A stretch of DNA of 64,000 bases, taken from Bifidobacterium bifidum ATCC 29521 = JCM 1255 = DSM 20456. Lineage in GTDB: Bacteria; Actinomycetota; Actinomycetes; Actinomycetales; Bifidobacteriaceae. The notes beneath the pieces were generated by a model. It saw only the letters and a list, made by a program, of their open reading frames with translations, made no database searches and had not been told where the DNA came from. The position numbers were made by a program, and so were the translations under genes. Where the stretch lies: NCBI RefSeq assembly GCF_001025135.1, contig NZ_AP012323.1:1426001-1490000 (forward strand). Direction: 5' to 3'. Position 1 is the stretch's first letter. The number at the start of each line of letters is the position of its first letter. Shown in pieces: positions 1-64,000 of the stretch.

Positions 1-220
1 CTGGGGTGTTTTTCGCCTGGTGTGGCACACGGGATGGGAGCGAATCAGCCGGACGGATGGATAGGGACTGAGTATGGACTGTCCCGCCAGACTGAGAACC
101 ACCCCCAGTCATGCCGCGCATGCCAGCCCTCCGCCAGCGGGGACGATAATGTCGGGCGCCCGCTGTTTGCCTCACGACTCGCCCCGCCGGCGGGCCGAGA
201 GGCAATCCCGGTTGCCGAAA

Positions 221-1405
221 TCAGGCGCGCTGTGACAGGGCCACGGCGATGTTGTCCAGCACCTGCTTAAGCAGCGCCTTCGGGCAGGCGAGGTTGACGC
301 GCTCGAATCCAGCTCCGTTCTCGCCGAACAGCACGCCCTCGTCGAAATACACTCGAGCGCGGTCGCGCATGAAATCGCGCAGCTCGTCCGCCGAACCGAA
401 GCCAAGACCGCGGCAGTCCAGCCATGCCAGATACGTGCCTTCCGGCTCGATGAGCCGAAGTCCAGGCGTGCGTTCCGCGAACTCGCGCAGCAGCGAAAGG
501 TTGTCGGCGAGCACGCCCATGAGCGCATCCAGCCACGGTTCGGCCCGCTCATATGCCGCTTGGCACGCGACGAGTCCGAAATGGCTGACGGTCAGGCCGG
601 CGATGTTCTCCGCCGCCACGTCGAACGCCCGCTTGAGTTCGGGGTTGACGGTGATGACGTTGGAGCACAGCAGGCCGGCGATGTTGAAGGTCTTGGTCGG
701 GGCGGTGAACTCATAGCAGTGGCCGGCGTAGCGCTCCCCCAGCGTGCCGAACATCGTCACGTCGTGTCCGGGGTAGGCGAAGTCCGCATGGATCTCATCG
801 GCCAGAATGGTCACGCCGTGGGCGATGCAGATGTCGCCCAGACGACGCAGCTCGTCGGCGCTCCACACGCGGCCGACCGGGTTGTGCGGGTTGCACAGCA
901 TCAGCGCCGTGCACCGCGGGTCGGACGCCTTGGCCTCCAGATCATCGAAATCCATGACGTAACGTCCGTCGTCACCTAGGATGAGGCGGTTGTCGAGTAT
1001 GGTCAGGCCGTTGTGCTCCGCGGCGGCGGTGAAAGGATAGTAGACGGGTCCTTGCAGGATCACCTTGTCGCCGGGATGGGTGACCGCACGCAGTGCGGTG
1101 TTGACCGCGGGCATGACCCCGTCCGACAGGCTCACCCAGGCCGGGTCGATGTCCCAGTTGTGCCGACGACTCATCCATGCCGTCAGCGCGCGGAAATACC
1201 CGTCGGTCGCGTAATCGTATCCGAAGATGTCATGTTGGGCGGCTTCGACCAGCGCTTCTACGATTTCCGGAGCCGGCTTGAATTCCATGTCGGCAACGGA
1301 CATGGCGATCACGTCCTCGCTTCCCACACCCATGTCATCCTCGATCATGTGCCATTTGATGGATGTGGTGCCGCGCCGTTCGACCACGGACTGGAAATCG
1401 TACAC
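221..1405 (-). CDS. MalY/PatB-type PLP-dependent C-S lyase / aminotransferase
   Basis: Fold-type I PLP enzyme of the MalY/PatB branch of class I/II aminotransferases, expected to cleave cystathionine or cysteine-type C-S bonds (beta-lyase) in the cytoplasm. The protein runs through MSVADMEFKPAPEI near the N terminus, the SDGVMPAVNTAL region, LCNPHNPVGRVW and DEIHADF. The Schiff-base lysine lies in the TKTFNIAG segment near residue 237. At 394 aa it matches the family length. I chose the GTG at 1405 because a GAGGAG ribosome site sits 6-7 nt upstream; the reading frame stays open further upstream but that extension (PRPCSGAIEYIRG) lacks family features. It stands alone just downstream of the tRNA-Arg terminator. 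Substrate cannot be decided between cystathionine and other beta-substituted amino acids, so no symbol is given. Confidence 0.85.
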   Translation of the reverse strand: MYDFQSVVERRGTTSIKWHMIEDDMGVGSEDVIAMSVADMEFKPAPEIVEALVEAAQHDIFGYDYATDGYFRALTAWMSRRHNWDIDPAWVSLSDGVMPAVNTALRAVTHPGDKVILQGPVYYPFTAAAEHNGLTILDNRLILGDDGRYVMDFDDLEAKASDPRCTALMLCNPHNPVGRVWSADELRRLGDICIAHGVTILADEIHADFAYPGHDVTMFGTLGERYAGHCYEFTAPTKTFNIAGLLCSNVITVNPELKRAFDVAAENIAGLTVSHFGLVACQAAYERAEPWLDALMGVLADNLSLLREFAERTPGLRLIEPEGTYLAWLDCRGLGFGSADELRDFMRDRARVYFDEGVLFGENGAGFERVNLACPKALLKQVLDNIAVALSQRA

Positions 1406-1496
1406 GTCTGCTCCTCGTATGTATTCGATGGCGCCGGAACACGGTCGTGGGCGGATGCTCCTCGTTGCGCCTGTCTGCTGTGCGCCCATCCATTGG

Positions 1497-1533
1497 AAAA
1501 GCCCTCGGAAGCATTCGCTTTCAAGGGCTTTTT
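1497..1533 (-). terminator. Rho-independent terminator after the tRNA-Arg pair
   Basis: A 9-bp inverted repeat (AAAAGCCCT with AGGGCTTTT) begins two bases beyond the 3' end of the distal tRNA-Arg. On the minus strand the stem ends in a run of T. Confidence 0.75.
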
Positions 1534-1534
1534 G

Positions 1535-1608
1535 TGCGCCGAACAGGATTCGAACCTGCGACCTGCTGATCCGTAGTCAGCTGCTCTAATCCGCTGGGCT
1601 ACTGGCGC
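1535..1608 (-). tRNA. tRNA-Arg (anticodon ACG), distal copy
   Basis: Cloverleaf read on the minus strand: acceptor GCGCCAG, anticodon stem GCTGA/TCAGC around loop CTACGGA (anticodon ACG), and T arm GCAGG-TTCGAAT-CCTGT. CCA is not encoded. It equals the proximal copy except in the 3' acceptor strand, which reads TCGGCGC instead of CTGGCGC. That leaves an A6-C67 mismatch and a G7-U66 wobble. Confidence 0.9.
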
Positions 1609-1634
1609 ATACCGCGCATATTGAATTATGCACA

Positions 1635-1656
1635 ACCGTGAATTACTTCACGGCTC
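1635..1656 (-). terminator. Short hairpin between the two tRNA-Arg genes
   Basis: The inverted repeat CCGTGAA/TTCACGG with a 4-nt loop lies directly 3' of the proximal tRNA. It has no strong T run on the minus strand, so it may be an attenuating or processing hairpin rather than a full terminator. Confidence 0.4.
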
Positions 1657-1657
1657 G

Positions 1658-1731
1658 TGCGCCAGACAGGATTCGAACCTGCGACCTGCTGATCCGTAGT
1701 CAGCTGCTCTAATCCGCTGGGCTACTGGCGC
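1658..1731 (-). tRNA. tRNA-Arg (anticodon ACG), proximal copy
   Basis: Canonical cloverleaf on the minus strand with a perfectly paired 7-bp acceptor stem (GCGCCAG/CTGGCGC), anticodon loop CTACGGA and T loop TTCGAAT. CCA is not encoded. It lies 49 bp upstream of the second copy. The 16-bp palindrome ATTACATCAATGTAAT at about 1762-1777 lies upstream and could belong to its promoter. Confidence 0.95.
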
Positions 1732-1834
1732 ATGTTGTCTTGTTTGCGGCAACTCAAATAAATTACATCAATGTAATGACTTTAGCAACTTGGCGTGTCG
1801 CGCGCGTGTCGCGAGCGTGCCGCGCGCGTCCCCG

Positions 1835-3148
1835 TCATGCCACGAGGCGCCGTTCCCCACGGACCAGTTTGGGCAGACCCTCACCCCTGACCGAGGCCGC
1901 GTCGACGATCACCTGCTGCACGTCATCCATGCTTGGGAGCTCGAACATCGTCTCCTCAAGGGTCTTCTCGATGATCGACCGCAGCCCTCGCGCACCCGTC
2001 CCACGCGTTATGGCAGTCGACGCGATGGCGTTCACCGCCTGCTCCGTGAAGGCCAGATCCACCCCGTCGACGGCGAACATCTTGCGATACTGCTTGACCA
2101 GGGCGTTCTTGGGCTCGGTGAGGATGCGCGCCAGATCGGCCTCGGTCAGCTCGTCGAGCACGCTGACCACGGGCAGACGCCCGATGAACTCGGGCAGCAG
2201 ACCGAATTCGGCGAGGTCGTCGGCGCTGACCTGTTCGAGCAGTTCCTCGGGCTTGACCTCATGGTCATGCCAGGAGGCCCCGAAGCCGCTCTCGTGGCGT
2301 CCGAGCCTACCGGCGACGATATCGCTCAGCCCCACGAACGCACCGCCGCAGATGAACAGGATGCCGCGCGTGTCGATGGTCACCGTATCCTGGTCGCGGT
2401 GCTTGCGTGTGCCCTCGACCGGCACCGAGGCGATCGTGCCTTCGAGTATCTTCAGCAGCGCCTGCTGCACGCCCTCGCCGGAGACGTCACGGGTGATAGA
2501 CGTGTTCTCGCCGGATTTTCTGGCGATCTTGTCGATCTCGTCGATGTAGATGATGCCGTGCTGAGCCCTCTCGACGTCCCCGTCGGCGGCCGAGATGAGC
2601 CGCTGCAGCACGGTCTCCACGTCATCTCCCACATACCCGGCCTCGGTGAGCGTCGTGGCGTCGGTGATGACGAACGGCACGTTCATAACCTTGGCGAGGG
2701 ACTGCGCGAGATACGTCTTGCCGATGCCGGTAGGGCCGAGCAGCAGTATGTTGGATTTGGCGACCTCGACGTCGGCGAGCGGATCCGTGCGGCGGCGACG
2801 CCCGAGCGCCTGCTTCTTGCCGTCGAACTGCCCGGCCGATTCGCGCAGTTCCATGTTGACGCGCTTGTAATGGTTGTAGACGGCGACCGACAGCGTGCGT
2901 TTCGCCGCGCTCTGCCCGATGACGTACCGGTCGAGATAGGCGCTGATCTCGGCGGGCTTGGGCAGTGTCAGGGCGTTGACATCAGCGCTGTGCTGGCGTT
3001 CCTCCGAGACGATGTCGACGCACAGCTCGATGCATTCGTCGCAGATGGCCGCGCTTGGGCCTGCAACCAGCTTGCGTACCTGATGCTCGGTCTTGCCGCA
3101 GAACGTGCACCGAGGCACGTCCTCGTTGTAACTCACCACGCGCCCCAT
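1835..3148 (-). CDS. clpX: ClpX, ATP-dependent unfoldase subunit of Clp protease
   Basis: AAA+ chaperone that recognises tagged substrates, unfolds them and threads them into ClpP. The N-terminal zinc-binding domain has Cys14, Cys17, Cys36 and Cys39. Walker A GPTGIGKT is at about residues 138-145, followed by pore loop GYVGDDVE, Walker [10 protein letters not shown], and the C-terminal sensor region with [10 protein letters not shown]. At 437 aa it has the usual length. Start: ATG preceded by AAGGAG at a good distance. It follows clpP1-clpP2 on the same strand, but a hairpin at 3194-3227 separates it from clpP2, so it probably also has its own promoter. Confidence 0.97.
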
Positions 3149-3193
3149 GCAGCTCTCCTTCGACTATGCGTCCCGTTATGCGCACTGTTACGA

Positions 3194-3227
3194 GGATACC
3201 CCCGGCCTGACGGCGACGGGGGTATCC
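3194..3227 (-). terminator. Terminator or attenuator between clpP2 and clpX
   Basis: Perfect 10-bp inverted repeat GGATACCCCC/GGGGGTATCC with a 14-nt loop, 21 nt after the clpP2 stop. The trailing T run is weak, so readthrough into clpX is possible. Confidence 0.6.
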
Positions 3228-3248
3228 ACTTGTGAAGATTCATGAACC

Positions 3249-3968
3249 TCACGAACGGTGTTCGAGCACTTCGTCCACGATGCCGTAATCCTTGGCTTCC
3301 TGGGCGGTCAGGAACGTATCGACCTCGATGTCCTTGCGGATCTTCTCGACATCCTGTCCGGTGTGCTTGGCGAGCGTGTTCTCCAGCCATTCGCGCATGC
3401 GCAGCATCTCCTTGGCCTGGATCTCGATCTCCGTGGCCTTGCCGAAGCCCTGGTCGATGGCCGGCTGGTGGATGAGCACGCGTGCGTTCGGCAGCATCAG
3501 GCGCTTGCCCTTGGCACCGGCGGCCAGCAGAATCGCCGCGGCGGAGGCAGCCTGACCGAGGCAGACGGTCTGCACGTCGGGCTTGATGTACTGCATCGTG
3601 TCGTAGATGGCGGTCATGGCCGTCATCGAGCCGCCAGGCGAGTTGATGTACATCATCACGTCACGGCTCGGATCCTGCGATTCGAGCACAAGCAACTGGG
3701 CCATGATGTCGTCGGCGGACGTGTCGTCGACCTGCACGCCCATGAAGATGATGCGGTCCTCGAACAGCTTGGTGTACGGGTCCTGCGTCTTCATGCCGTA
3801 CGGCGTCTTCTCGGAGAACTGCGGGAGCACGTAACGGTTCTGCGGCGAGACGGCCGCGCCGCCGCGCAGCGCGCTCTCGCGGGCTGCGGCGGGCATGAAC
3901 CCGACGACGCCGCGCGGGCCGGCGAGACGGTCGGCGCGGGCTGCGAACTGAGCTTCTTCGGATGCCAT
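3249..3968 (-). CDS. clpP2: ClpP2, ATP-dependent Clp protease proteolytic subunit
   Basis: Serine protease subunit that forms heptameric rings, in actinobacteria normally a mixed ClpP1/ClpP2 tetradecamer. The triad is visible as Ser142 (GQAASAAAIL), His167 (VLIHQP) and Asp217 (DIEVDTF). It has INSPGGSM and a longer N-terminal segment than ClpP1. I chose the ATG at 3968, eight to nine nt after the GGGAG of the upstream gene's tail. An ATG at 3977 overlaps the clpP1 stop but leaves almost no spacing to that ribosome site. The two genes are translationally coupled. Confidence 0.95.
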   Translation of the reverse strand: MASEEAQFAARADRLAGPRGVVGFMPAAARESALRGGAAVSPQNRYVLPQFSEKTPYGMKTQDPYTKLFEDRIIFMGVQVDDTSADDIMAQLLVLESQDPSRDVMMYINSPGGSMTAMTAIYDTMQYIKPDVQTVCLGQAASAAAILLAAGAKGKRLMLPNARVLIHQPAIDQGFGKATEIEIQAKEMLRMREWLENTLAKHTGQDVEKIRKDIEVDTFLTAQEAKDYGIVDEVLEHRS

Positions 3969-3973
3969 TTCGA

Positions 3974-4585
3974 TCATTCTCCCTTCGTCATCGAATCGTG
4001 CGTGGTGATGATCTTGTCCACGAACCCGTACTCCAGCGCCTCGGTGGCGGTGAACCAGTGGTCGTACTCGTTGTCGCGGTAGATCTCCTCCACCGTGTGG
4101 CCGGTCTGTTCGGCGGTCAGCTCGCTCATGGTCTTCTTCATATCCATGATGAGCTCGGCGTTGATGCGCACGTCGGTGGTGGTGCCGCCAATGCCGCCGG
4201 ACGGCTGGTGCATCAGCACGCGGGCATGCGAGGTCAGGAACCGCTTGCCCTTGGTGCCGGAGCTCAGCAGGAACTGGCCCATCGACGCGCACATGCCCAG
4301 GCCGACGGTCGCCACGTCGGGCTGGATGAGCTGCATGGTGTCGTAGATGGCCATGCCTGCGGTAATCGAGCCACCGGGCGAGTTGATATACAGCCAGATG
4401 TCCTTCTTCGGGTCCTCCGCGGCCAGCATGAGCATCTGTGCGCAAATGCGGTTGGCCATGTCATCCTTGACCTCTTCACCCATCCAGATGATGCGGTCCT
4501 TCAACAGACGATTGAAAATCGGATCCGGCATCGACGGCATGTCGCCGTCCGCCATCACCGGGGATGATGTCAGCAAATCTGCCAC
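3974..4585 (-). CDS. clpP1: ClpP1, ATP-dependent Clp protease proteolytic subunit
   Basis: First gene of the clpP1-clpP2 operon. Counting from the chosen GTG start, the catalytic residues are Ser101 (GMCASMGQ), His126 (VLMHQPSGG) and Asp175 (RDNEYDHW). The length of 203 aa is typical. The GTG at 4585 follows AAGGAG by 5 nt and gives the family N terminus [21 protein letters not shown] further upstream at 4603 would place the ribosome site inside the gene. In bifidobacteria this operon is activated by ClgR, encoded here at 58954-59466. Confidence 0.95.
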
Positions 4586-5029
4586 CTTATCTCCTTGACT
4601 CACAGTATGTTGTGTCTCACAATACGTTACAGCAATTCACTCTACCTGCCCGAACCGACGGCAGCGCCCTGCACCGCCCTTTTCGGCTACCCGCATAGCG
4701 GGGGGGCGGAATACTTGCTCTATTGAAAATCAATTTGCCGTCCTTCCATGTCGGCAGTGCCCGAGGTTTTGCGCACTACCGTATCTTTCACCCAACACGA
4801 TATCGATTCAATCACTATCGACAGTAGGAGCGAAGTCATCTTCGCATACCCCCAGAGAACCGAAGATGGCCACTTTTTCTGATCAAATGAGAATTACCAC
4901 GGTGATGAATCAACGCCCAACACTCAATTCATCATTGCAACATGCCTGCCAAGAGACCACATCATGAGATGAGAGCACGATGCTCTTCAACAATGTATGG
5001 ATAAGTCCTCATGGCTAATCTGTAGTCAA
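4586..5029. other. Gene-free A+T-rich gap upstream of clpP1
   Basis: No convincing gene on either strand. It holds the palindrome CCCGCATAGCGGG at 4690-4702, about 105 nt upstream of clpP1, a plausible regulator site. It also has a small hairpin AGAGCA/TGCTCT at about 4972-4986. The stretch from about 4740 to 5030 is clearly richer in A+T than the genes on either side. Confidence 0.6.
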
Positions 5030-5068
5030 TGTCCTGAAATATCGAACCATGTTTGCTATTTCAGGACA
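5030..5068 (-). terminator. Bidirectional-type terminator hairpin after the ClC gene
   Basis: Perfect 12-bp inverted repeat TGTCCTGAAATA/TATTTCAGGACA with a 15-nt loop, 21 nt after the ClC stop. The T run is better on the plus side (TTTTC), but no plus-strand gene precedes it. Confidence 0.65.
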
Positions 5069-5088
5069 TTTTCTAATGAGAGCAGCAA

Positions 5089-6492
5089 TCAACCCAACCT
5101 GTGCAGCAGCCTGGACGATACGAAGGCGGATGCCGCCACGGCCATACCGACCGGCACGAAGAACTCAATCGGCGCCTCGGTGAGTTCCATGACCAGGCAC
5201 ATGGCCATGAGCGGAGCCTGCTGGGATGCGGAGAGCAGCGCGGCGGCCCCGATCAGGGCGCACGCGGTGACCGAATCTACGGGGAAGACGAACAGCCAGA
5301 GCAGTCCGAGCATCGTACCCAGCGTGGATCCCAAGGCGATGCCGGGCTGAAGCACGCCGCCCGATGCGCCGGAGCGGATGGTCATCAGCGTGACGAGCGC
5401 CTTGGCCACGAAGGTGAGCGCCAGCACGCCCAGCAACATCCATAGCCGGTTCAGTTCAAGCGGAGTCCCGGCGTTGACGACCGAGCCCGGAGCGCCGTCC
5501 GAGCCGGCGAGGAACGTCCATGGCGAGGCCGCTGCGGACGCGGCCGATTGTGCCGCACCGGAGGTGGCGGCCGTTTCGGGGATGAATGTGCTGAAGCCGA
5601 GCTGCGCCGCGGCGCGCCCATTGCCCATGACCTGCGGCACGACGATAGAGACCAGACCGGTCACCAATCCGGCGATCGGCATCTGCCACATCAGCGACCG
5701 TCCGGTGGGCTTGTGCGATTCGGCCCACTGCGAGCCCTTGCGGAACAGTGCGCCGACGACGCCGCACGCCGTTCCGCACAGCAGCGCGAACAGCATCAGG
5801 CTCGGCGTGCTGTTCATCTGCATCGCGCCGATGTCGTAGAACATGTGCTCGCCTTTGATGGCGGTCGCGACGAACGCCGCAGTCGCAGACATCCCCAATC
5901 CGAATGCGACCTTCTCCAACGTCACGTCGACGAGCAGTATCTCCACCGCGAAGAACATGCCGGCCAGCGGCGCGTTGTACACGCCTCCCAGACCGGCACC
6001 GGCGGCGACGGCGACGACCATGCGGCGATCGAGCACGCCATGCGCGTCGCCTTCGCCGTCACCGATATGGAAGATGTCGCAGAACCGCTGCGCCAGCATG
6101 GCGCCCAGCTCGCGCGGCGCGACCTCGCGCCCGATGGAGGCGCCGGAGCCGACGATGAATATCTGCAGCACCACATGCACGATGGTCTGCCAGAACGGCA
6201 TGCGGCCCCCGTTCACCGCCTTCTTGACGGACGGCACCTTCTCGGTCTTCGTGCGCAGCAGGTACCATATGACGCCGGCGACGCCCAGTCCCAACGTGAC
6301 GGAGGCGATGCGGCGGACCGCCGGCACGGTGAATGCGCCGGGAATGAACTCGCTTTCGATGAATCCGAGCATCACGTATTCGACGCCGTACAGCAGCAGC
6401 GTCAGCAGGCCGGCGCATGCGCCGATGATCGCGCCGAGCACCAGCGTGGCCGCGGTCAGCCAGCCGATGCGCTTCCAGTCGGTCTTCTCCAT
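5089..6492 (-). CDS. ClC-family chloride channel/transporter
   Basis: Integral membrane protein of the ClC family (anion channel or Cl-/H+ antiporter). Hydrophobic helices alternate with signature loops: GSGASIGREVAP near residues 116-126, with Glu123 in the gating-glutamate position, and the later SGASGGVLQPGIALGS loop. Many membrane helices are evident across 467 aa. The start ATG has GAGGTG upstream. It sits between trigger factor and clpP1 on the same strand but is bounded by hairpins on both sides (6606-6642 and 5030-5068), so it is likely a separate transcript. Whether it is a channel or an exchanger cannot be read from sequence alone. Confidence 0.9.
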   Translation of the reverse strand: MEKTDWKRIGWLTAATLVLGAIIGACAGLLTLLLYGVEYVMLGFIESEFIPGAFTVPAVRRIASVTLGLGVAGVIWYLLRTKTEKVPSVKKAVNGGRMPFWQTIVHVVLQIFIVGSGASIGREVAPRELGAMLAQRFCDIFHIGDGEGDAHGVLDRRMVVAVAAGAGLGGVYNAPLAGMFFAVEILLVDVTLEKVAFGLGMSATAAFVATAIKGEHMFYDIGAMQMNSTPSLMLFALLCGTACGVVGALFRKGSQWAESHKPTGRSLMWQMPIAGLVTGLVSIVVPQVMGNGRAAAQLGFSTFIPETAATSGAAQSAASAAASPWTFLAGSDGAPGSVVNAGTPLELNRLWMLLGVLALTFVAKALVTLMTIRSGASGGVLQPGIALGSTLGTMLGLLWLFVFPVDSVTACALIGAAALLSASQQAPLMAMCLVMELTEAPIEFFVPVGMAVAASAFVSSRLLHRLG

Positions 6493-6605
6493 GATGCACC
6501 TCTTCGATGGCGAGTGGAACGTCCGGGAACGGGAGACCCACCCATGTCAGCCTACCCGCGGCATCCTACACCCGCTCCTCACCGCGCATATCCCACCGTA
6601 TATAC

Positions 6606-6642
6606 GACTTGACCCGGAACCTTTGCGGTTCCGGGTCAAGTC
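6606..6642 (-). terminator. Terminator of tig
   Basis: Perfect 16-bp inverted repeat (GACTTGACCCGGAACC and its complement) with a 5-nt loop, lying 55 nt downstream of the trigger factor stop. The T run is poor but the stem is very stable. Confidence 0.75.
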
Positions 6643-6697
6643 AGTCATTCTGCATCACGGGCACGCCGCGATAGCAGCGATGCCGCGCGATTTACGC

Positions 6698-8083
6698 TCA
6701 CTCGGCGTCGGCGGTGTTCTCGTCGTCCTTCTTGGCGAGCTCGTCGGCGACGGCGGCCGCGGCGGAGGCGGCTTCGACGCTCTCGGACTCTTCGTCCTCA
6801 GCGGCCTCGCCGAGGAAGGAGCTCAGGTCGAGGGTCTCGCCTTCGGACTTGAAGGTGACGGCGCGCATGCCGGCGAGCAGGCCCTTGGAGCGGCCGACTT
6901 CCTGCACGGCGGAGCCGAGCTGGCCGTTCTTGACGATGGCCTGGATGAACGCGGACGGGTCCATGCCGTACTGCTGGGCGATGGAGGCGAGGAAGTTGGT
7001 GACATCGGCCTGGGAGACCTTGACGTCCAGCTTCTCGGCCAGGGCGTCGAGCACCATCTGGTCGGTGAGCTCCTTGACGACCTGCTTCTCGGCGTCGGCC
7101 TTCTGCTCGTCGGTGGCCTTGGACGGATCGGCGGTCACGTTCTTGAGCTGCTGCTCAAGCATGTCGGCCTTGACGCCCTTCGGCACCGGGATCTCGGCGC
7201 CTTCCTCAAGCTTGGCGATGAAGGCGTCGCGGGCCTCGGTGGCCTGACGGCCTTCGGCGTCGCGCTCGGCGGCCTTGCGCACGTCGGCCTTGAGCTCATC
7301 CAGGGTATCGAACTCAGAGGCGTCCTGGGCGAAGTCGTCGTCGAGCTCCGGCAACTCCTCGGTCTTCACGGAGTTGACCTTGACCTTGACGAGCGCCTCT
7401 TCGCCTTCGTGCTCGCCGCCCTGCAGCTTGCTGTTGAAGGAGGTCTCCTCACCGGCGGACAGGCCTTCGAGGGCCTCGTCCAGACCGTCCAGCATGGTGC
7501 CGGAGCCGAGCTCGTAGCTCACGCCTTCCTGGGAGTCGACGGACTCGCCGTCGATCTGGGCGTCGAGGTCGATGTTCGCGAAGTCGCCCTTGGCAGCCGG
7601 ACGGTCGACGCCGACCAGGGTGCCGAAGCGCTGGCGCAGGGATTCGAGGCGGTTGTTCACGTCCTCATCGGTGACCTGGGCCTTGGGCACGTCGATCTCC
7701 AGGCCGTCGAGTTCCGGCAGCTCGATGTCGGGACGACGCTCGACGGTCGCGGTGAACTTCAGCTTGGTCTCGTCCTTGGCGGATTCGGGCACTTCCTGCA
7801 CGTCGATCTCCGGCTGGGACATCGGATGGATCTTCTTCTCCTCAAGCGCCTTGGAATAGAGCTCCGGCACGCCGTTGTTGACGGCCTCGCCAGCGACGGC
7901 TGCGAAGCCGATGCGCTGGTCGATGATCTTGCCGGGGACGTGGCCCTTGCGGAAGCCGGGGATGTTCACCTGCTTGGCGATCTCCTTGCGGGCGGCATCC
8001 AGATACGGGTTGAACTCCTCCGGGTCGACGGTGATGGTGAGCTTGACCTTGGTGGGTTCGAGATTCCTAACGCTGATTTTCAC
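6698..8083 (-). CDS. tig: Trigger factor, ribosome-associated chaperone/PPIase
   Basis: Binds the ribosome exit tunnel and folds nascent chains. The N-terminal ribosome-binding domain carries the signature GFRKGHVP around residues 43-50. The FKBP-type PPIase domain follows (ADRPAAKGDFANIDLDA region), then a helical C-terminal chaperone domain and an acidic tail. At 461 aa it is normal for actinobacteria. The start ATG gives the typical MKISVRNLEPTKVKLTI. It is transcribed alone and ends at the strong hairpin at 6606-6642. Confidence 0.97.
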   Translation of the reverse strand: MKISVRNLEPTKVKLTITVDPEEFNPYLDAARKEIAKQVNIPGFRKGHVPGKIIDQRIGFAAVAGEAVNNGVPELYSKALEEKKIHPMSQPEIDVQEVPESAKDETKLKFTATVERRPDIELPELDGLEIDVPKAQVTDEDVNNRLESLRQRFGTLVGVDRPAAKGDFANIDLDAQIDGESVDSQEGVSYELGSGTMLDGLDEALEGLSAGEETSFNSKLQGGEHEGEEALVKVKVNSVKTEELPELDDDFAQDASEFDTLDELKADVRKAAERDAEGRQATEARDAFIAKLEEGAEIPVPKGVKADMLEQQLKNVTADPSKATDEQKADAEKQVVKELTDQMVLDALAEKLDVKVSQADVTNFLASIAQQYGMDPSAFIQAIVKNGQLGSAVQEVGRSKGLLAGMRAVTFKSEGETLDLSSFLGEAAEDEESESVEAASAAAAVADELAKKDDENTADAE

Positions 8084-8135
8084 GCTTGCGCTCCTGAAAG
8101 TCGTTTATTCTACTTCATCTGCCGGTAGGCAACCT

Positions 8136-9422
8136 CTACATGATAACGCGACTTACGGACGCTGCGATGAGATTCACCTGCCAGTCACGGGCGCCCTGCG
8201 ATTTGAGGAATTCCGCGACATCGCGCTTGCGCGGTTCGTCGGTCCAGCACAGGTTGCGCAGGATCTGCGGCTTGACGATGATTTCGGCGGGGGTGCGGGT
8301 GTCGTCGGCGATCTGGGAGACGACTTTGCGCACGTCTTGCAGCAGCCGCATACGCTGAGGGTGCCTGGTGGCCCAGAGCTTCATCGAGCGAGGTGCGTTC
8401 GCATGCTCCTCGTCGGCCACGGGCGCCGGCATCACCGGCCATTGCGACGGCGGCAGCTCCAGCGCGCGCCGAATCGTCTCTCGCCATACCGAGGGCTTGA
8501 CCTTGCGCTGAATCGGCGCGTACCGTTCGAACATCTTGTCCTGCTCGCCGCCGGTGCGCATGCGCACGCGCTCGTTGAGCGACCTGATCATCCTGAATTC
8601 GCGGGCGTTGCGGGGCTTTCGCGACGCGGCCTCGACTATCGAATCGTCGGAGAGCAGCAGTCCGGGCGCGATGTCATAGGCGCGGGCGAGCTCGTCTCGC
8701 TTCTCCCACAGCGCCTTGGCCACGGCGAGGCCCTGGTGGTCCTGGCTGACGGTGTTGATGTGCGATATGCGCAGCCAGGGCACCGGATGCTCCCGTCTGG
8801 GTCCCATGCCGGTCTGCAGCGCATACCGGAACTCCTCGTCGGCCCATCCGTCCTTGCCCTGCACCTTCAGCTCGCGCTGCATCTTCCGGCGCAGCTCAAT
8901 CAGCAGTTCGACGTCCAATGCGGCGTAATTGCGCCAGTCCCTCGGCAGCGGCCGATATGACCAGTCAGCGGCGGAATGCTCTTTGGCGAGCGTGACGCCC
9001 AGATAATGCTCGGTGACCGCGGCGAGACCGAACCGGTGCAACCCCAGCATCCTCGCGGCGATCTCGGTGTCGAACAGGGTCTGCGGCGTCAGGCCGATGT
9101 CGGCGAATCCGGGCAGGTCCTGCAACGAGTCGTGTAATATCCACACGGCATCGCCGACCGCGTCGTTGAACATGCCCCAGTCGGCACCGGCGCGGGTCAG
9201 GGCGACGGGGTCGAGCAGCACTATGCCGGCGCCTTCGCGCTTGAACTGCACCAGCCAGTCCTCATGGCCGTACCGGAATCCGGAGGCGCGTTCCGCGTCG
9301 GCGGCCAACGGCCCGGCCGCCCCGGCCAGACGGTCGCATACCTCCCGAAATCCTTCAAGTGTGTCGGTCACATCCGGAACACCACCTCGCGGCTGCGTCT
9401 GCAGCCTCGGCTCATCGGTCAA
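8136..9422 (-). CDS. RNase D-like 3'-5' exonuclease with HRDC domain
   Basis: DEDD-type exoribonuclease related to RNase D, acting in tRNA/RNA 3' processing. Acidic motif I is in LAADAERASGFRYG, motif II in ILHDSLQDLPGF (DNA-pol-I-like exonuclease fold), and motif III in RNYAALDVELLIELR. The HRDC domain follows (WEKRDELARAYDIAPGLLLSD), then a C-terminal winged region. A TTG at 9422 is preceded by GGAGG with 9-nt spacing and overlaps the end of the DUF3000 gene, giving 428 aa. A GTG at 9371 is an alternative. The overlap implies co-translation with DUF3000. Substrate is inferred from family only. Confidence 0.85.
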   Translation of the reverse strand: MTDEPRLQTQPRGGVPDVTDTLEGFREVCDRLAGAAGPLAADAERASGFRYGHEDWLVQFKREGAGIVLLDPVALTRAGADWGMFNDAVGDAVWILHDSLQDLPGFADIGLTPQTLFDTEIAARMLGLHRFGLAAVTEHYLGVTLAKEHSAADWSYRPLPRDWRNYAALDVELLIELRRKMQRELKVQGKDGWADEEFRYALQTGMGPRREHPVPWLRISHINTVSQDHQGLAVAKALWEKRDELARAYDIAPGLLLSDDSIVEAASRKPRNAREFRMIRSLNERVRMRTGGEQDKMFERYAPIQRKVKPSVWRETIRRALELPPSQWPVMPAPVADEEHANAPRSMKLWATRHPQRMRLLQDVRKVVSQIADDTRTPAEIIVKPQILRNLCWTDEPRKRDVAEFLKSQGARDWQVNLIAASVSRVIM

Positions 9423-10041
9423 CTGACGGCTCCTCCTCGCATTCGCTGGCGGACTGCACGAATCGCGCCCAGCACTGCACCTGGCCGCCCGCGTCCAAAC
9501 CGCCATCCATGCTAGCAAGGGGTGTCCATGAGACACGCATCTCGCAGCCGGCGGTTCCTTCCTGAGCGAGTCCGAACGACGTGTTCTGCGTGACGGTGAC
9601 CGTACCCGACACGTCACCTAAGGAGGCGTCATCCACGAACGAGCACATCCCGTCCCAGTACATGCTCGGGGCGAGGCCATCGTTCTCGTCGGACGGCAAC
9701 GGCAGCTGCGCGTAGGCGACGCAACGCCAATGGGAGTGCCAGTCCTCGCGTTCGCGCTCGACGTACAGCAGCATGATCCAGCCCGAGGCCATGTGGGCGT
9801 CGCCGAACGAACGGGAGTCGTCATCCGCGACGCATTCCATTTCCACGCCGATGCCGTAGTCGGCCAGCGTCGAGGGCACGGGAAGCTCACGGTAGCGCAT
9901 GCCCGTCACCCGCGGCATGGAACGCACCGATTCCACCGCCGACCAGACCGCGTCCGGCACGCCGACCGGGCGTTCAGGCATGTCGGCGTCCGGGTGCCGC
10001 ATCGTTGCGGAGCCCCTCGGAAACGCGAAGATTTCAGCCAT
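9412..10041 (-). CDS. DUF3000 family protein
   Basis: Conserved actinobacterial protein of unknown function, recognised by the MPRVTGMRYRELPVPSTLADYG segment and the SGWIMLLY and LAPSMYWDGMCSFVD regions. It has no signal peptide or membrane helix, so it is presumably cytosolic. It overlaps the RNase D-like gene by 11 nt, a pairing known in actinobacteria that suggests an RNA-related role, although that is only context. The length of 209 aa fits the family. Confidence 0.8.
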   Translation of the reverse strand: MAEIFAFPRGSATMRHPDADMPERPVGVPDAVWSAVESVRSMPRVTGMRYRELPVPSTLADYGIGVEMECVADDDSRSFGDAHMASGWIMLLYVEREREDWHSHWRCVAYAQLPLPSDENDGLAPSMYWDGMCSFVDDASLGDVSGTVTVTQNTSFGLAQEGTAGCEMRVSWTPLASMDGGLDAGGQVQCWARFVQSASECEEEPSVDR

Positions 10042-10137
10042 ATATACAGGCTACGGTGTCGTCGAAGATTTTACGGTATTTCCACACGCAAGATTGTGTA
10101 GGTTTTCGAGTCCGACACCGCAGAGAACGGTTCCCTA

Positions 10138-11022
10138 TCAGTACACGACGAATCCGTGCGACTGGAATTGCTCCGTCACGCGCTTCTTCAACGCGGCGGA
10201 CGGGCCCTTCTGATGCTCAAGAGGATACGGGATGCGCAGCTCATGCCACTTCGGGCGCCCGAGCTGGTGGAATCCCAGCACGTCGATGTGTTCGACGGCC
10301 CCGTCGAAGCTCTCGCAGATCCTGGCCACGTTCTCGATGTTCTCCTCCGAGTCGGTCAACCCCGGCACGAGCACGAACCGCACCCAGATCTTCTTGCCGG
10401 CCTTCGCCAGCCGCCGTCCGAAGTCGATGGTGGGCTGCAGCAGCCCCCCGGTGACCTTGTGGTAGGTCTCCTCGTCGCCCGACTTGACGTCGAGCAGGCA
10501 CAGGTCGATGTCGTCGATCATCTCGTCGGTGTAGTTGGTGTTGAGGAAGCCGGACGTGTCGAGGCAGGTGTGCACGCCCATCTCCTTGGCCGCGTGGAAC
10601 ACGCGCGAGACGAACGCCGGCTGCATCATCGACTCGCCGCCGGAGAACGTGATGCCGCCATGCGTGGCCTTGAACAGGTCCTTGTACCGGTCAACCTTCT
10701 TGATCATGGCGTCGAGGTATACGGGCTGCCCGTCGCGCATCTTCCATGTGTCGGGGTTCTGGCAGTACTGGCAGCGCAGGGGGCATCCGGACATGAAGAC
10801 GGTCATGCGCGTGCCCGGGCCATCGACCGACGTGTTGATGTCCCACGAGTGGACGAAGCCGATGTCGCCGCTTTTGAGCGCGTGGATGCGGTCGCGCCTA
10901 TCGAGGCCGATGGGCGATTCGAAGCCGGAAAGCCCTCCCATCAGGGTCTGCGAGGCGTATTCCTTCGACGCTTTGAGCATATGCGGCCGTGTGGTGCGGA
11001 ATTGCGCGATATCAGACATCAT
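10138..11022 (-). CDS. pflA: Pyruvate formate-lyase activating enzyme (radical SAM)
   Basis: Installs the glycyl radical on PflB using S-adenosylmethionine and a [4Fe-4S] cluster held by Cys80, Cys84 and Cys87 (CPLRCQYC). Conserved segments TFSGGESMMQP, HTCLDTSGF and DLCLLDVKSGDEETY follow. The length of 294 aa includes a bifidobacterial N-terminal extension of about 50 residues before the radical SAM core. The start follows AAGGAGGA. It lies 188 bp downstream of pflB on the same strand, matching its partner role. Confidence 0.97.
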   Translation of the reverse strand: MMSDIAQFRTTRPHMLKASKEYASQTLMGGLSGFESPIGLDRRDRIHALKSGDIGFVHSWDINTSVDGPGTRMTVFMSGCPLRCQYCQNPDTWKMRDGQPVYLDAMIKKVDRYKDLFKATHGGITFSGGESMMQPAFVSRVFHAAKEMGVHTCLDTSGFLNTNYTDEMIDDIDLCLLDVKSGDEETYHKVTGGLLQPTIDFGRRLAKAGKKIWVRFVLVPGLTDSEENIENVARICESFDGAVEHIDVLGFHQLGRPKWHELRIPYPLEHQKGPSAALKKRVTEQFQSHGFVVY

Positions 11023-11210
11023 CGTCCTCCTTGAAAGTACTTCCTGTATTCCATACTACAAACGTTTTGCGCGGCGTCCGCCCGCTATGGACTTCATGTC
11101 GTGTGAGGATCGTCACGCGGATTCCCAAGCGCGCCGTCCTGCCCGACCATATGAGAAGGGGACGAAGCCGGTCGGCCTCGCCCCCTTCATCGTCCGGTCG
11201 TCACCGTCTG

Positions 11211-13586
11211 TCAGTCGGTGACCGAACCCTGGTGGAAGGTACGGGAGATCACGTCGAGCTGCTGCTCCTTGGTGAGCTTGACGAAGTTCACCGCGTAGCC
11301 GGAGACGCGCACGGTCAGGTGCGGGTACTTCTCCGGGTGCTCGACGGCGTCCTCAAGCTGCTCCTTGCGCAGGACGTTGATGTTCGCGTGGTACAGGCCG
11401 TGGCCGTTGCCGGCATCCAGGATGCCGACCAGGTTGCCGATGCGCTCATCCTCGTCGCGGCCCAGGCCGTCGGGGGTGATCGTGTTGGTCAGCGAGATGC
11501 CGTCCAGCGCGTCGTTGTAGTCGATCTTGCCGACCGAGAACATCGACGGCAGCATGCCGTGCGAGTCCATGCCGTTCTCCGGGTTGGCGCCCGGCGCGTA
11601 CGGCGTGCCCTTCTTGTGGCGGGACGGGAAGGAACCGGTGTTCTTGCCGTACTCCACGTTGGAGGTGATGGTCAGGATGGACTGCGTCGGGACGGCGCCG
11701 CGGTACACGGGCAGGCGCTTGACCTGACCCATGACGGTGGAGACGACCCACTTGGCGATGTCGTCGGCGCGGTCGTCGTCGTTGCCGTAGATCGGGAAGT
11801 CGCCTTCGGTGCGGTAACCGACGATCAGGTCGTCATCGGCGCCCTCGACGTACTCGTACTCGTGGCCTTCAAGGTTCTTCGCGTCCTTGTTGTAGATCGG
11901 GTAGACCTTGGCGTACTTGACGGCGGACAGGGAGTCGGCGGCGATGGACAGGCCGGACATGCCGCAACCGAGGGTGCGGTACACCTCCTTGTCGTGCAGC
12001 GCCATCTCGATGGACTCGTAGGCGTACTTATCGTGCATGTAGTGGATGATGTTCAGAGCCTTGACATACACTTCAGACAGCCAGTTCAGGGCCTTCTCGT
12101 AGTTGTTCTTGACCTTCTCGTAGTCGAGCGTGCCGTCGGCCTCGGGAGCGATGGGCTCGATGACGCCCTTGTCGATGACCTGCATGCCGGTCATCTCGTC
12201 ACGACCGCCGTTGATCGCGTACAGCAGGGCCTTGGCGGAGTTCACGCGGGCCGCGAAGAACTGCATCTGCTTGCCGACGCGCATCGGGGACACGCAGCAG
12301 GCGATGGCCGCGTCGTCGCCCCAGTGGTTGCGGATCTCCTTGTCGGACTCGTACTGGATGGCCGAGGTGTCGATCGAGATCTTGGCGCAGAAGCGCTTGT
12401 AGCCTTCCGGCAGCTTCGGATCCCAGAAGATTGTGATGTTCGGCTCGGGGCCGGGTCCGAGGTGCTCCAGCGTCAGCGTGTTGAGCAGACGGAAGGAGGT
12501 CTTGGTTACCATCGGACGGCCGTCGTCGCCGAAGCCGGCGTCGGACCAGGTCGCCCAGTACGGGTCGCCGGAGAAGATCGCGTCGTAGTCCTTGGTGCGC
12601 AGGAAGCGCACGATGCGCAGCTTCATGACGATGTTGTCGATGATCTCCTGGGCGTCGGTCTCGGTGATCTTGCCGGACTGCAGGTCACGCTCGAAGTAGC
12701 AGTCGAAGAACGCGGAGTTGCGGCCGAAGGACATGGCGGCGCCGTCCTGGCTCTTGACGGAGGCGAGGTAGCCCATGTAGGTCCACTGCACGGCCTCCTG
12801 CGCGGTCTGCGCCGGGCGGGTCAGGTCCAGGCCGTACTCGTTGCCGAGGTTGATGAGCTGCTTGAGGGCCTTGATCTGCTCGTCGTGCTCCTCGCGGAAG
12901 CGGATCCAGTGCTCGATCTCCGGCTCGGTGAAGTCGTTGCGGTACGGCACGGAATCCTTGTCGCGCTGCTTGAACTTGATCAGCGCGGCGACGCCGTACA
13001 GGGCCACGCGGCGGTAGTCGCCGATGATGCGGCCGCGGCCGTAGGCGTCCGGCAGACCGGTGAGGATCTTGTTGTGGCGGGCGATCTTGATGTCCTTGGT
13101 GTAGACGCCGAAGACGCCGTCGTTGTGGGTCTTGCGGTACTTGGTGAAGATCTTCTTGATCTCCGGGTCCGGCTCCTTGCCGGCCTCCTTGATGGCCTGC
13201 TCGACCATGCGCCAGCCGCCGTTCGGCATCATCGCACGCTTGCAGGGGACGTCGGTCTGCAGGCCGACAACGACGTTGTCGACCTCGGGGGAATCGATGT
13301 AACCGGCCGGGAAGGCGTCAATGCTGGCCGGGATGTGGGTGTCGACATCGTAGACGCGCTGCTTGCGCTCGACCGCCAGGTAGTTGTCGTCGAGGTACTT
13401 CCACAGGTGCTTGGTCTTGTCGGTCGCGTCGGCCAGGAAGGACTCGTCACCGGTGTACGGGGTGTAGTTCTTCTGGATGAAGTCGCGAACGTCGATGTCC
13501 TTCTGCCAGTCGCCTTCGACGAAGCCGTCCCAGGCCTTGGCCTGAAGCTCTTCGGCAGTAAGAGCGGTCGCATCAACTGCTGTCAT
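11211..13586 (-). CDS. pflB: Formate C-acetyltransferase (pyruvate formate-lyase)
   Basis: Converts pyruvate and CoA to acetyl-CoA and formate, a terminal step of the fermentation pathway. The paired active cysteines occur in [13 protein letters not shown], and the glycyl radical residue is Gly763 in [11 protein letters not shown] near the C terminus. At 791 aa it is slightly longer than the E. coli enzyme. The ATG at 13586 has AAGGAG seven nt upstream. Upstream are a possible -10 (TAGAAT on the minus strand, 13637-13642) and a Crp/GlxR-like palindrome at 13676-13691. pflA follows. Confidence 0.97.
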
Positions 13587-13675
13587 ATTCACTCCTTGTG
13601 TCGTGCAACGCATCTTCACGTTGTTGTCAAGAAATGATTCTACTAGCCGGTCGATGTGAGCTGGCTGAGAGACGG

Positions 13676-13691
13676 CGTGACTTATCTCACA
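13676..13691 (-). promoter_or_regulatory. Candidate Crp/GlxR-type operator upstream of pflB
   Basis: CGTGACTTATCTCACA matches the Crp/GlxR consensus TGTGA-N2-TA-N2-TCACA at all but the first base. Its centre is roughly 50 bp upstream of the inferred pflB transcription start, a position suited to a regulator of fermentation. Confidence 0.5.
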
Positions 13692-13705
13692 TTCACGCCG
13701 TGTCG

Positions 13706-13942
13706 TCAGTCGTCGCGGTCGTCGAAGCCGTCGTCGCGGCCGTCCGAGGGCGTGTTCTCGCCCCATTTGCGCCACTTGCGATTGGCTTCCGCCCACAGCG
13801 CATTGCGCTCCTTGACGATCTTCCACGCCTCAAGGGCATCCTCGCGGGTCTTGTACGGCCCCATGCGGTGGGAGCTCGGCGAGAGCATGCCCAACTCGGG
13901 CTGCTCGGTCTTCGTGTTGAAATACCACTGCTTGTCGGTCAT
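13706..13942 (-). CDS. Small SPOR-like/methionine-aminopeptidase-type protein
   Basis: 78-aa protein with [18 protein letters not shown] at the start and a SPOR-like stretch [20 protein letters not shown], which fits small actinobacterial proteins that share one SPOR-type fold. The tail is acidic ([12 protein letters not shown]). No signal peptide. The ATG at 13942 has GGGGAGGA upstream. Function unknown; some homologues are annotated as SPOR-domain or methionine aminopeptidase fragments. Confidence 0.75.
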
Positions 13943-14019
13943 GGCGTCCTCCCCGCACCCATGGTAGCGCGCCGCGGCGCCCGGCACCGCGCCTATGCGG
14001 CGGCCGGGCGAGCGCTCCC

Positions 14020-15717
14020 CTACTCACGGAACGCGTTGGTGACGGGCAGACGCCGGTCGCGGCCGAACGCGAGCGCGGTGACCTTCGGCCCGAGCGGATA
14101 CTGGCGGCGCTTCCACTCCGCGCGGTCCACCAGTCGCATCACCGTGTCGACGGTCTTCTCGTCGAAGCCGTCGGCCAGCAGGTCGGCGCGACCGTGCGCA
14201 TGCTCGATGTATGCGGCGAGCACCTTGTCGAGCAGTTCATATTCGGGCAGCGAATCGGAATCCTTCTGCCCCGGGCGCAGCTCGGCGCTCGGCGCCTTCT
14301 CGATGCTGCTGACCGGAATCATCACGCCGCCGGGCAGCGGCGTTCCGGCATCGCCGTTCTCATTGCCGACGATGCGCAGCCCGCCGATGCCGACGCCTGC
14401 GGCAGCGGCCCGGTTGCGCCAGCGGGACAGTTCCCAGACACGGGTCTTGAGCAGGTCCTTGATCGGCGCGTATCCGCCGACGGCGTCACCGTAGATGGTC
14501 GAATAGCCGCACGCCAGCTCGGACTTGTTGCCCGTGGCGACGGCGAGCAGACCGAGGCTGTTGGAGTACGCCATGACGATGACGCCGCGGATGCGGGCCT
14601 GCAGGTTCTCCGCGGCCACGCCTTCGAGCTTGAGCTGGCCCTGGTACACATTGAACATGGGCTCGATCGGCTGCACGTCGTAATGTGCGCCGATGTTGGC
14701 CGCCAGGTCGGCGGCGTCGTCCTTGGAACCGATGGAGGAATACATGCTCGGCATCGAGATGCCATGCACGTTGTGTCCGCCGCAGGCGTCGGCGGCCATC
14801 GCCGCCACCAGCGCGGAGTCGATGCCGCCGGACAGGCCCAGGCACACGCCGGAGAACCGGTTCTTCGCCATGTAGTCCTTCAGGCCCAGCACGCAGGCGG
14901 TGTACACCTCCTCGTCCGGGTCGGGAAGGTCCGCGATGTCGCCCGTCGTCTGATGCTCGGCGTCCGTGTCGAGGTCGAAGAGTCCCAGATGCTCCATGAA
15001 CATCGGGGAACGTTCCAGCAACGTGCCGTCGCGGTCGACAACGAAGCTGCCGCCGTCGAACACCAGGTCATCCTGACCGCCGACCTGGTTCACGTAGATC
15101 ATCGGGGCGCCGACCTCGGCCGCACGCCTGACCGCGAGGTCGTAACGCGTATGGGTCTTGCCCTCCTCGTACGGCGAGCCGTTCATCGTCATCAGCACGT
15201 CGATATGCTCGTCGGCGAGCCGGGCGACCGGCCCGCCGTCCTGCCAGATGTCCTCGCAGATCGCCACGCCGATGCGCACGCCGTCGATGTCGAGCACGAC
15301 GGTGCGGTCGCCGGCCGCGAAGATGCGGAACTCGTCGAACACGCCGTAGTTCGGCAGGAAATGCTTGTCGTAGCCGGCCCAGACCATGCCGTCGTGCAGC
15401 ACGACCATGCGGTTGCGAGGTTTGTCGGACGCGTGGTCGGTGCCGACCGTGCCGACGGCGACATACAGGTCGCCCAATCCGTCGGCCTCCAGCTCGGTCG
15501 CCAGCCAGTTCGCCTTGTCCCACGCCGCCTTGCGGAACGTGCGGCGCAACGCCAGATCCTCGATGGGGTATCCGGTCAGCGTCATTTCCGGGAAGACAAC
15601 GACGTGGGCGCCTTCATGCGCGGCGAGATGCGCGTAGTGCATGATTTTGTCGGCGTTGCCGTCGAGGTCGCCGACGCAGGTGTCGATCTGGGCAAGGGCA
15701 AAACGAAGATGGGTCAT
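14020..15717 (-). CDS. nadE: Glutamine-dependent NAD+ synthetase
   Basis: Makes NAD+ from deamido-NAD+, ATP and glutamine-derived ammonia. The N-terminal nitrilase-type amidase has Glu in VVFPEMTLTGYP, the lysine region KHFLPNYGVFDEFR, and the nucleophile in GVAICEDIWQDGG. The C-terminal synthetase carries the pyrophosphate loop LSGGIDSALVAA, then TGNKSELACGYSTIYGDAVGGYAPI, which is characteristic. The length of 565 aa is typical of the two-domain enzyme. The start is taken at the ATG at 15717. Confidence 0.96.
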   Translation of the reverse strand: MTHLRFALAQIDTCVGDLDGNADKIMHYAHLAAHEGAHVVVFPEMTLTGYPIEDLALRRTFRKAAWDKANWLATELEADGLGDLYVAVGTVGTDHASDKPRNRMVVLHDGMVWAGYDKHFLPNYGVFDEFRIFAAGDRTVVLDIDGVRIGVAICEDIWQDGGPVARLADEHIDVLMTMNGSPYEEGKTHTRYDLAVRRAAEVGAPMIYVNQVGGQDDLVFDGGSFVVDRDGTLLERSPMFMEHLGLFDLDTDAEHQTTGDIADLPDPDEEVYTACVLGLKDYMAKNRFSGVCLGLSGGIDSALVAAMAADACGGHNVHGISMPSMYSSIGSKDDAADLAANIGAHYDVQPIEPMFNVYQGQLKLEGVAAENLQARIRGVIVMAYSNSLGLLAVATGNKSELACGYSTIYGDAVGGYAPIKDLLKTRVWELSRWRNRAAAAGVGIGGLRIVGNENGDAGTPLPGGVMIPVSSIEKAPSAELRPGQKDSDSLPEYELLDKVLAAYIEHAHGRADLLADGFDEKTVDTVMRLVDRAEWKRRQYPLGPKVTALAFGRDRRLPVTNAFRE

Positions 15718-15799
15718 AGTGCCCTATAGTACCCAGCCGAGATGACGGACGACAGGGGCGGCACATGCCGTCACGCGGGATGATCCGTCCCACCGCCCG

Positions 15800-16951
15800 T
15801 CAGCGAAGCTCGGCGAGCACCCGCAGCGAGGCGTTGACGTAGAAGTCAACGGCGGGCCCGATCGCGCCGTCCACGCCGACGAAGTGCGGACTGTGCCAGT
15901 CGGCGCACCCCGGTTCCCCGTTCGAGCCGATGAACGCGAACACCAGACGGGCCCCGCATCCCGAGAACTCCACGAAATCCTCCCCCGCCATGCTGGGATG
16001 TATCGGCTTGAGCGCCGCGTAGGAGGGCACGTCGGCCGCGACCGCCTCGGACAGCTCCTCGTCGCCGACCAGCGGCACCTGGATGCAGTCCCAGTCCACG
16101 TCGGCCGCGATCCCGTACGCTTCGGCCGTGTGCTCGACCTCCGCCACGAAACGCCGGTGGACCAGCCGTTCGTCGTCCTGGTCGAAGAAGCGCACGGTGC
16201 CCTGGAATCCCGCTTCGGCGGGCACGACGTTCCACACGTGCCCGCCATGCACTTCGGTGATGGACAGCACCACGGCGTGGAACGGCGAGATGTTGCGGCT
16301 CACGATGGTCTGCAGGGCGAGGATCATCGAGGCGAGCGCCTCGATGGGGCCGGTGCCCTTCTGCGGGTACCCGGCATGGGTGCCCTGGGCGTGCAGCGTG
16401 ACCTTGAACTTCACGCAGCCGGCCATCATCGGCTGAGGGCCGATGGCGATCTGTCCGGGGGCGTAGTTCGGGTTGTTATGCGTGCCGATGATGGCCTTCA
16501 CGTCATCCGTCGCGCCGGATTCCACGACCGTGCGGGCGCCCAGGCCCACCTCCTCGGCCGGCTGGAAGACGATCTTCACGCTGCCTGCGATGCGGTCGCG
16601 GTGATCGGCCAGCCAGAACGCCGCGCCCAAAAGCCCGGTCATGTGCAGGTCATGGCCGCAGCCGTGCATCACGCCGGGGTTCAGCGAGCTGAACGGCAGG
16701 CCAGTGTCCTCGGTGATCGGCAGGCCGTCGATGTCGGCGCGCAGCGCGATGCGCGGTCCCGGCACCTCTCCCTCGATGAGCGCGACGACACCGGTCTCCA
16801 ACGTCGTGTCGAGCACGTCTATGCCATGCCCGCGCAGCAGACGGGCCAGATACGCGCTGGTCTCGACCTCCTTGAAGCTGCGTTCGGGATGCTGATGCAG
16901 ATAATGCCGTATGCCGATCAGCTCGTCCGTGACCCCGACATGTTCGACCAT
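15800..16951 (-). CDS. M20-family amidohydrolase
   Basis: Metal-dependent amidohydrolase of the M20D group (N-acyl amino acid, hippurate or acetyl-diaminopimelate deacylases). It shows LHQHPERSFKEVETSAYL at the N terminus, metal-site motif MHGCGHDLHMT near residue 105, PAEEVGLGART, and GEDFVEFS near the C terminus. The length of 383 aa is typical and no signal peptide is visible. It lies 36 bp downstream of the collapsed metQNI remnant and may once have been transcribed with it. The specific substrate cannot be read. Confidence 0.88.
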   Translation of the reverse strand: MVEHVGVTDELIGIRHYLHQHPERSFKEVETSAYLARLLRGHGIDVLDTTLETGVVALIEGEVPGPRIALRADIDGLPITEDTGLPFSSLNPGVMHGCGHDLHMTGLLGAAFWLADHRDRIAGSVKIVFQPAEEVGLGARTVVESGATDDVKAIIGTHNNPNYAPGQIAIGPQPMMAGCVKFKVTLHAQGTHAGYPQKGTGPIEALASMILALQTIVSRNISPFHAVVLSITEVHGGHVWNVVPAEAGFQGTVRFFDQDDERLVHRRFVAEVEHTAEAYGIAADVDWDCIQVPLVGDEELSEAVAADVPSYAALKPIHPSMAGEDFVEFSGCGARLVFAFIGSNGEPGCADWHSPHFVGVDGAIGPAVDFYVNASLRVLAELR

Positions 16952-16987
16952 GATTTACGTTCCTTCCCCGCGAGATGTCATGCCATG

Positions 16988-17539
16988 TTACCTCTGTCGC
17001 TTCAATATACGCTTGGCGATGGCGTTCGCGATGCCCTGCACGATCTGGACCAGCACGATCATGATGATCACGGCCGTCCAGGTCACCGTCTGGTCGAATT
17101 TCTGATAACCGTCCAGTCGGTCTGGTGGCCGGCGATGTCGTATGCATGGGACCAGGGACTCATCGCGTCTCCTCCTTGTCTGCCGCGGACGGCTGCGGCG
17201 ATGGCGTCCTCGTAGCCTATGGTGTCCGCCGCCGTGCCGAAGTCGATGACATCGCTGGAACGTGACAGCTCCCCCGAGAAAGTCGCGCACCAGCGCATCG
17301 TCGCCCGAGAACTCGTAGGTGATCGAGCCGATGGCCGAACCGGATACCGTGTCGATGAACCGCTTGGTCACCGCCTGATGGGGTGCCGCGAACACGTTGT
17401 ACACATCTCCGCGCTCCACGACCCGGCCGGCGCTCATCACAGCGACCACGATGAGGGCGATGACGATGTTGCGCACGGTATGGTTGACGCGCACCGGCTC
17501 ATTGTCGGGAGAGCCCGCCTGTTGTGTTGCTGCTGTCAT
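16988..17539 (-). pseudogene. metQNI methionine ABC transporter remnant
   Basis: A collapsed operon. The first ~34 codons look like a MetQ/NlpA start (MTAATQQAGSPDNEPVRV with a hydrophobic stretch). They join at a VAVM sequence to the C-terminal part of the ATPase MetN (GRVVERGDVYNVFAAPHQ, then ITYEFSGDDALVRDFLG). One extra G in a five-G run (about 17271-17275) shifts frame. The following frame continues MetN (ELSRSSDVIDFGTAADTIG) and then a possible MetI start, MSPWSHAYDIAGHQTDW, behind a good AAGGAGG. This joins out of frame to a MetI C terminus (GYQKFDQTVTWTAVIIM). Most of the ATPase and permease are gone, so it cannot make a transporter. Confidence 0.8.
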
Positions 17540-17691
17540 GTTCGTTCCCCCCTCTGATTGGTTGACAACGCCCACCATACGGCAGCGACGGCGGCAGTCG
17601 CGGGGCGGGTCTGATAACGCGTTACGGGATGCCATCCAGCGCTGTTCATACACTGGGGATGACCGAATTTCGTATCGCGGAGGTTGCGTAC

Positions 17692-18543
17692 ATGGCATCG
17701 GACGACATCATGACAGCGGGCGCCGGAGGCGCGACGGCCACCGCGCGAGCCGACATCAAGGCGGCGTTCTTCGACATCGACGGCACGCTGACGAGTTTCG
17801 TGACGCATGTGATCCCGCAGTCCTCCATCGACGCGCTGCACGAGCTGCAGGATCGCGGGGTGAAGGTGTTCATCTGCTCCGGTCGGGCACCGTCGCACAT
17901 GACCGTCGTGCTCGACATGATGCCGGTGCACTTCGACGGCATCATCGCGCTGAACGGGCAGTACTGCTTCGACGACCACGGGCTCCTGGAGAAGGAGTCG
18001 CTGCTGCCCGAGGACATCGTCACCATCACCCGCTGGCTTGACGAGCACCCCGACGTGGTGGCGAACTACTGCGAAAAGGATTACGTCTACTTCAACCAGA
18101 TCACCGACGCGATGCGGGCCACGTGGCGCCAACTCGGCAAGACCGCACCGACCGTGAACATCGACGATCCGCACGAGAGGGCGCTGAAGTATGAGACGTT
18201 CCAGATCAGCCCGTACATCAGCTTTGAAGATGAAGCGAAGCTGTCCGCCATGTGTCGCAATGTCAGAGGCGTGCGCTGGCATCCGGACTTCACCGACCTG
18301 ATTCCCGCCGACGGCGGCAAACCCGAGGGAATGAAGCGGTTCATGCGGCATTACGGCTGGACGCGCGAGCAGACCATCGCGTTCGGAGACGGCGGCAACG
18401 ACGCCGACATGCTCGCCTTCGCCGGCATCGGCGTGGCGATGGGCAATGCGACCGAACCGGCGAAGGCCGCGGCCGACTACATCACCGATGACGTCGACCA
18501 CGACGGCATCATGAACGCGCTCAAGCACTTCAACGTCCTGTAG
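17692..18543 (+). CDS. Cof-type HAD-superfamily phosphatase
   Basis: Type IIB haloacid dehalogenase-like hydrolase, likely a phosphatase for sugar phosphates or a cofactor. Motif I is FFDIDGTLTSF, motif II FICSGRAP, and motif III/IV comes as KPEGMKRF with FGDGGNDADMLAFAGIGVAMGNA. At 283 aa it is normal. The ATG at 17692 follows GGAGG by 8 nt; the frame stays open further upstream without a better ribosome site. It converges on ppi, with a terminator between them. Confidence 0.9.
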   Translation: MASDDIMTAGAGGATATARADIKAAFFDIDGTLTSFVTHVIPQSSIDALHELQDRGVKVFICSGRAPSHMTVVLDMMPVHFDGIIALNGQYCFDDHGLLEKESLLPEDIVTITRWLDEHPDVVANYCEKDYVYFNQITDAMRATWRQLGKTAPTVNIDDPHERALKYETFQISPYISFEDEAKLSAMCRNVRGVRWHPDFTDLIPADGGKPEGMKRFMRHYGWTREQTIAFGDGGNDADMLAFAGIGVAMGNATEPAKAAADYITDDVDHDGIMNALKHFNVL

Positions 18544-18550
18544 CCCCCTC

Positions 18551-18593
18551 CCCTCCCACTGGCGGGAGGTGGCGCGCAGCGCCGGAGGGTGGT
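18551..18593 (+). repeat. Interspersed 43-bp GC-rich repeat, copy 1
   Basis: CCTCCCACTGGCGGGAGG followed by GGCGC-N2-GCGCC and GGAGGGTGG, directly after the HAD gene. Related copies occur at 55666-55707 (inverted) and 56286-56328, so this is a REP-like extragenic family. Confidence 0.75.
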
Positions 18594-18613
18594 AACAGAC
18601 CCGGCACGCATAC

Positions 18614-18649
18614 GAAGAGCCCTGACCCGACGAGGGTTCAGGGCTCTTC
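18614..18649. terminator. Bidirectional terminator between HAD gene and ppi
   Basis: Perfect 12-bp inverted repeat GAAGAGCCCTGA/TCAGGGCTCTTC around a 12-nt spacer that can extend the stem, between two convergent genes. Confidence 0.85.
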
Positions 18650-18688
18650 CATGTGTATCGGAGCGTCGGCTTCGAATTGCCGCCGCGC

Positions 18689-19228
18689 TTACTTCACCAC
18701 TTCGATGGACATGATGCCGGCAGGTTCGAGCGGCGCGTCGGAACGGTCGGTCGGCACGGCCTCAAGCTTGTCGACCACGGCCTTGGACTCGTCGTCGGCG
18801 ACCTCGCCGAAGATCGTGTGGTGTCCGTCGAGCCACGGGGTCGGCACGGTGGTGATGAAGAACTGGGAGCCGTTGGTGCCATGCGCCTTGCCGTCGCGGC
18901 CGCGACGCAGGCCGGCGTTCGCCATGGCCAGCAGATACGGCCGGTCGAACGTGAGTTCGGGGACGATCTCGTCGTCGAAGTCGTAGCCGGGGCCACCGGT
19001 GCCATTGCCCAGCGGGCAGCCGCCCTGGATCATGAAGTCCTTGATGATGCGGTGGAAGGTCAGGCCGTTGTAGAACGGCTCATGGGACGGCTGGCCGGTG
19101 AACGGGTCCGTCCATTCCTTCTCGCCGGTCGCCAGACCGAGGAAGTTCTTCACGGTCACGGGCGTCTGATCGTCGAACAGGTTGATGGTGATGTCACCTT
19201 CGGAGGTGCGCATGATGATGGTAGTCAT
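18689..19228 (-). CDS. ppi: Cyclophilin-type peptidyl-prolyl isomerase
   Basis: Cytosolic cyclophilin, catalysing proline cis-trans isomerisation. It has the family core [36 protein letters not shown], and HTIFGEV. The length of 179 aa is usual. The start ATG (19228) gives [17 protein letters not shown]; the upstream ribosome site is weak. The first 26 bp of this coding region are repeated in near-identical form at 20350 and 23117. The 33 bp just upstream of its start codon are repeated at 20376, so the gene lies at one end of the accessory block. Confidence 0.95.
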
Positions 19229-19261
19229 GGTCCCAAGTGTCTCATGGGCTTGAGACCGGGC
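19203..19261 (-). repeat. Boundary repeat A: ppi 5' core (26 bp) plus 33-bp end sequence
   Basis: Positions 19203-19228 are the first 26 bp of ppi. Positions 19229-19261 hold a 33-bp segment with the hairpin GTCTCA/TGAGAC. The whole 59 bp recurs at 20350-20408 with one substitution. The 26-bp core alone recurs at 23117-23142 with two substitutions. Confidence 0.85.
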
Positions 19262-19296
19262 GGTGATGCCAATCAAGCGGAATGTATGTGAGTGGC

Positions 19297-19337
19297 TTGT
19301 GACGTGTGTTTATATTGCATATAATTTTCCTAATTAT
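19297..19337 (+). promoter_or_regulatory. Promoter and operator of the toxin-antitoxin pair
   Basis: TTGTGA (19297-19302), a 17-bp spacer and TATAAT (19320-19325), about 45 bp upstream of the antitoxin. The inverted repeat ATAATT-N5-AATTAT (19321-19337) overlaps the -10 box, as expected for autorepression by the antitoxin. Confidence 0.6.
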
Positions 19338-19369
19338 TATGTAACCTATTGAGGGGATGGGAGGCTGCT

Positions 19370-19666
19370 ATGGCTGTGAAGGAACGGACGACCATTGCAT
19401 TGGATCCGGAGGTCAAGCGCGAGGCGACGGACGTGCTTGAGCGGATGGGTTTGAGCTTGAGCTCGTTCACGGAGATCTGCCTGCGGCAGGCGGTCCGTGA
19501 CAAGGGCATGCCGTTCACGCCGAGTCTGAGGCCGGTCCGATCCGACGGGTATCCGGTTCCTCCGGCTCACGACGCGTATCGTTTCGAGCGTTCGAAAAGC
19601 ACGGGCAATATCGTGCTGCCTCAGGAGTGGGACGATCCGGCGGATGACATCTACGATCATGCGTGA
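19370..19666 (+). CDS. RelB/DinJ-family antitoxin
   Basis: 98-aa antitoxin with the ribbon-helix-helix N terminus MAVKERTTIALDPEVKRE, followed by ATDVLERMGLSLSSFTEICLRQAVRDKGMPF, which matches RelB/DinJ proteins. The C-terminal half (AYRFERSKSTGN to DDIYDHA) would bind the toxin. The ATG at 19370 has GGGAGG upstream. It overlaps the toxin start by 8 nt. Likely binds its own promoter at 19297-19337. It is the first cargo gene of the upstream cassette. Confidence 0.85.
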   Translation: MAVKERTTIALDPEVKREATDVLERMGLSLSSFTEICLRQAVRDKGMPFTPSLRPVRSDGYPVPPAHDAYRFERSKSTGNIVLPQEWDDPADDIYDHA

Positions 19667-20018
19667 GCCGGAAGTGTACGACGTGTGGCTGATGCGCGTC
19701 GAGTTCCCCGATCATCCCGGCGTGGGCAAGGTCAGACCCGTCATCGTCACCAGGGTCGAGGAGGATCGGGTCTCGGGCATCGTCGTCAAGGTGACCAGCG
19801 TGACGACATGGAACGGTCCGGGTGACGTTCCGTTGCTTGACTGGCGTCAGGAGGGTCTGTACAAGCCATCCGTGGCGAGATGCTCGCAGCGTTTCTGGTT
19901 CGGCAATGGTGACTTGCTGAAGTATTTCGGCAGGCTGTCGTTGCGTGACGCGAACGACCTTGATGCCGGTCTTGATGCTACGGGCGACGTCCCGCCCCAC
20001 CGCCAGTCGCATTCATGA
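19659..20018 (+). CDS. MazF/PemK-like toxin
   Basis: 119-aa protein of the MazF/PemK type: EVYDVWLMRVEFPDHPGVGKVRPVIVT and VVKVTSVTTW follow the usual beta-barrel opening, and LYKPSVARCSQRFWF comes near the centre. Members cleave mRNA as ribosome-independent interferases or inhibit gyrase; which applies cannot be told. The start is taken at the ATG that overlaps the antitoxin stop (ATGCGTGA); an alternative ATG lies 15 nt upstream at 19644. Pairing a PemK-like toxin with a DinJ-like antitoxin is a mixed combination. Confidence 0.75.
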   Translation: MREPEVYDVWLMRVEFPDHPGVGKVRPVIVTRVEEDRVSGIVVKVTSVTTWNGPGDVPLLDWRQEGLYKPSVARCSQRFWFGNGDLLKYFGRLSLRDANDLDAGLDATGDVPPHRQSHS

Positions 20019-20192
20019 TGATGGCGGGGCCAACGGTTTTTCTCCCTGGATATTATCTGCATGTCGATGTTTGTGTTCGATGAACGAAATGGATTGTTGG
20101 TTGTCGGCGTATTCTGCGCAACGCGTTTTCCGACGGTGTCGTCACGGGCGTGATGCCGCGCAATGCGAGGATGGTGGGTGATTTTGGGGACT

Positions 20193-20408
20193 GGCGAAGA
20201 TGCCAGGCTCCGGCGGGGACGGTGGAGTGCTCCCGGATTATTTTCGGGTGCCTGTAGGCGCCTCGTGGAGAACGAGGCTGATCGGTAGGTTTCCCGAAAT
20301 CGGAAAACCTTGGAATAGAGCCGAAAACGACCACGTGCGATTATCATGCGAGGTGCGCATGATGATGGCAGTCATGGTCCCAAGTGTCTCATGGGCTTGA
20401 GACCGGGC
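20193..20408 (-). repeat. Boundary repeat B: 157-bp end, ppi core and 33-bp end
   Basis: Three parts in order. Positions 20193-20349 closely match 22961-23116 (about 50 bp nearest the core is almost identical). Positions 20350-20375 are the ppi 5' core. Positions 20376-20408 match the 33 bp after core A. On the minus strand the core starts an open frame MTAIIMRTSHDNRTWSF that fuses the ppi start codons to unrelated sequence. Confidence 0.85.
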
Positions 20409-20679
20409 ATTGCTGTTTGATTGCGGGGAATGGCGCAGCGGGCCCGTGGACTGGCCACGGCCGGTAGCCGGGCCGCCGAGCTGCAACGTGGAACGTCATA
20501 CGAATTGGTTCACTATGATCAGCGCACCGGCAGCGACAGCCATGAGTGGCTCCTGCTCTGTATTTTGATGCTCCTATACATTGTCAAGCGTTTGGACCCG
20601 TTGTTTGAGTTCGGGCAGGTTCCGTGCTCCGCGTTCGACTTCGTTGATGCGGCTTGACGGCACGGTCGGCGCCTCGCCG
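20409..20679. other. Spacer without recognisable genes
   Basis: No gene with family features could be identified here. Short open frames exist but lack ribosome sites or conserved motifs. It lies between boundary repeat B and the IS3 remnant. Confidence 0.5.
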
Positions 20680-20850
20680 ACCTGCTGTTGAAGAAGGAGC
20701 TCGTGTAACCGGAACCGCTACACCACGATCGAGCGACTGAGGCGCGACCTCAACGACTACGTGTGGTAATTCGACGACCAGCGGCTCCGTTCCATCCTCG
20801 GATACCGGAGTGCGAAGGAATTCATCGAACGAGGATCGTCCTCTAAGGAC
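20680..20850 (+). pseudogene. IS3-family transposase (OrfB) C-terminal remnant
   Basis: The stretch reads LLLKKELV, a one-base shift, then NRYTTIERLRRDLNDYVW, a stop codon, then FDDQRLRSILGYRSAKEF. This matches the end of IS3-type integrase-core transposases (LKKELVYxNRYTT...YxxWFNxxRxHxxLGYxSPxEF). A single inserted base near 20706-20708 and the in-frame TAA at about 20767 disable it. No terminal inverted repeats or full element were seen. Confidence 0.75.
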
Positions 20851-21035
20851 CTATCCAACACGCTGTTGCCAATCCGATTGGCGTCATGGAGTTATATTTT
20901 TTCTGTGATTTAGGTATGTAATGTAGCCATAATCATAAGTTGTGAACGTCTTACTCGCGTATGTTCGTAGACACTGAAAGTCAACGGACATACTTATCCC
21001 AGTTCCTACGTGAACCAACTCCCGGGGAGATCAAC

Positions 21036-22124
21036 ATGACTCGATTCCGCAATACATACACAACCCTCACAACCTTCGTGTCGGCCGCTGTTCTCCTTAT
21101 CTCGACCACTGTGCCGGCATCCGCATCGCCCATGGCAAGTGATCCATTGTCTTCGTCCACCACAACAGCCGTGCGTGCACAGGTAACAGCCCTTGGTGCA
21201 AATCGTACCTACACTTACGTTCCGACCAATAACACAAGCGTCGGCGACCCCATCGTCACAGCCTACTGGACTCCAGAACGCATGAAGAGTGCCATTCCCA
21301 CTGATACACCAACAAGCACGACCGAGGTAAACCGACAGATTGACGAGCTCGAACAACCGGCTCTGGCAGACGAACCAGTTACTGACGGATCGTCCCCCGT
21401 GACGGCAATCTTGAACGCAATCACGCCACAGGCTGTGACGCCAGTCACGAATTTCTCAAAGACCAACGGAAAAGTTTTCTTCCGCAATCAGACCGACGGC
21501 AAGGATTACGTATGCTCTGGAGCCTCCGTCAATAGCCGTTCCAAACGTCTGGTCGTTACTGCTGGCCACTGTGTCCATGGCGGCCCAGGAAAAGATTGGC
21601 ATACCAATTGGATATTCGCACCGGGTTACAGCAACGGTGCCACGTATGGCACTTACCAAGCTGCCACGCTCCGAACGCTCAATGACTGGATCAACTATGG
21701 TGAATCCGGGCGAGGATTCAATTCAGACGTTGCCTTTGTTACCACCTATAGTGGCAGCACTTCCGGGGATACTGTTGTAAACGCGGTTGGTGGTCACGGG
21801 TTTAGGTGGGGCGGAGGTACTGGTTTCGACGTCAGTATTTTCGGCTATCCAACGAACCTCAGCGGAGGCCAAAGCATGTGGGCCTGCTGGGGCTCTAGTC
21901 AAACTGGTTGGAATGGCCTTTACAAGTTCAACCATATTACTGGTTGCGATTTCGGCGGTGGTTCGTCCGGTGGACCTTGGCTCGACGAATACAGCAATAC
22001 CACTGGTCTCGGATATGTACGCAGCGTAACCTCGAACGGCCCCGCAGACAATTCCTATCTTCGAGGCCCATACTTCGACAGCCGCGTCAACGACTTGTTC
22101 GTTGCAGCAAACAAGGACTGGTGA
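21036..22124 (+). CDS. Secreted trypsin-like serine protease (S1)
   Basis: 362-aa exported endopeptidase. An N-terminal signal peptide (TLTTFVSAAVLLISTTVPASASP) is followed by a propeptide-like stretch of about 110 residues. The chymotrypsin fold has His178 (VVTAGHCVHG), Asp231 (GFNSDVAFV) and Ser311 (FGGGSSGGPW). The start ATG has GGGGAGA upstream. Base composition is more A+T-rich than neighbouring core genes. The lipoprotein gene follows after 9 bp. It resembles secreted trypsin-like proteins of actinobacteria; physiological substrate is unknown, and activation of the propeptide is only inferred. Confidence 0.88.
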   Translation: MTRFRNTYTTLTTFVSAAVLLISTTVPASASPMASDPLSSSTTTAVRAQVTALGANRTYTYVPTNNTSVGDPIVTAYWTPERMKSAIPTDTPTSTTEVNRQIDELEQPALADEPVTDGSSPVTAILNAITPQAVTPVTNFSKTNGKVFFRNQTDGKDYVCSGASVNSRSKRLVVTAGHCVHGGPGKDWHTNWIFAPGYSNGATYGTYQAATLRTLNDWINYGESGRGFNSDVAFVTTYSGSTSGDTVVNAVGGHGFRWGGGTGFDVSIFGYPTNLSGGQSMWACWGSSQTGWNGLYKFNHITGCDFGGGSSGGPWLDEYSNTTGLGYVRSVTSNGPADNSYLRGPYFDSRVNDLFVAANKDW

Positions 22125-22133
22125 AACAACATC

Positions 22134-22589
22134 ATGGCCAGTTGGATTCGCTTCCGCAGCCGTTTTGTTGCTGCGCTTCTGGTATTTGCTTTGACCAGTA
22201 TCACGGTAATGGGATGCGCAACTAACGGGAGCGAATCCAGCCCCAGCTCACCAGGTACAGATGCAGGATACGATTCCGCAGCAGAGGCACCGGAGCAATC
22301 CTCCAACGACGTACAGCAACGAGCCGACCTCAGCAACGAACATATATCCTCATGGAACCGATACGAAGTGGTCTCGGACACCTCCGTGCGCATTTTCTTC
22401 TCCATGGGAAATCCCAAATGTCATGGTGTACGGGCCACCGTCGACGAAGACTCCTCCGCAGTGCTAATCACCCTCTATGAGGGAACACTCCCCAACGCAC
22501 CAACCGAATGCGCCGCGATCGCAGTCAATGCATCCCTTCTGCTTACCACACGCAATCCCATCGGAACCCGTTCCGTAATTACCGGATAA
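22134..22589 (+). CDS. Small secreted lipoprotein partner of the protease
   Basis: 151-aa predicted lipoprotein: a hydrophobic signal with lipobox ITVMGC, then a Ser/Glu-rich linker, then a folded C-terminal part containing NPKCHGVRATV, EGTLPNAPTECAAIAV and LLLTTRNPIGTR. That C-terminal pattern (two Cys, EGT-P-AP-xC) is seen in other actinobacterial secreted lipoproteins of unknown function. It starts 9 bp after the protease stop, so it is probably co-transcribed. It could tether or inhibit the protease, but nothing in the sequence proves this. Confidence 0.75.
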   Translation: MASWIRFRSRFVAALLVFALTSITVMGCATNGSESSPSSPGTDAGYDSAAEAPEQSSNDVQQRADLSNEHISSWNRYEVVSDTSVRIFFSMGNPKCHGVRATVDEDSSAVLITLYEGTLPNAPTECAAIAVNASLLLTTRNPIGTRSVITG

Positions 22590-22960
22590 ATGGTCCAGAC
22601 CTTTGGAACTAAACACGTAATTCCACCGGCGTCGCCATACACATGCTTGAGACCGGTAAATTAGTGCAGCCCAAACAACCACGTAGATCGTTCGGGCATT
22701 AATCGAAATCAAACAACGGTATGTCGCCGCCGAACCGTCCGTGATCCTCGCGGTTTCTTTCATCGAACCGGCGTGCCGGACACCATCCACGAACGGCCAC
22801 GTCGAGCAGATGGTTCTGCGCGACGGAGACATTGAAGGCCTCGTGCCCGGCGTGCCTGTTGTCCGACACGGAGACGTACTGCTGGGCGAATGCTTTTGGG
22901 CATCGCCCATGCTGAACATCATGAAACCACAAGGCGGATCGTTCTTTTTCCGTGCCGGTC
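22590..22960. other. Gene-poor tail of the protease cassette
   Basis: No supported gene. Open frames on both strands (for example minus 22699-23208, running into the repeat) carry no recognisable domain. A 12-bp match to the 33-bp end (GCTTGAGACCGG) lies at about 22645-22656. Confidence 0.45.
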
Positions 22961-23142
22961 GGCGAAGACGTTGAGCGCCGGCAGGACGGTGGAATGTCAC
23001 CGGATTGTTCTCGCGTGCCTGTAGATGCCTCGGCGAAAACGAGGCTGATCGGCAGGCCTCCCAAAAAACGAAAACCTTGGAATAAAGCCGAAAACGACCA
23101 CGTGCGATTATCATGCGAGGTGCGCATGATGATCGTACTCAT
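22961..23142 (-). repeat. Boundary repeat C: 156-bp end and ppi core
   Basis: Closely related to 20193-20375. The final 26 bp (23117-23142) are a third copy of the ppi 5' core (two substitutions from copy A), giving a minus-strand frame MSTIIMRTSHDNRTWSF. Unlike copies A and B, no 33-bp end follows it. Confidence 0.85.
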
Positions 23143-23753
23143 AGCGGTCAAGTCTTGCAGAACGCCCCGACGCGGCCGGCAGCATCGCCGCGCCCGTAAG
23201 CGGGGCACGTCACCGTCAGCGCGCGTACACCGTGGGAGAGCCGCTCAGACGCGACATCGCCGACTGGGGGATGTCATGGACACGCCCCAGAACGGCGTCC
23301 AACGTCGACGAGACGGCATGCGGCGCCCGGCGATCGCTGCAATCCGTCCAGGAGGGTCGTTCCATCGGGGACGTCATGGCCGTCCGACCATCCGCGCCGG
23401 CCTCCATGTCATACTCCCGGCGACCGTATCGCCGAGAGTCGCATTGCTGTTGCGAACCACCCGCGCCAAAGCCGGGCGACGTCTACGCTGAAGGAAGAAC
23501 ATGCCTGCCTCGATCCCGTATGGGCGCCGTCCCTCTGATGTCCGGCGCCGGTCGATATTCATCGTGTCACCATAGGCGATCCCGCCAATCGATGACACTA
23601 TCGATTACACACCGGATCGTGCCGTCATGCCCTCGTCCGAAAGGGTGATTTTCCGCACGCCCGTCATCCCCGGGGCCGTCCGGCATTGCAAAGGTCACGC
23701 GGAACCGGCAGCGGACGGGCGGAAGACTTAGACGATCGCTGGAACGAACCCGG
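23143..23753. other. 611-bp gap between the accessory block and rel
   Basis: No gene, RNA or repeat could be supported. The sequence immediately beyond core C (23143 on) may be the original upstream region of ppi, because it lacks the cassette end seen beyond cores A and B. Confidence 0.45.
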
Positions 23754-26084
23754 CTACTGCATCTTGCGCAGGCGTGGCACGGCGGAATCCTTCGCGCCGG
23801 TGACGCGGTACACGTCGAACACGCCGTCGATCTTGCGCACGGCAGCGAGCAGACGGTTCAGATGCTGCGGGTCGGCCATCTCGAAGCTGAACTGGCTGAT
23901 CGCTACGCGATCGAAGCCGGTCGCCTGGGAGCCGGACAGGATGTTCACGCCGTGGTCGGCCAGCACACGGGTCACATCGGACAGCAGATGCTGGCGGTCC
24001 AGCGCCTCGACCTGAATCCTGACCATGAACAGGCCCTTGGTGCTGGTCCATGCCACATCCACGACGCGCTCGGGCTGACGTCGCTGCAGGTCGATCATGT
24101 TCTGACAGTCGGCGCGGTGCACCGACACGCCCTGATTGCGCGTGATGAAGCCGACGATCCTGTCGCCGGGAACCGGCATGCAGCAGCGCGCCAGCTTGAC
24201 CCACACATCGTCTACGCCCTTGACGGACACGCCGAGGGAGCTGGTCTTCTTCTTGGCGTTCTCGACCGCGCGCAGCGGCAGCGCCTCCTGCTCAACCTCC
24301 TCATCGACCTCGTCGCTGCCCGCGTCCTTGACCAGATGCGCGATGACGTTCTGCGTGGAGATCTGCCCGTCGCCGATCGCCGCGAACACGGCGTCGGGGT
24401 TGGGGAAATTCAGCTCGTCGGCGACGCCGACCAGCGCCTGGGTGGTCAGTAGCGTGCCGATCGGCAGGTTACGCTTGCGCATCGCGCGGGTCAGCTCGTC
24501 GCGGCCCTCCTCGATGGCCTCGGTGCGGCGCTCCTTGGAGAACCACTGGCGGATCTTGTTGCGGGCCTTGGGGCTCTTGACGAAGCTCAGCCAGTCGCGG
24601 GAGGGGCCGGCGTTGTCGGATTTCGAGGTCAGCACCTCGACGGTGTCGCCGTTCTCAAGCTTGGTGTCGAGCGGCACCAGACGGCCGTTGACGCGCGCGC
24701 CCATCGTCCTGTGCCCGACTTCGGTATGCACGGCGTAGGCGAAGTCCACCGGCGTGGCACTGGCCGGCAGCGAGACGATCTTGCCCTTCGGGGTGAACAC
24801 GTAGACCTCGGCCGCGCCCAGATCCTCCTTGAGCGAGCCAAGGAACTCGTTCGAGTCCGGGGTCTCGCTGGTCCAATCGGCGAGCTGCTGGATCCATTTG
24901 AGGTTGTCGGCCTCGCTCAGCTCCTGGTTGTCGTCGGAACCGCGTTTGAGATCGGATTTGTCGGGCGTGCTCAGGGCGCGGCCCGCCTGCCCGTTCTCCT
25001 TGTACTTCCAGTGCGCGGCGATGCCGAATTCCGCGCGCCGGTGCATGTCCCAGGTGCGGATCTGGATCTCGACCGGCTTGCCGCCCGGCCCCACGACCGT
25101 CGTGTGCAACGACTGGTACATGTTGAGCTTGGGCATGGCGATGTAGTCCTTGAAGCGCCCGGGCACGGGGCTCCAACGCGCGTGCACGGCGCCGAGCGCC
25201 GCATAGCAGTCGCGGATCGTGTCGACGATGATGCGCACGCCGACCAGATCGTAGATGTTGGCGAAATCATGGCCCCGCACGATCATCTTCTGATAGATCG
25301 AGAAGTAGTCCTTCGGGCGGCCGGTCACGTACGCCTTGATGTGCTGCGCGTCAAGATCCTCGTTGATCTCGGCGAGGATCTGCGCGAGATACACGTCGCG
25401 CTGGCCGGCACGCCGCGCGACCAGCACCACGATCTCGTTGTAGATCTTCGGGTACAGCACCTTGAAGCTCAGTTCCTCAAGCTCGGTCTTGATGGCGTTC
25501 ATACCGAGCCTGTTGGCGAGCGGCGCGTACACGTCAAGGGTTTCGCGCGCCTTCTTCTGGGCGCTGGACGACTTGACGTACCGCCATGTGCGGGCATTGT
25601 GGACACGGTCGGACAACTTGACGACGAGCACGCGCACGTCGCGGCTCATCGCGACGACCATCTTGCGGATGGTCTCGGCCTGAGCGGAATCGCCGTATTC
25701 CATCTTGGAGAGCTTGGTGACACCGTCCACCAGACCGGTCACCGTGTCGCCGAATTCCGCGCGGCACTCGTCCAGCGTGTAGTCGGTGTCCTCGACGGTG
25801 TCGTGCAGCAGACCGGCGGCGACCACCAGCGGCCCCATGCCCAGGTCGGCGAGAATCTGCGCCCCCGCAAGCGGGTGGATGATGTACGGCTCGCCGGATT
25901 TGCGGCGCTGTGAGGAATGCTGGATGACCGCCCGACGATAGGCACGCTCCAGAATGCTCAGATCCTCGTCGGGGTGATGGTTCCTGCACGCTTGCATGAT
26001 CGGCAGCAGCGGGTTCAGCGGGTCGTCGCTGATCTCGCAGCCGAGCATGCGGGCGGCATTATGCTCGGCTTCATCGTTGGCCAT
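23754..26084 (-). CDS. rel: Bifunctional (p)ppGpp synthetase/hydrolase (RelA/SpoT)
   Basis: Master of the stringent response. The N-terminal HD hydrolase domain shows LLHDTVEDTDYTL and VKLSDRVHNARTW. The synthetase domain carries RPKDYFSIYQKM, DLVGVRIIVDTIRDCYAALG and RFKDYIAMPKLNMYQSLHT. Next are the TGS domain (VYVFTPKGKIVSLPA), a conserved helical part (LARCCMPVPGDRIVGFI) and a C-terminal ACT domain. At 776 aa it matches the long actinobacterial form with both hydrolase and synthetase intact. It precedes dut in a shared orientation, 149 bp apart. Confidence 0.97.
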   Translation of the reverse strand: MANDEAEHNAARMLGCEISDDPLNPLLPIMQACRNHHPDEDLSILERAYRRAVIQHSSQRRKSGEPYIIHPLAGAQILADLGMGPLVVAAGLLHDTVEDTDYTLDECRAEFGDTVTGLVDGVTKLSKMEYGDSAQAETIRKMVVAMSRDVRVLVVKLSDRVHNARTWRYVKSSSAQKKARETLDVYAPLANRLGMNAIKTELEELSFKVLYPKIYNEIVVLVARRAGQRDVYLAQILAEINEDLDAQHIKAYVTGRPKDYFSIYQKMIVRGHDFANIYDLVGVRIIVDTIRDCYAALGAVHARWSPVPGRFKDYIAMPKLNMYQSLHTTVVGPGGKPVEIQIRTWDMHRRAEFGIAAHWKYKENGQAGRALSTPDKSDLKRGSDDNQELSEADNLKWIQQLADWTSETPDSNEFLGSLKEDLGAAEVYVFTPKGKIVSLPASATPVDFAYAVHTEVGHRTMGARVNGRLVPLDTKLENGDTVEVLTSKSDNAGPSRDWLSFVKSPKARNKIRQWFSKERRTEAIEEGRDELTRAMRKRNLPIGTLLTTQALVGVADELNFPNPDAVFAAIGDGQISTQNVIAHLVKDAGSDEVDEEVEQEALPLRAVENAKKKTSSLGVSVKGVDDVWVKLARCCMPVPGDRIVGFITRNQGVSVHRADCQNMIDLQRRQPERVVDVAWTSTKGLFMVRIQVEALDRQHLLSDVTRVLADHGVNILSGSQATGFDRVAISQFSFEMADPQHLNRLLAAVRKIDGVFDVYRVTGAKDSAVPRLRKMQ

Positions 26085-26233
26085 GTCTGCCTCCCTCTCA
26101 GGTATTTGGTATCACATCCTACCTGCCGCGAATGAAAAAGCATACGCGGCATCTTCCGCCGTGAACGGTCTCCCGCATGCCTTGGCTTGCGGGCCGTGAC
26201 GGCCGTGTTCGCACCGTCGGTCAGGATCGTCCG

Positions 26234-26710
26234 TCAGGATGACACGCCGGTGGAGCCGAAACCGCGTTCCGCACGGTCGGACCCCGGCAGGGTGCTCGCC
26301 GGGACGAACCTCGCCTCGACGTAACGCTGGATGACCAGCTGCGCGATGCGGTCTCCGCGATGGAACTCCATCGTATGCTCCGGATCGAGGTTGATCAGAG
26401 GGACCTTCACTTCGCCGCGGTACCCGGCGTCGATGGTGCCGGGCGCGTTCAGCACGGTCACGCCGTACTTGACGGCGAGTCCGGACCTCGGATGCACCAG
26501 CGCCACGTATCCGGCGGGCAGGGCGATCGCCATGCCGGTCGGCACCAGGGCGCGCTGGAACGGCTTGAGCGTCACGTCCTCGGCGGCGACCAGATCGGCG
26601 CCCGCGTCCCCGGCGTGGGCGTACCGCAGCTCGACCGGATGGCCGGGATCAAGCGATTTGACCAGGACTTCGGTGTATTCGGGCTCGTCATATGTCTCGT
26701 CGAACGCCAT
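26234..26710 (-). CDS. dut: dUTP diphosphatase
   Basis: Trimeric dUTPase, making dUMP and pyrophosphate. The five motifs are visible: HAGDAGADL, HPRSGLAVKYG, NAPGTIDAGYRGE, MEFHRGDRIAQLVIQ and the C-terminal GSDRAERGFGSTG. The length of 158 aa is typical. The ATG at 26710 shares one base with the TGA of the upstream DUF4193 gene (TGATG), so the two are translationally coupled; a longer upstream reading exists but overlaps that gene. Confidence 0.97.
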   Translation of the reverse strand: MAFDETYDEPEYTEVLVKSLDPGHPVELRYAHAGDAGADLVAAEDVTLKPFQRALVPTGMAIALPAGYVALVHPRSGLAVKYGVTVLNAPGTIDAGYRGEVKVPLINLDPEHTMEFHRGDRIAQLVIQRYVEARFVPASTLPGSDRAERGFGSTGVSS

Positions 26711-27003
26711 CAGGCCGCGCATTCCTCGCACACCGGCTGGCCGTCGTCGGTGACGTATGCCAGCTGGCTGCGATGTTTGACCAGGAAGCACTCCGAGCAG
26801 ATGAACTCGTCATTCTGCATGGGGATGACGGTCACGGAGGCGTCCTCGTTGCTCAGATCGGCACCGGGCAGTTCGTAATCCTCGGCGATGGCGTTCTCGT
26901 CGTCGTCCATATCGGTTGAAGAGCTGCGCGAGCCCTTGCCCAACTCCTGCAGCGATTCCTCATCCTCGTCCTTATTGCGGGGGGAATCATAATCCTGAGC
27001 CAT
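26710..27003 (-). CDS. DUF4193 family zinc-ribbon-like protein
   Basis: 97-aa actinobacterial protein with an acidic N-terminal half (DEDEESLQELG, DMDDDENAIAEDY). It carries a four-cysteine zinc-ribbon at the end: FICSECFLVKHRSQL to PVCEECAA. Function is unknown, though its place just upstream of dut is conserved in actinobacteria. The start ATG has AAAGGAT upstream. Confidence 0.85.
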   Translation of the reverse strand: MAQDYDSPRNKDEDEESLQELGKGSRSSSTDMDDDENAIAEDYELPGADLSNEDASVTVIPMQNDEFICSECFLVKHRSQLAYVTDDGQPVCEECAA

Positions 27004-27146
27004 CTGAATCCTTTCATCATGGTGGCACGTTCTGCGCCATAGAATACATGACTTTTACTCGGCATAGGATACACGATTTGAAATACTCGTAAAATACGAC
27101 ACGTGGGGCACAATAGAAGAAGTTGTAATTTTCTGAGGAAAGTGGT

Positions 27147-28208
27147 GTGAACATGCCTGAGAACCCGCTCACACAAGCCCGGTTCGACCACGTCGACGAC
27201 ACGGGTCGTCTCGTGTTCGCGTCAGGCGACGAGCGTTTCTTCGTCGATGTGGACGAAACGCTGGAACGCGCCATTCTGGAAGCGAAACAGATCCGCGAGG
27301 AGTCCCGGTCGGCTCCCAGCGCATCCAGCTCGGCTACGCTACCGATCTCGCAGATTCAGGCGCTTATCCGGGCCGGCGCGGATCCCGCGCGGGTGGCGGA
27401 ACGATACCGTCTCAGCGAGGCGCTGGTGCGGCGTTTCTCGTCCGCCGTCGAGGTCGAGAAGCAGTACGCCATCGAGCAGTTCCTCACCGTGCCGGCCCCC
27501 AAGGAGAGCCGTGGGCGGACCACCGCCGACGTGGTGGAGCGCGCGCTGGCGCTGTCCGGCATCGGCATGGAATCGGTGACGTGGAAGGCGACACGCCGGG
27601 GACTCGAACCGTGGAAGATCACCGCGACGTTCGACGCCGCGGGGCGCACCGCCAGGGCGGAATGGTCCTGGAACATGCACGACAACGCGGTGGCATGCCT
27701 GAACTCCACGGCGAAGAAGCTGCTGGGAACGGCGACGGGCGCGCGCGGCGACGGGACCGAGGGCACGCCCTCCGAGATGCTGCCTGCGACGCTGCCCGGG
27801 GATTCGGTACGCTCGGCGAGGATAGAGCGCACCGTGTCGGCGTGGAACACCCCTGCCCCGACACTGCCTGCGGCTCGCCCCGAAGCGCGGATGCCACGTT
27901 CGGCGTCCCCGTTGGACGTGCGCACCGAGCCTGCGCCATCCGAGGAAGGCCCCTCAATCGACATCCCGCGCACCGGCGCGCTTCCGGCGAAGGCCGGCGA
28001 GGCCGCGCTCGGCGCCGCCGAGTCGAAACCGCCGCGGCCGACACCGGATTCGGGCACGTCCGCTTCCGCGGCTCAGACGGCGCCCGAGATCGAATCCGAA
28101 TCCGGCAAGACGTCTGCCGAACGCTCCGACCGGCAGACGCCGCCTGCGAAACGCCGTTCGGGTCGCTCCGCCGTGCCCAGCTGGGACGAGATTCTCTTCG
28201 GCGAGTAG
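27147..28208 (+). CDS. sepH: SepH (DUF3071), septation regulator
   Basis: Actinobacterial division protein that stimulates FtsZ filament formation. The N-terminal DUF3071 domain starts at RFDHVDDTGRLVFASGDERFFVDVDETLERAI and contains a helix-turn-helix (ISQIQALIRAGADPARVAERY). A long Pro/Ala/Ser-rich disordered tail ends in SWDEILFGE, the conserved C-terminal motif. The GTG at 27147 has GAGGA upstream; an ATG two codons on is the alternative. It diverges from DUF4193/dut. Confidence 0.9.
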   Translation: MNMPENPLTQARFDHVDDTGRLVFASGDERFFVDVDETLERAILEAKQIREESRSAPSASSSATLPISQIQALIRAGADPARVAERYRLSEALVRRFSSAVEVEKQYAIEQFLTVPAPKESRGRTTADVVERALALSGIGMESVTWKATRRGLEPWKITATFDAAGRTARAEWSWNMHDNAVACLNSTAKKLLGTATGARGDGTEGTPSEMLPATLPGDSVRSARIERTVSAWNTPAPTLPAARPEARMPRSASPLDVRTEPAPSEEGPSIDIPRTGALPAKAGEAALGAAESKPPRPTPDSGTSASAAQTAPEIESESGKTSAERSDRQTPPAKRRSGRSAVPSWDEILFGE

Positions 28209-28324
28209 GATCGTCTGGCCCGCCGTCGCTGTCCAGCGAGACACGTCAATCCTTTTTTACGGAAAAACGCGACAGGCCGTCCGGATAATGAGACATCGGC
28301 GTGACACGTTCGGCATCGAAACGG

Positions 28325-29557
28325 TCACGCCACGTCAATCAGGCAGGGAATGTCCATTTCCAGCGCCGTCTGCGAGCCATGCACACCCGGCAGACGCGTC
28401 GCCTTGTCGGTCTGGATGCGCGAATCCACGAAGGTCGCCCTCCCGGCCGCCGATACCAGCACGTCACCGAGCATCGGCCTGACACGCGGCTCGACGACAC
28501 CGAACATGCCCTGATCGATCGCCTCATCCCGGGTACGCACCAGGGCGGCGTCACCCAGCCGATCGCGCCATCGACGCGCGATGTCATTCGGGTCGCAATC
28601 CGGCTCGGCATACAGCATCAGAGACCTGGGCTCCCCGCCGACCAGGGCCACGCCCCGGGCGAGCTCGGGATTCTCGGCGATATCGACGCGCTGGTCCGGA
28701 TCCGAACCGACCATGCCATGATCAGCCACGATGACGATGAGCGTGCCCCTCGGCGCAAGCCTGTGCAATTGCGCCAGCTGTTCGTCAACCCGCTCGAACA
28801 CGGCCGTCCACTGCTCGGACTCCCAGCCGTAGGCGTGCCCCACCTTGTCGGCATCGCGGATGTATAGGTACGTCAGCCCCGGCGTCTTCGAGGCCTCGCA
28901 CGCGGCCCTCACGCGGCCGAGCGGCCGCATATCGCCCTTGTAGTCCGCACCGCGCAACGCGGCCTTCGTCAGCGGGGAGTCGGCGAACTTCGGCAGTCCG
29001 CAGCTGGTGACCCGCACGCCGGCGGCCCGCAGGGTCTCGAACACCGTGGGCTCCCTCTGCAGGTCCAGAGGCGCGATCGCGTTGTCGAACTGGATCAGCT
29101 GCGACAGCTCCCCCGTTTGGGTGTTGCGCTGCGTGTAGCCCGCCATCCCCGTCAGGCCCGGGCACGTGCCGGTGCCGAAAGCCGCCATCGCGGCGACGGT
29201 GGTGCTCGGCGCGCATGTGGCGATGGGCCTGTCGTTGGACTCGTCGCGCAGCAATGCGCGCAGATACGGACTGTGTCCGACGCGCATCCGAAGGTTCCAG
29301 TAGCCAAGGCCGTCAACCAGCGCCACGATCACGCTGTCGGCCTTGGGAACCCCCAAGGCGACGCGCAAGGCCTCTGGATCATGGTGGATCCGCGTGGCGA
29401 CCGGATGCCCTATCGCCGCGCTGACCGCCGGCAGCACGGCGGACAGGTGCAGCGCCCCGCCGCGTACGGCGTCGCGCCGCCAGTCGCCATACCGAACGGT
29501 CGGTATCGTCTGCAGCAATTCGTCCATGCTCGCGATTTCAGCGTTCATGTTTTCCAT
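28325..29557 (-). CDS. Alkaline phosphatase-superfamily phosphodiesterase
   Basis: Nucleotide pyrophosphatase/phosphodiesterase-like enzyme of the alkaline phosphatase superfamily. The metal/nucleophile region VALVDGLGYW and CAPSTTVAAMAAF (Thr nucleophile candidate) is followed by YLYIRDADKVGHAYG, IVIVADHGMVG and a C-terminal HG motif, all positioned as in that family. There is no signal peptide, so it is cytosolic. 410 aa. Substrate is not determined. It sits between sepH and parC on the opposite strand. Confidence 0.85.
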   Translation of the reverse strand: MENMNAEIASMDELLQTIPTVRYGDWRRDAVRGGALHLSAVLPAVSAAIGHPVATRIHHDPEALRVALGVPKADSVIVALVDGLGYWNLRMRVGHSPYLRALLRDESNDRPIATCAPSTTVAAMAAFGTGTCPGLTGMAGYTQRNTQTGELSQLIQFDNAIAPLDLQREPTVFETLRAAGVRVTSCGLPKFADSPLTKAALRGADYKGDMRPLGRVRAACEASKTPGLTYLYIRDADKVGHAYGWESEQWTAVFERVDEQLAQLHRLAPRGTLIVIVADHGMVGSDPDQRVDIAENPELARGVALVGGEPRSLMLYAEPDCDPNDIARRWRDRLGDAALVRTRDEAIDQGMFGVVEPRVRPMLGDVLVSAAGRATFVDSRIQTDKATRLPGVHGSQTALEMDIPCLIDVA

Positions 29558-29705
29558 TCAAGCACCGTCCGTCGGAAAAGGACACGGCTGGGCGGGATTC
29601 TTGGCATGATTGTTCGCTATCATGGACGATTGGATTTTTCAACGGCACCATTTCGGCCATTCGCGCCATGCGGATGGCCGAAGCACAGATTGGGGAATGG
29701 CACCT

Positions 29706-32378
29706 ATGGCACATCGCACCACGACTCATCAGGCCTATGACCCGCGTCAGGTCCAAGAGCATATCGTGGAAACGCCGTTGAACGAGGAAATGAGCAAGTC
29801 GTTCCTCGAATACGCGTATTCGGTGATCTACGCGCGAGCCCTGCCTGACGCGCGCGACGGCCTCAAGCCCGTGCAGCGCCGCATCATCTACCAGATGGGC
29901 GAGATGAACCTGACGCCCGACCGCCCGTACATGAAATCGGCCCGCGTGGTGGGCGAGGTGATGGGCAAGCTCCACCCCCACGGCGATTCAGCCATCTACG
30001 AGGCGATGGTGCGTCTCGCGCAGCCGTTCGCGATGCGTCTCGCGCTGGTGGACGGCCATGGCAATTTCGGCTCGCTGGACGACGGCCCGGCCGCCTCCCG
30101 ATACACCGAGGCCCGTCTGGCGCCCGCGGCGCTGGGCATGAACGCCGACATCGACGAGGACACCGTCGATTTCACGCCGAACTACGACAACAAGCTCAAG
30201 GAGCCGACCGTGCTGCCGGCCGCGATCCCCAACCTGCTGGTCAACGGCGGTTCGGGCATCGCTGTCGGCATGGCCACGAACATGGCGACCCACAATCTCG
30301 GCGAGGTCGTCGCGGCCGCGAAGCACCTGATGGCGCATCCCGACGCCACGCTGGAGGAGCTCATGCGCTACGTGCCGGGCCCCGATTGGCCGGGCGGCGG
30401 CATCATCATCGGGCGAAACGGCATCCGCGAAGCGTACGAGACCGGCCGCGGCACACTCACCACGCGGTCGATGACGCATTTCGAGAACGTGACGGCGCGC
30501 AAGAAGGCCATCGTGGTCACCGAGCTGCCGTTCATGGTCGGCCCCGAACGGGTGCTGGAACGCATTTCCGAAGGGGTGAAGAACCGCAAGCTGGAGGGAA
30601 TCTCCGGCGCCATCGACCTGACCGACCGCCATAACGGCACCAGGCTGGTCATCGAGATCAAGACCGGTTTCGACCCGAACGCCGTGCTCGCGCAGCTGTT
30701 CCGACACACGCCGCTGCAGGACAATTTCACGATGAACAACGTCGCGCTGGTGGATGGCCGGCCCCACACCATGGGTCTCAAGGAGATGCTGCAGGTGTGG
30801 ATCGACCACCGCCGCATCGTGGTGCGCCGGCGCAGCGAATTCCGCCGCCGGAAGGCGCTTGAGCGCCTGCACCTGGTCGAGGGTCTGCTGCTGGCCATGA
30901 TCGACATCGACGAGGTCATCCAGGTCATCCGCACCTCGGATGACGCCGACGCCGCGAAGTCGCGGCTGATCGCGGTCTTCGACCTTGACGACGTGCAGGC
31001 GCAGTACATCCTTGACCTGCGCCTTCGCCGGCTCACACGCATGAGCCGCATCGAGCTGGAGGCGGAGCGCGACGACCTCAAGCGGCGGATCGAGGAGCTG
31101 GAGCGTATACTGGCCTCCGCGCAGGAACTGGACCGCGTGGTCGTCGACGAAATGGATCAGGCGGTTGCCGAATACGGGACGCCTCGCCGTACCGTGCTGC
31201 TGGACGAGGCCGAGGACGGCACGCTGACGCCGGTGACCCCTCATGGAGACGACAGCGTGAACGCGGCCGCGATGAAGGCCGCCGCAGCCGCGGCCACCCT
31301 GTCGTCGGCCGAAGCGGACGTGGCCGCCGCGGCCGCGGCCAGGAAGGCCGGCGAGGATGCCGCGGCAGTCGCGGCGCTGCAAATCGACGACGAGCCGTGC
31401 ACGGTGATGCTCGGCGCGTCCGGCACGATAGCGCGCTCCACCCCGGCCGCATTGGATGCCTGGGAGTCACGGTCGACGAGCGACGAACGCACGAAGGACG
31501 ACCACATCGTGTCCATCTTCCGCACCACTACACGGTCCTCGTACGGGCTGGTCACGTCCGCCGGGCGTCTGGTGCTGGCCCATGTGGTCGAATTGCCCGC
31601 GCTCGCCGCATCGCCGCAGACGAACGTCGCCGGCGGCATACCGGCCGACGAGCTGATCGGCATGACCGAAAGCACCGATCCGATTCCCGGCGAGCATGTC
31701 GTCGCCGCCATCCCCATGGATCAGCGCGACGACGACGGCCCGACCCCCGCTCCCCTGGCCATCGGCACACGGGCCGGCGTGGTGAAACGCTGGAACCGCG
31801 AGGCCCCCACCACGATGGACTCCTGGAGTGTCATCGACCTCAAGGACGGCGACTCCGTGCTGTTCGCCGCCGACGCGGCGGACGAAGACCGCCTCGTGTT
31901 CATCGCGTCCGACTCCTCGCTGCTGACGTTCGATGCCGGGAACGTGCGCCCGCAGGGTCGCACCGCCGGCGGCATGGCGGGAATCCGTCTGGCTGAGGGA
32001 TGCACGGCGATCACGTTCAACGTGGTGCCCGCAGGCAAGATCGCGTGGACGTACGAAGAGGGCGACAACGGCATGTTCTCCGCGTCCGGAGCCGTCGTGC
32101 TGACGGTCGCCGGAGACAAGGACGCGCTGCCCGGCACCGAAAACGGTGCGGCCAAGGTGACGCCGTTGGAGATGTACCCGACCAAGGGCCGCGGCACCGG
32201 CGGAGTGAGGTCGCAGCGTTTCCTCAAGGGCCAGAACACCCTGATCTTCGCCCGCGTCGGCATGTACCCGCTGCACGCCTCCACCGAGGGAGGCTCGCCG
32301 GTGGAGCTGCCCAAGCCCGACATGCGCCGCGACGCATCCGGTGTTGATCTGGCCGCGCCTGTCGCCTTCTGTGGATGA
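29706..32378 (+). CDS. parC: DNA topoisomerase IV subunit A
   Basis: Decatenates replicated chromosomes together with ParE (39826-42138). The breakage-reunion domain has [23 protein letters not shown] near the start and the catalytic Tyr of [10 protein letters not shown] at about residue 132. Helical coiled regions lie near 370-480. The C-terminal beta-pinwheel blades follow from about 565. An Ala-rich insert of about 55 residues occupies about 505-560. Assigned parC and not gyrA because of pairing with parE and actinobacterial synteny. I chose the ATG at 29706; a closer ATG at 29700 leaves no room for its GGGGA. Confidence 0.92.
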
Positions 32379-32409
32379 GGCTGTTTCGGGGCCGGTGCCT
32401 TCAGCGAGC

Positions 32410-32452
32410 ATCGCCCCCCCCTCACACACCTGTGGGGCGTAGGGGGGGTGCC
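32410..32452. terminator. GC-rich hairpin between parC and lhr
   Basis: A run of C/CTCACA pairs with the downstream GTAGGGGGGGTG between two convergent genes. Compatible with bidirectional termination; strength not calculable here. Confidence 0.4.
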
Positions 32453-32608
32453 GTCCACGTTTCGGCAGACGCGCAGTTCCTGCAGGCGCGCAATATCAGA
32501 TGGCACGCCGTGTCGGATGATGCGCAATGCCGGATGGCGTACCTCACGCGTAGATACGCCGGTGACCTGGCGCTGGCGGCGGAACATATCGGAGACCGGC
32601 GGCGGCTG

Positions 32609-35600
32609 TCAGCAGTAGAGCCTCATGCCTTGGGGTACGGGGACGAATCCCGCGACGTGCAGCATGCGCGACCACTCGCCTCGCACAGTCAATGGCTCGT
32701 CGTTGGCATCACAGAAGGTGACACCCCCGCGAATACCCCCGTCACGCAGGTTTCGCTGCAATGCGTAGGCGAGCTCGTTGCAGGCCTGCTGCAATGCGGG
32801 ATCCGCGTCCTGCGCGAGCAACAGATGATGGCTTCGGGGCACCGCGTATGCCAGCAATCGTCCACCCCGGAGCACGACCGATGCGCCGGAGCGCCGCGCC
32901 GGCCTGATCGAAAACCCGCCTATCGTTCGTGGCCATGCGATGACGCTTCCGTACAGGTTGGCGGGGTCGGTGGCGTCCAACACGACCGCGGAGGGTTCCG
33001 CCGCGCATGCCCGCAGCGCATCCACGGTCTGACGCGACGCGAACTGTGCGGCACCGCATCCGCTGACGAACATGCCGCGCATCAATGCGCCATGCTCTTC
33101 CATGCGTCTGAGCACCGGATACAGGCCCGAGAATCCGCCGTCCAGACGTTCCTTGTCGATCATGGGCGGAGCTATGACGCCGTAACGGTCCAGCAACGCC
33201 TCAATCCGCGCGATGGCGACCCGCTCCGCGGACGCCTCCTGCATATCTGCATGAGGCACGGCGGACCATAGTCCCGTCATGTTCGCCGGGACACTGACCC
33301 TGACCCGCACCCTGCGCCGTGATGCACGGGCTGGGGCCTTCACCGCATGGGATGACGCTCCGAGGGATCTCAGCGGATCGAACGAGCTGTTGGTGACCTT
33401 CCCCTGCCAGACCAGCGACCATAGGGCCTCCTCGAACTGGGAGTCGGACCATGGGTGGGGCAATATCTCGCCGGTGGATTCGTCCACGCATTCCGACGAC
33501 GCGTCCCATGCCGCGCGCGTCAGCCCTGCGAGCTGATTCGCATGATATGCCCCGCCCGGTGCCAGCACGGCCATCACCGCATCCGGCAGCGTGACCGGCT
33601 CCCCGGGGGCTTCGCCGTTCTTCTCCCCATCCTGCACTGTCAGAAGCAGGGAGTCCGCCGGATGCAATGCGACGAGTCCTGGTTCCTTCGCCTTGCTGCC
33701 GGTGGTCTTGGAACCCACCCAGACGATCTCGCCGGAGGAGAGCAGGCCGTCGAGCATCGCCGGACGATAGTCGCGCACCCGTGCCGGCAATACGGACGAT
33801 TCCCATACCGAGGGAGGCAGGGCGACGCCTTCCAGCTGCTCGATGACACGCATCACCCCGTCTTCGCCGTCATATCGTTCGCCGCCCACCGGCCCGACAC
33901 CTTGCAGCCCGATAAGGAATGTCTGGTATTCGCTCAATTCGACGGGCTTGGTCTCGGCTCGGGCCTTGGCCAGCGACCTGGCCCGGATGCGTCGGAACAC
34001 CTCCTTGTGCAGCCATGCCTTTCCTCCGTCCTCGGCGGCGATGCCGTCAAGGACCTCTCCTCGTGCTTTGAGCATGTCCAAGGCGTGCACCGCGCCGGCC
34101 GCGTCGATCGACAGGTCCGCCATCATCCGTTCGACAGTGAAAGGCCCGTGCGTCTTGGCATATCTTGCGACCCGGCCATCGATGTCATCGTCCGGCAGCT
34201 CGTTCCAGAACGTCCTGTGCCCCAGCTCCTCCTCGACCTCATGCACGGCCCGAGGATCCATGATCGCCGAGAAATCGGCCTGCCCCAGCAGCCGTTCCAG
34301 CACATCGGGATCGATCGACAGCAGTTGCGCCGATCGTTCCGCCTGAGGCACGTCGTACTGGTACATGACGGTGCCCACATAGCCGAACAGCAGGTTCTCG
34401 GCGAATGGGGACGCAATGTCGGTCGTCACATCGACCAGACCGATGTTTCCCGACTGAATGTCCGTCATGATGCGACGCAACGCGGGCATGTCGTAATCGT
34501 CCTGCAGGCATTCGCGGGCGGTTTCCAGCAGCAGCGGAAAATTGCGTTTCAGCCGCGCGGCGTTCAACAGTTGCGCGGCACGCAGTCTCTGCTGCCATAG
34601 CGGCACGCGCCTGCCGGGATCGGTTCTGGGGAGGAACAGCGAGCGTGCGGCGCATTCCCTGAACCGGGCCGCGAACAGCACCGTCTCCCCCACCTGCGTC
34701 TCGATCATGCGCTGCATGTCGTCAGGGTCGAACCTGATGAGCTCCGGGACATCGATGTCATGCTCCTGGGCGGGAAGCCTCAGGACGATGCCGTCATCGG
34801 CGGCGTATGCCTGGCCGTCGAATCCATAACGCTGCTTGAGACGCGCGGTGATTGCCATCGCCCATGGCTCATGCACGCGACGGCCATATCGGGAATGGAT
34901 GATGACCCGCCAGTCCCCCTCGTCGTCGGGGCAACGTTCGATCACCATGCGGCGGTCATCCGGCACGACGCCGGTGGCCTTCCTCTGCTCCGCCAGCAGT
35001 CGGGCGAGGTTTTCCACGGCGTTGTCGTCCAGCCCGTCATCGTGCAGGCGGTCTGCCGTGGCGGTGTCGAACCGTGGATGGCCCGCTTCTGCGGCATCCG
35101 TCAGCCCAGTGCAGACCTGCCGAATGAAAGCGCCTTCGGCCGTACCGAACCCGCAGTCCCTGCCGCTGCCGTCCCCGTGCCAGAACGGCAGACGGGCCGT
35201 CCTGCCCGGTGCCGGGGTGACGATCACGCGGTCGCGGGTGATTTCCTGAATCTGCCATGTGGATGTACCCAGGGTGATGATGTCGCCGACACGGGACTCG
35301 TACACCATTTCCTCGTCGAGTTCCCCCACTCTTCGAGGCCCTTTGCCCCCATCCGTCTCGGGCAGCACCACGGTGTACAGTCCGCGATCTGGAATCGTGC
35401 CGCCGCTGGTCACGGCGAGCCGCTGCGCCCCGGGGCGGGCGGAGATCAGGTCCTCATCATGGTTCCACATCAGGCAGGGACGGAAGGCGGAGAAGTCCTC
35501 GCTGTCGTAGGCCCCCGTCATCATGCCCATCACCGAGTCGAACGTGCCGCGGTCGAGGTCGCGGAAGGGTGCCGACCTGCATACCGTCGCATACCAGTCG

Positions 35601-37255
35601 TCCGGCCTGAGGTCCTCCATCGATGCGGCCGCGACGGTCTGTTGGGCGAGCACATCCAGCGGGTTGCGGATCACCGATATCGGTTCGATGTCGCCGGCAC
35701 GCATGCTTTCCACGCTCGCCGCCGCCCCGATGATCTGCTCCCGGGTCAAAGGGTAGATCAGCGCGTGGGACACCCCTCCGACACGATGATCCGCGCGTCC
35801 GATGCGCTGCAATCCTGACGATACCGACAACGGAGGCGATATCTGTATCACCAGATCCACCGACCCCATGTCGATGCCCAATTCCAGGCTGCTGGTGGCC
35901 ACCACGCAACGCAGCAGGCCATGTTTGAGCTGTTCCTCGATCCGCTTGCGCCGCTCCTTGGACACCGACCCGTGATGGGCCATCGCGATGACGTCCCCGT
36001 CATCGTGAGACCGAGCCAGCATCGTCGTGGAGCCGACCACGGGATCGTAATGCCGGGAAAACCCACTGCGCCCCTCCGGTGACTGCGTCTGCGCGGCATC
36101 GGTGCCATGATCCTGTGCATACAGGTCGTTGAGCCTGGCGGTGAGCTTCTCCGCCAAGCCCCTCGAATTCACGAACACCAGTGTGGTGCGGTGGGAGAGC
36201 ACCTGATCCAGCACGTCCCGCTCGATCACCGGCCATATGGATCCGCCCGCCCGATCCCCCGCGGCGCCGGTGATCGCCTGCGAATCGTATTGCGAATCCT
36301 CCGGCGAAACCAGAACCGACCGTCGATCCGGCGACACTGGCAGGCCACGCCGTTCGGCGAGCCGTCTCATGGCCGGGGTCACGCCGCTGATATGCGGGGC
36401 CGATGCCGCCGACGCGCCGACGCCTCCCGCACGGCCGGGCACATTGGCTGATTGGAGGTCCCTCATGTTCTCCAGCGGCTCAACGACGCGCAGATCCATC
36501 GCGGGCCTCTCCTGCGGATTGATGACGGTCACGGGATGGATCCCGCCGACGAATCTCGCGACCTCGTCGACAGGCCTTACCGTGGCGGACAACCCTATGC
36601 GCTGCGTCGCATGCCCGGCGAGCGCATCCAGCCGTTCCAGGCTCACGGCCAGGTGCGCGCCCCGTTTGGTGCCGGCGACGGCATGGACCTCATCGAGTAT
36701 CACCGTTTCGACGTCGCGCAGGATGACGCGCGCCTTGGACGTCAGCAGCAGATACAGCGATTCCGGCGTCGTGACGAGGATGTCCGGCGGATGGGAGGCG
36801 ATGGCGCGTCTCTCCCGTGTCGTCGTGTCACCGCTGCGTATGGCGATGCCGATATCGGGAGCGGCAAGGCCGGACGCCTCGCATTCGGCGGCGATGCCGT
36901 CGAGCGGAGCGCGGAGGTTCTTCGCGACATCGACGGCCAGCGCCTTCAGCGGCGAGACGTACAGCACCTTGACACGCCGAGTCCGACGCCGCTCTCCGGA
37001 AACGTCAGCCGCGCCCTTCGGAGCGGTCATGGCACCAGAGCCGTTCAGACGATCCGCCTCTCCCGTCATCAGGCGGTCGATGGCCGAGAGGAACGCGCAT
37101 AATGTCTTGCCCGAGCCGGTGGGCGCGACCACCAGAGCATTGCCCCCGGCATGGATGACCGGCCATGCCTGGCTCTGCGCCGCAGTAGGTACATCAAACA
37201 CATGTTTGAACCATGCCCTGGTAGGACCCGAGAACAGATTCAAACATTCGTACAT
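32609..37255 (-). CDS. Lhr-type ATP-dependent DNA helicase (giant)
   Basis: Superfamily 2 helicase with an Lhr core, involved in DNA repair in mycobacteria. Walker A VVAPTGSGKT, DEVH box in VILDEVHAV, SATVRP (motif III), the C-terminal RecA-like domain with LVFVNSRGLAEKL, VVATSSLELGIDMG and QRIGRADHRVGG. Winged-helix and DUF-type Lhr extensions follow, making 1548 aa in the usual size for full-length Lhr. I took the ATG at 37255 (MYECLNLFSGPTRAWFKHVF); no strong ribosome site is visible and the start is uncertain. It lies downstream of an XRE regulator. Confidence 0.9.
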   Translation of the reverse strand: MYECLNLFSGPTRAWFKHVFDVPTAAQSQAWPVIHAGGNALVVAPTGSGKTLCAFLSAIDRLMTGEADRLNGSGAMTAPKGAADVSGERRRTRRVKVLYVSPLKALAVDVAKNLRAPLDGIAAECEASGLAAPDIGIAIRSGDTTTRERRAIASHPPDILVTTPESLYLLLTSKARVILRDVETVILDEVHAVAGTKRGAHLAVSLERLDALAGHATQRIGLSATVRPVDEVARFVGGIHPVTVINPQERPAMDLRVVEPLENMRDLQSANVPGRAGGVGASAASAPHISGVTPAMRRLAERRGLPVSPDRRSVLVSPEDSQYDSQAITGAAGDRAGGSIWPVIERDVLDQVLSHRTTLVFVNSRGLAEKLTARLNDLYAQDHGTDAAQTQSPEGRSGFSRHYDPVVGSTTMLARSHDDGDVIAMAHHGSVSKERRKRIEEQLKHGLLRCVVATSSLELGIDMGSVDLVIQISPPLSVSSGLQRIGRADHRVGGVSHALIYPLTREQIIGAAASVESMRAGDIEPISVIRNPLDVLAQQTVAAASMEDLRPDDWYATVCRSAPFRDLDRGTFDSVMGMMTGAYDSEDFSAFRPCLMWNHDEDLISARPGAQRLAVTSGGTIPDRGLYTVVLPETDGGKGPRRVGELDEEMVYESRVGDIITLGTSTWQIQEITRDRVIVTPAPGRTARLPFWHGDGSGRDCGFGTAEGAFIRQVCTGLTDAAEAGHPRFDTATADRLHDDGLDDNAVENLARLLAEQRKATGVVPDDRRMVIERCPDDEGDWRVIIHSRYGRRVHEPWAMAITARLKQRYGFDGQAYAADDGIVLRLPAQEHDIDVPELIRFDPDDMQRMIETQVGETVLFAARFRECAARSLFLPRTDPGRRVPLWQQRLRAAQLLNAARLKRNFPLLLETARECLQDDYDMPALRRIMTDIQSGNIGLVDVTTDIASPFAENLLFGYVGTVMYQYDVPQAERSAQLLSIDPDVLERLLGQADFSAIMDPRAVHEVEEELGHRTFWNELPDDDIDGRVARYAKTHGPFTVERMMADLSIDAAGAVHALDMLKARGEVLDGIAAEDGGKAWLHKEVFRRIRARSLAKARAETKPVELSEYQTFLIGLQGVGPVGGERYDGEDGVMRVIEQLEGVALPPSVWESSVLPARVRDYRPAMLDGLLSSGEIVWVGSKTTGSKAKEPGLVALHPADSLLLTVQDGEKNGEAPGEPVTLPDAVMAVLAPGGAYHANQLAGLTRAAWDASSECVDESTGEILPHPWSDSQFEEALWSLVWQGKVTNSSFDPLRSLGASSHAVKAPARASRRRVRVRVSVPANMTGLWSAVPHADMQEASAERVAIARIEALLDRYGVIAPPMIDKERLDGGFSGLYPVLRRMEEHGALMRGMFVSGCGAAQFASRQTVDALRACAAEPSAVVLDATDPANLYGSVIAWPRTIGGFSIRPARRSGASVVLRGGRLLAYAVPRSHHLLLAQDADPALQQACNELAYALQRNLRDGGIRGGVTFCDANDEPLTVRGEWSRMLHVAGFVPVPQGMRLYC

Positions 37256-37312
37256 ATATTCGATTATGCGATGCAGCCTAGACCCACGACACACCGCTCG
37301 AAGACGGGCGAC

Positions 37313-37519
37313 CTACTCCTCGACCCACTCCAGCACATCGCCCGGCTGGCACTCCAGCGCCTCGCAGATGCCGTCAAGCGTGGAGAAGCGTATGGCCTTG
37401 GCCCGCCCGTTCTTCAGCACCGAGACATTCGCCGGCGTGATGCCGACACGTTCCGCCAGCTCCCCCACCGACATTTTGCGTTTGGCGAGCATCACGTCGA
37501 GGTTCACTCGGATCGCCAT
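37313..37519 (-). CDS. Small Cro/C1-type (XRE) DNA-binding protein
   Basis: 68-aa helix-turn-helix protein (YozG-like) with LDVMLAKRKMSVGELAERVGITPANVSVLKNGRAKAIRFSTLDGICEALECQPGDVLEW. It overlaps no other gene, one base separating it from the DUF2975 stop, so the two form an operon with the membrane protein first. Its likely operator is the palindrome at 38117-38130, making it an autoregulator of the pair. Confidence 0.9.
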   Translation of the reverse strand: MAIRVNLDVMLAKRKMSVGELAERVGITPANVSVLKNGRAKAIRFSTLDGICEALECQPGDVLEWVEE

Positions 37520-37520
37520 G

Positions 37521-38090
37521 TCAGATCACCACCTCCAGCTTGTCGTGCTGGGCGATGGCGGCCAGCAGCGAGCGCATGACCAGCATCAGCAGCACGAACG
37601 CCGCGAGCAGCAGCAGGCCGACCGCGCCCAGCGCGACATCCACATAGGCGCCCGACGCCGGGTCGCGGTATTCGGCATGGGCGAGACCTCCGTACAGCGT
37701 CACGAACAACACCAGCGCCGCCTCCACCGCCGCGCATGCGATGATCGCATCGACCCAGCGAACCGCGCGGCCGGAGAACACGTCAAGCCGGTCCACCAAC
37801 GTCAGCAGATTCCACAGCGGCACCATCGCCTCCTCGACGCACGCCACGCCCAGTATGCCCGCGACGGCATACACCCAACGCGACGGAGCGAATTCCGGGT
37901 TGGCCTGCACGACGTCGCCCGACACCACGACCATGGCGCATTGCCCCGCCGCGGACGCGCCGATCCCCCGCATGCAGTGCAGCCAGTTCATGTGACGACT
38001 CGCGTAATGGATCGCCACACAGTTGTTCAGCGCCGCATCGACGCCGCCTGCGCCCAATCCGTAGGGGACGGCGAGCAGCAAATTGGCCAT
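37521..38090 (-). CDS. DUF2975 family membrane protein
   Basis: 189-aa integral membrane protein with four hydrophobic segments (about residues 45-60, 72-92, 110-132 and 148-172), typical of DUF2975. Function unknown. The start is an ATG behind GGGAGA. It shares an operon with the XRE gene, a pairing found across Firmicutes and actinobacteria in which the membrane protein is thought to control or be controlled by its regulator. Possible -10 (GATAAT) and the palindrome lie just upstream. Confidence 0.8.
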   Translation of the reverse strand: MANLLLAVPYGLGAGGVDAALNNCVAIHYASRHMNWLHCMRGIGASAAGQCAMVVVSGDVVQANPEFAPSRWVYAVAGILGVACVEEAMVPLWNLLTLVDRLDVFSGRAVRWVDAIIACAAVEAALVLFVTLYGGLAHAEYRDPASGAYVDVALGAVGLLLLAAFVLLMLVMRSLLAAIAQHDKLEVVI

Positions 38091-38116
38091 GATTCTCCCG
38101 GTATTATCCAGTGGTA

Positions 38117-38130
38117 TGTACGTTCGTACA
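38117..38130. promoter_or_regulatory. Candidate operator for the XRE/DUF2975 operon
   Basis: Perfect 6-bp halves TGTACG/CGTACA around TT, 27 bp upstream of the DUF2975 start and just upstream of a GATAAT-like -10 on the minus strand. It fits an autorepressor site. Confidence 0.5.
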
Positions 38131-38305
38131 CATGCTAGGCGAACCGCAGGATATCCGTTCTCGCAGGCCGAACGAGCGCGCCGATCCGCCGCGCTCCGGA
38201 CCCGTTCACGGACGCATGGTCATTCGCGCTCAGCGCAACCATAGCGTTTCTCGAATAAAAACGAGATGATTGACCCGGAAAACCTGAACGAGAAAAGGCG
38301 GCAAC

Positions 38306-39745
38306 ATGGTCGGCAATGACACGATACACACGGTCACGCGTAAGGAGCACGACTGCATCGGCTACATGGATGTGCCGAAAGACGTGTATTGGGGCATCCA
38401 TACGCAGCGGGCGCTCGGTAACTTCACCGTCTCCCGCATCGCGGACTCCACCCATCCCCAGCTGATGCGGGCCTATGCGACCGTCAAACGCGCCTGTGCC
38501 GAAGCCAACGACGAGCTCGGACTGATCGACCACGACAAGGCACGGCTCATCGTCGCCGCATGCCACGACGTCGAGAACGGCGAGCTCGCCGACCAGTTCC
38601 CGGTCGACGTGCTGCAGGGCGGCGCCGGCACATCGACGAACATGAATATGAACGAGGTCATCGCCAATCGGGCGTTGGAGCTCGGCGGGCATCCCAAAGG
38701 CGATTATGGGTTCATCCACCCGAACGACGACGTGAACCATTCGCAATCGACCAACGACACCTACCCCGCGGCCTGCAAGCTCGCGCTGATCGACGCCATC
38801 GGGCCGCTCGCGGAAGAGACGAAGAAACTCACGCGGGCGTTCCACGACCTCGCCGACAAGCACACGAACGACGTCACCATCGGACGCACCCAGCTGCAGG
38901 ATGCGGTGCCGATGACCTACGGTCAGGAATTCCACGCATTCGCAAGCTTCCTGAAAAGCGACCTCCTGGCACTCGAACACGTCGTCCCGCAACTGACCAC
39001 ACTGAACCTCGGCGCCACCGCCATCGGCACCGGCATCTGCGCCGACCTGCGGTTCCGCACGACCGCCACACGCCATCTGGCCGCCATCACCGGGCTGCCC
39101 ATCACCGCGGCGGCGGATCCCGTGGCGGCCATGACCGATATGAGCGGATACATCGCCACGTCGCAGACGGTCAAGAACCTCGCCATACACCTGAAAAAGG
39201 CCGCCGACGACCTGCGGCTGCTCAATTCCGGCCCGCATACCGGATTCGACGACCTCAACGTGCCGGCACGGCAGGCGGGCAGCAGCATCATGCCCGGCAA
39301 GGTGAACCCGGTCATCCCCGAATGCGTGAACCAATGCTGCTTCATGGTGTTCGGCATGGACACGACCGTCACATGGGCCGCATCCGAAGGGCAATTGCAG
39401 CTCAACGCCTTCGACCCGGTGATCATCCACGAACTGCTCAACGGCATCGAGCTGCTGACCCGCGCGATGGCGATGTTCCGCGAGCGCTGCGTGTCCGGCA
39501 TCACCATCAACGCCTCGACGGGGCGCCGCTACGCCGAATACTCCCCGTCGATCGCCGCCGCACTGAACGGCGCCATCGGATACGAACACGCGGCCGACAT
39601 CGCCCAGGAAGCGGCCAACGACAATCGCACCGTGCGCGATGTCGCCGGCGAGCACACCGACCTGCCCGCGTCGACGCTCGACGAGCTGCTCGACCCGATC
39701 GCCCTGTCGCGCCGCCTCGGCCAGACCTGCCGGGAGCATCAGTAG
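38306..39745 (+). CDS. aspA: Aspartate ammonia-lyase
   Basis: Reversible L-aspartate to fumarate plus ammonia. A member of the aspartase/fumarase superfamily with GGAGTSTNMNMNEVI, the substrate loop and active-site segment SSIMPGKVNPVIPE at about residues 325-338, and the C-terminal domain (GRRYAEYSPSIAAALN). The length of 479 aa is typical of aspartase. The start ATG has AAAAGGCGG upstream. Class II fumarase is the close alternative but the motif context (QLQLNAFDPVI) favours aspartase. It is convergent with parE. Confidence 0.88.
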   Translation: MVGNDTIHTVTRKEHDCIGYMDVPKDVYWGIHTQRALGNFTVSRIADSTHPQLMRAYATVKRACAEANDELGLIDHDKARLIVAACHDVENGELADQFPVDVLQGGAGTSTNMNMNEVIANRALELGGHPKGDYGFIHPNDDVNHSQSTNDTYPAACKLALIDAIGPLAEETKKLTRAFHDLADKHTNDVTIGRTQLQDAVPMTYGQEFHAFASFLKSDLLALEHVVPQLTTLNLGATAIGTGICADLRFRTTATRHLAAITGLPITAAADPVAAMTDMSGYIATSQTVKNLAIHLKKAADDLRLLNSGPHTGFDDLNVPARQAGSSIMPGKVNPVIPECVNQCCFMVFGMDTTVTWAASEGQLQLNAFDPVIIHELLNGIELLTRAMAMFRERCVSGITINASTGRRYAEYSPSIAAALNGAIGYEHAADIAQEAANDNRTVRDVAGEHTDLPASTLDELLDPIALSRRLGQTCREHQ

Positions 39746-39755
39746 ACGGATATCG

Positions 39756-39800
39756 GCTCGGGCCGCCGCCGGCCTGATACAAGCCGACGGCGGCCCGAGC
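39756..39800. terminator. Terminator between aspA and parE
   Basis: Long GC-rich inverted repeat GCTCGGGCCGCCG with its complement CGGCGGCCCGAGC between convergent genes. Confidence 0.8.
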
Positions 39801-39825
39801 AGTGCACAGCCGGCAGAAAGCCGGA

Positions 39826-42138
39826 TCAGGTGTCGATCTTGGAGCGGTCGAAATCGTCGGCGTTGTCGACGATGAACGCCTTGCGCGGCGGCACATCGTC
39901 GCCCATGAGCAGGCTGAATATCTCGGACGCCTGTGCCGCATCCTCCATGCGGATGCGCCGCAGCATGCGCGTGCGCGGATCCATCGTCGTGTCCGCGAGC
40001 TGGTCGGCGTCCATCTCACCCAGACCCTTGTAGCGCTGGATGTCGGGATTGTACGAGATGTGTCGCCGTTCGAGGTCCGCCAGACGGCCGGCGAGCTCGT
40101 CATCGGAGTACGTGTAGATGAACTCGCCCTTGTGCGAGCCGGCGAGCGCGATGCGATGCAGCGGCGGCACGGCGGCGTAGACGTACCCGTGCTCGATGAG
40201 CGGGCGCATGTACCGGTAGAACAGCGTGAGCAGCAGGATGCGGATATGGGCGCCGTCCACGTCGGCATCGGTCATCATGATGACCTTGTGGTAGCGGGAC
40301 TGCTCGATGTCGAAACCGGCGCCGGATCCCGCACCGACCACTTGGATGATCGCGGCGCACTCCTTGTTGTTGAGCATCTGGCTCAACGATGCCTTCTGCA
40401 CGTTGAGTATCTTGCCTCGGATCGGCAGCAGCGCTTGGAATCCGGAATTGCGCGCAGCCTTGGCCGTGCCGAGCGCGGAGTCGCCCTCGACGATGAACAG
40501 CTCGGCCACATCGTCGTTGCCCGGCTGGCAGTCGGACAGTTTCGACGGCATGGCGGCGGATTCGAGCGCGTTCTTGCGGCGCGTGACCTCCTTGGTCTTG
40601 CGCGCCTGGATGCGGGCGTGCATCTCGCCGACAATCTTCTCCAGCACACGACCGGACTGCTCCTTGTAGCCGCGTTTGGAGCCCGTGATCATCTCGCCGA
40701 ACTGCTTGTCGGTCATCCTGGTGACGATGGGCTTGACGGGAGCGGTGCCGAGCACGTCCTTGGTCTGCCCCTGGAACTGCGGCTCGGCGATGCGCACGGT
40801 GACGACGGCCACGAGTCCGGCCAAGATGTCGTCGCGCTCGACGCGCATGTTCGAGTCCTTGAGGTTCACCTTGAGTTTGCGGGCGTTGTCTTCAACGGCC
40901 TTGCGGATCTGCTTGGTGAGCCCCATGAGGAAACCGTCGACGTGCATGCCGCCGCCGGGCGTCTCGACCACGTTGACGAAGCTGCGCATCGTCGTGTCGT
41001 ACCCGTTGGTCCACCGCATCGCGATGTCGACGCCGCATTTGCGGGTGACTTTCTGGGCGTGCAGTTCGCCGCCCTCGCCGACCGCCTGGGTCTCCTCCTC
41101 GTAGGTGTCCTCGCCGGTGATGCGCCAGATGTCGGATACCGCCTCTCCCGCGGACAGGAAATCGACGAAGTCCTTGACACCGCCGGTGTGGCGGAATTCC
41201 TCGACGCGGGCGTGCGTGTGACGGGCCGCGTCCACCTTCGCCGTCTCGACCGCGGCGGAGACTGCGGCAGGTCGCGCTTCGGCTTCACCCGCTTCAACGG
41301 TATCTTCGACAGCCGTGTCGGCCGCAGAGACGATGTCGGCAGCGTCCATCAGGCCGGTTCCATCGTCGGCGGGCGTCTGTGCGGCATCGACTTCCATCAT
41401 CTCGTCGACGCTGTCGTCGCCGGTTTCCGGCACGTTCTCGTCGATGACGGTGATCCGCAGTCCCGGCACCAGGAAACTGGTCTGGCGCACACGGTCGATG
41501 AGCTGCTCGTAGCTGAATTCGGCGGTGTCGTTGAAGATTTCGGGATCGGCCCAGTACCGGATGCGCGTGCCCGTGGTCTTCGGGCTGACCTTGCCGATGA
41601 TCTCCAGCTCGGTCGGGCGGTTCTTGCGGGTGCGCTTGAACGGCGCGTCCGGGGACGGATGCTCGGGATCGGTGTCGGAATATACGCCGGGATGACCCTG
41701 GTGGAAGGCCATGTGATGGGTTTTGCCGTCGCGGTCGACCTCGACGTCCAGACGCGAGCTCAGCGCGTTGACGACGGACGAGCCGACGCCGTGCAGGCCG
41801 CCGGCCGCGTTATAGGACGCGTTGCCGAACTTCGCGCCGGCATGCAGCTTGGTCAGCACGACCTCGACGCCGGTGAGCTTGGTCTTCGGCTCGACGTCGA
41901 CGGGGATGCCACGGCCGTTGTCGGCCACTTCCACGGAGCCGTCGTCGTGCAGGGTCACCGTGATATGGTCGCAGGCGCCCGCAAGCGCCTCGTCCACCGC
42001 GTTGTCGATGATCTCCCACAGGCAGTGCATCAGACCCTGGCTGTCGGTGGTGCCGATGTACATGCCGGGGCGCTTGCGCACCGCGTCCAAGCCTTCGAGC
42101 ACGGTAAGGCTGTCGGCACCGTATTCCTGTTTGGGCAT
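39826..42138 (-). CDS. parE: DNA topoisomerase IV subunit B
   Basis: ATPase partner of ParC. GHKL domain: WEIIDNAVDEALAGACD, VADNGRGIPVD, GGLHGVGSSVVNALS. The transducer region precedes the TOPRIM domain with FIVEGDSALGTAKAARN and MTDADVDGAHI. The 770-aa protein has an unusual low-complexity insert at about residues 243-308 (EMMEVDAAQTPADDGT to ARHTHARVEE) within the ATPase half. The ATG at 42138 follows AGGA. It is placed beside rpoD, as in other actinobacteria. Confidence 0.93.
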   Translation of the reverse strand: MPKQEYGADSLTVLEGLDAVRKRPGMYIGTTDSQGLMHCLWEIIDNAVDEALAGACDHITVTLHDDGSVEVADNGRGIPVDVEPKTKLTGVEVVLTKLHAGAKFGNASYNAAGGLHGVGSSVVNALSSRLDVEVDRDGKTHHMAFHQGHPGVYSDTDPEHPSPDAPFKRTRKNRPTELEIIGKVSPKTTGTRIRYWADPEIFNDTAEFSYEQLIDRVRQTSFLVPGLRITVIDENVPETGDDSVDEMMEVDAAQTPADDGTGLMDAADIVSAADTAVEDTVEAGEAEARPAAVSAAVETAKVDAARHTHARVEEFRHTGGVKDFVDFLSAGEAVSDIWRITGEDTYEEETQAVGEGGELHAQKVTRKCGVDIAMRWTNGYDTTMRSFVNVVETPGGGMHVDGFLMGLTKQIRKAVEDNARKLKVNLKDSNMRVERDDILAGLVAVVTVRIAEPQFQGQTKDVLGTAPVKPIVTRMTDKQFGEMITGSKRGYKEQSGRVLEKIVGEMHARIQARKTKEVTRRKNALESAAMPSKLSDCQPGNDDVAELFIVEGDSALGTAKAARNSGFQALLPIRGKILNVQKASLSQMLNNKECAAIIQVVGAGSGAGFDIEQSRYHKVIMMTDADVDGAHIRILLLTLFYRYMRPLIEHGYVYAAVPPLHRIALAGSHKGEFIYTYSDDELAGRLADLERRHISYNPDIQRYKGLGEMDADQLADTTMDPRTRMLRRIRMEDAAQASEIFSLLMGDDVPPRKAFIVDNADDFDRSKIDT

Positions 42139-42211
42139 ACAAATCCTATTTTCTGTATAACTCGCGGCTCTCCTCATCGAGGGGAGCTATCAACGGATGG
42201 CTCCGTCGGGG

Positions 42212-42234
42212 GGGGCAGTCCACTGGACCGCCCC
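42212..42234 (-). terminator. Hairpin downstream of rpoD
   Basis: On the minus strand GGGGCGGTCC-AGT-GGACTGCCCC pairs fully if one G-U is allowed. A second, weaker hairpin lies at about 42163-42187. No strong T run. Confidence 0.45.
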
Positions 42235-42266
42235 TCCTCGCGTGATCGCGCTGCCGAGCGGCGCGA

Positions 42267-43787
42267 TCACTGATCAAGGAAGTCGCGCAGGGTCTGGGAG
42301 CGCGACGGGTGGCGCAGCTTCGACATCGTCTTGGACTCTATCTGGCGGATACGCTCACGGGTCACGCCGTACACGCGGCCGATATCGTCCAGCGTCTTGG
42401 GCTGGCCGTCCTCCAAACCGTAACGCATCTTGATGACGCCGGCCTCGCGGGGGCTCAGAGTCTCCAGCACCTGCTTGAACTGCTCCTGCAACAGCGAGAA
42501 CGCGACCGCGTCGGACGGCGCGATGGCGTCGGTGTCCTCGATGAGGTCGCCGAACTCGGAATCGCCGTCCTCGCCCAGCGGCGTGTGCAGCGAGATCGGC
42601 TCGCGGCCGTACTTCTGCACCTCCTGCACCTTCTCGACCGGCATGTCGAGCTCGCGGGCCAGCTCGTCCGGCGTGGGCTCGCGGCCCAGGTCCTGCAGCA
42701 TCTGGCGCTGAACGCGCGACAGCCTGTTGATGACCTCGACCATGTGCACGGGCACGCGGATGGTGCGTGCCTGATCGGCCATGGCGCGGGTGATGGCCTG
42801 ACGGATCCACCACGTGGCATAGGTGGAGAACTTGAAGCCCTTCTTCCAGTCGAACTTCTCGACGGCTCGGATGAGGCCCAGGTTGCCTTCCTGAATCAGG
42901 TCAAGGAAGCGCATGCCACGGCCGGTGTAGCGCTTGGCCAGCGACACCACGAGTCGCAGGTTCGCCTCCAGCAGGTGGTCCTTGGCCTTCTTGCCATCGT
43001 TCGCCGCCCACTTGAGCTCGCGCTTGCGCTTGAAGTCCATGCCGTCGCTCTCGGTATCGAGCAGGTGCTGGGCGTACAGGCCGGCCTCGATGCGCTCGGA
43101 GAGGTCCACCTCCTGCTCGGCGTTCAGCAGGCTGACACGGCCAATCTGCTTGAGATAGTCCTTGACCGGATCCGCTGTGGCGCCCGCAGCGATGACGCGG
43201 CGCTTCGGATTGCCCGACGGGGTCAGGTTCTCGTCGTCGTCATCGTCGCGCACCACGAACGCGCCCTTCTCCTTGGGCTGTTCAGGCTCCTTGCGCCCGG
43301 GTTCGGTCCCCTCGTCGTCCTCTTCGTCCTCGGGAACGTCGTCATCCTCACCGGATTCGTCATCAATGTCATCATCGTCGCCATCCAGACCGCCGTCATC
43401 GACATCGTCGAGATCGTCGTCAAGGTTCTCCAGACCATCCTCATCGACCTGGACGTCGTCGAGATCGTCCGAGGAATCCTCGTTGGCGAGTTCCTCGGTC
43501 TTCGCCATCTCCTCGGTCTCGTCCTTGACGGCCTTCGCCGACTTGGACGCGGCGCGCTTGCGGGTGGGCTTCGCGGGCGCGGCTGCCTTCGCCGAGGACT
43601 CGCGTACCGTGGACTTGGACGCAGCGGACCTCGACGAGGTCTTCTTGCCCGCGGCGGACTTCCTGCCCGCCGCGGTCTTCTTGTCTGCCGTAGAGGCCGT
43701 ACGCGCGGCGGTCCCCTTCTTCTCGGATTTCGTCTTGGCGTCCGTATCGTCCGGGACTGTCGTCGCCATCGTATCCTTCGTGGCCAA
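42267..43787 (-). CDS. rpoD: RNA polymerase primary sigma factor
   Basis: Housekeeping sigma70 (HrdB/SigA type). A long Lys/Ala then Asp/Glu-rich N terminus is typical of actinobacteria (region 1). Region 1.2/2 contains [37 protein letters not shown] and [39 protein letters not shown]. Region 4 is [22 protein letters not shown]. About 506 aa. Start: a TTG at 43787 follows AGGAGG by 6 nt; the ATG two codons upstream overlaps the ribosome site and the ATG at 43769 is another option. Confidence 0.96.
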
Positions 43788-43943
43788 ACTCATCCTCCTG
43801 CATCATCATGCCAAGCGTGCTTATACCACATCGGGCGCACTTCTGGCAAGAGCAAATCGTCAACTATGTGAGTTAACCATCTTCCAAGGACGATTATTCC
43901 CACGGCTCGTTGCGGCGTGGAACCGATGGTCTCCCGCGAGCCG

Positions 43944-44615
43944 TCATGCGGCGTCGTGATGCGGGCCGGCACCCATCCACGCCGGCATCACGCCGCGCTG
44001 GTACGCCGAGCACACGATCGCCGCCAGCGAACAGTCCTCATCCAGCATCAGGCAGCGCAACGCGAACGCCACCGCTCGACTGTCGCCCATCCACCACATC
44101 ACATACGCCAGCACGGCCAGCGGCTGCACGCTGAAGCTCTCCGGAACGCGATCGGCCATGGCCACGAGCATGTCGGTGCCGGCCCGGCATCTCGGTTCGT
44201 CGGGCCGACGTCGCTCGTCGAAAAACGCGCCCTGCAGCTCCCTGCACATGCGGCTCTGCACATCCGGCGCATGCGAGCGCGACGCGAAATCCATCATCGT
44301 GCGCTTGTCGGCGCAGGTGTCCCCGGCCACCAATGACATGATCAGGGCGTCCCTGATCGACAACGTCACCGTCATTCCCACCACCAGCGCGGCGATCGAG
44401 GCGTCATCGATGGCCCGCGGCTGCGCCGACAGGCCCGCCAGCCAATGGTCGAACGGCTCATCGGCCCATTGCGCGTCCGCCGCCACGGTGCCGCTGAGCT
44501 TGCGGCGCTCGCAGTATTCATTGCGCATGCGTCTGAGATCGTCCTCGCGCAGCATGTCATCGTCCGCGACCGCCTCCGCATACCGGACGGCCTGCGTGTT
44601 CGTCTCCTGTCCCAT
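43944..44615 (-). CDS. DUF4192 family protein
   Basis: 223-aa protein of an actinobacterial unknown family, recognised by the pattern LSIRDALIMSLVAGDTC near the middle and the closing AMADRVPESFSVQPLAVLAYVMWWMGDSRAVAFALRCLMLDEDCSLA. No signal peptide. The ATG at 44615 has GGGGGA upstream. Diverges from the polyprenyl synthase gene. Function not known. Confidence 0.8.
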   Translation of the reverse strand: MGQETNTQAVRYAEAVADDDMLREDDLRRMRNEYCERRKLSGTVAADAQWADEPFDHWLAGLSAQPRAIDDASIAALVVGMTVTLSIRDALIMSLVAGDTCADKRTMMDFASRSHAPDVQSRMCRELQGAFFDERRRPDEPRCRAGTDMLVAMADRVPESFSVQPLAVLAYVMWWMGDSRAVAFALRCLMLDEDCSLAAIVCSAYQRGVMPAWMGAGPHHDAA

Positions 44616-44812
44616 ATCGTGGTCCCCCTTACCGGTCTCATCCACCGCCGGCGCACGATGCCGGCGACCGCCGCCCCCGCGACGGGATACCATCAACTAT
44701 GCCGTATCGGGCCGGTTTTCAGGGCGAAATCCAACCTATGTGGTCGAAGGCTTGTCAGGCTTGCAAATCCGCAGTTCTTGTATTCGTAAAACCCTGTGGA
44801 TAACCTCTTGGT

Positions 44813-45910
44813 ATGACTGTTTCATCTGATTTGGCCCTGATCGAGTCCCGCATCGCCGACGCGGTGGACCGTTTCATGGCACTCGACGCCGACGACACCA
44901 TCGAAGGCCCGTGCCTGACCATATCCCGCGAGGTCGCGCGTCAGGCCCTGGTCTCCAGCGAAGGCGGCAAGCGGCTCAGGGCGTTGCTGGCCCTCCACGC
45001 CTTCGACGCGACCGACCCGCAGGGGCATGACGACGATGACGCCCATGCCCGCGGACGCGACGCGGTGCTCGACCTGGCCTGCGCGATAGAGGTCTTCCAG
45101 ACCGCCGCGCTCGTCCATGACGACATCATCGACGACTCCGACCTGCGACGGGGCAAACCCGCGGCCCACAAGGCGCTCGGCACGACGTCGCACAGCGCGT
45201 CGCTCGGCCGGGGACTGGGCATCATGCTGGGAGACCTGCTCGCCACCGCCAGCGTCGACATCGCCCATGCCGCGGCGCAACGGATGCCCCGGCCCGACAT
45301 GATCGTCTCGACGTTCCTGCGCATGCACCGCGAGGTGGAGATCGGGCAGGTGCTCGACCTCGCAGTTGAGTTGTCTCCATTGGACGAGCCGGAACGGCTC
45401 GCACGGGAATCCATGAACGTGTTCCGATGGAAGACCGCCAGCTACACGACCATCGCGCCCCTCGAATTCGCGCTTCTCGCCTCCGGCCGAGACCCCAGGC
45501 GGGCACATGCCGACGCCATGGCCATCGGACTGCCGCTCGGCCAGGCGTTCCAGCTCGCCGACGACCTGCTGGACGTCATCGGATCCAGCAGATCCACCGG
45601 CAAGCCCGTGGGAGGCGACATCAGGGAGGGCAAGCGCACCGTGCTGCTCGCGGACGCGATCAGCGGCGCCGACCAGAGGCAGCGCCGCACACTGATCGAC
45701 ATGTTCTCGTCGCAGTCGCGGGGCGACGACGACGTACGCCGGTGCATCGAGCTGTTCGAAGGTACCGGCGCCATCGACCGATCCCGCCGGCGCATCCGCG
45801 CACTGTGGCAGGGCACGCTTCATGCCATAGGGGACCTGCGGCTCCCACCGCAGGACGAGCGCACGCTCACCGAGGCATGCATGAGGTTCATCCCGATCAT
45901 CAAAGCGTAG
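44813..45910 (+). CDS. Polyprenyl diphosphate synthase
   Basis: Trans-isoprenyl diphosphate synthase adding isopentenyl units. The first Asp-rich motif is HDDIIDDSDLRRGKPA, the second QLADDLLDVIG; GGKRLRALL is the N-terminal substrate motif. 365 aa. The chain length (farnesyl, geranylgeranyl or longer) cannot be derived by eye. It is followed 64 bp later by the PASTA kinase gene on the same strand. Confidence 0.9.
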   Translation: MTVSSDLALIESRIADAVDRFMALDADDTIEGPCLTISREVARQALVSSEGGKRLRALLALHAFDATDPQGHDDDDAHARGRDAVLDLACAIEVFQTAALVHDDIIDDSDLRRGKPAAHKALGTTSHSASLGRGLGIMLGDLLATASVDIAHAAAQRMPRPDMIVSTFLRMHREVEIGQVLDLAVELSPLDEPERLARESMNVFRWKTASYTTIAPLEFALLASGRDPRRAHADAMAIGLPLGQAFQLADDLLDVIGSSRSTGKPVGGDIREGKRTVLLADAISGADQRQRRTLIDMFSSQSRGDDDVRRCIELFEGTGAIDRSRRRIRALWQGTLHAIGDLRLPPQDERTLTEACMRFIPIIKA

Positions 45911-45974
45911 AGTTTTCGCCAACGTATGTATTGGAAATGCCGTTTTCCAGCAGAAAGAACCTTACGATACAACC

Positions 45975-48116
45975 ATGAGTGAAGTCGCAGCCACGTCGCA
46001 AGAGCCGCAGGGACGAATGATAGAGGGGCGGTACCGCGTCATACGCAAAATCGCCGAAGGCGGCATGGCGACCGTGTACGAGGCGGAGGATACCAGGCTC
46101 GAACGCCGCGTCGCCATCAAGATCATGCACATGCAGCTGGCGCAGGGAGCGCACCGCGAGCAGTTCGTGGAACGGTTCCACCGCGAGGCCAAGTCCGCCG
46201 CGGCGATCGCGAACCCACATATCGTGCAGGTGTATGACACCGGAGAGTTCAATGGGCTGGACTATCTGGTCATGGAATACGTGCATGGCGTGAACCTGCG
46301 TCACGACATGAACCTGCAGGGCACGTTCAGCGTGCGCGAGATGCTGCGCGTCATCTCCGAGACGCTGGACGGACTGGCAGCGGCGCACCGCGTGGGCGTC
46401 GTCCACCGCGACATCAAGCCCGAGAACATCCTGATCAACGACCGCGGGCACGTGCAGATCACCGATTTCGGTCTGGCGAAGGCCGCGTCACAGGCGACAC
46501 TGTCGACCACCGGCATGCTGCTCGGCACCGCCGCGTATCTGGCGCCTGAAATGATCGAGGACAACAAGGCGACCATGCAGGGGGACCTGTATTCCGTGGG
46601 AATCATGGCTTGGGAGATGCTCGCCGGCGACGTGCCGTTCACATCGGACAATCCCGTCACCATGGTGTTCAAGCACGTGCATGAGGACGTGCCGTCCCTG
46701 ACCTCGACCTGCACGGGCATCAACCAGCAGGTCGCCGATTTCGTCTCGCATTTGACCGCCCGCGCCGTCGAGGCACGGCCCGCCGACGCATCCGACGCCC
46801 TGCATGAGCTGCAACAGCTGACCGCGAACCTGCCGATGGACGCATGGCAGTACCGCAAGCCCGCCGACGTAGGCACCGGCGGCGATACCGAGGAGCCGAC
46901 CGCCCCCGCGCTGGTGGGTGCCATCCCGGCCCCGCCCGCGCCGCCGCTGTTCGATTCGCGCACCGGCACCGCCCCGCAGACCGGCACCGACCCTGCCACG
47001 GCCCGTACTTCGGTGATGCCTGAAGGCACCGCACCCCAGGACGTCTCCGCCACCCAGGTAATCACGCCGCAGGATTCCACACTCACCATCGGGCTGATGG
47101 ACGCGCGCCCGCTCGATGACCAAGGCTCGGAGCCCGCCAAGCGCAAGCGCTCGAAGAAACCCTTGATCATCACGCTCGTGGTGGTGCTCGTCGTGGCGCT
47201 CGTCGCCGGCGCAGGCGGCTCATGGTGGTATTTCCTCGGTCCGGGCAGCTACTGGACGCTGCCGCAGCCCACCGACATCTCCTGCAAGGAGAACACCGAA
47301 TGCTCCATCGTCGGGGCGAAGTGGAGCGATTACCAGAGCACGCTGAACGTGGCGAACATCCCGTTCACCTTCTCCGAGGCGTACAGCGACACCGTCGCCA
47401 AGGGGAACATCATCTCCGCCGACCCGCAGAACGTCGGCACCCATATCAGCAAGCGCCACAACGGACGCATCACGGTGACGGTGTCGCTTGGCGTCAAGCA
47501 GGCGACCATCCCCAGCGACATCGCGGATCCGACGTCGGCCGATGGCAAGGATCCGATCAAAGCGCTTGAGAACGCCGGATTCACCAACATCAAACGCGAT
47601 GACTCCTCAGCCGAATATTCGATGACGCTGCCGGAGGGAGCCCTGCAAAGCATTTCCGAGACGCCCGGCTCGACCCTGGACCACAACGCCGAGATCACCG
47701 TGGTACTGTCCAAGGGACTCATGCCGGTCACCATGCCGGACATCGTCGGCAAGACCAAGGACGAGGCCATGACCGCCCTCGACAACGCGAAGCTCAAGAC
47801 CACCGTTTCGGAGGAGTACAGCGACAGCGTCAAGTCCGGCAGTGTCATCTCCGCCTCGCCCGACTCCGGTACCGAACTGCATTGGGGCGACTCCGTGAAG
47901 CTGACCGTATCCAAGGGGCCCGAGACCGCGGACGTGCCGAACCTCGTCGGCAAGAGCAAGAGCGACGCCATCAAGACGCTGGAATCCCTCGGTTTCGAAG
48001 TCAAGACCGGCGGCTTGAACATCCTCGGCCTAGTGCAGCAGCAGAGCGCCACCGGCAAGACGAGGCTGCGCGACACGAACGGCAACAAGACCGTCATCAC
48101 GCTCACCGTCGTGTGA
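45975..48116 (+). CDS. PASTA-domain Ser/Thr protein kinase (PknB-like)
   Basis: Membrane sensor kinase that binds peptidoglycan/lipid II-type ligands and regulates growth and division. Hanks-type kinase domain: IAEGGMATVYEA glycine loop, VAIKIM lysine, HRDIKPENIL catalytic loop, DFGLA and APE. After a Pro-rich linker comes a single transmembrane helix (about residues 395-417, PLIITLVVVLVVALVAGAGG), then four extracytoplasmic PASTA-like repeats to the C terminus, the third being VTMPDIVGKTKDEAMTALDN. 713 aa. The start has no strong ribosome site. Confidence 0.93.
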   Translation: MSEVAATSQEPQGRMIEGRYRVIRKIAEGGMATVYEAEDTRLERRVAIKIMHMQLAQGAHREQFVERFHREAKSAAAIANPHIVQVYDTGEFNGLDYLVMEYVHGVNLRHDMNLQGTFSVREMLRVISETLDGLAAAHRVGVVHRDIKPENILINDRGHVQITDFGLAKAASQATLSTTGMLLGTAAYLAPEMIEDNKATMQGDLYSVGIMAWEMLAGDVPFTSDNPVTMVFKHVHEDVPSLTSTCTGINQQVADFVSHLTARAVEARPADASDALHELQQLTANLPMDAWQYRKPADVGTGGDTEEPTAPALVGAIPAPPAPPLFDSRTGTAPQTGTDPATARTSVMPEGTAPQDVSATQVITPQDSTLTIGLMDARPLDDQGSEPAKRKRSKKPLIITLVVVLVVALVAGAGGSWWYFLGPGSYWTLPQPTDISCKENTECSIVGAKWSDYQSTLNVANIPFTFSEAYSDTVAKGNIISADPQNVGTHISKRHNGRITVTVSLGVKQATIPSDIADPTSADGKDPIKALENAGFTNIKRDDSSAEYSMTLPEGALQSISETPGSTLDHNAEITVVLSKGLMPVTMPDIVGKTKDEAMTALDNAKLKTTVSEEYSDSVKSGSVISASPDSGTELHWGDSVKLTVSKGPETADVPNLVGKSKSDAIKTLESLGFEVKTGGLNILGLVQQQSATGKTRLRDTNGNKTVITLTVV

Positions 48117-48148
48117 CGGCGGCGCGCCGGCATATACCGGCATATACG

Positions 48149-48191
48149 CGAAGCGGCTCCCCCTCTATCAGTTTGAGAGGGGGAGCCGCTT
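48149..48191. terminator. Terminator between pknB-like gene and plsC
   Basis: A 17-bp perfect inverted repeat GAAGCGGCTCCCCCTCT and its complement with a 9-nt loop between convergent genes. Confidence 0.85.
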
Positions 48192-48213
48192 CGTTCGCGT
48201 TCGGGATCGTCGG

Positions 48214-48930
48214 TCAGTGGCCTTCGCCGGCGGTTGCGGCTTCGGCCTCCTGCCGGGCCTTGAGCTCCGCCTTGACCTTCTGGGCGTACTCGTCCACGTA
48301 TTCCTGTCCGCTGAGCTTTCGGATCTCGCTGACGAGATGGTCGGTGAGCGCCCGCACCTCCTCATGGGTGATCTCGTCGGCGTCCTTGCGATCCACCGGG
48401 ATGGGCTTGCCGTATATCACCTTCGTCTTGCCCTTCGACGGGATGACCTGACCGGGATGCTGTATCTCGCGCGTTCCCACCAACGCGGTCGGCACCAGCG
48501 GGCAGCCGGTCTCCAGAGCAAGGCGCGCGGCACCGGTGTGGCCCCGGTACAGTCGCCCGTCAGGACTGCGCGTGCCCTCCACGTGGATGCCGAACAGGTG
48601 GCCTTCCTCAAGGATCTCACGGGCGTGGGCCAACGCGCCCAGCGACTTCGAGCCGCCGGAACGGTCCACGGGGAACACTCCCACCGACGTGAACCACCAT
48701 TTCTTGAACCGGCCCTTGATGCCCTTGCCTTCGAAATACTCGGCCTTGCCCATGAAATGCACCATGCGCGGGCAGGTGATGGGTATCAGCGCATCGTCGA
48801 TGACCGCCAGATGGTTCGCGGCGATGATGGCACCGCCTTCACGCGGCACGTTCTCCAGTCCGATCGCCGTCGGTCCCATACGACGACGGGCAATCCAACC
48901 GAAACCTTTGACAAAGAACCAGTACAGCAC
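48214..48930 (-). CDS. plsC: 1-acyl-glycerol-3-phosphate acyltransferase
   Basis: Makes phosphatidic acid from lysophosphatidate, at the membrane. Motif I is NHLAVIDDALIPI (NHX4D), motif II is near RSGGSKS, and motif III is HVEGTRSPDGRLYRG; LVPTALVGT follows. A hydrophobic N terminus (LYWFFVKGFGWIA) may anchor it. The GTG at 48930 has GGAGG at 7 nt; a TTG at 48945 is an alternative. 238 aa. It converges on the kinase gene. Confidence 0.9.
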   Translation of the reverse strand: MLYWFFVKGFGWIARRRMGPTAIGLENVPREGGAIIAANHLAVIDDALIPITCPRMVHFMGKAEYFEGKGIKGRFKKWWFTSVGVFPVDRSGGSKSLGALAHAREILEEGHLFGIHVEGTRSPDGRLYRGHTGAARLALETGCPLVPTALVGTREIQHPGQVIPSKGKTKVIYGKPIPVDRKDADEITHEEVRALTDHLVSEIRKLSGQEYVDEYAQKVKAELKARQEAEAATAGEGH

Positions 48931-48978
48931 GATGACACCTCCCAAGTTTGGCCGTCCGCCTGATTACAGTAGGACGGT

Positions 48979-49578
48979 ATGACCGATCATCACGATAGCA
49001 ACCACAACGATACCAACGCGGGTGAAGAACATCCAAACACCACGCCGCGCGCCGGACATGACGGGCATGACACAGGCTCCAATGCCGGCGATGATCTCGA
49101 CTGGGCCGCCTTCGCCGCGGAGCATGCCAACGACCTGCAGGACGTCGAGCGCTCGCGCAACGCGCGGCGCTTCGAGAAGCATGCGCAGCGCAAGGAGAAG
49201 GAGGCGCTGCTGTCGGTCGACGATCTGGACGCCGGCACGTTCACCGATGACAAGGTGCCGCTGCACCAGCGCGGCCCCCGCGACCATGGCGGCCGCAGCT
49301 GGCTCGATACCGATGACGTCATGGACGAGTACGGCGATGACTTCGTGCCGCCGAACCCGAAAATCGGCCGCGTGAACGCCTCGAAGCTGGTGTTCTGGAT
49401 CCTGCTGGTCGCAGGCGTCGCGGGTATCATCGCATCCGTGTTCGTACCCGCCCTGGCGACGTTCCTGGGCTCCATATTCGGTCTGTGCGCGCTGGTCGGC
49501 GGCGCCGGCCTCATCCTCCAACACAAGGGGCACACCGAGACACGCACCGACATGTTCGACGACGGCGCGCGGGTGTGA
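48979..49578 (+). CDS. Actinobacterial membrane protein, two C-terminal helices
   Basis: 199-aa protein with a hydrophilic, His/Asp-rich N-terminal region (MTDHHDSNHNDTNAGEE) and two adjacent hydrophobic segments at about residues 137-157 and 159-180. The middle (FEKHAQRKEKEALLSVDDLDAGTFTDDK) is conserved-looking. No catalytic motif is visible. It diverges from plsC, and the ATG has AGGA upstream. Function unknown. Confidence 0.75.
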   Translation: MTDHHDSNHNDTNAGEEHPNTTPRAGHDGHDTGSNAGDDLDWAAFAAEHANDLQDVERSRNARRFEKHAQRKEKEALLSVDDLDAGTFTDDKVPLHQRGPRDHGGRSWLDTDDVMDEYGDDFVPPNPKIGRVNASKLVFWILLVAGVAGIIASVFVPALATFLGSIFGLCALVGGAGLILQHKGHTETRTDMFDDGARV

Positions 49579-49582
49579 CGAC

Positions 49583-49609
49583 GGTGCCCGTCCTCATCGG
49601 ACGGGCACC
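49583..49609. terminator. Terminator between the membrane protein and trpD
   Basis: Inverted repeat GGTGCCCGTCC/GGACGGGCACC with a short loop between convergent genes. Confidence 0.8.
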
Positions 49610-49616
49610 GCAATGA

Positions 49617-50663
49617 TCAGGCCTTGGACTTGGCGGTCTCGATCCACTTGCCGAACAGGGCCGCGGCCTTGCCGGAATCGACGGTGTTCTCGGCGAGCGC
49701 ATACGCCTCACGGAACCGCTCGGCGAGTGTGCCGTCGCCGACCAGGTTGCCGTCTGCCACGATGGCGGACGCAGCGTTGAGCAACGCGGTGGTGCGTGAC
49801 GGGATGTCCTTGCCGGCCAAGAAGTCCGTGAACGCGGCGGCGTTCACATCGGGTTCGCCGCCCTTGAGCTGCTCGACGGAGATCTTGGCAAGACCCAGAT
49901 CCACGGTCGGGTCGAAATCGGTTTCGGTGACCTTGCCGTCGCGAATCTCCCACACGGAGATCGGGCCGGTGGGGGCAAGCTCGTCGAGGCCCTCGTGCGA
50001 GGTGTAGACCAGGCCGGACTGGCCGCGGCTGGCGTACACGGCGGCCATGATCGGACTCAGCTTGCGGTTGGCGCAGCCGATGGCCACATACGCCGGATTG
50101 GCCGGGTTGGTCAACGGTCCCAGGATGTTGAACACGCACGGGATGCCGAGCGCGGCGCGAATCGGGCCAACAAAGCGCATGGCCGGGTGGAAGGTGCGGG
50201 CGAACGCAAAGGTGATGCCTACCTCGTCGCCGATCTCCCCGACCGCCTCGGGCTTCAGATCCATCGGCAGGCCGAGATCCTCGAGCACGTCGGCGGCTCC
50301 GCACTTCGAGGAGGCGGCGCGGTTGCCATGCTTGACGATCTTCACGCCCGCCGCAGCTGCGGCCACGGAACCCATCGTGGATAGGTTCACGGTGGCGAAG
50401 CCGTCACCGCCGGTTCCGACGATGTCGGTGGTCTCACCGGACACGTTGAGCGGCACGGCGTGGGAGACCATGGCCTTTGCGGCGCCACACACCTCGTCGG
50501 CGGTCAGTCCCAGCTGCTCCTGCATGGCGAACGCGGCACCCACGGCGGCCGGATCGGCGTTGCCCTGCATCAGGTCGTCGACGAACCACTCCGATTCCTC
50601 AGCGCTCAGGTGGTCTCCCCCGACCAGCTTGGTGAGAATCGACTTCCATGTGATCTCGGCCAT
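49617..50663 (-). CDS. trpD: Anthranilate phosphoribosyltransferase
   Basis: Second step of tryptophan synthesis, joining anthranilate to PRPP. Glycine loop GTGGDGFATVNLST, the KHGNRAASSKCGAADVLEDLG segment that binds PRPP/anthranilate, and NILGPLTNPANP are all intact. The 348-aa length is typical. The start ATG follows AAGGAGGG. It is not beside other trp genes here, and the long upstream gap contains tandem palindromes but no T-box features. Confidence 0.96.
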   Translation of the reverse strand: MAEITWKSILTKLVGGDHLSAEESEWFVDDLMQGNADPAAVGAAFAMQEQLGLTADEVCGAAKAMVSHAVPLNVSGETTDIVGTGGDGFATVNLSTMGSVAAAAAGVKIVKHGNRAASSKCGAADVLEDLGLPMDLKPEAVGEIGDEVGITFAFARTFHPAMRFVGPIRAALGIPCVFNILGPLTNPANPAYVAIGCANRKLSPIMAAVYASRGQSGLVYTSHEGLDELAPTGPISVWEIRDGKVTETDFDPTVDLGLAKISVEQLKGGEPDVNAAAFTDFLAGKDIPSRTTALLNAASAIVADGNLVGDGTLAERFREAYALAENTVDSGKAAALFGKWIETAKSKA

Positions 50664-50770
50664 GATGCCCTCCTTGGCGTTTCGTCACGCCGCGTGATAT
50701 GTATTCGTCGCCTCATTGTAATGGCTTGTCGTTTCGTCGCCCGTAATCTTCCATATTGCAAAACATCATC

Positions 50771-50790
50771 GGCTCCCGTCAGCGGGAGCC
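50771..50790. terminator. Small hairpin in the secA-trpD gap
   Basis: GGCTCCC-GTCAGC-GGGAGCC. The sequence after it (GGGAGCCACTTACT) repeats the one following the secA terminator at 51298-51330. Confidence 0.5.
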
Positions 50791-50994
50791 ACTTACTTGT
50801 CCGGCCCGGACAGCGTGCCGACAATCAGGGCAGGCAACGCGGCAGGCATCGCCACGATGCCGCTACGGGAGTCCCGACTGAAACGTTATGCAGTATCCCA
50901 AGGCTTTGCCGGGCAATGGATCGGAATCGCTGCAGGGTCAATGAGATCGCCGCGCGCGTACCAGGCCTTTGCACTGATGGGCACCGAATATGGC

Positions 50995-51034
50995 GGACAA
51001 CGCACGCGTATATCGATTGATGCGCGCGTTGTCC
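50995..51034 (-). repeat. Tandem palindrome unit 1
   Basis: 40-bp imperfect palindrome: GGACAACGC with GCGTTGTCC at the ends. On the minus strand position 10 with 31 pairs as G-U and the stem continues to 13 pairs. Confidence 0.7.
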
Positions 51035-51111
51035 TGAGACGATATCGGGAACCTCAGATAGCGGCATTTTACAAACGGCAGAATTCCAACGATTCCGCGA
51101 TTTGCGTCGTG

Positions 51112-51151
51112 GGACAACGCACGCGTCAACCGATTGATGCACGCGTTGTCC
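51112..51151 (-). repeat. Tandem palindrome unit 2
   Basis: 40 bp, ends identical to unit 1. Read as minus-strand RNA, 18 of 19 stem positions pair, three of them as G-U, leaving a 2-nt centre. Confidence 0.75.
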
Positions 51152-51162
51152 TGCGGTATCGC

Positions 51163-51203
51163 TGTACAACACGCGCGAATCCATCAAAATCGTGCGTTGT
51201 ACA
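51163..51203 (-). repeat. Tandem palindrome unit 3
   Basis: 41 bp, diverged: TGTACAAC with GTTGTACA at the ends and a weaker centre. It begins 11 bp after unit 2. Confidence 0.65.
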
Positions 51204-51297
51204 GCGAATGAGGCTCGGCGAACCTCGATTCCGCGGCCCCGCGAATAATCGACGGGCTCAACCCGCGGACAAGCCCTTCCTCTCCCCCCGAAAACGC

Positions 51298-51330
51298 AAG
51301 TGGCTCCCCTCACATCGAGGGGAGCCACTT
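51298..51330 (-). terminator. Terminator of secA
   Basis: Perfect 14-bp inverted repeat AAGTGGCTCCCCTC and its complement, 5-nt loop, followed on the minus strand by a T-rich stretch, 25 bp after the secA stop. Confidence 0.85.
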
Positions 51331-51355
51331 ACTCGTCTAGTCCGGAGAGCTTATA

Positions 51356-54238
<2,883 letters not shown>

Positions 54239-54449
54239 ATTCGCTCCCTGTTTAAGCTTTCGTACGTCAACGAGCATAGCCTGATGCCCGACATCAGGCA
54301 CAAACTCCATCCATGATATGCGAACACTCGGATTTTTGCCGTTCCGACCCGCTGGACACGCCCATCGATACTTGTTTCGTCGTGTGCCGACACGCAAATA
54401 TGGCCTGCCTGGCTATGCCGGGCAGGCCATGTATCACGTGGCGGAACAC

Positions 54450-55115
54450 TTACTTGTTCTTGATGTTCTCCGGGGTGTCGATCTCGAACACGCCGTAGCT
54501 CCAACCGTGGCGGTGGTAAACGACGGACGGGCGGCCGGTCTCCTTGTTGACGAACAGGAAGAAGTCGTGACCGATCAGTTCCATCTCGTACAGCGCCTCG
54601 TCGATGCTCATCGGCTCGGCGATGTGCAGCTTGCGGCGAATCACGATCGGCGTGTCACCGACCTGGACCTCCACCGACTCGCCCGGACCGAGGTCGGAGG
54701 CGACGGCGGCTTCGGGGCTGTTGTTCGGCTCTTCCGGCTCCGGCTCCTCTTCCGGTTCCGGCGGAGCGACCGCTCCCAGATCGACGGGCGTCGGGTTGAT
54801 GTACCCGCGGCGATGATCCTTGCGGCGGTCACGGGTGCGGCGCAGGCGCAGCGTCAGCTTGTCGAGCGCCATGTCCAGAGCACTGAACTCATCGGTGCTG
54901 GAAGCCTCGGCGCGCACCACGGTGCTGCCTGCGATCACGGTGATCTCCACACGCTTCGCGGTGTCGGCCTGACGCGGATTCCCCTCATGCGTCAGCACGA
55001 TCTGAGCTCGTTGCGCATCCGGCGCGATAGCGGTCACACGATTCATCTTGCTTTCGACGACATCACGGAACTTCTGCTTGACTTGCGTATGACGTCCGGT
55101 AACGACGATTTCCAT
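54450..55115 (-). CDS. hpf: Long-form ribosome hibernation promoting factor
   Basis: Dimerises ribosomes in slow growth. N-terminal S30AE domain (MEIVVTGRHTQVKQKFRDVVESKM, KLTLRLRRTRDRRKDH), a Pro/Glu-rich linker (about residues 115-150), and the C-terminal S30AE-C domain (IVIRRKLHIAEPMSIDEALYEMELIGHDFFLFVNKETG). The 221-aa length fits the long form. The ATG at 55115 follows GGGAGG. Confidence 0.96.
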   Translation of the reverse strand: MEIVVTGRHTQVKQKFRDVVESKMNRVTAIAPDAQRAQIVLTHEGNPRQADTAKRVEITVIAGSTVVRAEASSTDEFSALDMALDKLTLRLRRTRDRRKDHRRGYINPTPVDLGAVAPPEPEEEPEPEEPNNSPEAAVASDLGPGESVEVQVGDTPIVIRRKLHIAEPMSIDEALYEMELIGHDFFLFVNKETGRPSVVYHRHGWSYGVFEIDTPENIKNK

Positions 55116-55302
55116 GTGGACCTCCCTATACTCAAGCGGTGTCACCCGCTATATGTGTGCCGAATGGCGTCATCACCACCCGGGTAAGTTTCATTGTAGC
55201 CGAACAGAGGGTAAACGGCGGGGAACTCGCCCAGAGAAATACGTTTCTTTTTTCACAGGTTCCCGTAACGTTGCTGTGCTTATACTATGCGGCTTACTTT
55301 CC

Positions 55303-55500
55303 TTGAAGGAAACTGTTATACTTTTTGGTCTGGCGACACAGATCGTTGCGCTGCTGGTATTGCTGGCGCTGAGCCGCAGCATCACATCAATGGAGGTCTT
55401 GCTCTGGATGGTCGTCATAGAGGTCGTGTGGTCCGTGTACTTCGTCGTCACCGAACGCTGGCACGACAAGCTTGCCCGCAAGGCAATGCTGACGATATAA
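55303..55500 (+). CDS. Possible small membrane peptide
   Basis: A 65-codon frame from a TTG has two hydrophobic segments (LFGLATQIVALLVLLAL and VLLWMVVIEVVWSVYFVV) and ends in KLARKAMLTI. Promoter-like TATACT lies just upstream, but no ribosome site was found and the frame stays open to 55114. I cannot recognise a family; it may be translated or just composition. Confidence 0.35.
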   Translation: MKETVILFGLATQIVALLVLLALSRSITSMEVLLWMVVIEVVWSVYFVVTERWHDKLARKAMLTI

Positions 55501-55665
55501 GACCATTCGGGCAGAATCGAGCATGCAAGCAAGGCCAGCGACATAACGGTATGGAATGTTCGGGAGGTGCCTGTGCCAGTCGAGCCACGATTCGATCCTG
55601 TGATCCATGAGCCGATGCGGCTGCGGATCTGCGGCATCCTGTCGGCGGCCGACTGTGGGGTGGTC

Positions 55666-55707
55666 ACCACCCGCCGGCGCCACGCGCCACCTCCCGCCAG
55701 CGGGAGG
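55666..55707 (-). repeat. Interspersed GC-rich repeat, copy 2
   Basis: The same CCTCCCGCTGGCGGGAGG core with GGCGC/GCGCC and GGGTGGT, in inverted orientation relative to 18551-18593, inside the hpf-rnpB gap. Confidence 0.7.
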
Positions 55708-55822
55708 ATGAGCACCCCCACCGACAGCAATTCGGCATTCGGCGTTCATCGTCTCGCCCGGTGCGCCGGCCCACCCTGATTCTCCTGCGTAAAATCCCTG
55801 GCCTGCCGTATAGTAGCTGATT

Positions 55823-56182
55823 CGAGACCCCCAGATGGCCGCGGCCGCGTCATTCATTTGGCAAGGCTGAGGAACTTCCGGGCTCCGCAGAGCACGATGG
55901 CGGATAACGTCCGCCCAGGGTGACCTGAGAGATAGCGCAGCAGAGAACAGACCGCCCGCGCAAGCGGGTAAGGGTGAAACGGCGGTGTAAGAGACCACCG
56001 GTCCGCTGGTAACAGTCGGTCGCATGGCAAGCCTCATCGGGAGCAAGGCCAAGCAGAAGACGGCAAGGGCTGCTCGCCCGTGTCTTCGGGTAGGCCGCTA
56101 GAGCCTGGCGGCAACGTCAGGTCGAGATGGATGGCCATCCGCGTGGCGACACGCGACAGAACCCGGGGTATCGGGGGTCTCG
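55823..56182 (+). ncRNA. rnpB: RNase P RNA component
   Basis: About 360-nt catalytic RNA. Conserved blocks: GAGGAACTTCCGGGCTCC, GCAGAGCACGATGGC, GAGAGATAGCGCAGCAGAG, GGGTGAAACGGCGGTGTAAG, GAGACCACCGGTCCGCTGG. The P1 stem pairs CGAGACCCCC (start) with GGGGGTCTCG (end). A TATAGT -10 box lies 8 bp upstream (55809-55814), and a T-rich stretch follows. The ends are set from the P1 stem, so ±5 nt. Confidence 0.93.
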
Positions 56183-56285
56183 CTTTTCTTTACCCCCCCC
56201 CGAATCCGCATACCTCCCGCCAACACATTCCTCCCACCAATATGAGGGCGCGCGAACGAAACAACGCAATGCCGGCAGCCCCGTT

Positions 56286-56328
56286 CCCTCCCGCTGGCGG
56301 GAGATGGCGCGAAGCGTCGGAGGGTGTT
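56286..56328 (+). repeat. Interspersed GC-rich repeat, copy 3
   Basis: Matches copies 1 and 2 (CCTCCCGCTGGCGGGAG, then GGCGCG-AAGCG-CGGAGGGTG) with a few substitutions, between rnpB and recX. Confidence 0.75.
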
Positions 56329-56445
56329 CTCACGCCGGCAATGCGGTAAGACCACCGGATCGACAAACCACCGGGCCGGCAACCCGCCACCCCGCCAAGC
56401 CACCGGGGCATCTCCCCCGCTTGCCCCGCGCTGTATCTCATCTAA

Positions 56446-56471
56446 GAGATAGTTCATTGAGATAGTTCATT
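56446..56471. repeat. 13-bp tandem duplication at the recX end
   Basis: GAGATAGTTCATT occurs twice head to tail, ending against the recX stop codon (plus/minus one base). Confidence 0.6.
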
Positions 56472-57092
56472 CTAATCAAATAGCTCATGGGCTACGGCAC
56501 GCAGGGTTTCGGCGTCGTGCCCCTTGCGCCCGCCCGAGGACCAGAACCGGCGCTTGCGCACTTTCGGGTCCATGCCCTGTGTCTTGGCGGCGCTGCGCCG
56601 CCCCAACTCCCATGCGGCGTCCTCGAAGACACCGCTCATGCGGGCCTCGTCGCAGACCCGCTCCGCCAGCGGACGGTCGACCCCCTTGCGAGCCAGTTCC
56701 ATAACCGCACCGCGGTATCCCATCAGACGGCCGACGCAGTAGCGCACGGCAGATTGCGCGTACGACTCATCATCGACCAGACCAACCTCGATCAGCCTGT
56801 CGACCACTGCGGCGACCGTCTCATCATCATACCCTTTGTCGATCAGGCGGTCTCGCAGGGCGCCCGATGGACGATCCGCCGCATCCAGCAGGCGCAATGC
56901 GGACTCCCGACACGCATCGACATCGCAGGGATCCTCCGGCTCCCGCCCAGGCCGCGACATGCTCCGCGCGGAGCGCCGAGCCGGGCGGTTCCCATGTGAC
57001 CATGTTCCGCGTCGCGGGGAGTCGACGCCCGGTTCGACAACCGGCGTCTCACATGTTCCATGAGCGGCGAGGAACGCTTCTGCGCTGATCAT
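56472..57092 (-). CDS. recX: RecX regulatory protein
   Basis: Inhibits RecA filament growth. The RecX fold comes from about residue 60 ([53 protein letters not shown]). The three-helix repeats continue to [16 protein letters not shown]. The N-terminal 55 residues are low-complexity and not typical. The ATG overlaps the recA stop (ATGA), so it is translationally coupled to recA. 206 aa. Confidence 0.9.
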
Positions 57093-58279
57093 GCGGCAGG
57101 CGATGCGGCGGCAGCGGGCGCGCCATCCTCCGGCGCCGTTTCAGGGGCATCCCCGTCCGTCGCGGACTCACCGTCGGCCAGCTGATCGGGCACTTCGATG
57201 AGGCCGAATTCCGCCTTGACCTTGTTGCCGATCTCCTCGGTGATCTGCGGATTGTCCTTGAGGAACTTGCGCACGTTCTCACGGCCCTGGCCGAGCTGGT
57301 CCCCGTCATACGTGAACCATGAGCCGGACTTCTTGACCACGTTGCACTGCAATGCCATGTCCAGGACGGATCCCTCCTTGGAGATGCCCTCGCCATACAG
57401 CACATCGAACTCGGCGGACTTGAACGGCGGAGCCATCTTGTTCTTGACGACCTTGACCTTGGTGCGGTTGCCCACGGCCTCCTCGCCGTTCTTGATGGTC
57501 TGGATGCGGCGGATATCCAGACGCACCGACGCATAGAATTTCAGCGCCTTGCCACCGGTCGTGGTTTCGGGGTTGCCAAAGAACACGCCGATCTTCTCTC
57601 GCAGCTGGTTGATGAAGATGGCCGTGGTGCCGGCCTGTGCCAGAGCGCCGGTCATCTTCCTGAGCGCCTGGCTCATCAGACGGGCCTGCAGACCGACATG
57701 ACTGTCACCCATATCGCCTTCGATCTCCGCCTTGGGAACCAGGGCCGCGACCGAATCGATGACGATGACGTCAAGGGCACCCGACCGGATGAGCATGTCC
57801 GCGATCTCCAGCGCCTGCTCGCCGTTGTCCGGCTGCGAGACGATCAGGGAATCGGTGTCGACACCCAGATGCCGGGCATAGACCGGATCCAGCGCGTGCT
57901 CGGCATCGATGAATGCCGCCACCCCGCCGTTCTTCTGTGCGTTGGCGACCACATGTAGCGCCAGCGTCGTCTTGCCGGACGATTCAGGGCCATAGATCTC
58001 GACGATGCGCCCCTTCGGCAGACCGCCGATACCCAGGGCCAGATCCAACGCCAGCGATCCGGTGGGAATCACCTCGACGTTCTGCTCGGGCTTGTCGCCC
58101 AAGCGCATCGCGGATCCCTTGCCGAAGCTTTTCTCCACTTGCTCCAGAGCGGAGTCCAAAGCCGCCTTGCGTCGGGGATCGATGCCGTCCCCCACCGGCC
58201 CATTGCTTGCGGCCTCACGAACAGAGGCCTTCGACGCGGCCTTGCCCGCCCCACCTTTCGAGGTCGTACGCTGTGCCAT
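57089..58279 (-). CDS. recA: Recombinase RecA
   Basis: Strand exchange and SOS co-protease. Walker [14 protein letters not shown], Walker [15 protein letters not shown], the conserved loop [43 protein letters not shown] and C-terminal domain. Extra Ala/Pro/Glu tail after residue 360. 396 aa. Ribosome site AAGGAG. It is followed by recX. In bifidobacteria RecA is reported to act with ClgR, whose gene is 700 bp away. Confidence 0.97.
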
Positions 58280-58548
58280 GTCAATCTCCTTACGTTGTCA
58301 TCCATATGCGCCATATGCCACATGCATCAACCGTACGGAACATACGAACCCCGGCGCAAACGAATCCGGCCAATGTGGTCGAAGGCTCCCCGGCATCCAT
58401 CGATCCGCACCGACTCCCCCTTACTGTCGCAAGGAATTCGTCGGCGTGTCGAACCGTGCGGCGCACTACGTCATATCATCGTGCACTGTGGATAACTATA
58501 CCCCAATAGACGAACACCTGTTCGATATCACCCGTTCCGCGTGTCTCG

Positions 58549-58782
58549 TCAACGGACCGGCATCGGAGGCGCGTTGTGATCGGAGCCCCAACGCTGGGGA
58601 TCGGGAACGTCCATATGGTCGCACAGCACGTTCCATACCACGCGCGGCTGCTCCCCCGCAGACAGCGCCTGCGCCGCGGTAAGTCCCGCGAGCGCGTCAA
58701 GATGCTGATCCTGGACCAGGCTCCGGCCATACCCATGACCGAACACCTCATCCACCAGTTCCCAGAATTCCCGTTCTCGCAT
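58549..58782 (-). CDS. DUF3046 family protein
   Basis: 77-aa actinobacterial protein beginning MREREFWELVDEVFGHGYGRSLVQDQHLDALAGLTAAQALSAGEQPRVVW, the DUF3046 signature. The start is an ATG behind GGGAG. Function unknown; its place just upstream of recA is conserved. Confidence 0.85.
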   Translation of the reverse strand: MREREFWELVDEVFGHGYGRSLVQDQHLDALAGLTAAQALSAGEQPRVVWNVLCDHMDVPDPQRWGSDHNAPPMPVR

Positions 58783-58953
58783 GTCTCCCAGTCTAACCCG
58801 GCCCCGCCGCCGCGAATGCCGGCATACCAATCGACGCCACACCCCCGAACACGACGAAACCGCCCGCCGGGCCTCAAGCCCATGCGGACGGTTCCTCTCA
58901 TGCACACGATACGACGATATGCATATGCACGCGGCATCCGGCGCCGCAAATCG

Positions 58954-59466
58954 CTATTCGCCGATCGAATCCAGATAATCGGCGACGAGCCGCAGCATCT
59001 GCGCGGTGCTTACACCCAGTGATCCCGCGATGGAGCTCAGCAGTTCGGAGCTTGCCTCCTTCTGCCCGCGCTCCACCTCGGACAGATAGCCCAGCGACAC
59101 GCCGGCCTTCTCACTCACTTCACGCAACGTCTTGTTGTCGCGGGTGCGAAGATCGCGCAGCACATGGCCGATGGCCTCGCGCAGCGACACATCCTTTCCC
59201 TCGGGCAGCGCCTCGACACCACGCGAGACCGCGCGCTGACGCGGTTCGAAGGAATCCTCCTCCATACGCATACGATTCAGTTCCGCCTGCCGTTCATCCT
59301 TGGCCTTCTTCGCCGCACGCGCCCGCAGCACCTGCTGCTGGGCGAACAACACGGCACGCCGCTGCGCCGGCGTGAGATCACGCATCCTGGCCGTACCCGG
59401 CTGCACCTGCTTGACGGGGATGCCAGCCGTTTCCATCCGCTCGCCCGTTCGGGTCATCGTTTCCAT
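58954..59466 (-). CDS. clgR: ClgR-type HTH regulator of clp genes
   Basis: 170-aa XRE-family activator. The DNA-binding domain is C-terminal: [59 protein letters not shown] basic/acidic N-terminal extension ([23 protein letters not shown]) is typical of the bifidobacterial form. Strong ribosome site AAGGAGGG. Known in Bifidobacterium to activate the clpP operon, which is in this window at 3249-4585. Confidence 0.9.
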
Positions 59467-59526
59467 GAGACCCTCCTTTCATATCGTCCAAGTGCTTCCA
59501 CTGTGTTCAACACCGCCGGCGGCGGT

Positions 59527-60072
59527 TTATTCCTGCATATCTCCTGTGAAATGGCTCACGATTTGCACAAGGCTGAATACGGCACCGCGACGGACCTCCT
59601 CGCGCCCACCCGTCAGATGAAGCTCGTAGGCGGTCACGGACGGCACGCCGTCAGGGCTTATGGCGGCTGGAATCCGCACTCCCACATACACCAGTCCCGC
59701 GGGCTTGTCTCCATCCGGTCCGGGCCCCGCCACGCCGGTGGTCGACAATCCGATGACACGGTCAGCGTATTCGGGCTGCCCGTACAGCCCGGCGACCGAC
59801 GCCGCCATCTGTCGGGCCACTTCGGGATGCACGGCCCCTTCGCGTTCCAATAAACCGCGGTCGACCCCCAGAATCGACGCCTTGGCACGAATGTCGTAGG
59901 TGACCGCCGACCCGAGAAACACGCGGGATGCGCCCGGCACGCGCACGAACGCATCGGCCAGCAGCCCGCCGGTCAACGACTCCGCCGCAACTATCTTCAC
60001 GTCATGCGCCTCGCAAAACCGCAGAATCCGCGCGGCCATGTCGTCGCAACGGCACGAATCGGCATCATTCAT
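59527..60072 (-). CDS. CinA C-terminal domain, NMN deamidase-like
   Basis: Stand-alone CinA C-terminal (PncC) domain, a nicotinamide mononucleotide amidohydrolase family. It shows VAAESLTGGLLADAFVRVPGASRVFLGSAVTYD, STTGVAGPGPDGDKPAGLVYVG and a final conserved region. 181 aa with the strong ribosome site GGAGGGGG. In actinobacteria it lies in the ftsK-pgsA-cinA-clgR-recA cluster, as here. Start at 60072. Confidence 0.9.
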   Translation of the reverse strand: MNDADSCRCDDMAARILRFCEAHDVKIVAAESLTGGLLADAFVRVPGASRVFLGSAVTYDIRAKASILGVDRGLLEREGAVHPEVARQMAASVAGLYGQPEYADRVIGLSTTGVAGPGPDGDKPAGLVYVGVRIPAAISPDGVPSVTAYELHLTGGREEVRRGAVFSLVQIVSHFTGDMQE

Positions 60073-60107
60073 CGCAATCCCCCTCCATCAAACGCCATCA
60101 AACAAAA

Positions 60108-60135
60108 ACGCCGCCGTGCGCAGGCACGACGGCGT
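60108..60135 (-). terminator. Terminator of pgsA
   Basis: On the minus strand GACGCCGTCGTGC-CTGC-GCACGGCGGCGTTTTTG, a strong stem with one G-U and a T run, 8 bp after the pgsA stop. Confidence 0.85.
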
Positions 60136-60143
60136 CCACTCGC

Positions 60144-60824
60144 TCAGTCCTTGTGGCTCCCGAACGTGTTGATCAGATATATCGCCCCCGAATACAGGCA
60201 CAGCATCAGCGCGATGTATATCAGGGCGTACGTCAGCGTGTAATATCCCGTCATCCACACCGGCGCGGTCTGGGCCGGATTGAACACCCACACGGGCAGC
60301 AGCATCATCGACAGGCCGATGCACTGGAACAGCGTCTTGAGCTTGCCCGGCCAGGCGGCGGCGATCACCTTGCCGCCCTTGTCGATGACGAAGAAGCGCA
60401 TGACGGTGATGCCCACCTCACGCAGCAGAAACAGCGCGACGATGATCCAGCCGAGCCAGACGGGACCGAGCTCGCCGAACACCGCGGCCACGATCAGAGT
60501 GGCGCAGGTGAGCAGCTTGTCGGCTATGGGATCCATCAGCTTGCCGAGTTCGGTGACCTGGTTGTACTTGCGGGCCATCCACCCGTCCACCTTGTCGGTG
60601 GACGCGGCGACGATGAACAGCACGGCCGCGGCCCATCGCATGGGGATGTTGTTCTCTCCCCACGAGCCTGCGGCGATGTACAGGCCGAGGAATATCACGA
60701 CCAGCACGATGCGCGAATACGTGACGAGGTTCGGCGGTGCGTTCCAGCCGTCCAGCAGCGACTTCTTGGCGGTCGCCGAGCGTTCCGTTGTATCGTTTTG
60801 CATATCGTTTTCCATAGTGTTCAC
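60144..60824 (-). CDS. pgsA: CDP-diacylglycerol-glycerol-3-phosphate phosphatidyltransferase
   Basis: Makes phosphatidylglycerol phosphate in the membrane. The CDP-alcohol phosphotransferase motif is DKVDGWMARKYNQVTELGKLMDPIADK, with several hydrophobic helices around it and NLVTYSRI at the start. 226 aa. Start taken at 60824 (MNTMENDMQ); internal ATGs are possible. It belongs with cinA and clgR on the minus strand. Confidence 0.92.
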   Translation of the reverse strand: MNTMENDMQNDTTERSATAKKSLLDGWNAPPNLVTYSRIVLVVIFLGLYIAAGSWGENNIPMRWAAAVLFIVAASTDKVDGWMARKYNQVTELGKLMDPIADKLLTCATLIVAAVFGELGPVWLGWIIVALFLLREVGITVMRFFVIDKGGKVIAAAWPGKLKTLFQCIGLSMMLLPVWVFNPAQTAPVWMTGYYTLTYALIYIALMLCLYSGAIYLINTFGSHKD

Positions 60825-60941
60825 GATACCCCCACACTCCTACCTTGGATGAATATGCGGTTCGAGTTCTCTGGGAATCCCGTCAGATATGGCTGCATCA
60901 TGGCCGGGTCAGGCCTGCCGGTCAGGCCGACTTGGCACCCA

Positions 60942-63920
60942 CTACGCCAATTCGCCCTGCTGCGCGGCCGCGGCGGGCGCAGAGGCCTGCATCGCATCGG
61001 TCTCGCCACGAATGAACGCGAGCACCGCAGGCAGATCCTGGGGCTGGACGAGCACCTGACGGGCCTTCGAGCCTTCGGACGGGCCGACAACGCCACGCGA
61101 CTCCAGCAAATCCATGAGTCGGCCGGCCTTGGCGAAGCCGACGCGCAGCTTGCGCTGCAGCATCGATGTGGAACCAAACTGCGTGGTGACCACCAGCTCG
61201 GCCGCCTGCAGCAACACGTCCATATCGTCGCCGATGTCCTCATCCGGCTCGACGGCCTTCTTCTCGGCCTCCTGCGCCATCTGCTCGATATCCTCGCGGT
61301 AGTGCGGCTTGCGCTGTGTGCGCACGAACTCGACGGCCTTGCGGATCTCGGACTCGTTCACCCACGATCCCTGCACGCGGATGGGTTTCATCGAGCCCAT
61401 AGGCAGGAACAGGGCGTCGCCCTGGCCGATCAGCGTCTCGGCGCCCACCGAATCGAGGATGACTCGCGAATCGGTGGCGGAGGATGTGGCGAATGCCAGT
61501 CGGGACGGGATGTTCGCCTTGATCAGGCCGGTGACCACGTCGACCGACGGGCGCTGCGTGGCGAGCACCAGGTGCACGCCCGCGGCACGCGCCAGCTGTG
61601 TGATGCGCTGGATCGAGCTTTCGACGTCGTTCTTGGCGACCATCATCAGGTCGGCCATCTCGTCTACGACGACGAGCAGGTACGGGTACGGGGCGACCTT
61701 GCGGTTCGAACCGGCTGGCACATGCACCTTGCCCGCGCGCACGGCTTCGTTGAAGTCCTTGACGTGGCGGAATCCGAAGAACTGCAGGTCGTCGTAGCGT
61801 GCGTCCATCTCCTTGACCACCCATTCGAGCGCCTGTGCGGCCTTCTTCGGATCGGTGATGATCGGTGTGAGCAGGTGCGGGATGCCCGCATACGCGCTCA
61901 ACTCCACGCGCTTGGGATCGACCATGATCAGGCGCACCTGCTCGGGCGTGGAACGCATGATGATCGACATGAGCATCGAATTGATGAAGCTCGACTTTCC
62001 GGAGCCGGTGGCGCCCGCCACCAGCAGGTGCGGCATCTTGGTCAGGTCGGCGGTGACGAAATGGCCCTCCACGTCCTTGCCGACGCCGGCGAGCATGGGG
62101 TTCGGGTCGTTCATCGCCTTGTCGGAGCGCAGCACGTCACCGAGGTGGACGATCTCGCGGTCATCGTTCGGGATTTCGATGCCGATCGCCGATTTTCCGG
62201 GGATCGGCGAGAGGATGCGCACATCGGAGCTGGCCACCGCGTAGGCGATGTTGCGCTGCAGGTTCGTGACCTTCTCGACCTTGACGCCCGCGCCGAGCTC
62301 GACCTCGTACTGGGTGACGGACGGGCCGCGCAGGAAGCCGACGACTTTCGCGTCGACGTTGAACTGCTGGAACGTGGAGGTCAACGCGCGGATCACGCGG
62401 TCATTGGCCGGCGTGCGTACGGCATGAGGCTGGCCGTGCGACAGCATGTTCAGGTCGGGCAGTTGGTACGGGGCGTCCGGCGCCGCAAGCGCAGGGTCGT
62501 CCACATTGGGATTCATGTTCTCGCCCGCACCGGCCGATGCGCCCGAGGAGGCATCCGGGGACATGGGGGAAATCGCACCGGCAGCGCCCGCGGCGGGCAT
62601 CGCCGCCCACGGATCGGACGTACCGGCAACCGTCGATGAGACCAACCTCGCACTCCCGGCCGCCCCGTCGGGATCCGTCGCATACGCCGGTACGCCTGAG
62701 GTACCGGAAGATGCGGCACCGGGGTGTGCGGCGGCCATGCCGGATGTCATCGTCGCGACGGCATCGGCGGCGTGGGCCGCCGCCACGCCCCCGGACATGG
62801 CGCCGGACATGGCGCCGGCAGCTGCTCCGGCCATCGCGCCCATGGTGGAGGACACCGTGCGGGGCATGACATTGCCGCGTGCGTCCAGTGATGTCTCGGC
62901 GGCCTGCCCATGCCGACTCGCCGCGTGGGAGAACGGGTCATCCCCCGCATACCGGTCAAGTGACGCGTCATCCGTCTTCTCCGCGGACTTGCGCCGGAAC
63001 AGACGGGAGAACCATCCGCCCTTCGCGCCCACGGAGTCCGACTCAGTTTCGTCCGTACCGTCATGGGCGGGGACGCCCTCGGCGAACGCCAGAGTCTCAT
63101 CGCCGTCACCCACACGCACCTCGTTGGGGAACTGATCCTGTTGCGCGGCCGAATCCGGCTCCTGCCGAGGATGCAGGGAACGCTGCGAGATCATGGCAGC
63201 GATGGTGCGGACGCGATCCGGCACCTGAGTGACGTGGGTGCGGGTGATCATCAGCAGCGAGAACAAGCCGACTACTACGAAGACGATGACGGCGAACACC
63301 TTCGACAATCCCCATGCCAAAGGCGAGCCCAGCACGAAACCAAGCAGTCCGCCGGCCCTTTGCAGCAGGCCGATGTCGAACGAACGCGCGTCGGCGGCCA
63401 CGACCACGTCGATGATCGAGCAGACGGACCACAACAGTATCGCCCAGCCGCTCACCACGCGGGGGTTGTCGGAATTCTTGCCGCTGTTGCGCATCAGACG
63501 GATGGCCACGATCACCAGCAGCACCGGCAACACGACGCTCATCACGCCCAGCACGCCGGCCGAGAACGCATGCAGCACCCGGCCGATGATCCCGTTCACG
63601 CGGAACCATTCGGAAGCGCAGAAGAATACGGCGAGCACGATCAGCAGGAAGCACAGGCCATCCCGGCGATACACGGGGTCGAATTCACCCACTCCGGCAA
63701 CCGACCGAACCAGTGAGCCGAAGCCGCGCGGAACCGCGAGAATGATCCGCTTCCACAGCGGCTCCTCGACCGGGGTGCGGGCATCGTCCCCCATGCCGCC
63801 ACGCCCGCCGGAAGCTCTCTTCCCGGTCTCGCCGCCGCGCGACGAAGCACGCTGCGTGCGGGTGCCACGCGGCGAGTCGTTGGAAGGACCATTGCCTGAT
63901 GAGGATGTTGTTCGTGCCAT
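60942..63920 (-). CDS. ftsK: DNA translocase FtsK/SpoIIIE
   Basis: Pumps DNA at the septum. Four or so N-terminal transmembrane helices (roughly residues 80-235) are followed by a long low-complexity Ala/Ser/Gly-rich linker (about 325-500), the motor domain with Walker [15 protein letters not shown], Walker [15 protein letters not shown], and the C-terminal winged gamma domain ([26 protein letters not shown]). 992 aa. A following gene is not included before the window ends at 64000. Confidence 0.95.
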
Positions 63921-64000
63921 AGCGTCTTCAGATTCTACCCATCACCCGTTATTTTCCCGATCAATTCGCGTCAAAACCCGCGCGAGGGGCATCGGCGCAT

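Follow-up and report, generated by a model that had tools for sequence, protein, structure and literature searches.

The 5′ end of ppi, a cyclophilin-type peptidyl-prolyl isomerase gene of Bifidobacterium bifidum, very probably borders a tandem array of two integrase-less, CIME-like integrative cassettes, formed by tyrosine-integrase site-specific insertion into the first 26 bp of the gene. The most fitting description of the locus is an ICE/CIME accretion site. The array lies within the 64,000 nucleotides analyzed here (the window), and because ppi is on the minus strand, it is upstream of the gene. In window coordinates, its parts are:

18689..19228, minus strand: ppi (Pfam Pro_isomerase, E 2.8e-44), whose 5′ end is the proposed integration target
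19203..19228, minus strand: core A, the first 26 bp of ppi and the putative ppi-proximal att site
19229..19261, minus strand: right end of cassette 1, 33 bp, ppi-promoter-like
19349..19666, plus strand: RelB/DinJ-like antitoxin, cassette 1 cargo (Pfam RelB; NCBIfam RelB_DinJ just under its cut-off)
19644..20018, plus strand: PemK/MazF-like toxin, cassette 1 cargo
20233..20349, minus strand: arm b (left end) of cassette 1, about 117 bp conserved across species, starting with the inverted half-site GCATGAT
20350..20375, minus strand: core B, putative internal att site separating the cassettes
20376..20408, minus strand: right end of cassette 2, 33 bp
20961..22124, plus strand: secreted trypsin-like serine protease, cassette 2 cargo (likely start 21036)
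22134..22589, plus strand: small lipoprotein-like protein, cassette 2 cargo (lipobox-like VMGC, by eye)
23000..23116, minus strand: arm b (left end) of cassette 2
23117..23142, minus strand: core C, putative distal att site with the native-type ppi start ATGAGTAC
23143..23175, minus strand: ppi promoter of native-like type, left behind upstream of core C (alignment with the unoccupied relatives G046, G010, G066, and G036)

The opening 26 bp of ppi recur, in one orientation, as cores A, B, and C, and a pattern scan allowing one mismatch recovers exactly these three in the window genome, in agreement with the earlier note. Core A differs from B at one of 26 positions and from C at two; the reversed core, a control pattern, has no match in 112 genomes. 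The identity of 58 of 59 bp claimed for cores A and B with their adjoining 33 bp holds (98%). Repeat finding in the window returns this family as 66 nt at 94%, and the 33-bp end occurs twice in the window genome. The common segment of about 157 bp described ahead of cores B and C is likewise real, a 159-nt repeat at 86% whose final ~50 bp are almost the same. Cassettes 1 (1,147 bp) and 2 (2,767 bp) therefore have both ends in common.

The cargo is also as first described. Cassette 1 holds a toxin-antitoxin (TA) pair, a RelB-like antitoxin with a PemK/MazF-like toxin; copies of this toxin, 92–95% identical, occur in two of 111 other genomes (G059 and G069), both inside ppi cassettes. The secreted protease claimed for cassette 2 is recognized by its match to the PDB serine protease 3wy8 (E 1.3e-25), Pfam Trypsin_2 falling below its cut-off; its lipoprotein-like neighbor was assigned by eye, and a Pfam search with this ORF gave no match. 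The array contains no integrase, as the note had said: the PF00589 matches of the genome all lie outside the window, and PF00239 has none.

Comparison with other genomes shows the same site in varied states of occupancy. One or two cores beyond that of ppi itself are present at this site in 14 of 112 Bifidobacterium genomes, with differing cargo, and they share the orientation of ppi wherever they lie on its contig (one of the two in G029 is on another contig). The 33-bp end is found in 15 of the 112, adjoining only ppi or extra cores. Fifteen small cassettes are complete (1.1–8.7 kb), each with att-type flanks: core plus arm b on one side; core plus promoter end on the other. Arm b follows the distal core in all fifteen (in G040, just its first 35 bp or so) and the 33-bp end closes twelve; on the ppi side, G013 and G045 have native-like promoters in its place. 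The empty site is precise. With their cassettes removed, G100 matches the unoccupied G008 at 306 of 330 positions and G013 at 315 of 331 (93–95%), and the HAD-to-core spacing is 79 and 80 bp, respectively, versus 79 bp in G008. The earlier note had proposed tandem, site-directed insertion of related elements and pointed to the ppi upstream region of relatives; the empty (G008), one-cassette (for example G100, G013, G018, G027, and G059), multi-element (G000, G014, G019, G029, G040, G060, and G069), and other-cargo versions found there support that proposal, in which the elements would have moved.

Less complete matches also occur. The 33-bp end is present in G001, G006, and G037, with no distal core in the sequence stretches inspected; G079 has a second core match on another contig; and G052, G097, and G101 match the core or promoter just in part. 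A family-wide search that scored four to seven candidates per genome matched 20 of 189 genomes, all in one of 16 genera and identical to the 20 that the genus search gave. Viral contigs held no exact core, no relative of the integrase described below, and a single distant cyclophilin (37%); a plasmid search gave no match to the array; and the integrases in phage and plasmid collections are all less than 60% identical.

A candidate source of recombinase is present at the same site. Five islands (29–67 kb) in four genomes occupy it, and those of G014 (proximal), G040, G060, and G019 begin with the same core and have an open tyrosine integrase gene 0.2–1.5 kb inside. Integrase and att sites thus occur together in these four; the distal island of G014 retains only a 48-residue integrase fragment. 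Among the 112 genomes, integrase relatives of at least 54% identity are confined to the islands of these four. The fifteen complete small cassettes contain no PF00589 or PF00239 match, and Pfam recognized no transfer genes among their selected ORFs. A conjugation-protein scan covering the G019 and G060 islands identified a VirB4/TraG-type ATPase in the former and a type IV secretion (T4SS) coupling protein with TrbL in the latter, and no relaxase among the 19 island proteins scanned; the G040 and G014 proximal islands are 90–98% identical to these in DNA over long stretches. Arm b also ends the G019 island, the only case in which an integrase accompanies arm b, and this pairing is uncertain because a 366-aa gene lies between the two and a single genome is involved. 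The integrase of a related island at this site could act in trans on the cassettes. In G040, G060, and G019, a cassette lies directly distal to an island, an arrangement that would permit mobilization after accretion.

Several cassette modules differ less from species to species than rel does, which argues for past transfer: 93.7% DNA identity versus a rel of 81.2% (1.0 kb) for the secreted-protein module shared by the AbiD cassette of G019 and a G029 cassette; 88.3% versus 82.9% (4.2 kb) for G069 and G100; 86.4% versus 81.3% (4.3 kb) for G027 and G100; and 89.0% versus 84.5% (0.75 kb) for G000 and G059. The TA unit of G000, G059, and G069 is 87–89% identical versus a rel of 84%, and a UzuA unit recurs in five genomes. 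These distributions bear on a genuine possibility, if not the expected one: that the array is a fossil, made of decayed CIMEs stranded by an old ICE deletion and now merely inherited, immobile, in the window lineage. The spread of the TA unit, the UzuA unit, and the secreted-protein module requires that they moved horizontally in the past; it does not require that they still move. Consistent with a fossil, a search of the entire window genome gave no match to the integrase of the ppi islands at E<=1e-25, and cassette 2 looks partly degenerate, with more than 40% of its length devoid of a clear gene and the 45-aa frame of its arm lacking the usual stop. Elsewhere, two of the fifteen cassettes retain island fragments at 78–93% identity (G069, 1.7 kb; G045), and the integrase fragment of the G014 distal island is in the same vein. 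The matches of the other thirteen cassettes to the five islands are limited to their ends or an insertion-sequence-like stretch (in G040, and a short one in window cassette 2).

In the preferred reading, site-specific insertion of cassettes that may still be mobile, the integrase of a related ICE at the ppi site would recombine attB with attP, in trans or in cis. The attB would be ATCATGC-GCACCTC, inside ppi codons 5–9, with a weak right half-site; the attP would have the same left half-site and overlap, the presumed place of strand exchange, followed by the strong right half-site GCATGAT and then arm b. Scores for this half-site, which was picked after inspection, are 4–7 of 7 at 17 arm-b junctions versus 2–4 of 7 at 85 ppi genes. 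The 33-bp end looks like a ppi promoter, and insertion therefore seems to give ppi a replacement promoter along with a replacement for its first 26 bp. The element end landing beside ppi would carry duplicates of this promoter and of the start codon, leaving the gene intact under a presumptive new promoter, and the old promoter and first 26 bp would be displaced to the far side, at core C. Core C does retain a native-like promoter. Another cassette would be stacked if a further insertion then took place at one of the core copies so formed. Small cassettes, many with predicted defense or TA genes, have thus entered the start of ppi in a number of bifidobacteria, at times one behind another, apparently providing it with a new promoter and start codon on each occasion.

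Some genomes depart from this scheme. Both core copies are host-like in G013, G100, G027, and G051, as are both promoters in G013, where the ppi-side promoter is identical to that of an empty relative; such copies are not expected from one crossover within the overlap unless gene conversion or local re-insertion took place as well. In addition, core copies within one genome tend to share lineage-specific bases in G014, G060, G027, G051, and G029. Our guesses for this and for the G013 promoter are gene conversion, or moves mostly inside a lineage. Such likeness (in G014, G060, and G027) would also fit concerted evolution if the repeats had arisen when the ppi 5′ region was duplicated by homology around foreign, unrelated DNA, with no site-specific recombination. 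That origin is very unlikely: 12 genomes have the same arm b past the core (13 if the G040 stub is counted), 15 have the 33-bp end, four have an integrase close to the core, and identity breaks off where the putative overlap ends, none of which duplication would be expected to yield. The host-like promoter and core copies of G013 could likewise be taken for a long target-site duplication (about 35–60 bp) left by transposition at the ppi start. This too is highly improbable: cores A and B differ from C in promoter and codons, element-type versus native; the insertion site and orientation are constant; and the cassettes have no common transposase, judging from ORF translations read by eye and Pfam on selected ORFs.

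Integron gene cassettes are small units with common ends that form tandem arrays, and their enzyme is not carried on the unit; in outline, the small, common-ended ppi cassettes, with their enzyme elsewhere, are similar, although their target is ppi. The notion that the ppi cassettes recombine in integron fashion, through a folded single-stranded end, is nonetheless scarcely credible: arm b can be drawn as a four-helix fold (96.8% of cells paired in 13 of 17 arms), but neither this attC-like fold nor covariation goes beyond shuffled controls (111/500), fold energies are mostly unremarkable (z −3.8 to −0.1 in nine of 17 arms, with one of the nine below −2), and the integrase scores 52 bits against an integron-integrase cut-off of 265 bits and is thus not of the IntI type. 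An Rfam scan of window positions 17000–25000 gave no match up to E 1.

Closer parallels to site-specific cassette insertion exist. ICEs of the SXT/R391 family integrate at the 5′ end of prfC in Gammaproteobacteria as a single large element that supplies a new 5′ end and promoter. The ppi elements resemble them in targeting the 5′ end of a housekeeping gene and in apparently bringing its new 5′ end and promoter, whereas the site is unrelated and SXT/R391 is not known to form an array of small cassettes. Bifidobacterial prophages also integrate site-specifically into a gene, at dnaJ2 and other sites according to excerpts of PMC6109161; those sites differ from ppi, and the ppi islands bear conjugation genes.

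The kind of structure is already known: tandem accretion of ICEs and CIMEs. Streptococcal CIMEs, as excerpts of PMC5704250 and PMC7563491 describe them, accrete in tandem with ICEs or IMEs at genes such as fda, rpsI, and rpmG. Like the ppi cassettes, they are integrase-less, att-flanked (about 1–9 kb here, 1.2–13 kb there), and stacked at one gene, some beside integrase-bearing elements, with decayed intermediates and varied cargo. The streptococcal sites in these excerpts are 3′ ends; here a Bifidobacterium protein gene is entered at its 5′ end, promoter and start codon are seemingly element-supplied, some small units recur across species, and most have no detectable island fragment. In the literature surveyed, by title and abstract opening, no paper names ppi or a cyclophilin gene as an integration site in Bifidobacterium, a partial coverage that leaves novelty unproven, and excerpts of PMC3218068 mention neither peptidyl nor cyclophilin.

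A bolder extension is tentative and rather doubtful: a genus-wide pool of dedicated, non-autonomous defense and TA cassettes, each with a captured ppi promoter and start codon, would pass from species to species with ICE integrases acting on them in trans. They would accumulate as an array at ppi and rewire its expression with each insertion, an integron-like platform made of ICE ends. Short of that, the results define a common insertion hot spot, with searchable ends, in a genus that includes important gut symbionts and probiotics. They suggest one place where bifidobacteria gain predicted anti-phage genes (UzuA-, AbiD-, Fic-, and McrB-like proteins, and TA pairs), and the integrase could become a genetic tool at a conserved site. 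Two questions become testable: how integrase-less elements of less than 2 kb travel between species; and how repeated promoter exchange affects a chaperone-type gene.

Arm b itself was considered in two further ways. As an RNA fold it is drawable, with the shuffle result given above. As coding sequence it offers a 45-aa frame that opens at the ppi start codon in its displaced position, for which the evidence is weak and no claim is made: a common stop position in 11 of 16 copies (G040 left out); a weak synonymous excess (32 of 73 changes, P 0.010 with no correction for the six frames; computed without G040 and G059); and P 0.021 for one reverse frame in the same test. The second arm-b copy of G069 has a 1-bp insertion, and the likeness of the cassette 2 arm to some other-species cassettes extends to about 290 bp from the outer end of the core.

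The three 26-bp cores that the earlier note described at the 5' end of ppi (encoding a cyclophilin-type peptidyl-prolyl isomerase) are confirmed in the window sequence, as are the 33-bp segment following cores A and B and the segment of about 157 bp preceding cores B and C. Across the window's genome (2,211,039 bp, a single contig), the core pattern (at most one mismatch) occurs three times, always within the array, and the 33-bp pattern (at most three mismatches) twice, again within it. A reversed control pattern of the core found no match in 112 of 112 Bifidobacterium genomes (given below by handle, G000 being the window's own). With ppi encoded on the minus strand, the array falls upstream of the gene, in the interval that separates it from rel:

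18689-19228, minus strand, ppi
23754-26084, rel gene

The most likely reading is that core C is the original ppi start, now displaced, and core A one brought in by the element: the sequence outside core C (native-type ATGAGTAC and promoter) is similar to ppi starts in the unoccupied relatives G046, G010, G066, and G036, and core A has an element-type promoter and ATGACTAC. From core C to rel there are roughly 610 bp (23143-23753), which gave short, weak matches only, among the fetched loci. Eight unoccupied relatives that have rel upstream (G003, G005, G010, G034, G036, G046, G066, and G075) show a rel-ppi gap of 65-137 bp.

The same site is occupied elsewhere in the genus. A protein search (E<=1e-40) found ppi in 109 of the 112 genomes, and 85 loci were tabulated (the window and 84 other genomes; ten further fetched loci lie outside the table). 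Extra cores are present in 14 of the 112 (G000, G013, G014, G018, G019, G027, G029, G040, G045, G051, G059, G060, G069, and G100), a tally that leaves out G079, whose second core match sits on another contig. Those on the contig of ppi all lie upstream of it and in its orientation, and one of the two in G029 is on a separate contig; the distal core of G059 is degenerate and was recognised together with its arm. Besides the window's, six genomes have two extra cores: G014, G019, G029, G040, G060, and G069. The 33-bp end occurs in 15 of 112 genomes, solely adjoining ppi or extra cores. Core copies of G014, G060, G027, G051, and G029 share lineage-specific bases within one genome, as if homogenised. 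The relative orientation of ppi and rel varies across the genus, ppi being inverted in some members: among the 70 loci (window, 17629-26084, and tabulated loci) in which rel was found, 17 have it upstream, in the direction of ppi, and 53 have the two genes convergent.

Examination of related genomes, proposed in the earlier note, yielded both other-cargo versions and an empty one, G008, in which 79 bp separate the end of a HAD gene from ppi. The corresponding distance to the distal core is 79 bp in G100 and 80 bp in G013. Removing the DNA between cores leaves sequences identical to G008 across the junction at 306 of 330 positions (G100, minus 4,625 bp) and 315 of 331 (G013, minus 4,933 bp).

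The left end, arm b, lies beyond the distal core and is conserved over about 117 bp, where conservation ends (17 aligned copies from 13 genomes, the G040 copy matching for about the first 35 bp only). Among the fetched loci, a profile built from the 16 copies other than that of G040 finds all of them again, in 12 genomes, plus one degenerate copy in G029. BLAST of arm, core, and 33-bp end against the 112 genomes (at most seven candidates scored per genome) matched only at ppi, its upstream arrays, and the second contig of G029. The core terminates in ATCATGC-GCACCTC, and the next seven bases in arm b are GCATGAT or near it: seven of seven match in seven junctions, five in seven, and four in three, vs two to four of seven at the same positions in 85 ppi genes, the half-site having been picked after inspecting the sequences. 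Inverted half-sites of this kind are what a tyrosine-recombinase core site would show, and we infer a putative 7-bp overlap where the identity stops. Read on from the ppi start codon, arm b holds a 45-aa frame (in the window, 20233-20375 and 23000-23142, cores included, minus strand) whose stop position is shared by 11 of 16 copies; its coding signal is weak.

The 33-bp, ppi-side end looks like a ppi promoter. Suitably spaced GTC and GNNA(C/A/T)T boxes, both selected post hoc from sequences already viewed, occur in 14 of 16 element-type ppi upstream regions and 25 of 69 others, vs 0.4% of shuffled sequences. SXT inserts at the 5' end of prfC and supplies a promoter; the ppi elements are alike in 5'-end insertion and in a supplied, here putative, promoter.

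Larger islands (42-67 kb) at this site encode integrases. In G014 (proximal island), G040, and G060, a core with a different arm (arm c) precedes the gene for a 447-aa tyrosine integrase (98-100% identity to the G040 enzyme); in G019, a 366-aa gene separates the core and its arm b from a 459-aa integrase that shares 54% identity with the 447-aa type. No further relative in the 112 genomes exceeds 44% identity. The translations contain R, HxxR, H, and Y, which we take to be the tyrosine integrase catalytic motif. These four islands have several-kb stretches in common at 90-99.8% identity. A second, distal island in G014 (29 kb, arm c), where the only integrase trace found is a 48-residue fragment, has only the arm end and about 0.9 kb in common with them. 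The G060 island encodes a type IV secretion system coupling protein and TrbL, and that of G019 a VirB4/TraG-type ATPase and a topoisomerase; no relaxase was recognised among the 19 island proteins scanned. In G019, G040, and G060, a small cassette abuts the distal side of the island. Near its own integrase, G060 has a tail fragment (C1:1358429-1358563) matching the G019-type integrase at 80% identity, which would fit an exchange of integrase and arm modules on a single integrative conjugative element (ICE) backbone. Also recorded (G060 island; fetched loci L183:8438-11797 and L155:1161-4724) were an AAA ATPase-subtilase pair and a large antigen I/II-type surface protein.

No integrase or resolvase match falls within any of the 15 complete small cassettes (a further G029 cassette, interrupted by a contig end, is left out). 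Cargo was called with Pfam, PADLOC, and NCBIfam on selected ORFs:

RelB/MazF-like pair: G000; toxin also in G059 and G069
UzuA-like GIY-YIG proteins: scanned in G069 and G027; module by DNA also in G013, G051, and G100
AbiD: G019
Fic: G069
Helix-turn-helix and PIN: G029
AAA protein with sub-cut-off McrB match: G045
MatE transporter and CBM_X2 protein: G018; same DNA in G060
Protease and lipoprotein-like ORF: G000

By annotation, 11 of 15 cassettes carry a predicted defence or toxin-antitoxin (TA) gene. Copies of the MazF-like toxin at 92-95% identity are encoded in the ppi cassettes of G059 and G069; eight other genomes also match, none above 62%. The protease has only distant relatives (33-34%, E<=1e-30), in 2 of 111 other genomes. 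In a 511-aa cassette protein (L142:8842-10377 in G069, and relatives), the first part resembles an FtsZ C-terminal domain model, scoring slightly under the cut-off, and the second part matches UzuA/GIY-YIG.

In two papers, cis-mobilizable elements (CIMEs) retain att sites, have lost integration and transfer genes, are stacked with ICEs or IMEs, and measure 1.2-13 kb in S. salivarius (PMC5704250, PMC7563491). The ppi cassettes work similarly, being att-flanked, integrase-less, and, in some genomes, stacked with ICE-like islands. As far as their features were testable from sequence, they are CIMEs, with a deletion origin supported for 2 of 15 only. The 1.7-kb cassette of G069 contains island pieces of 882 bp (up to 93%) and 353 bp (up to 88%); that of G045 contains pieces of about 530 and 250 bp (78-88%), and 310 bp at 93% to the G014 distal island. 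With the G014 integrase fragment, these two cassettes line up as a series between ICE and CIME. The remaining cassettes match islands only at their ends or over an insertion-sequence-like stretch (G040; a short one in window cassette 2), and may be either worn-down CIMEs or dedicated cassettes, the latter, if true, a novel case. Searches of titles and abstract openings did not find the ppi site, these ends, or this cassette set.

Several cassette modules, with their non-coding DNA, are more alike between species than the constrained rel gene, which argues for horizontal exchange. Module vs rel identities are 93.7 vs 81.2% for G019/G029 (a 1.0-kb stretch with a 264-aa secreted protein beside AbiD), 88.3 vs 82.9% for G069/G100, 86.4 vs 81.3% for G027/G100, and 84% over 2.6 kb and 94% over 475 bp vs 81% for G013/G027; margins are small for G000/G069 (87.0 vs 83.7%) and G000/G059 (89.0 vs 84.5%). 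The 5.2-kb unit of G069 joins a UzuA module to a TA module; units therefore also fuse.
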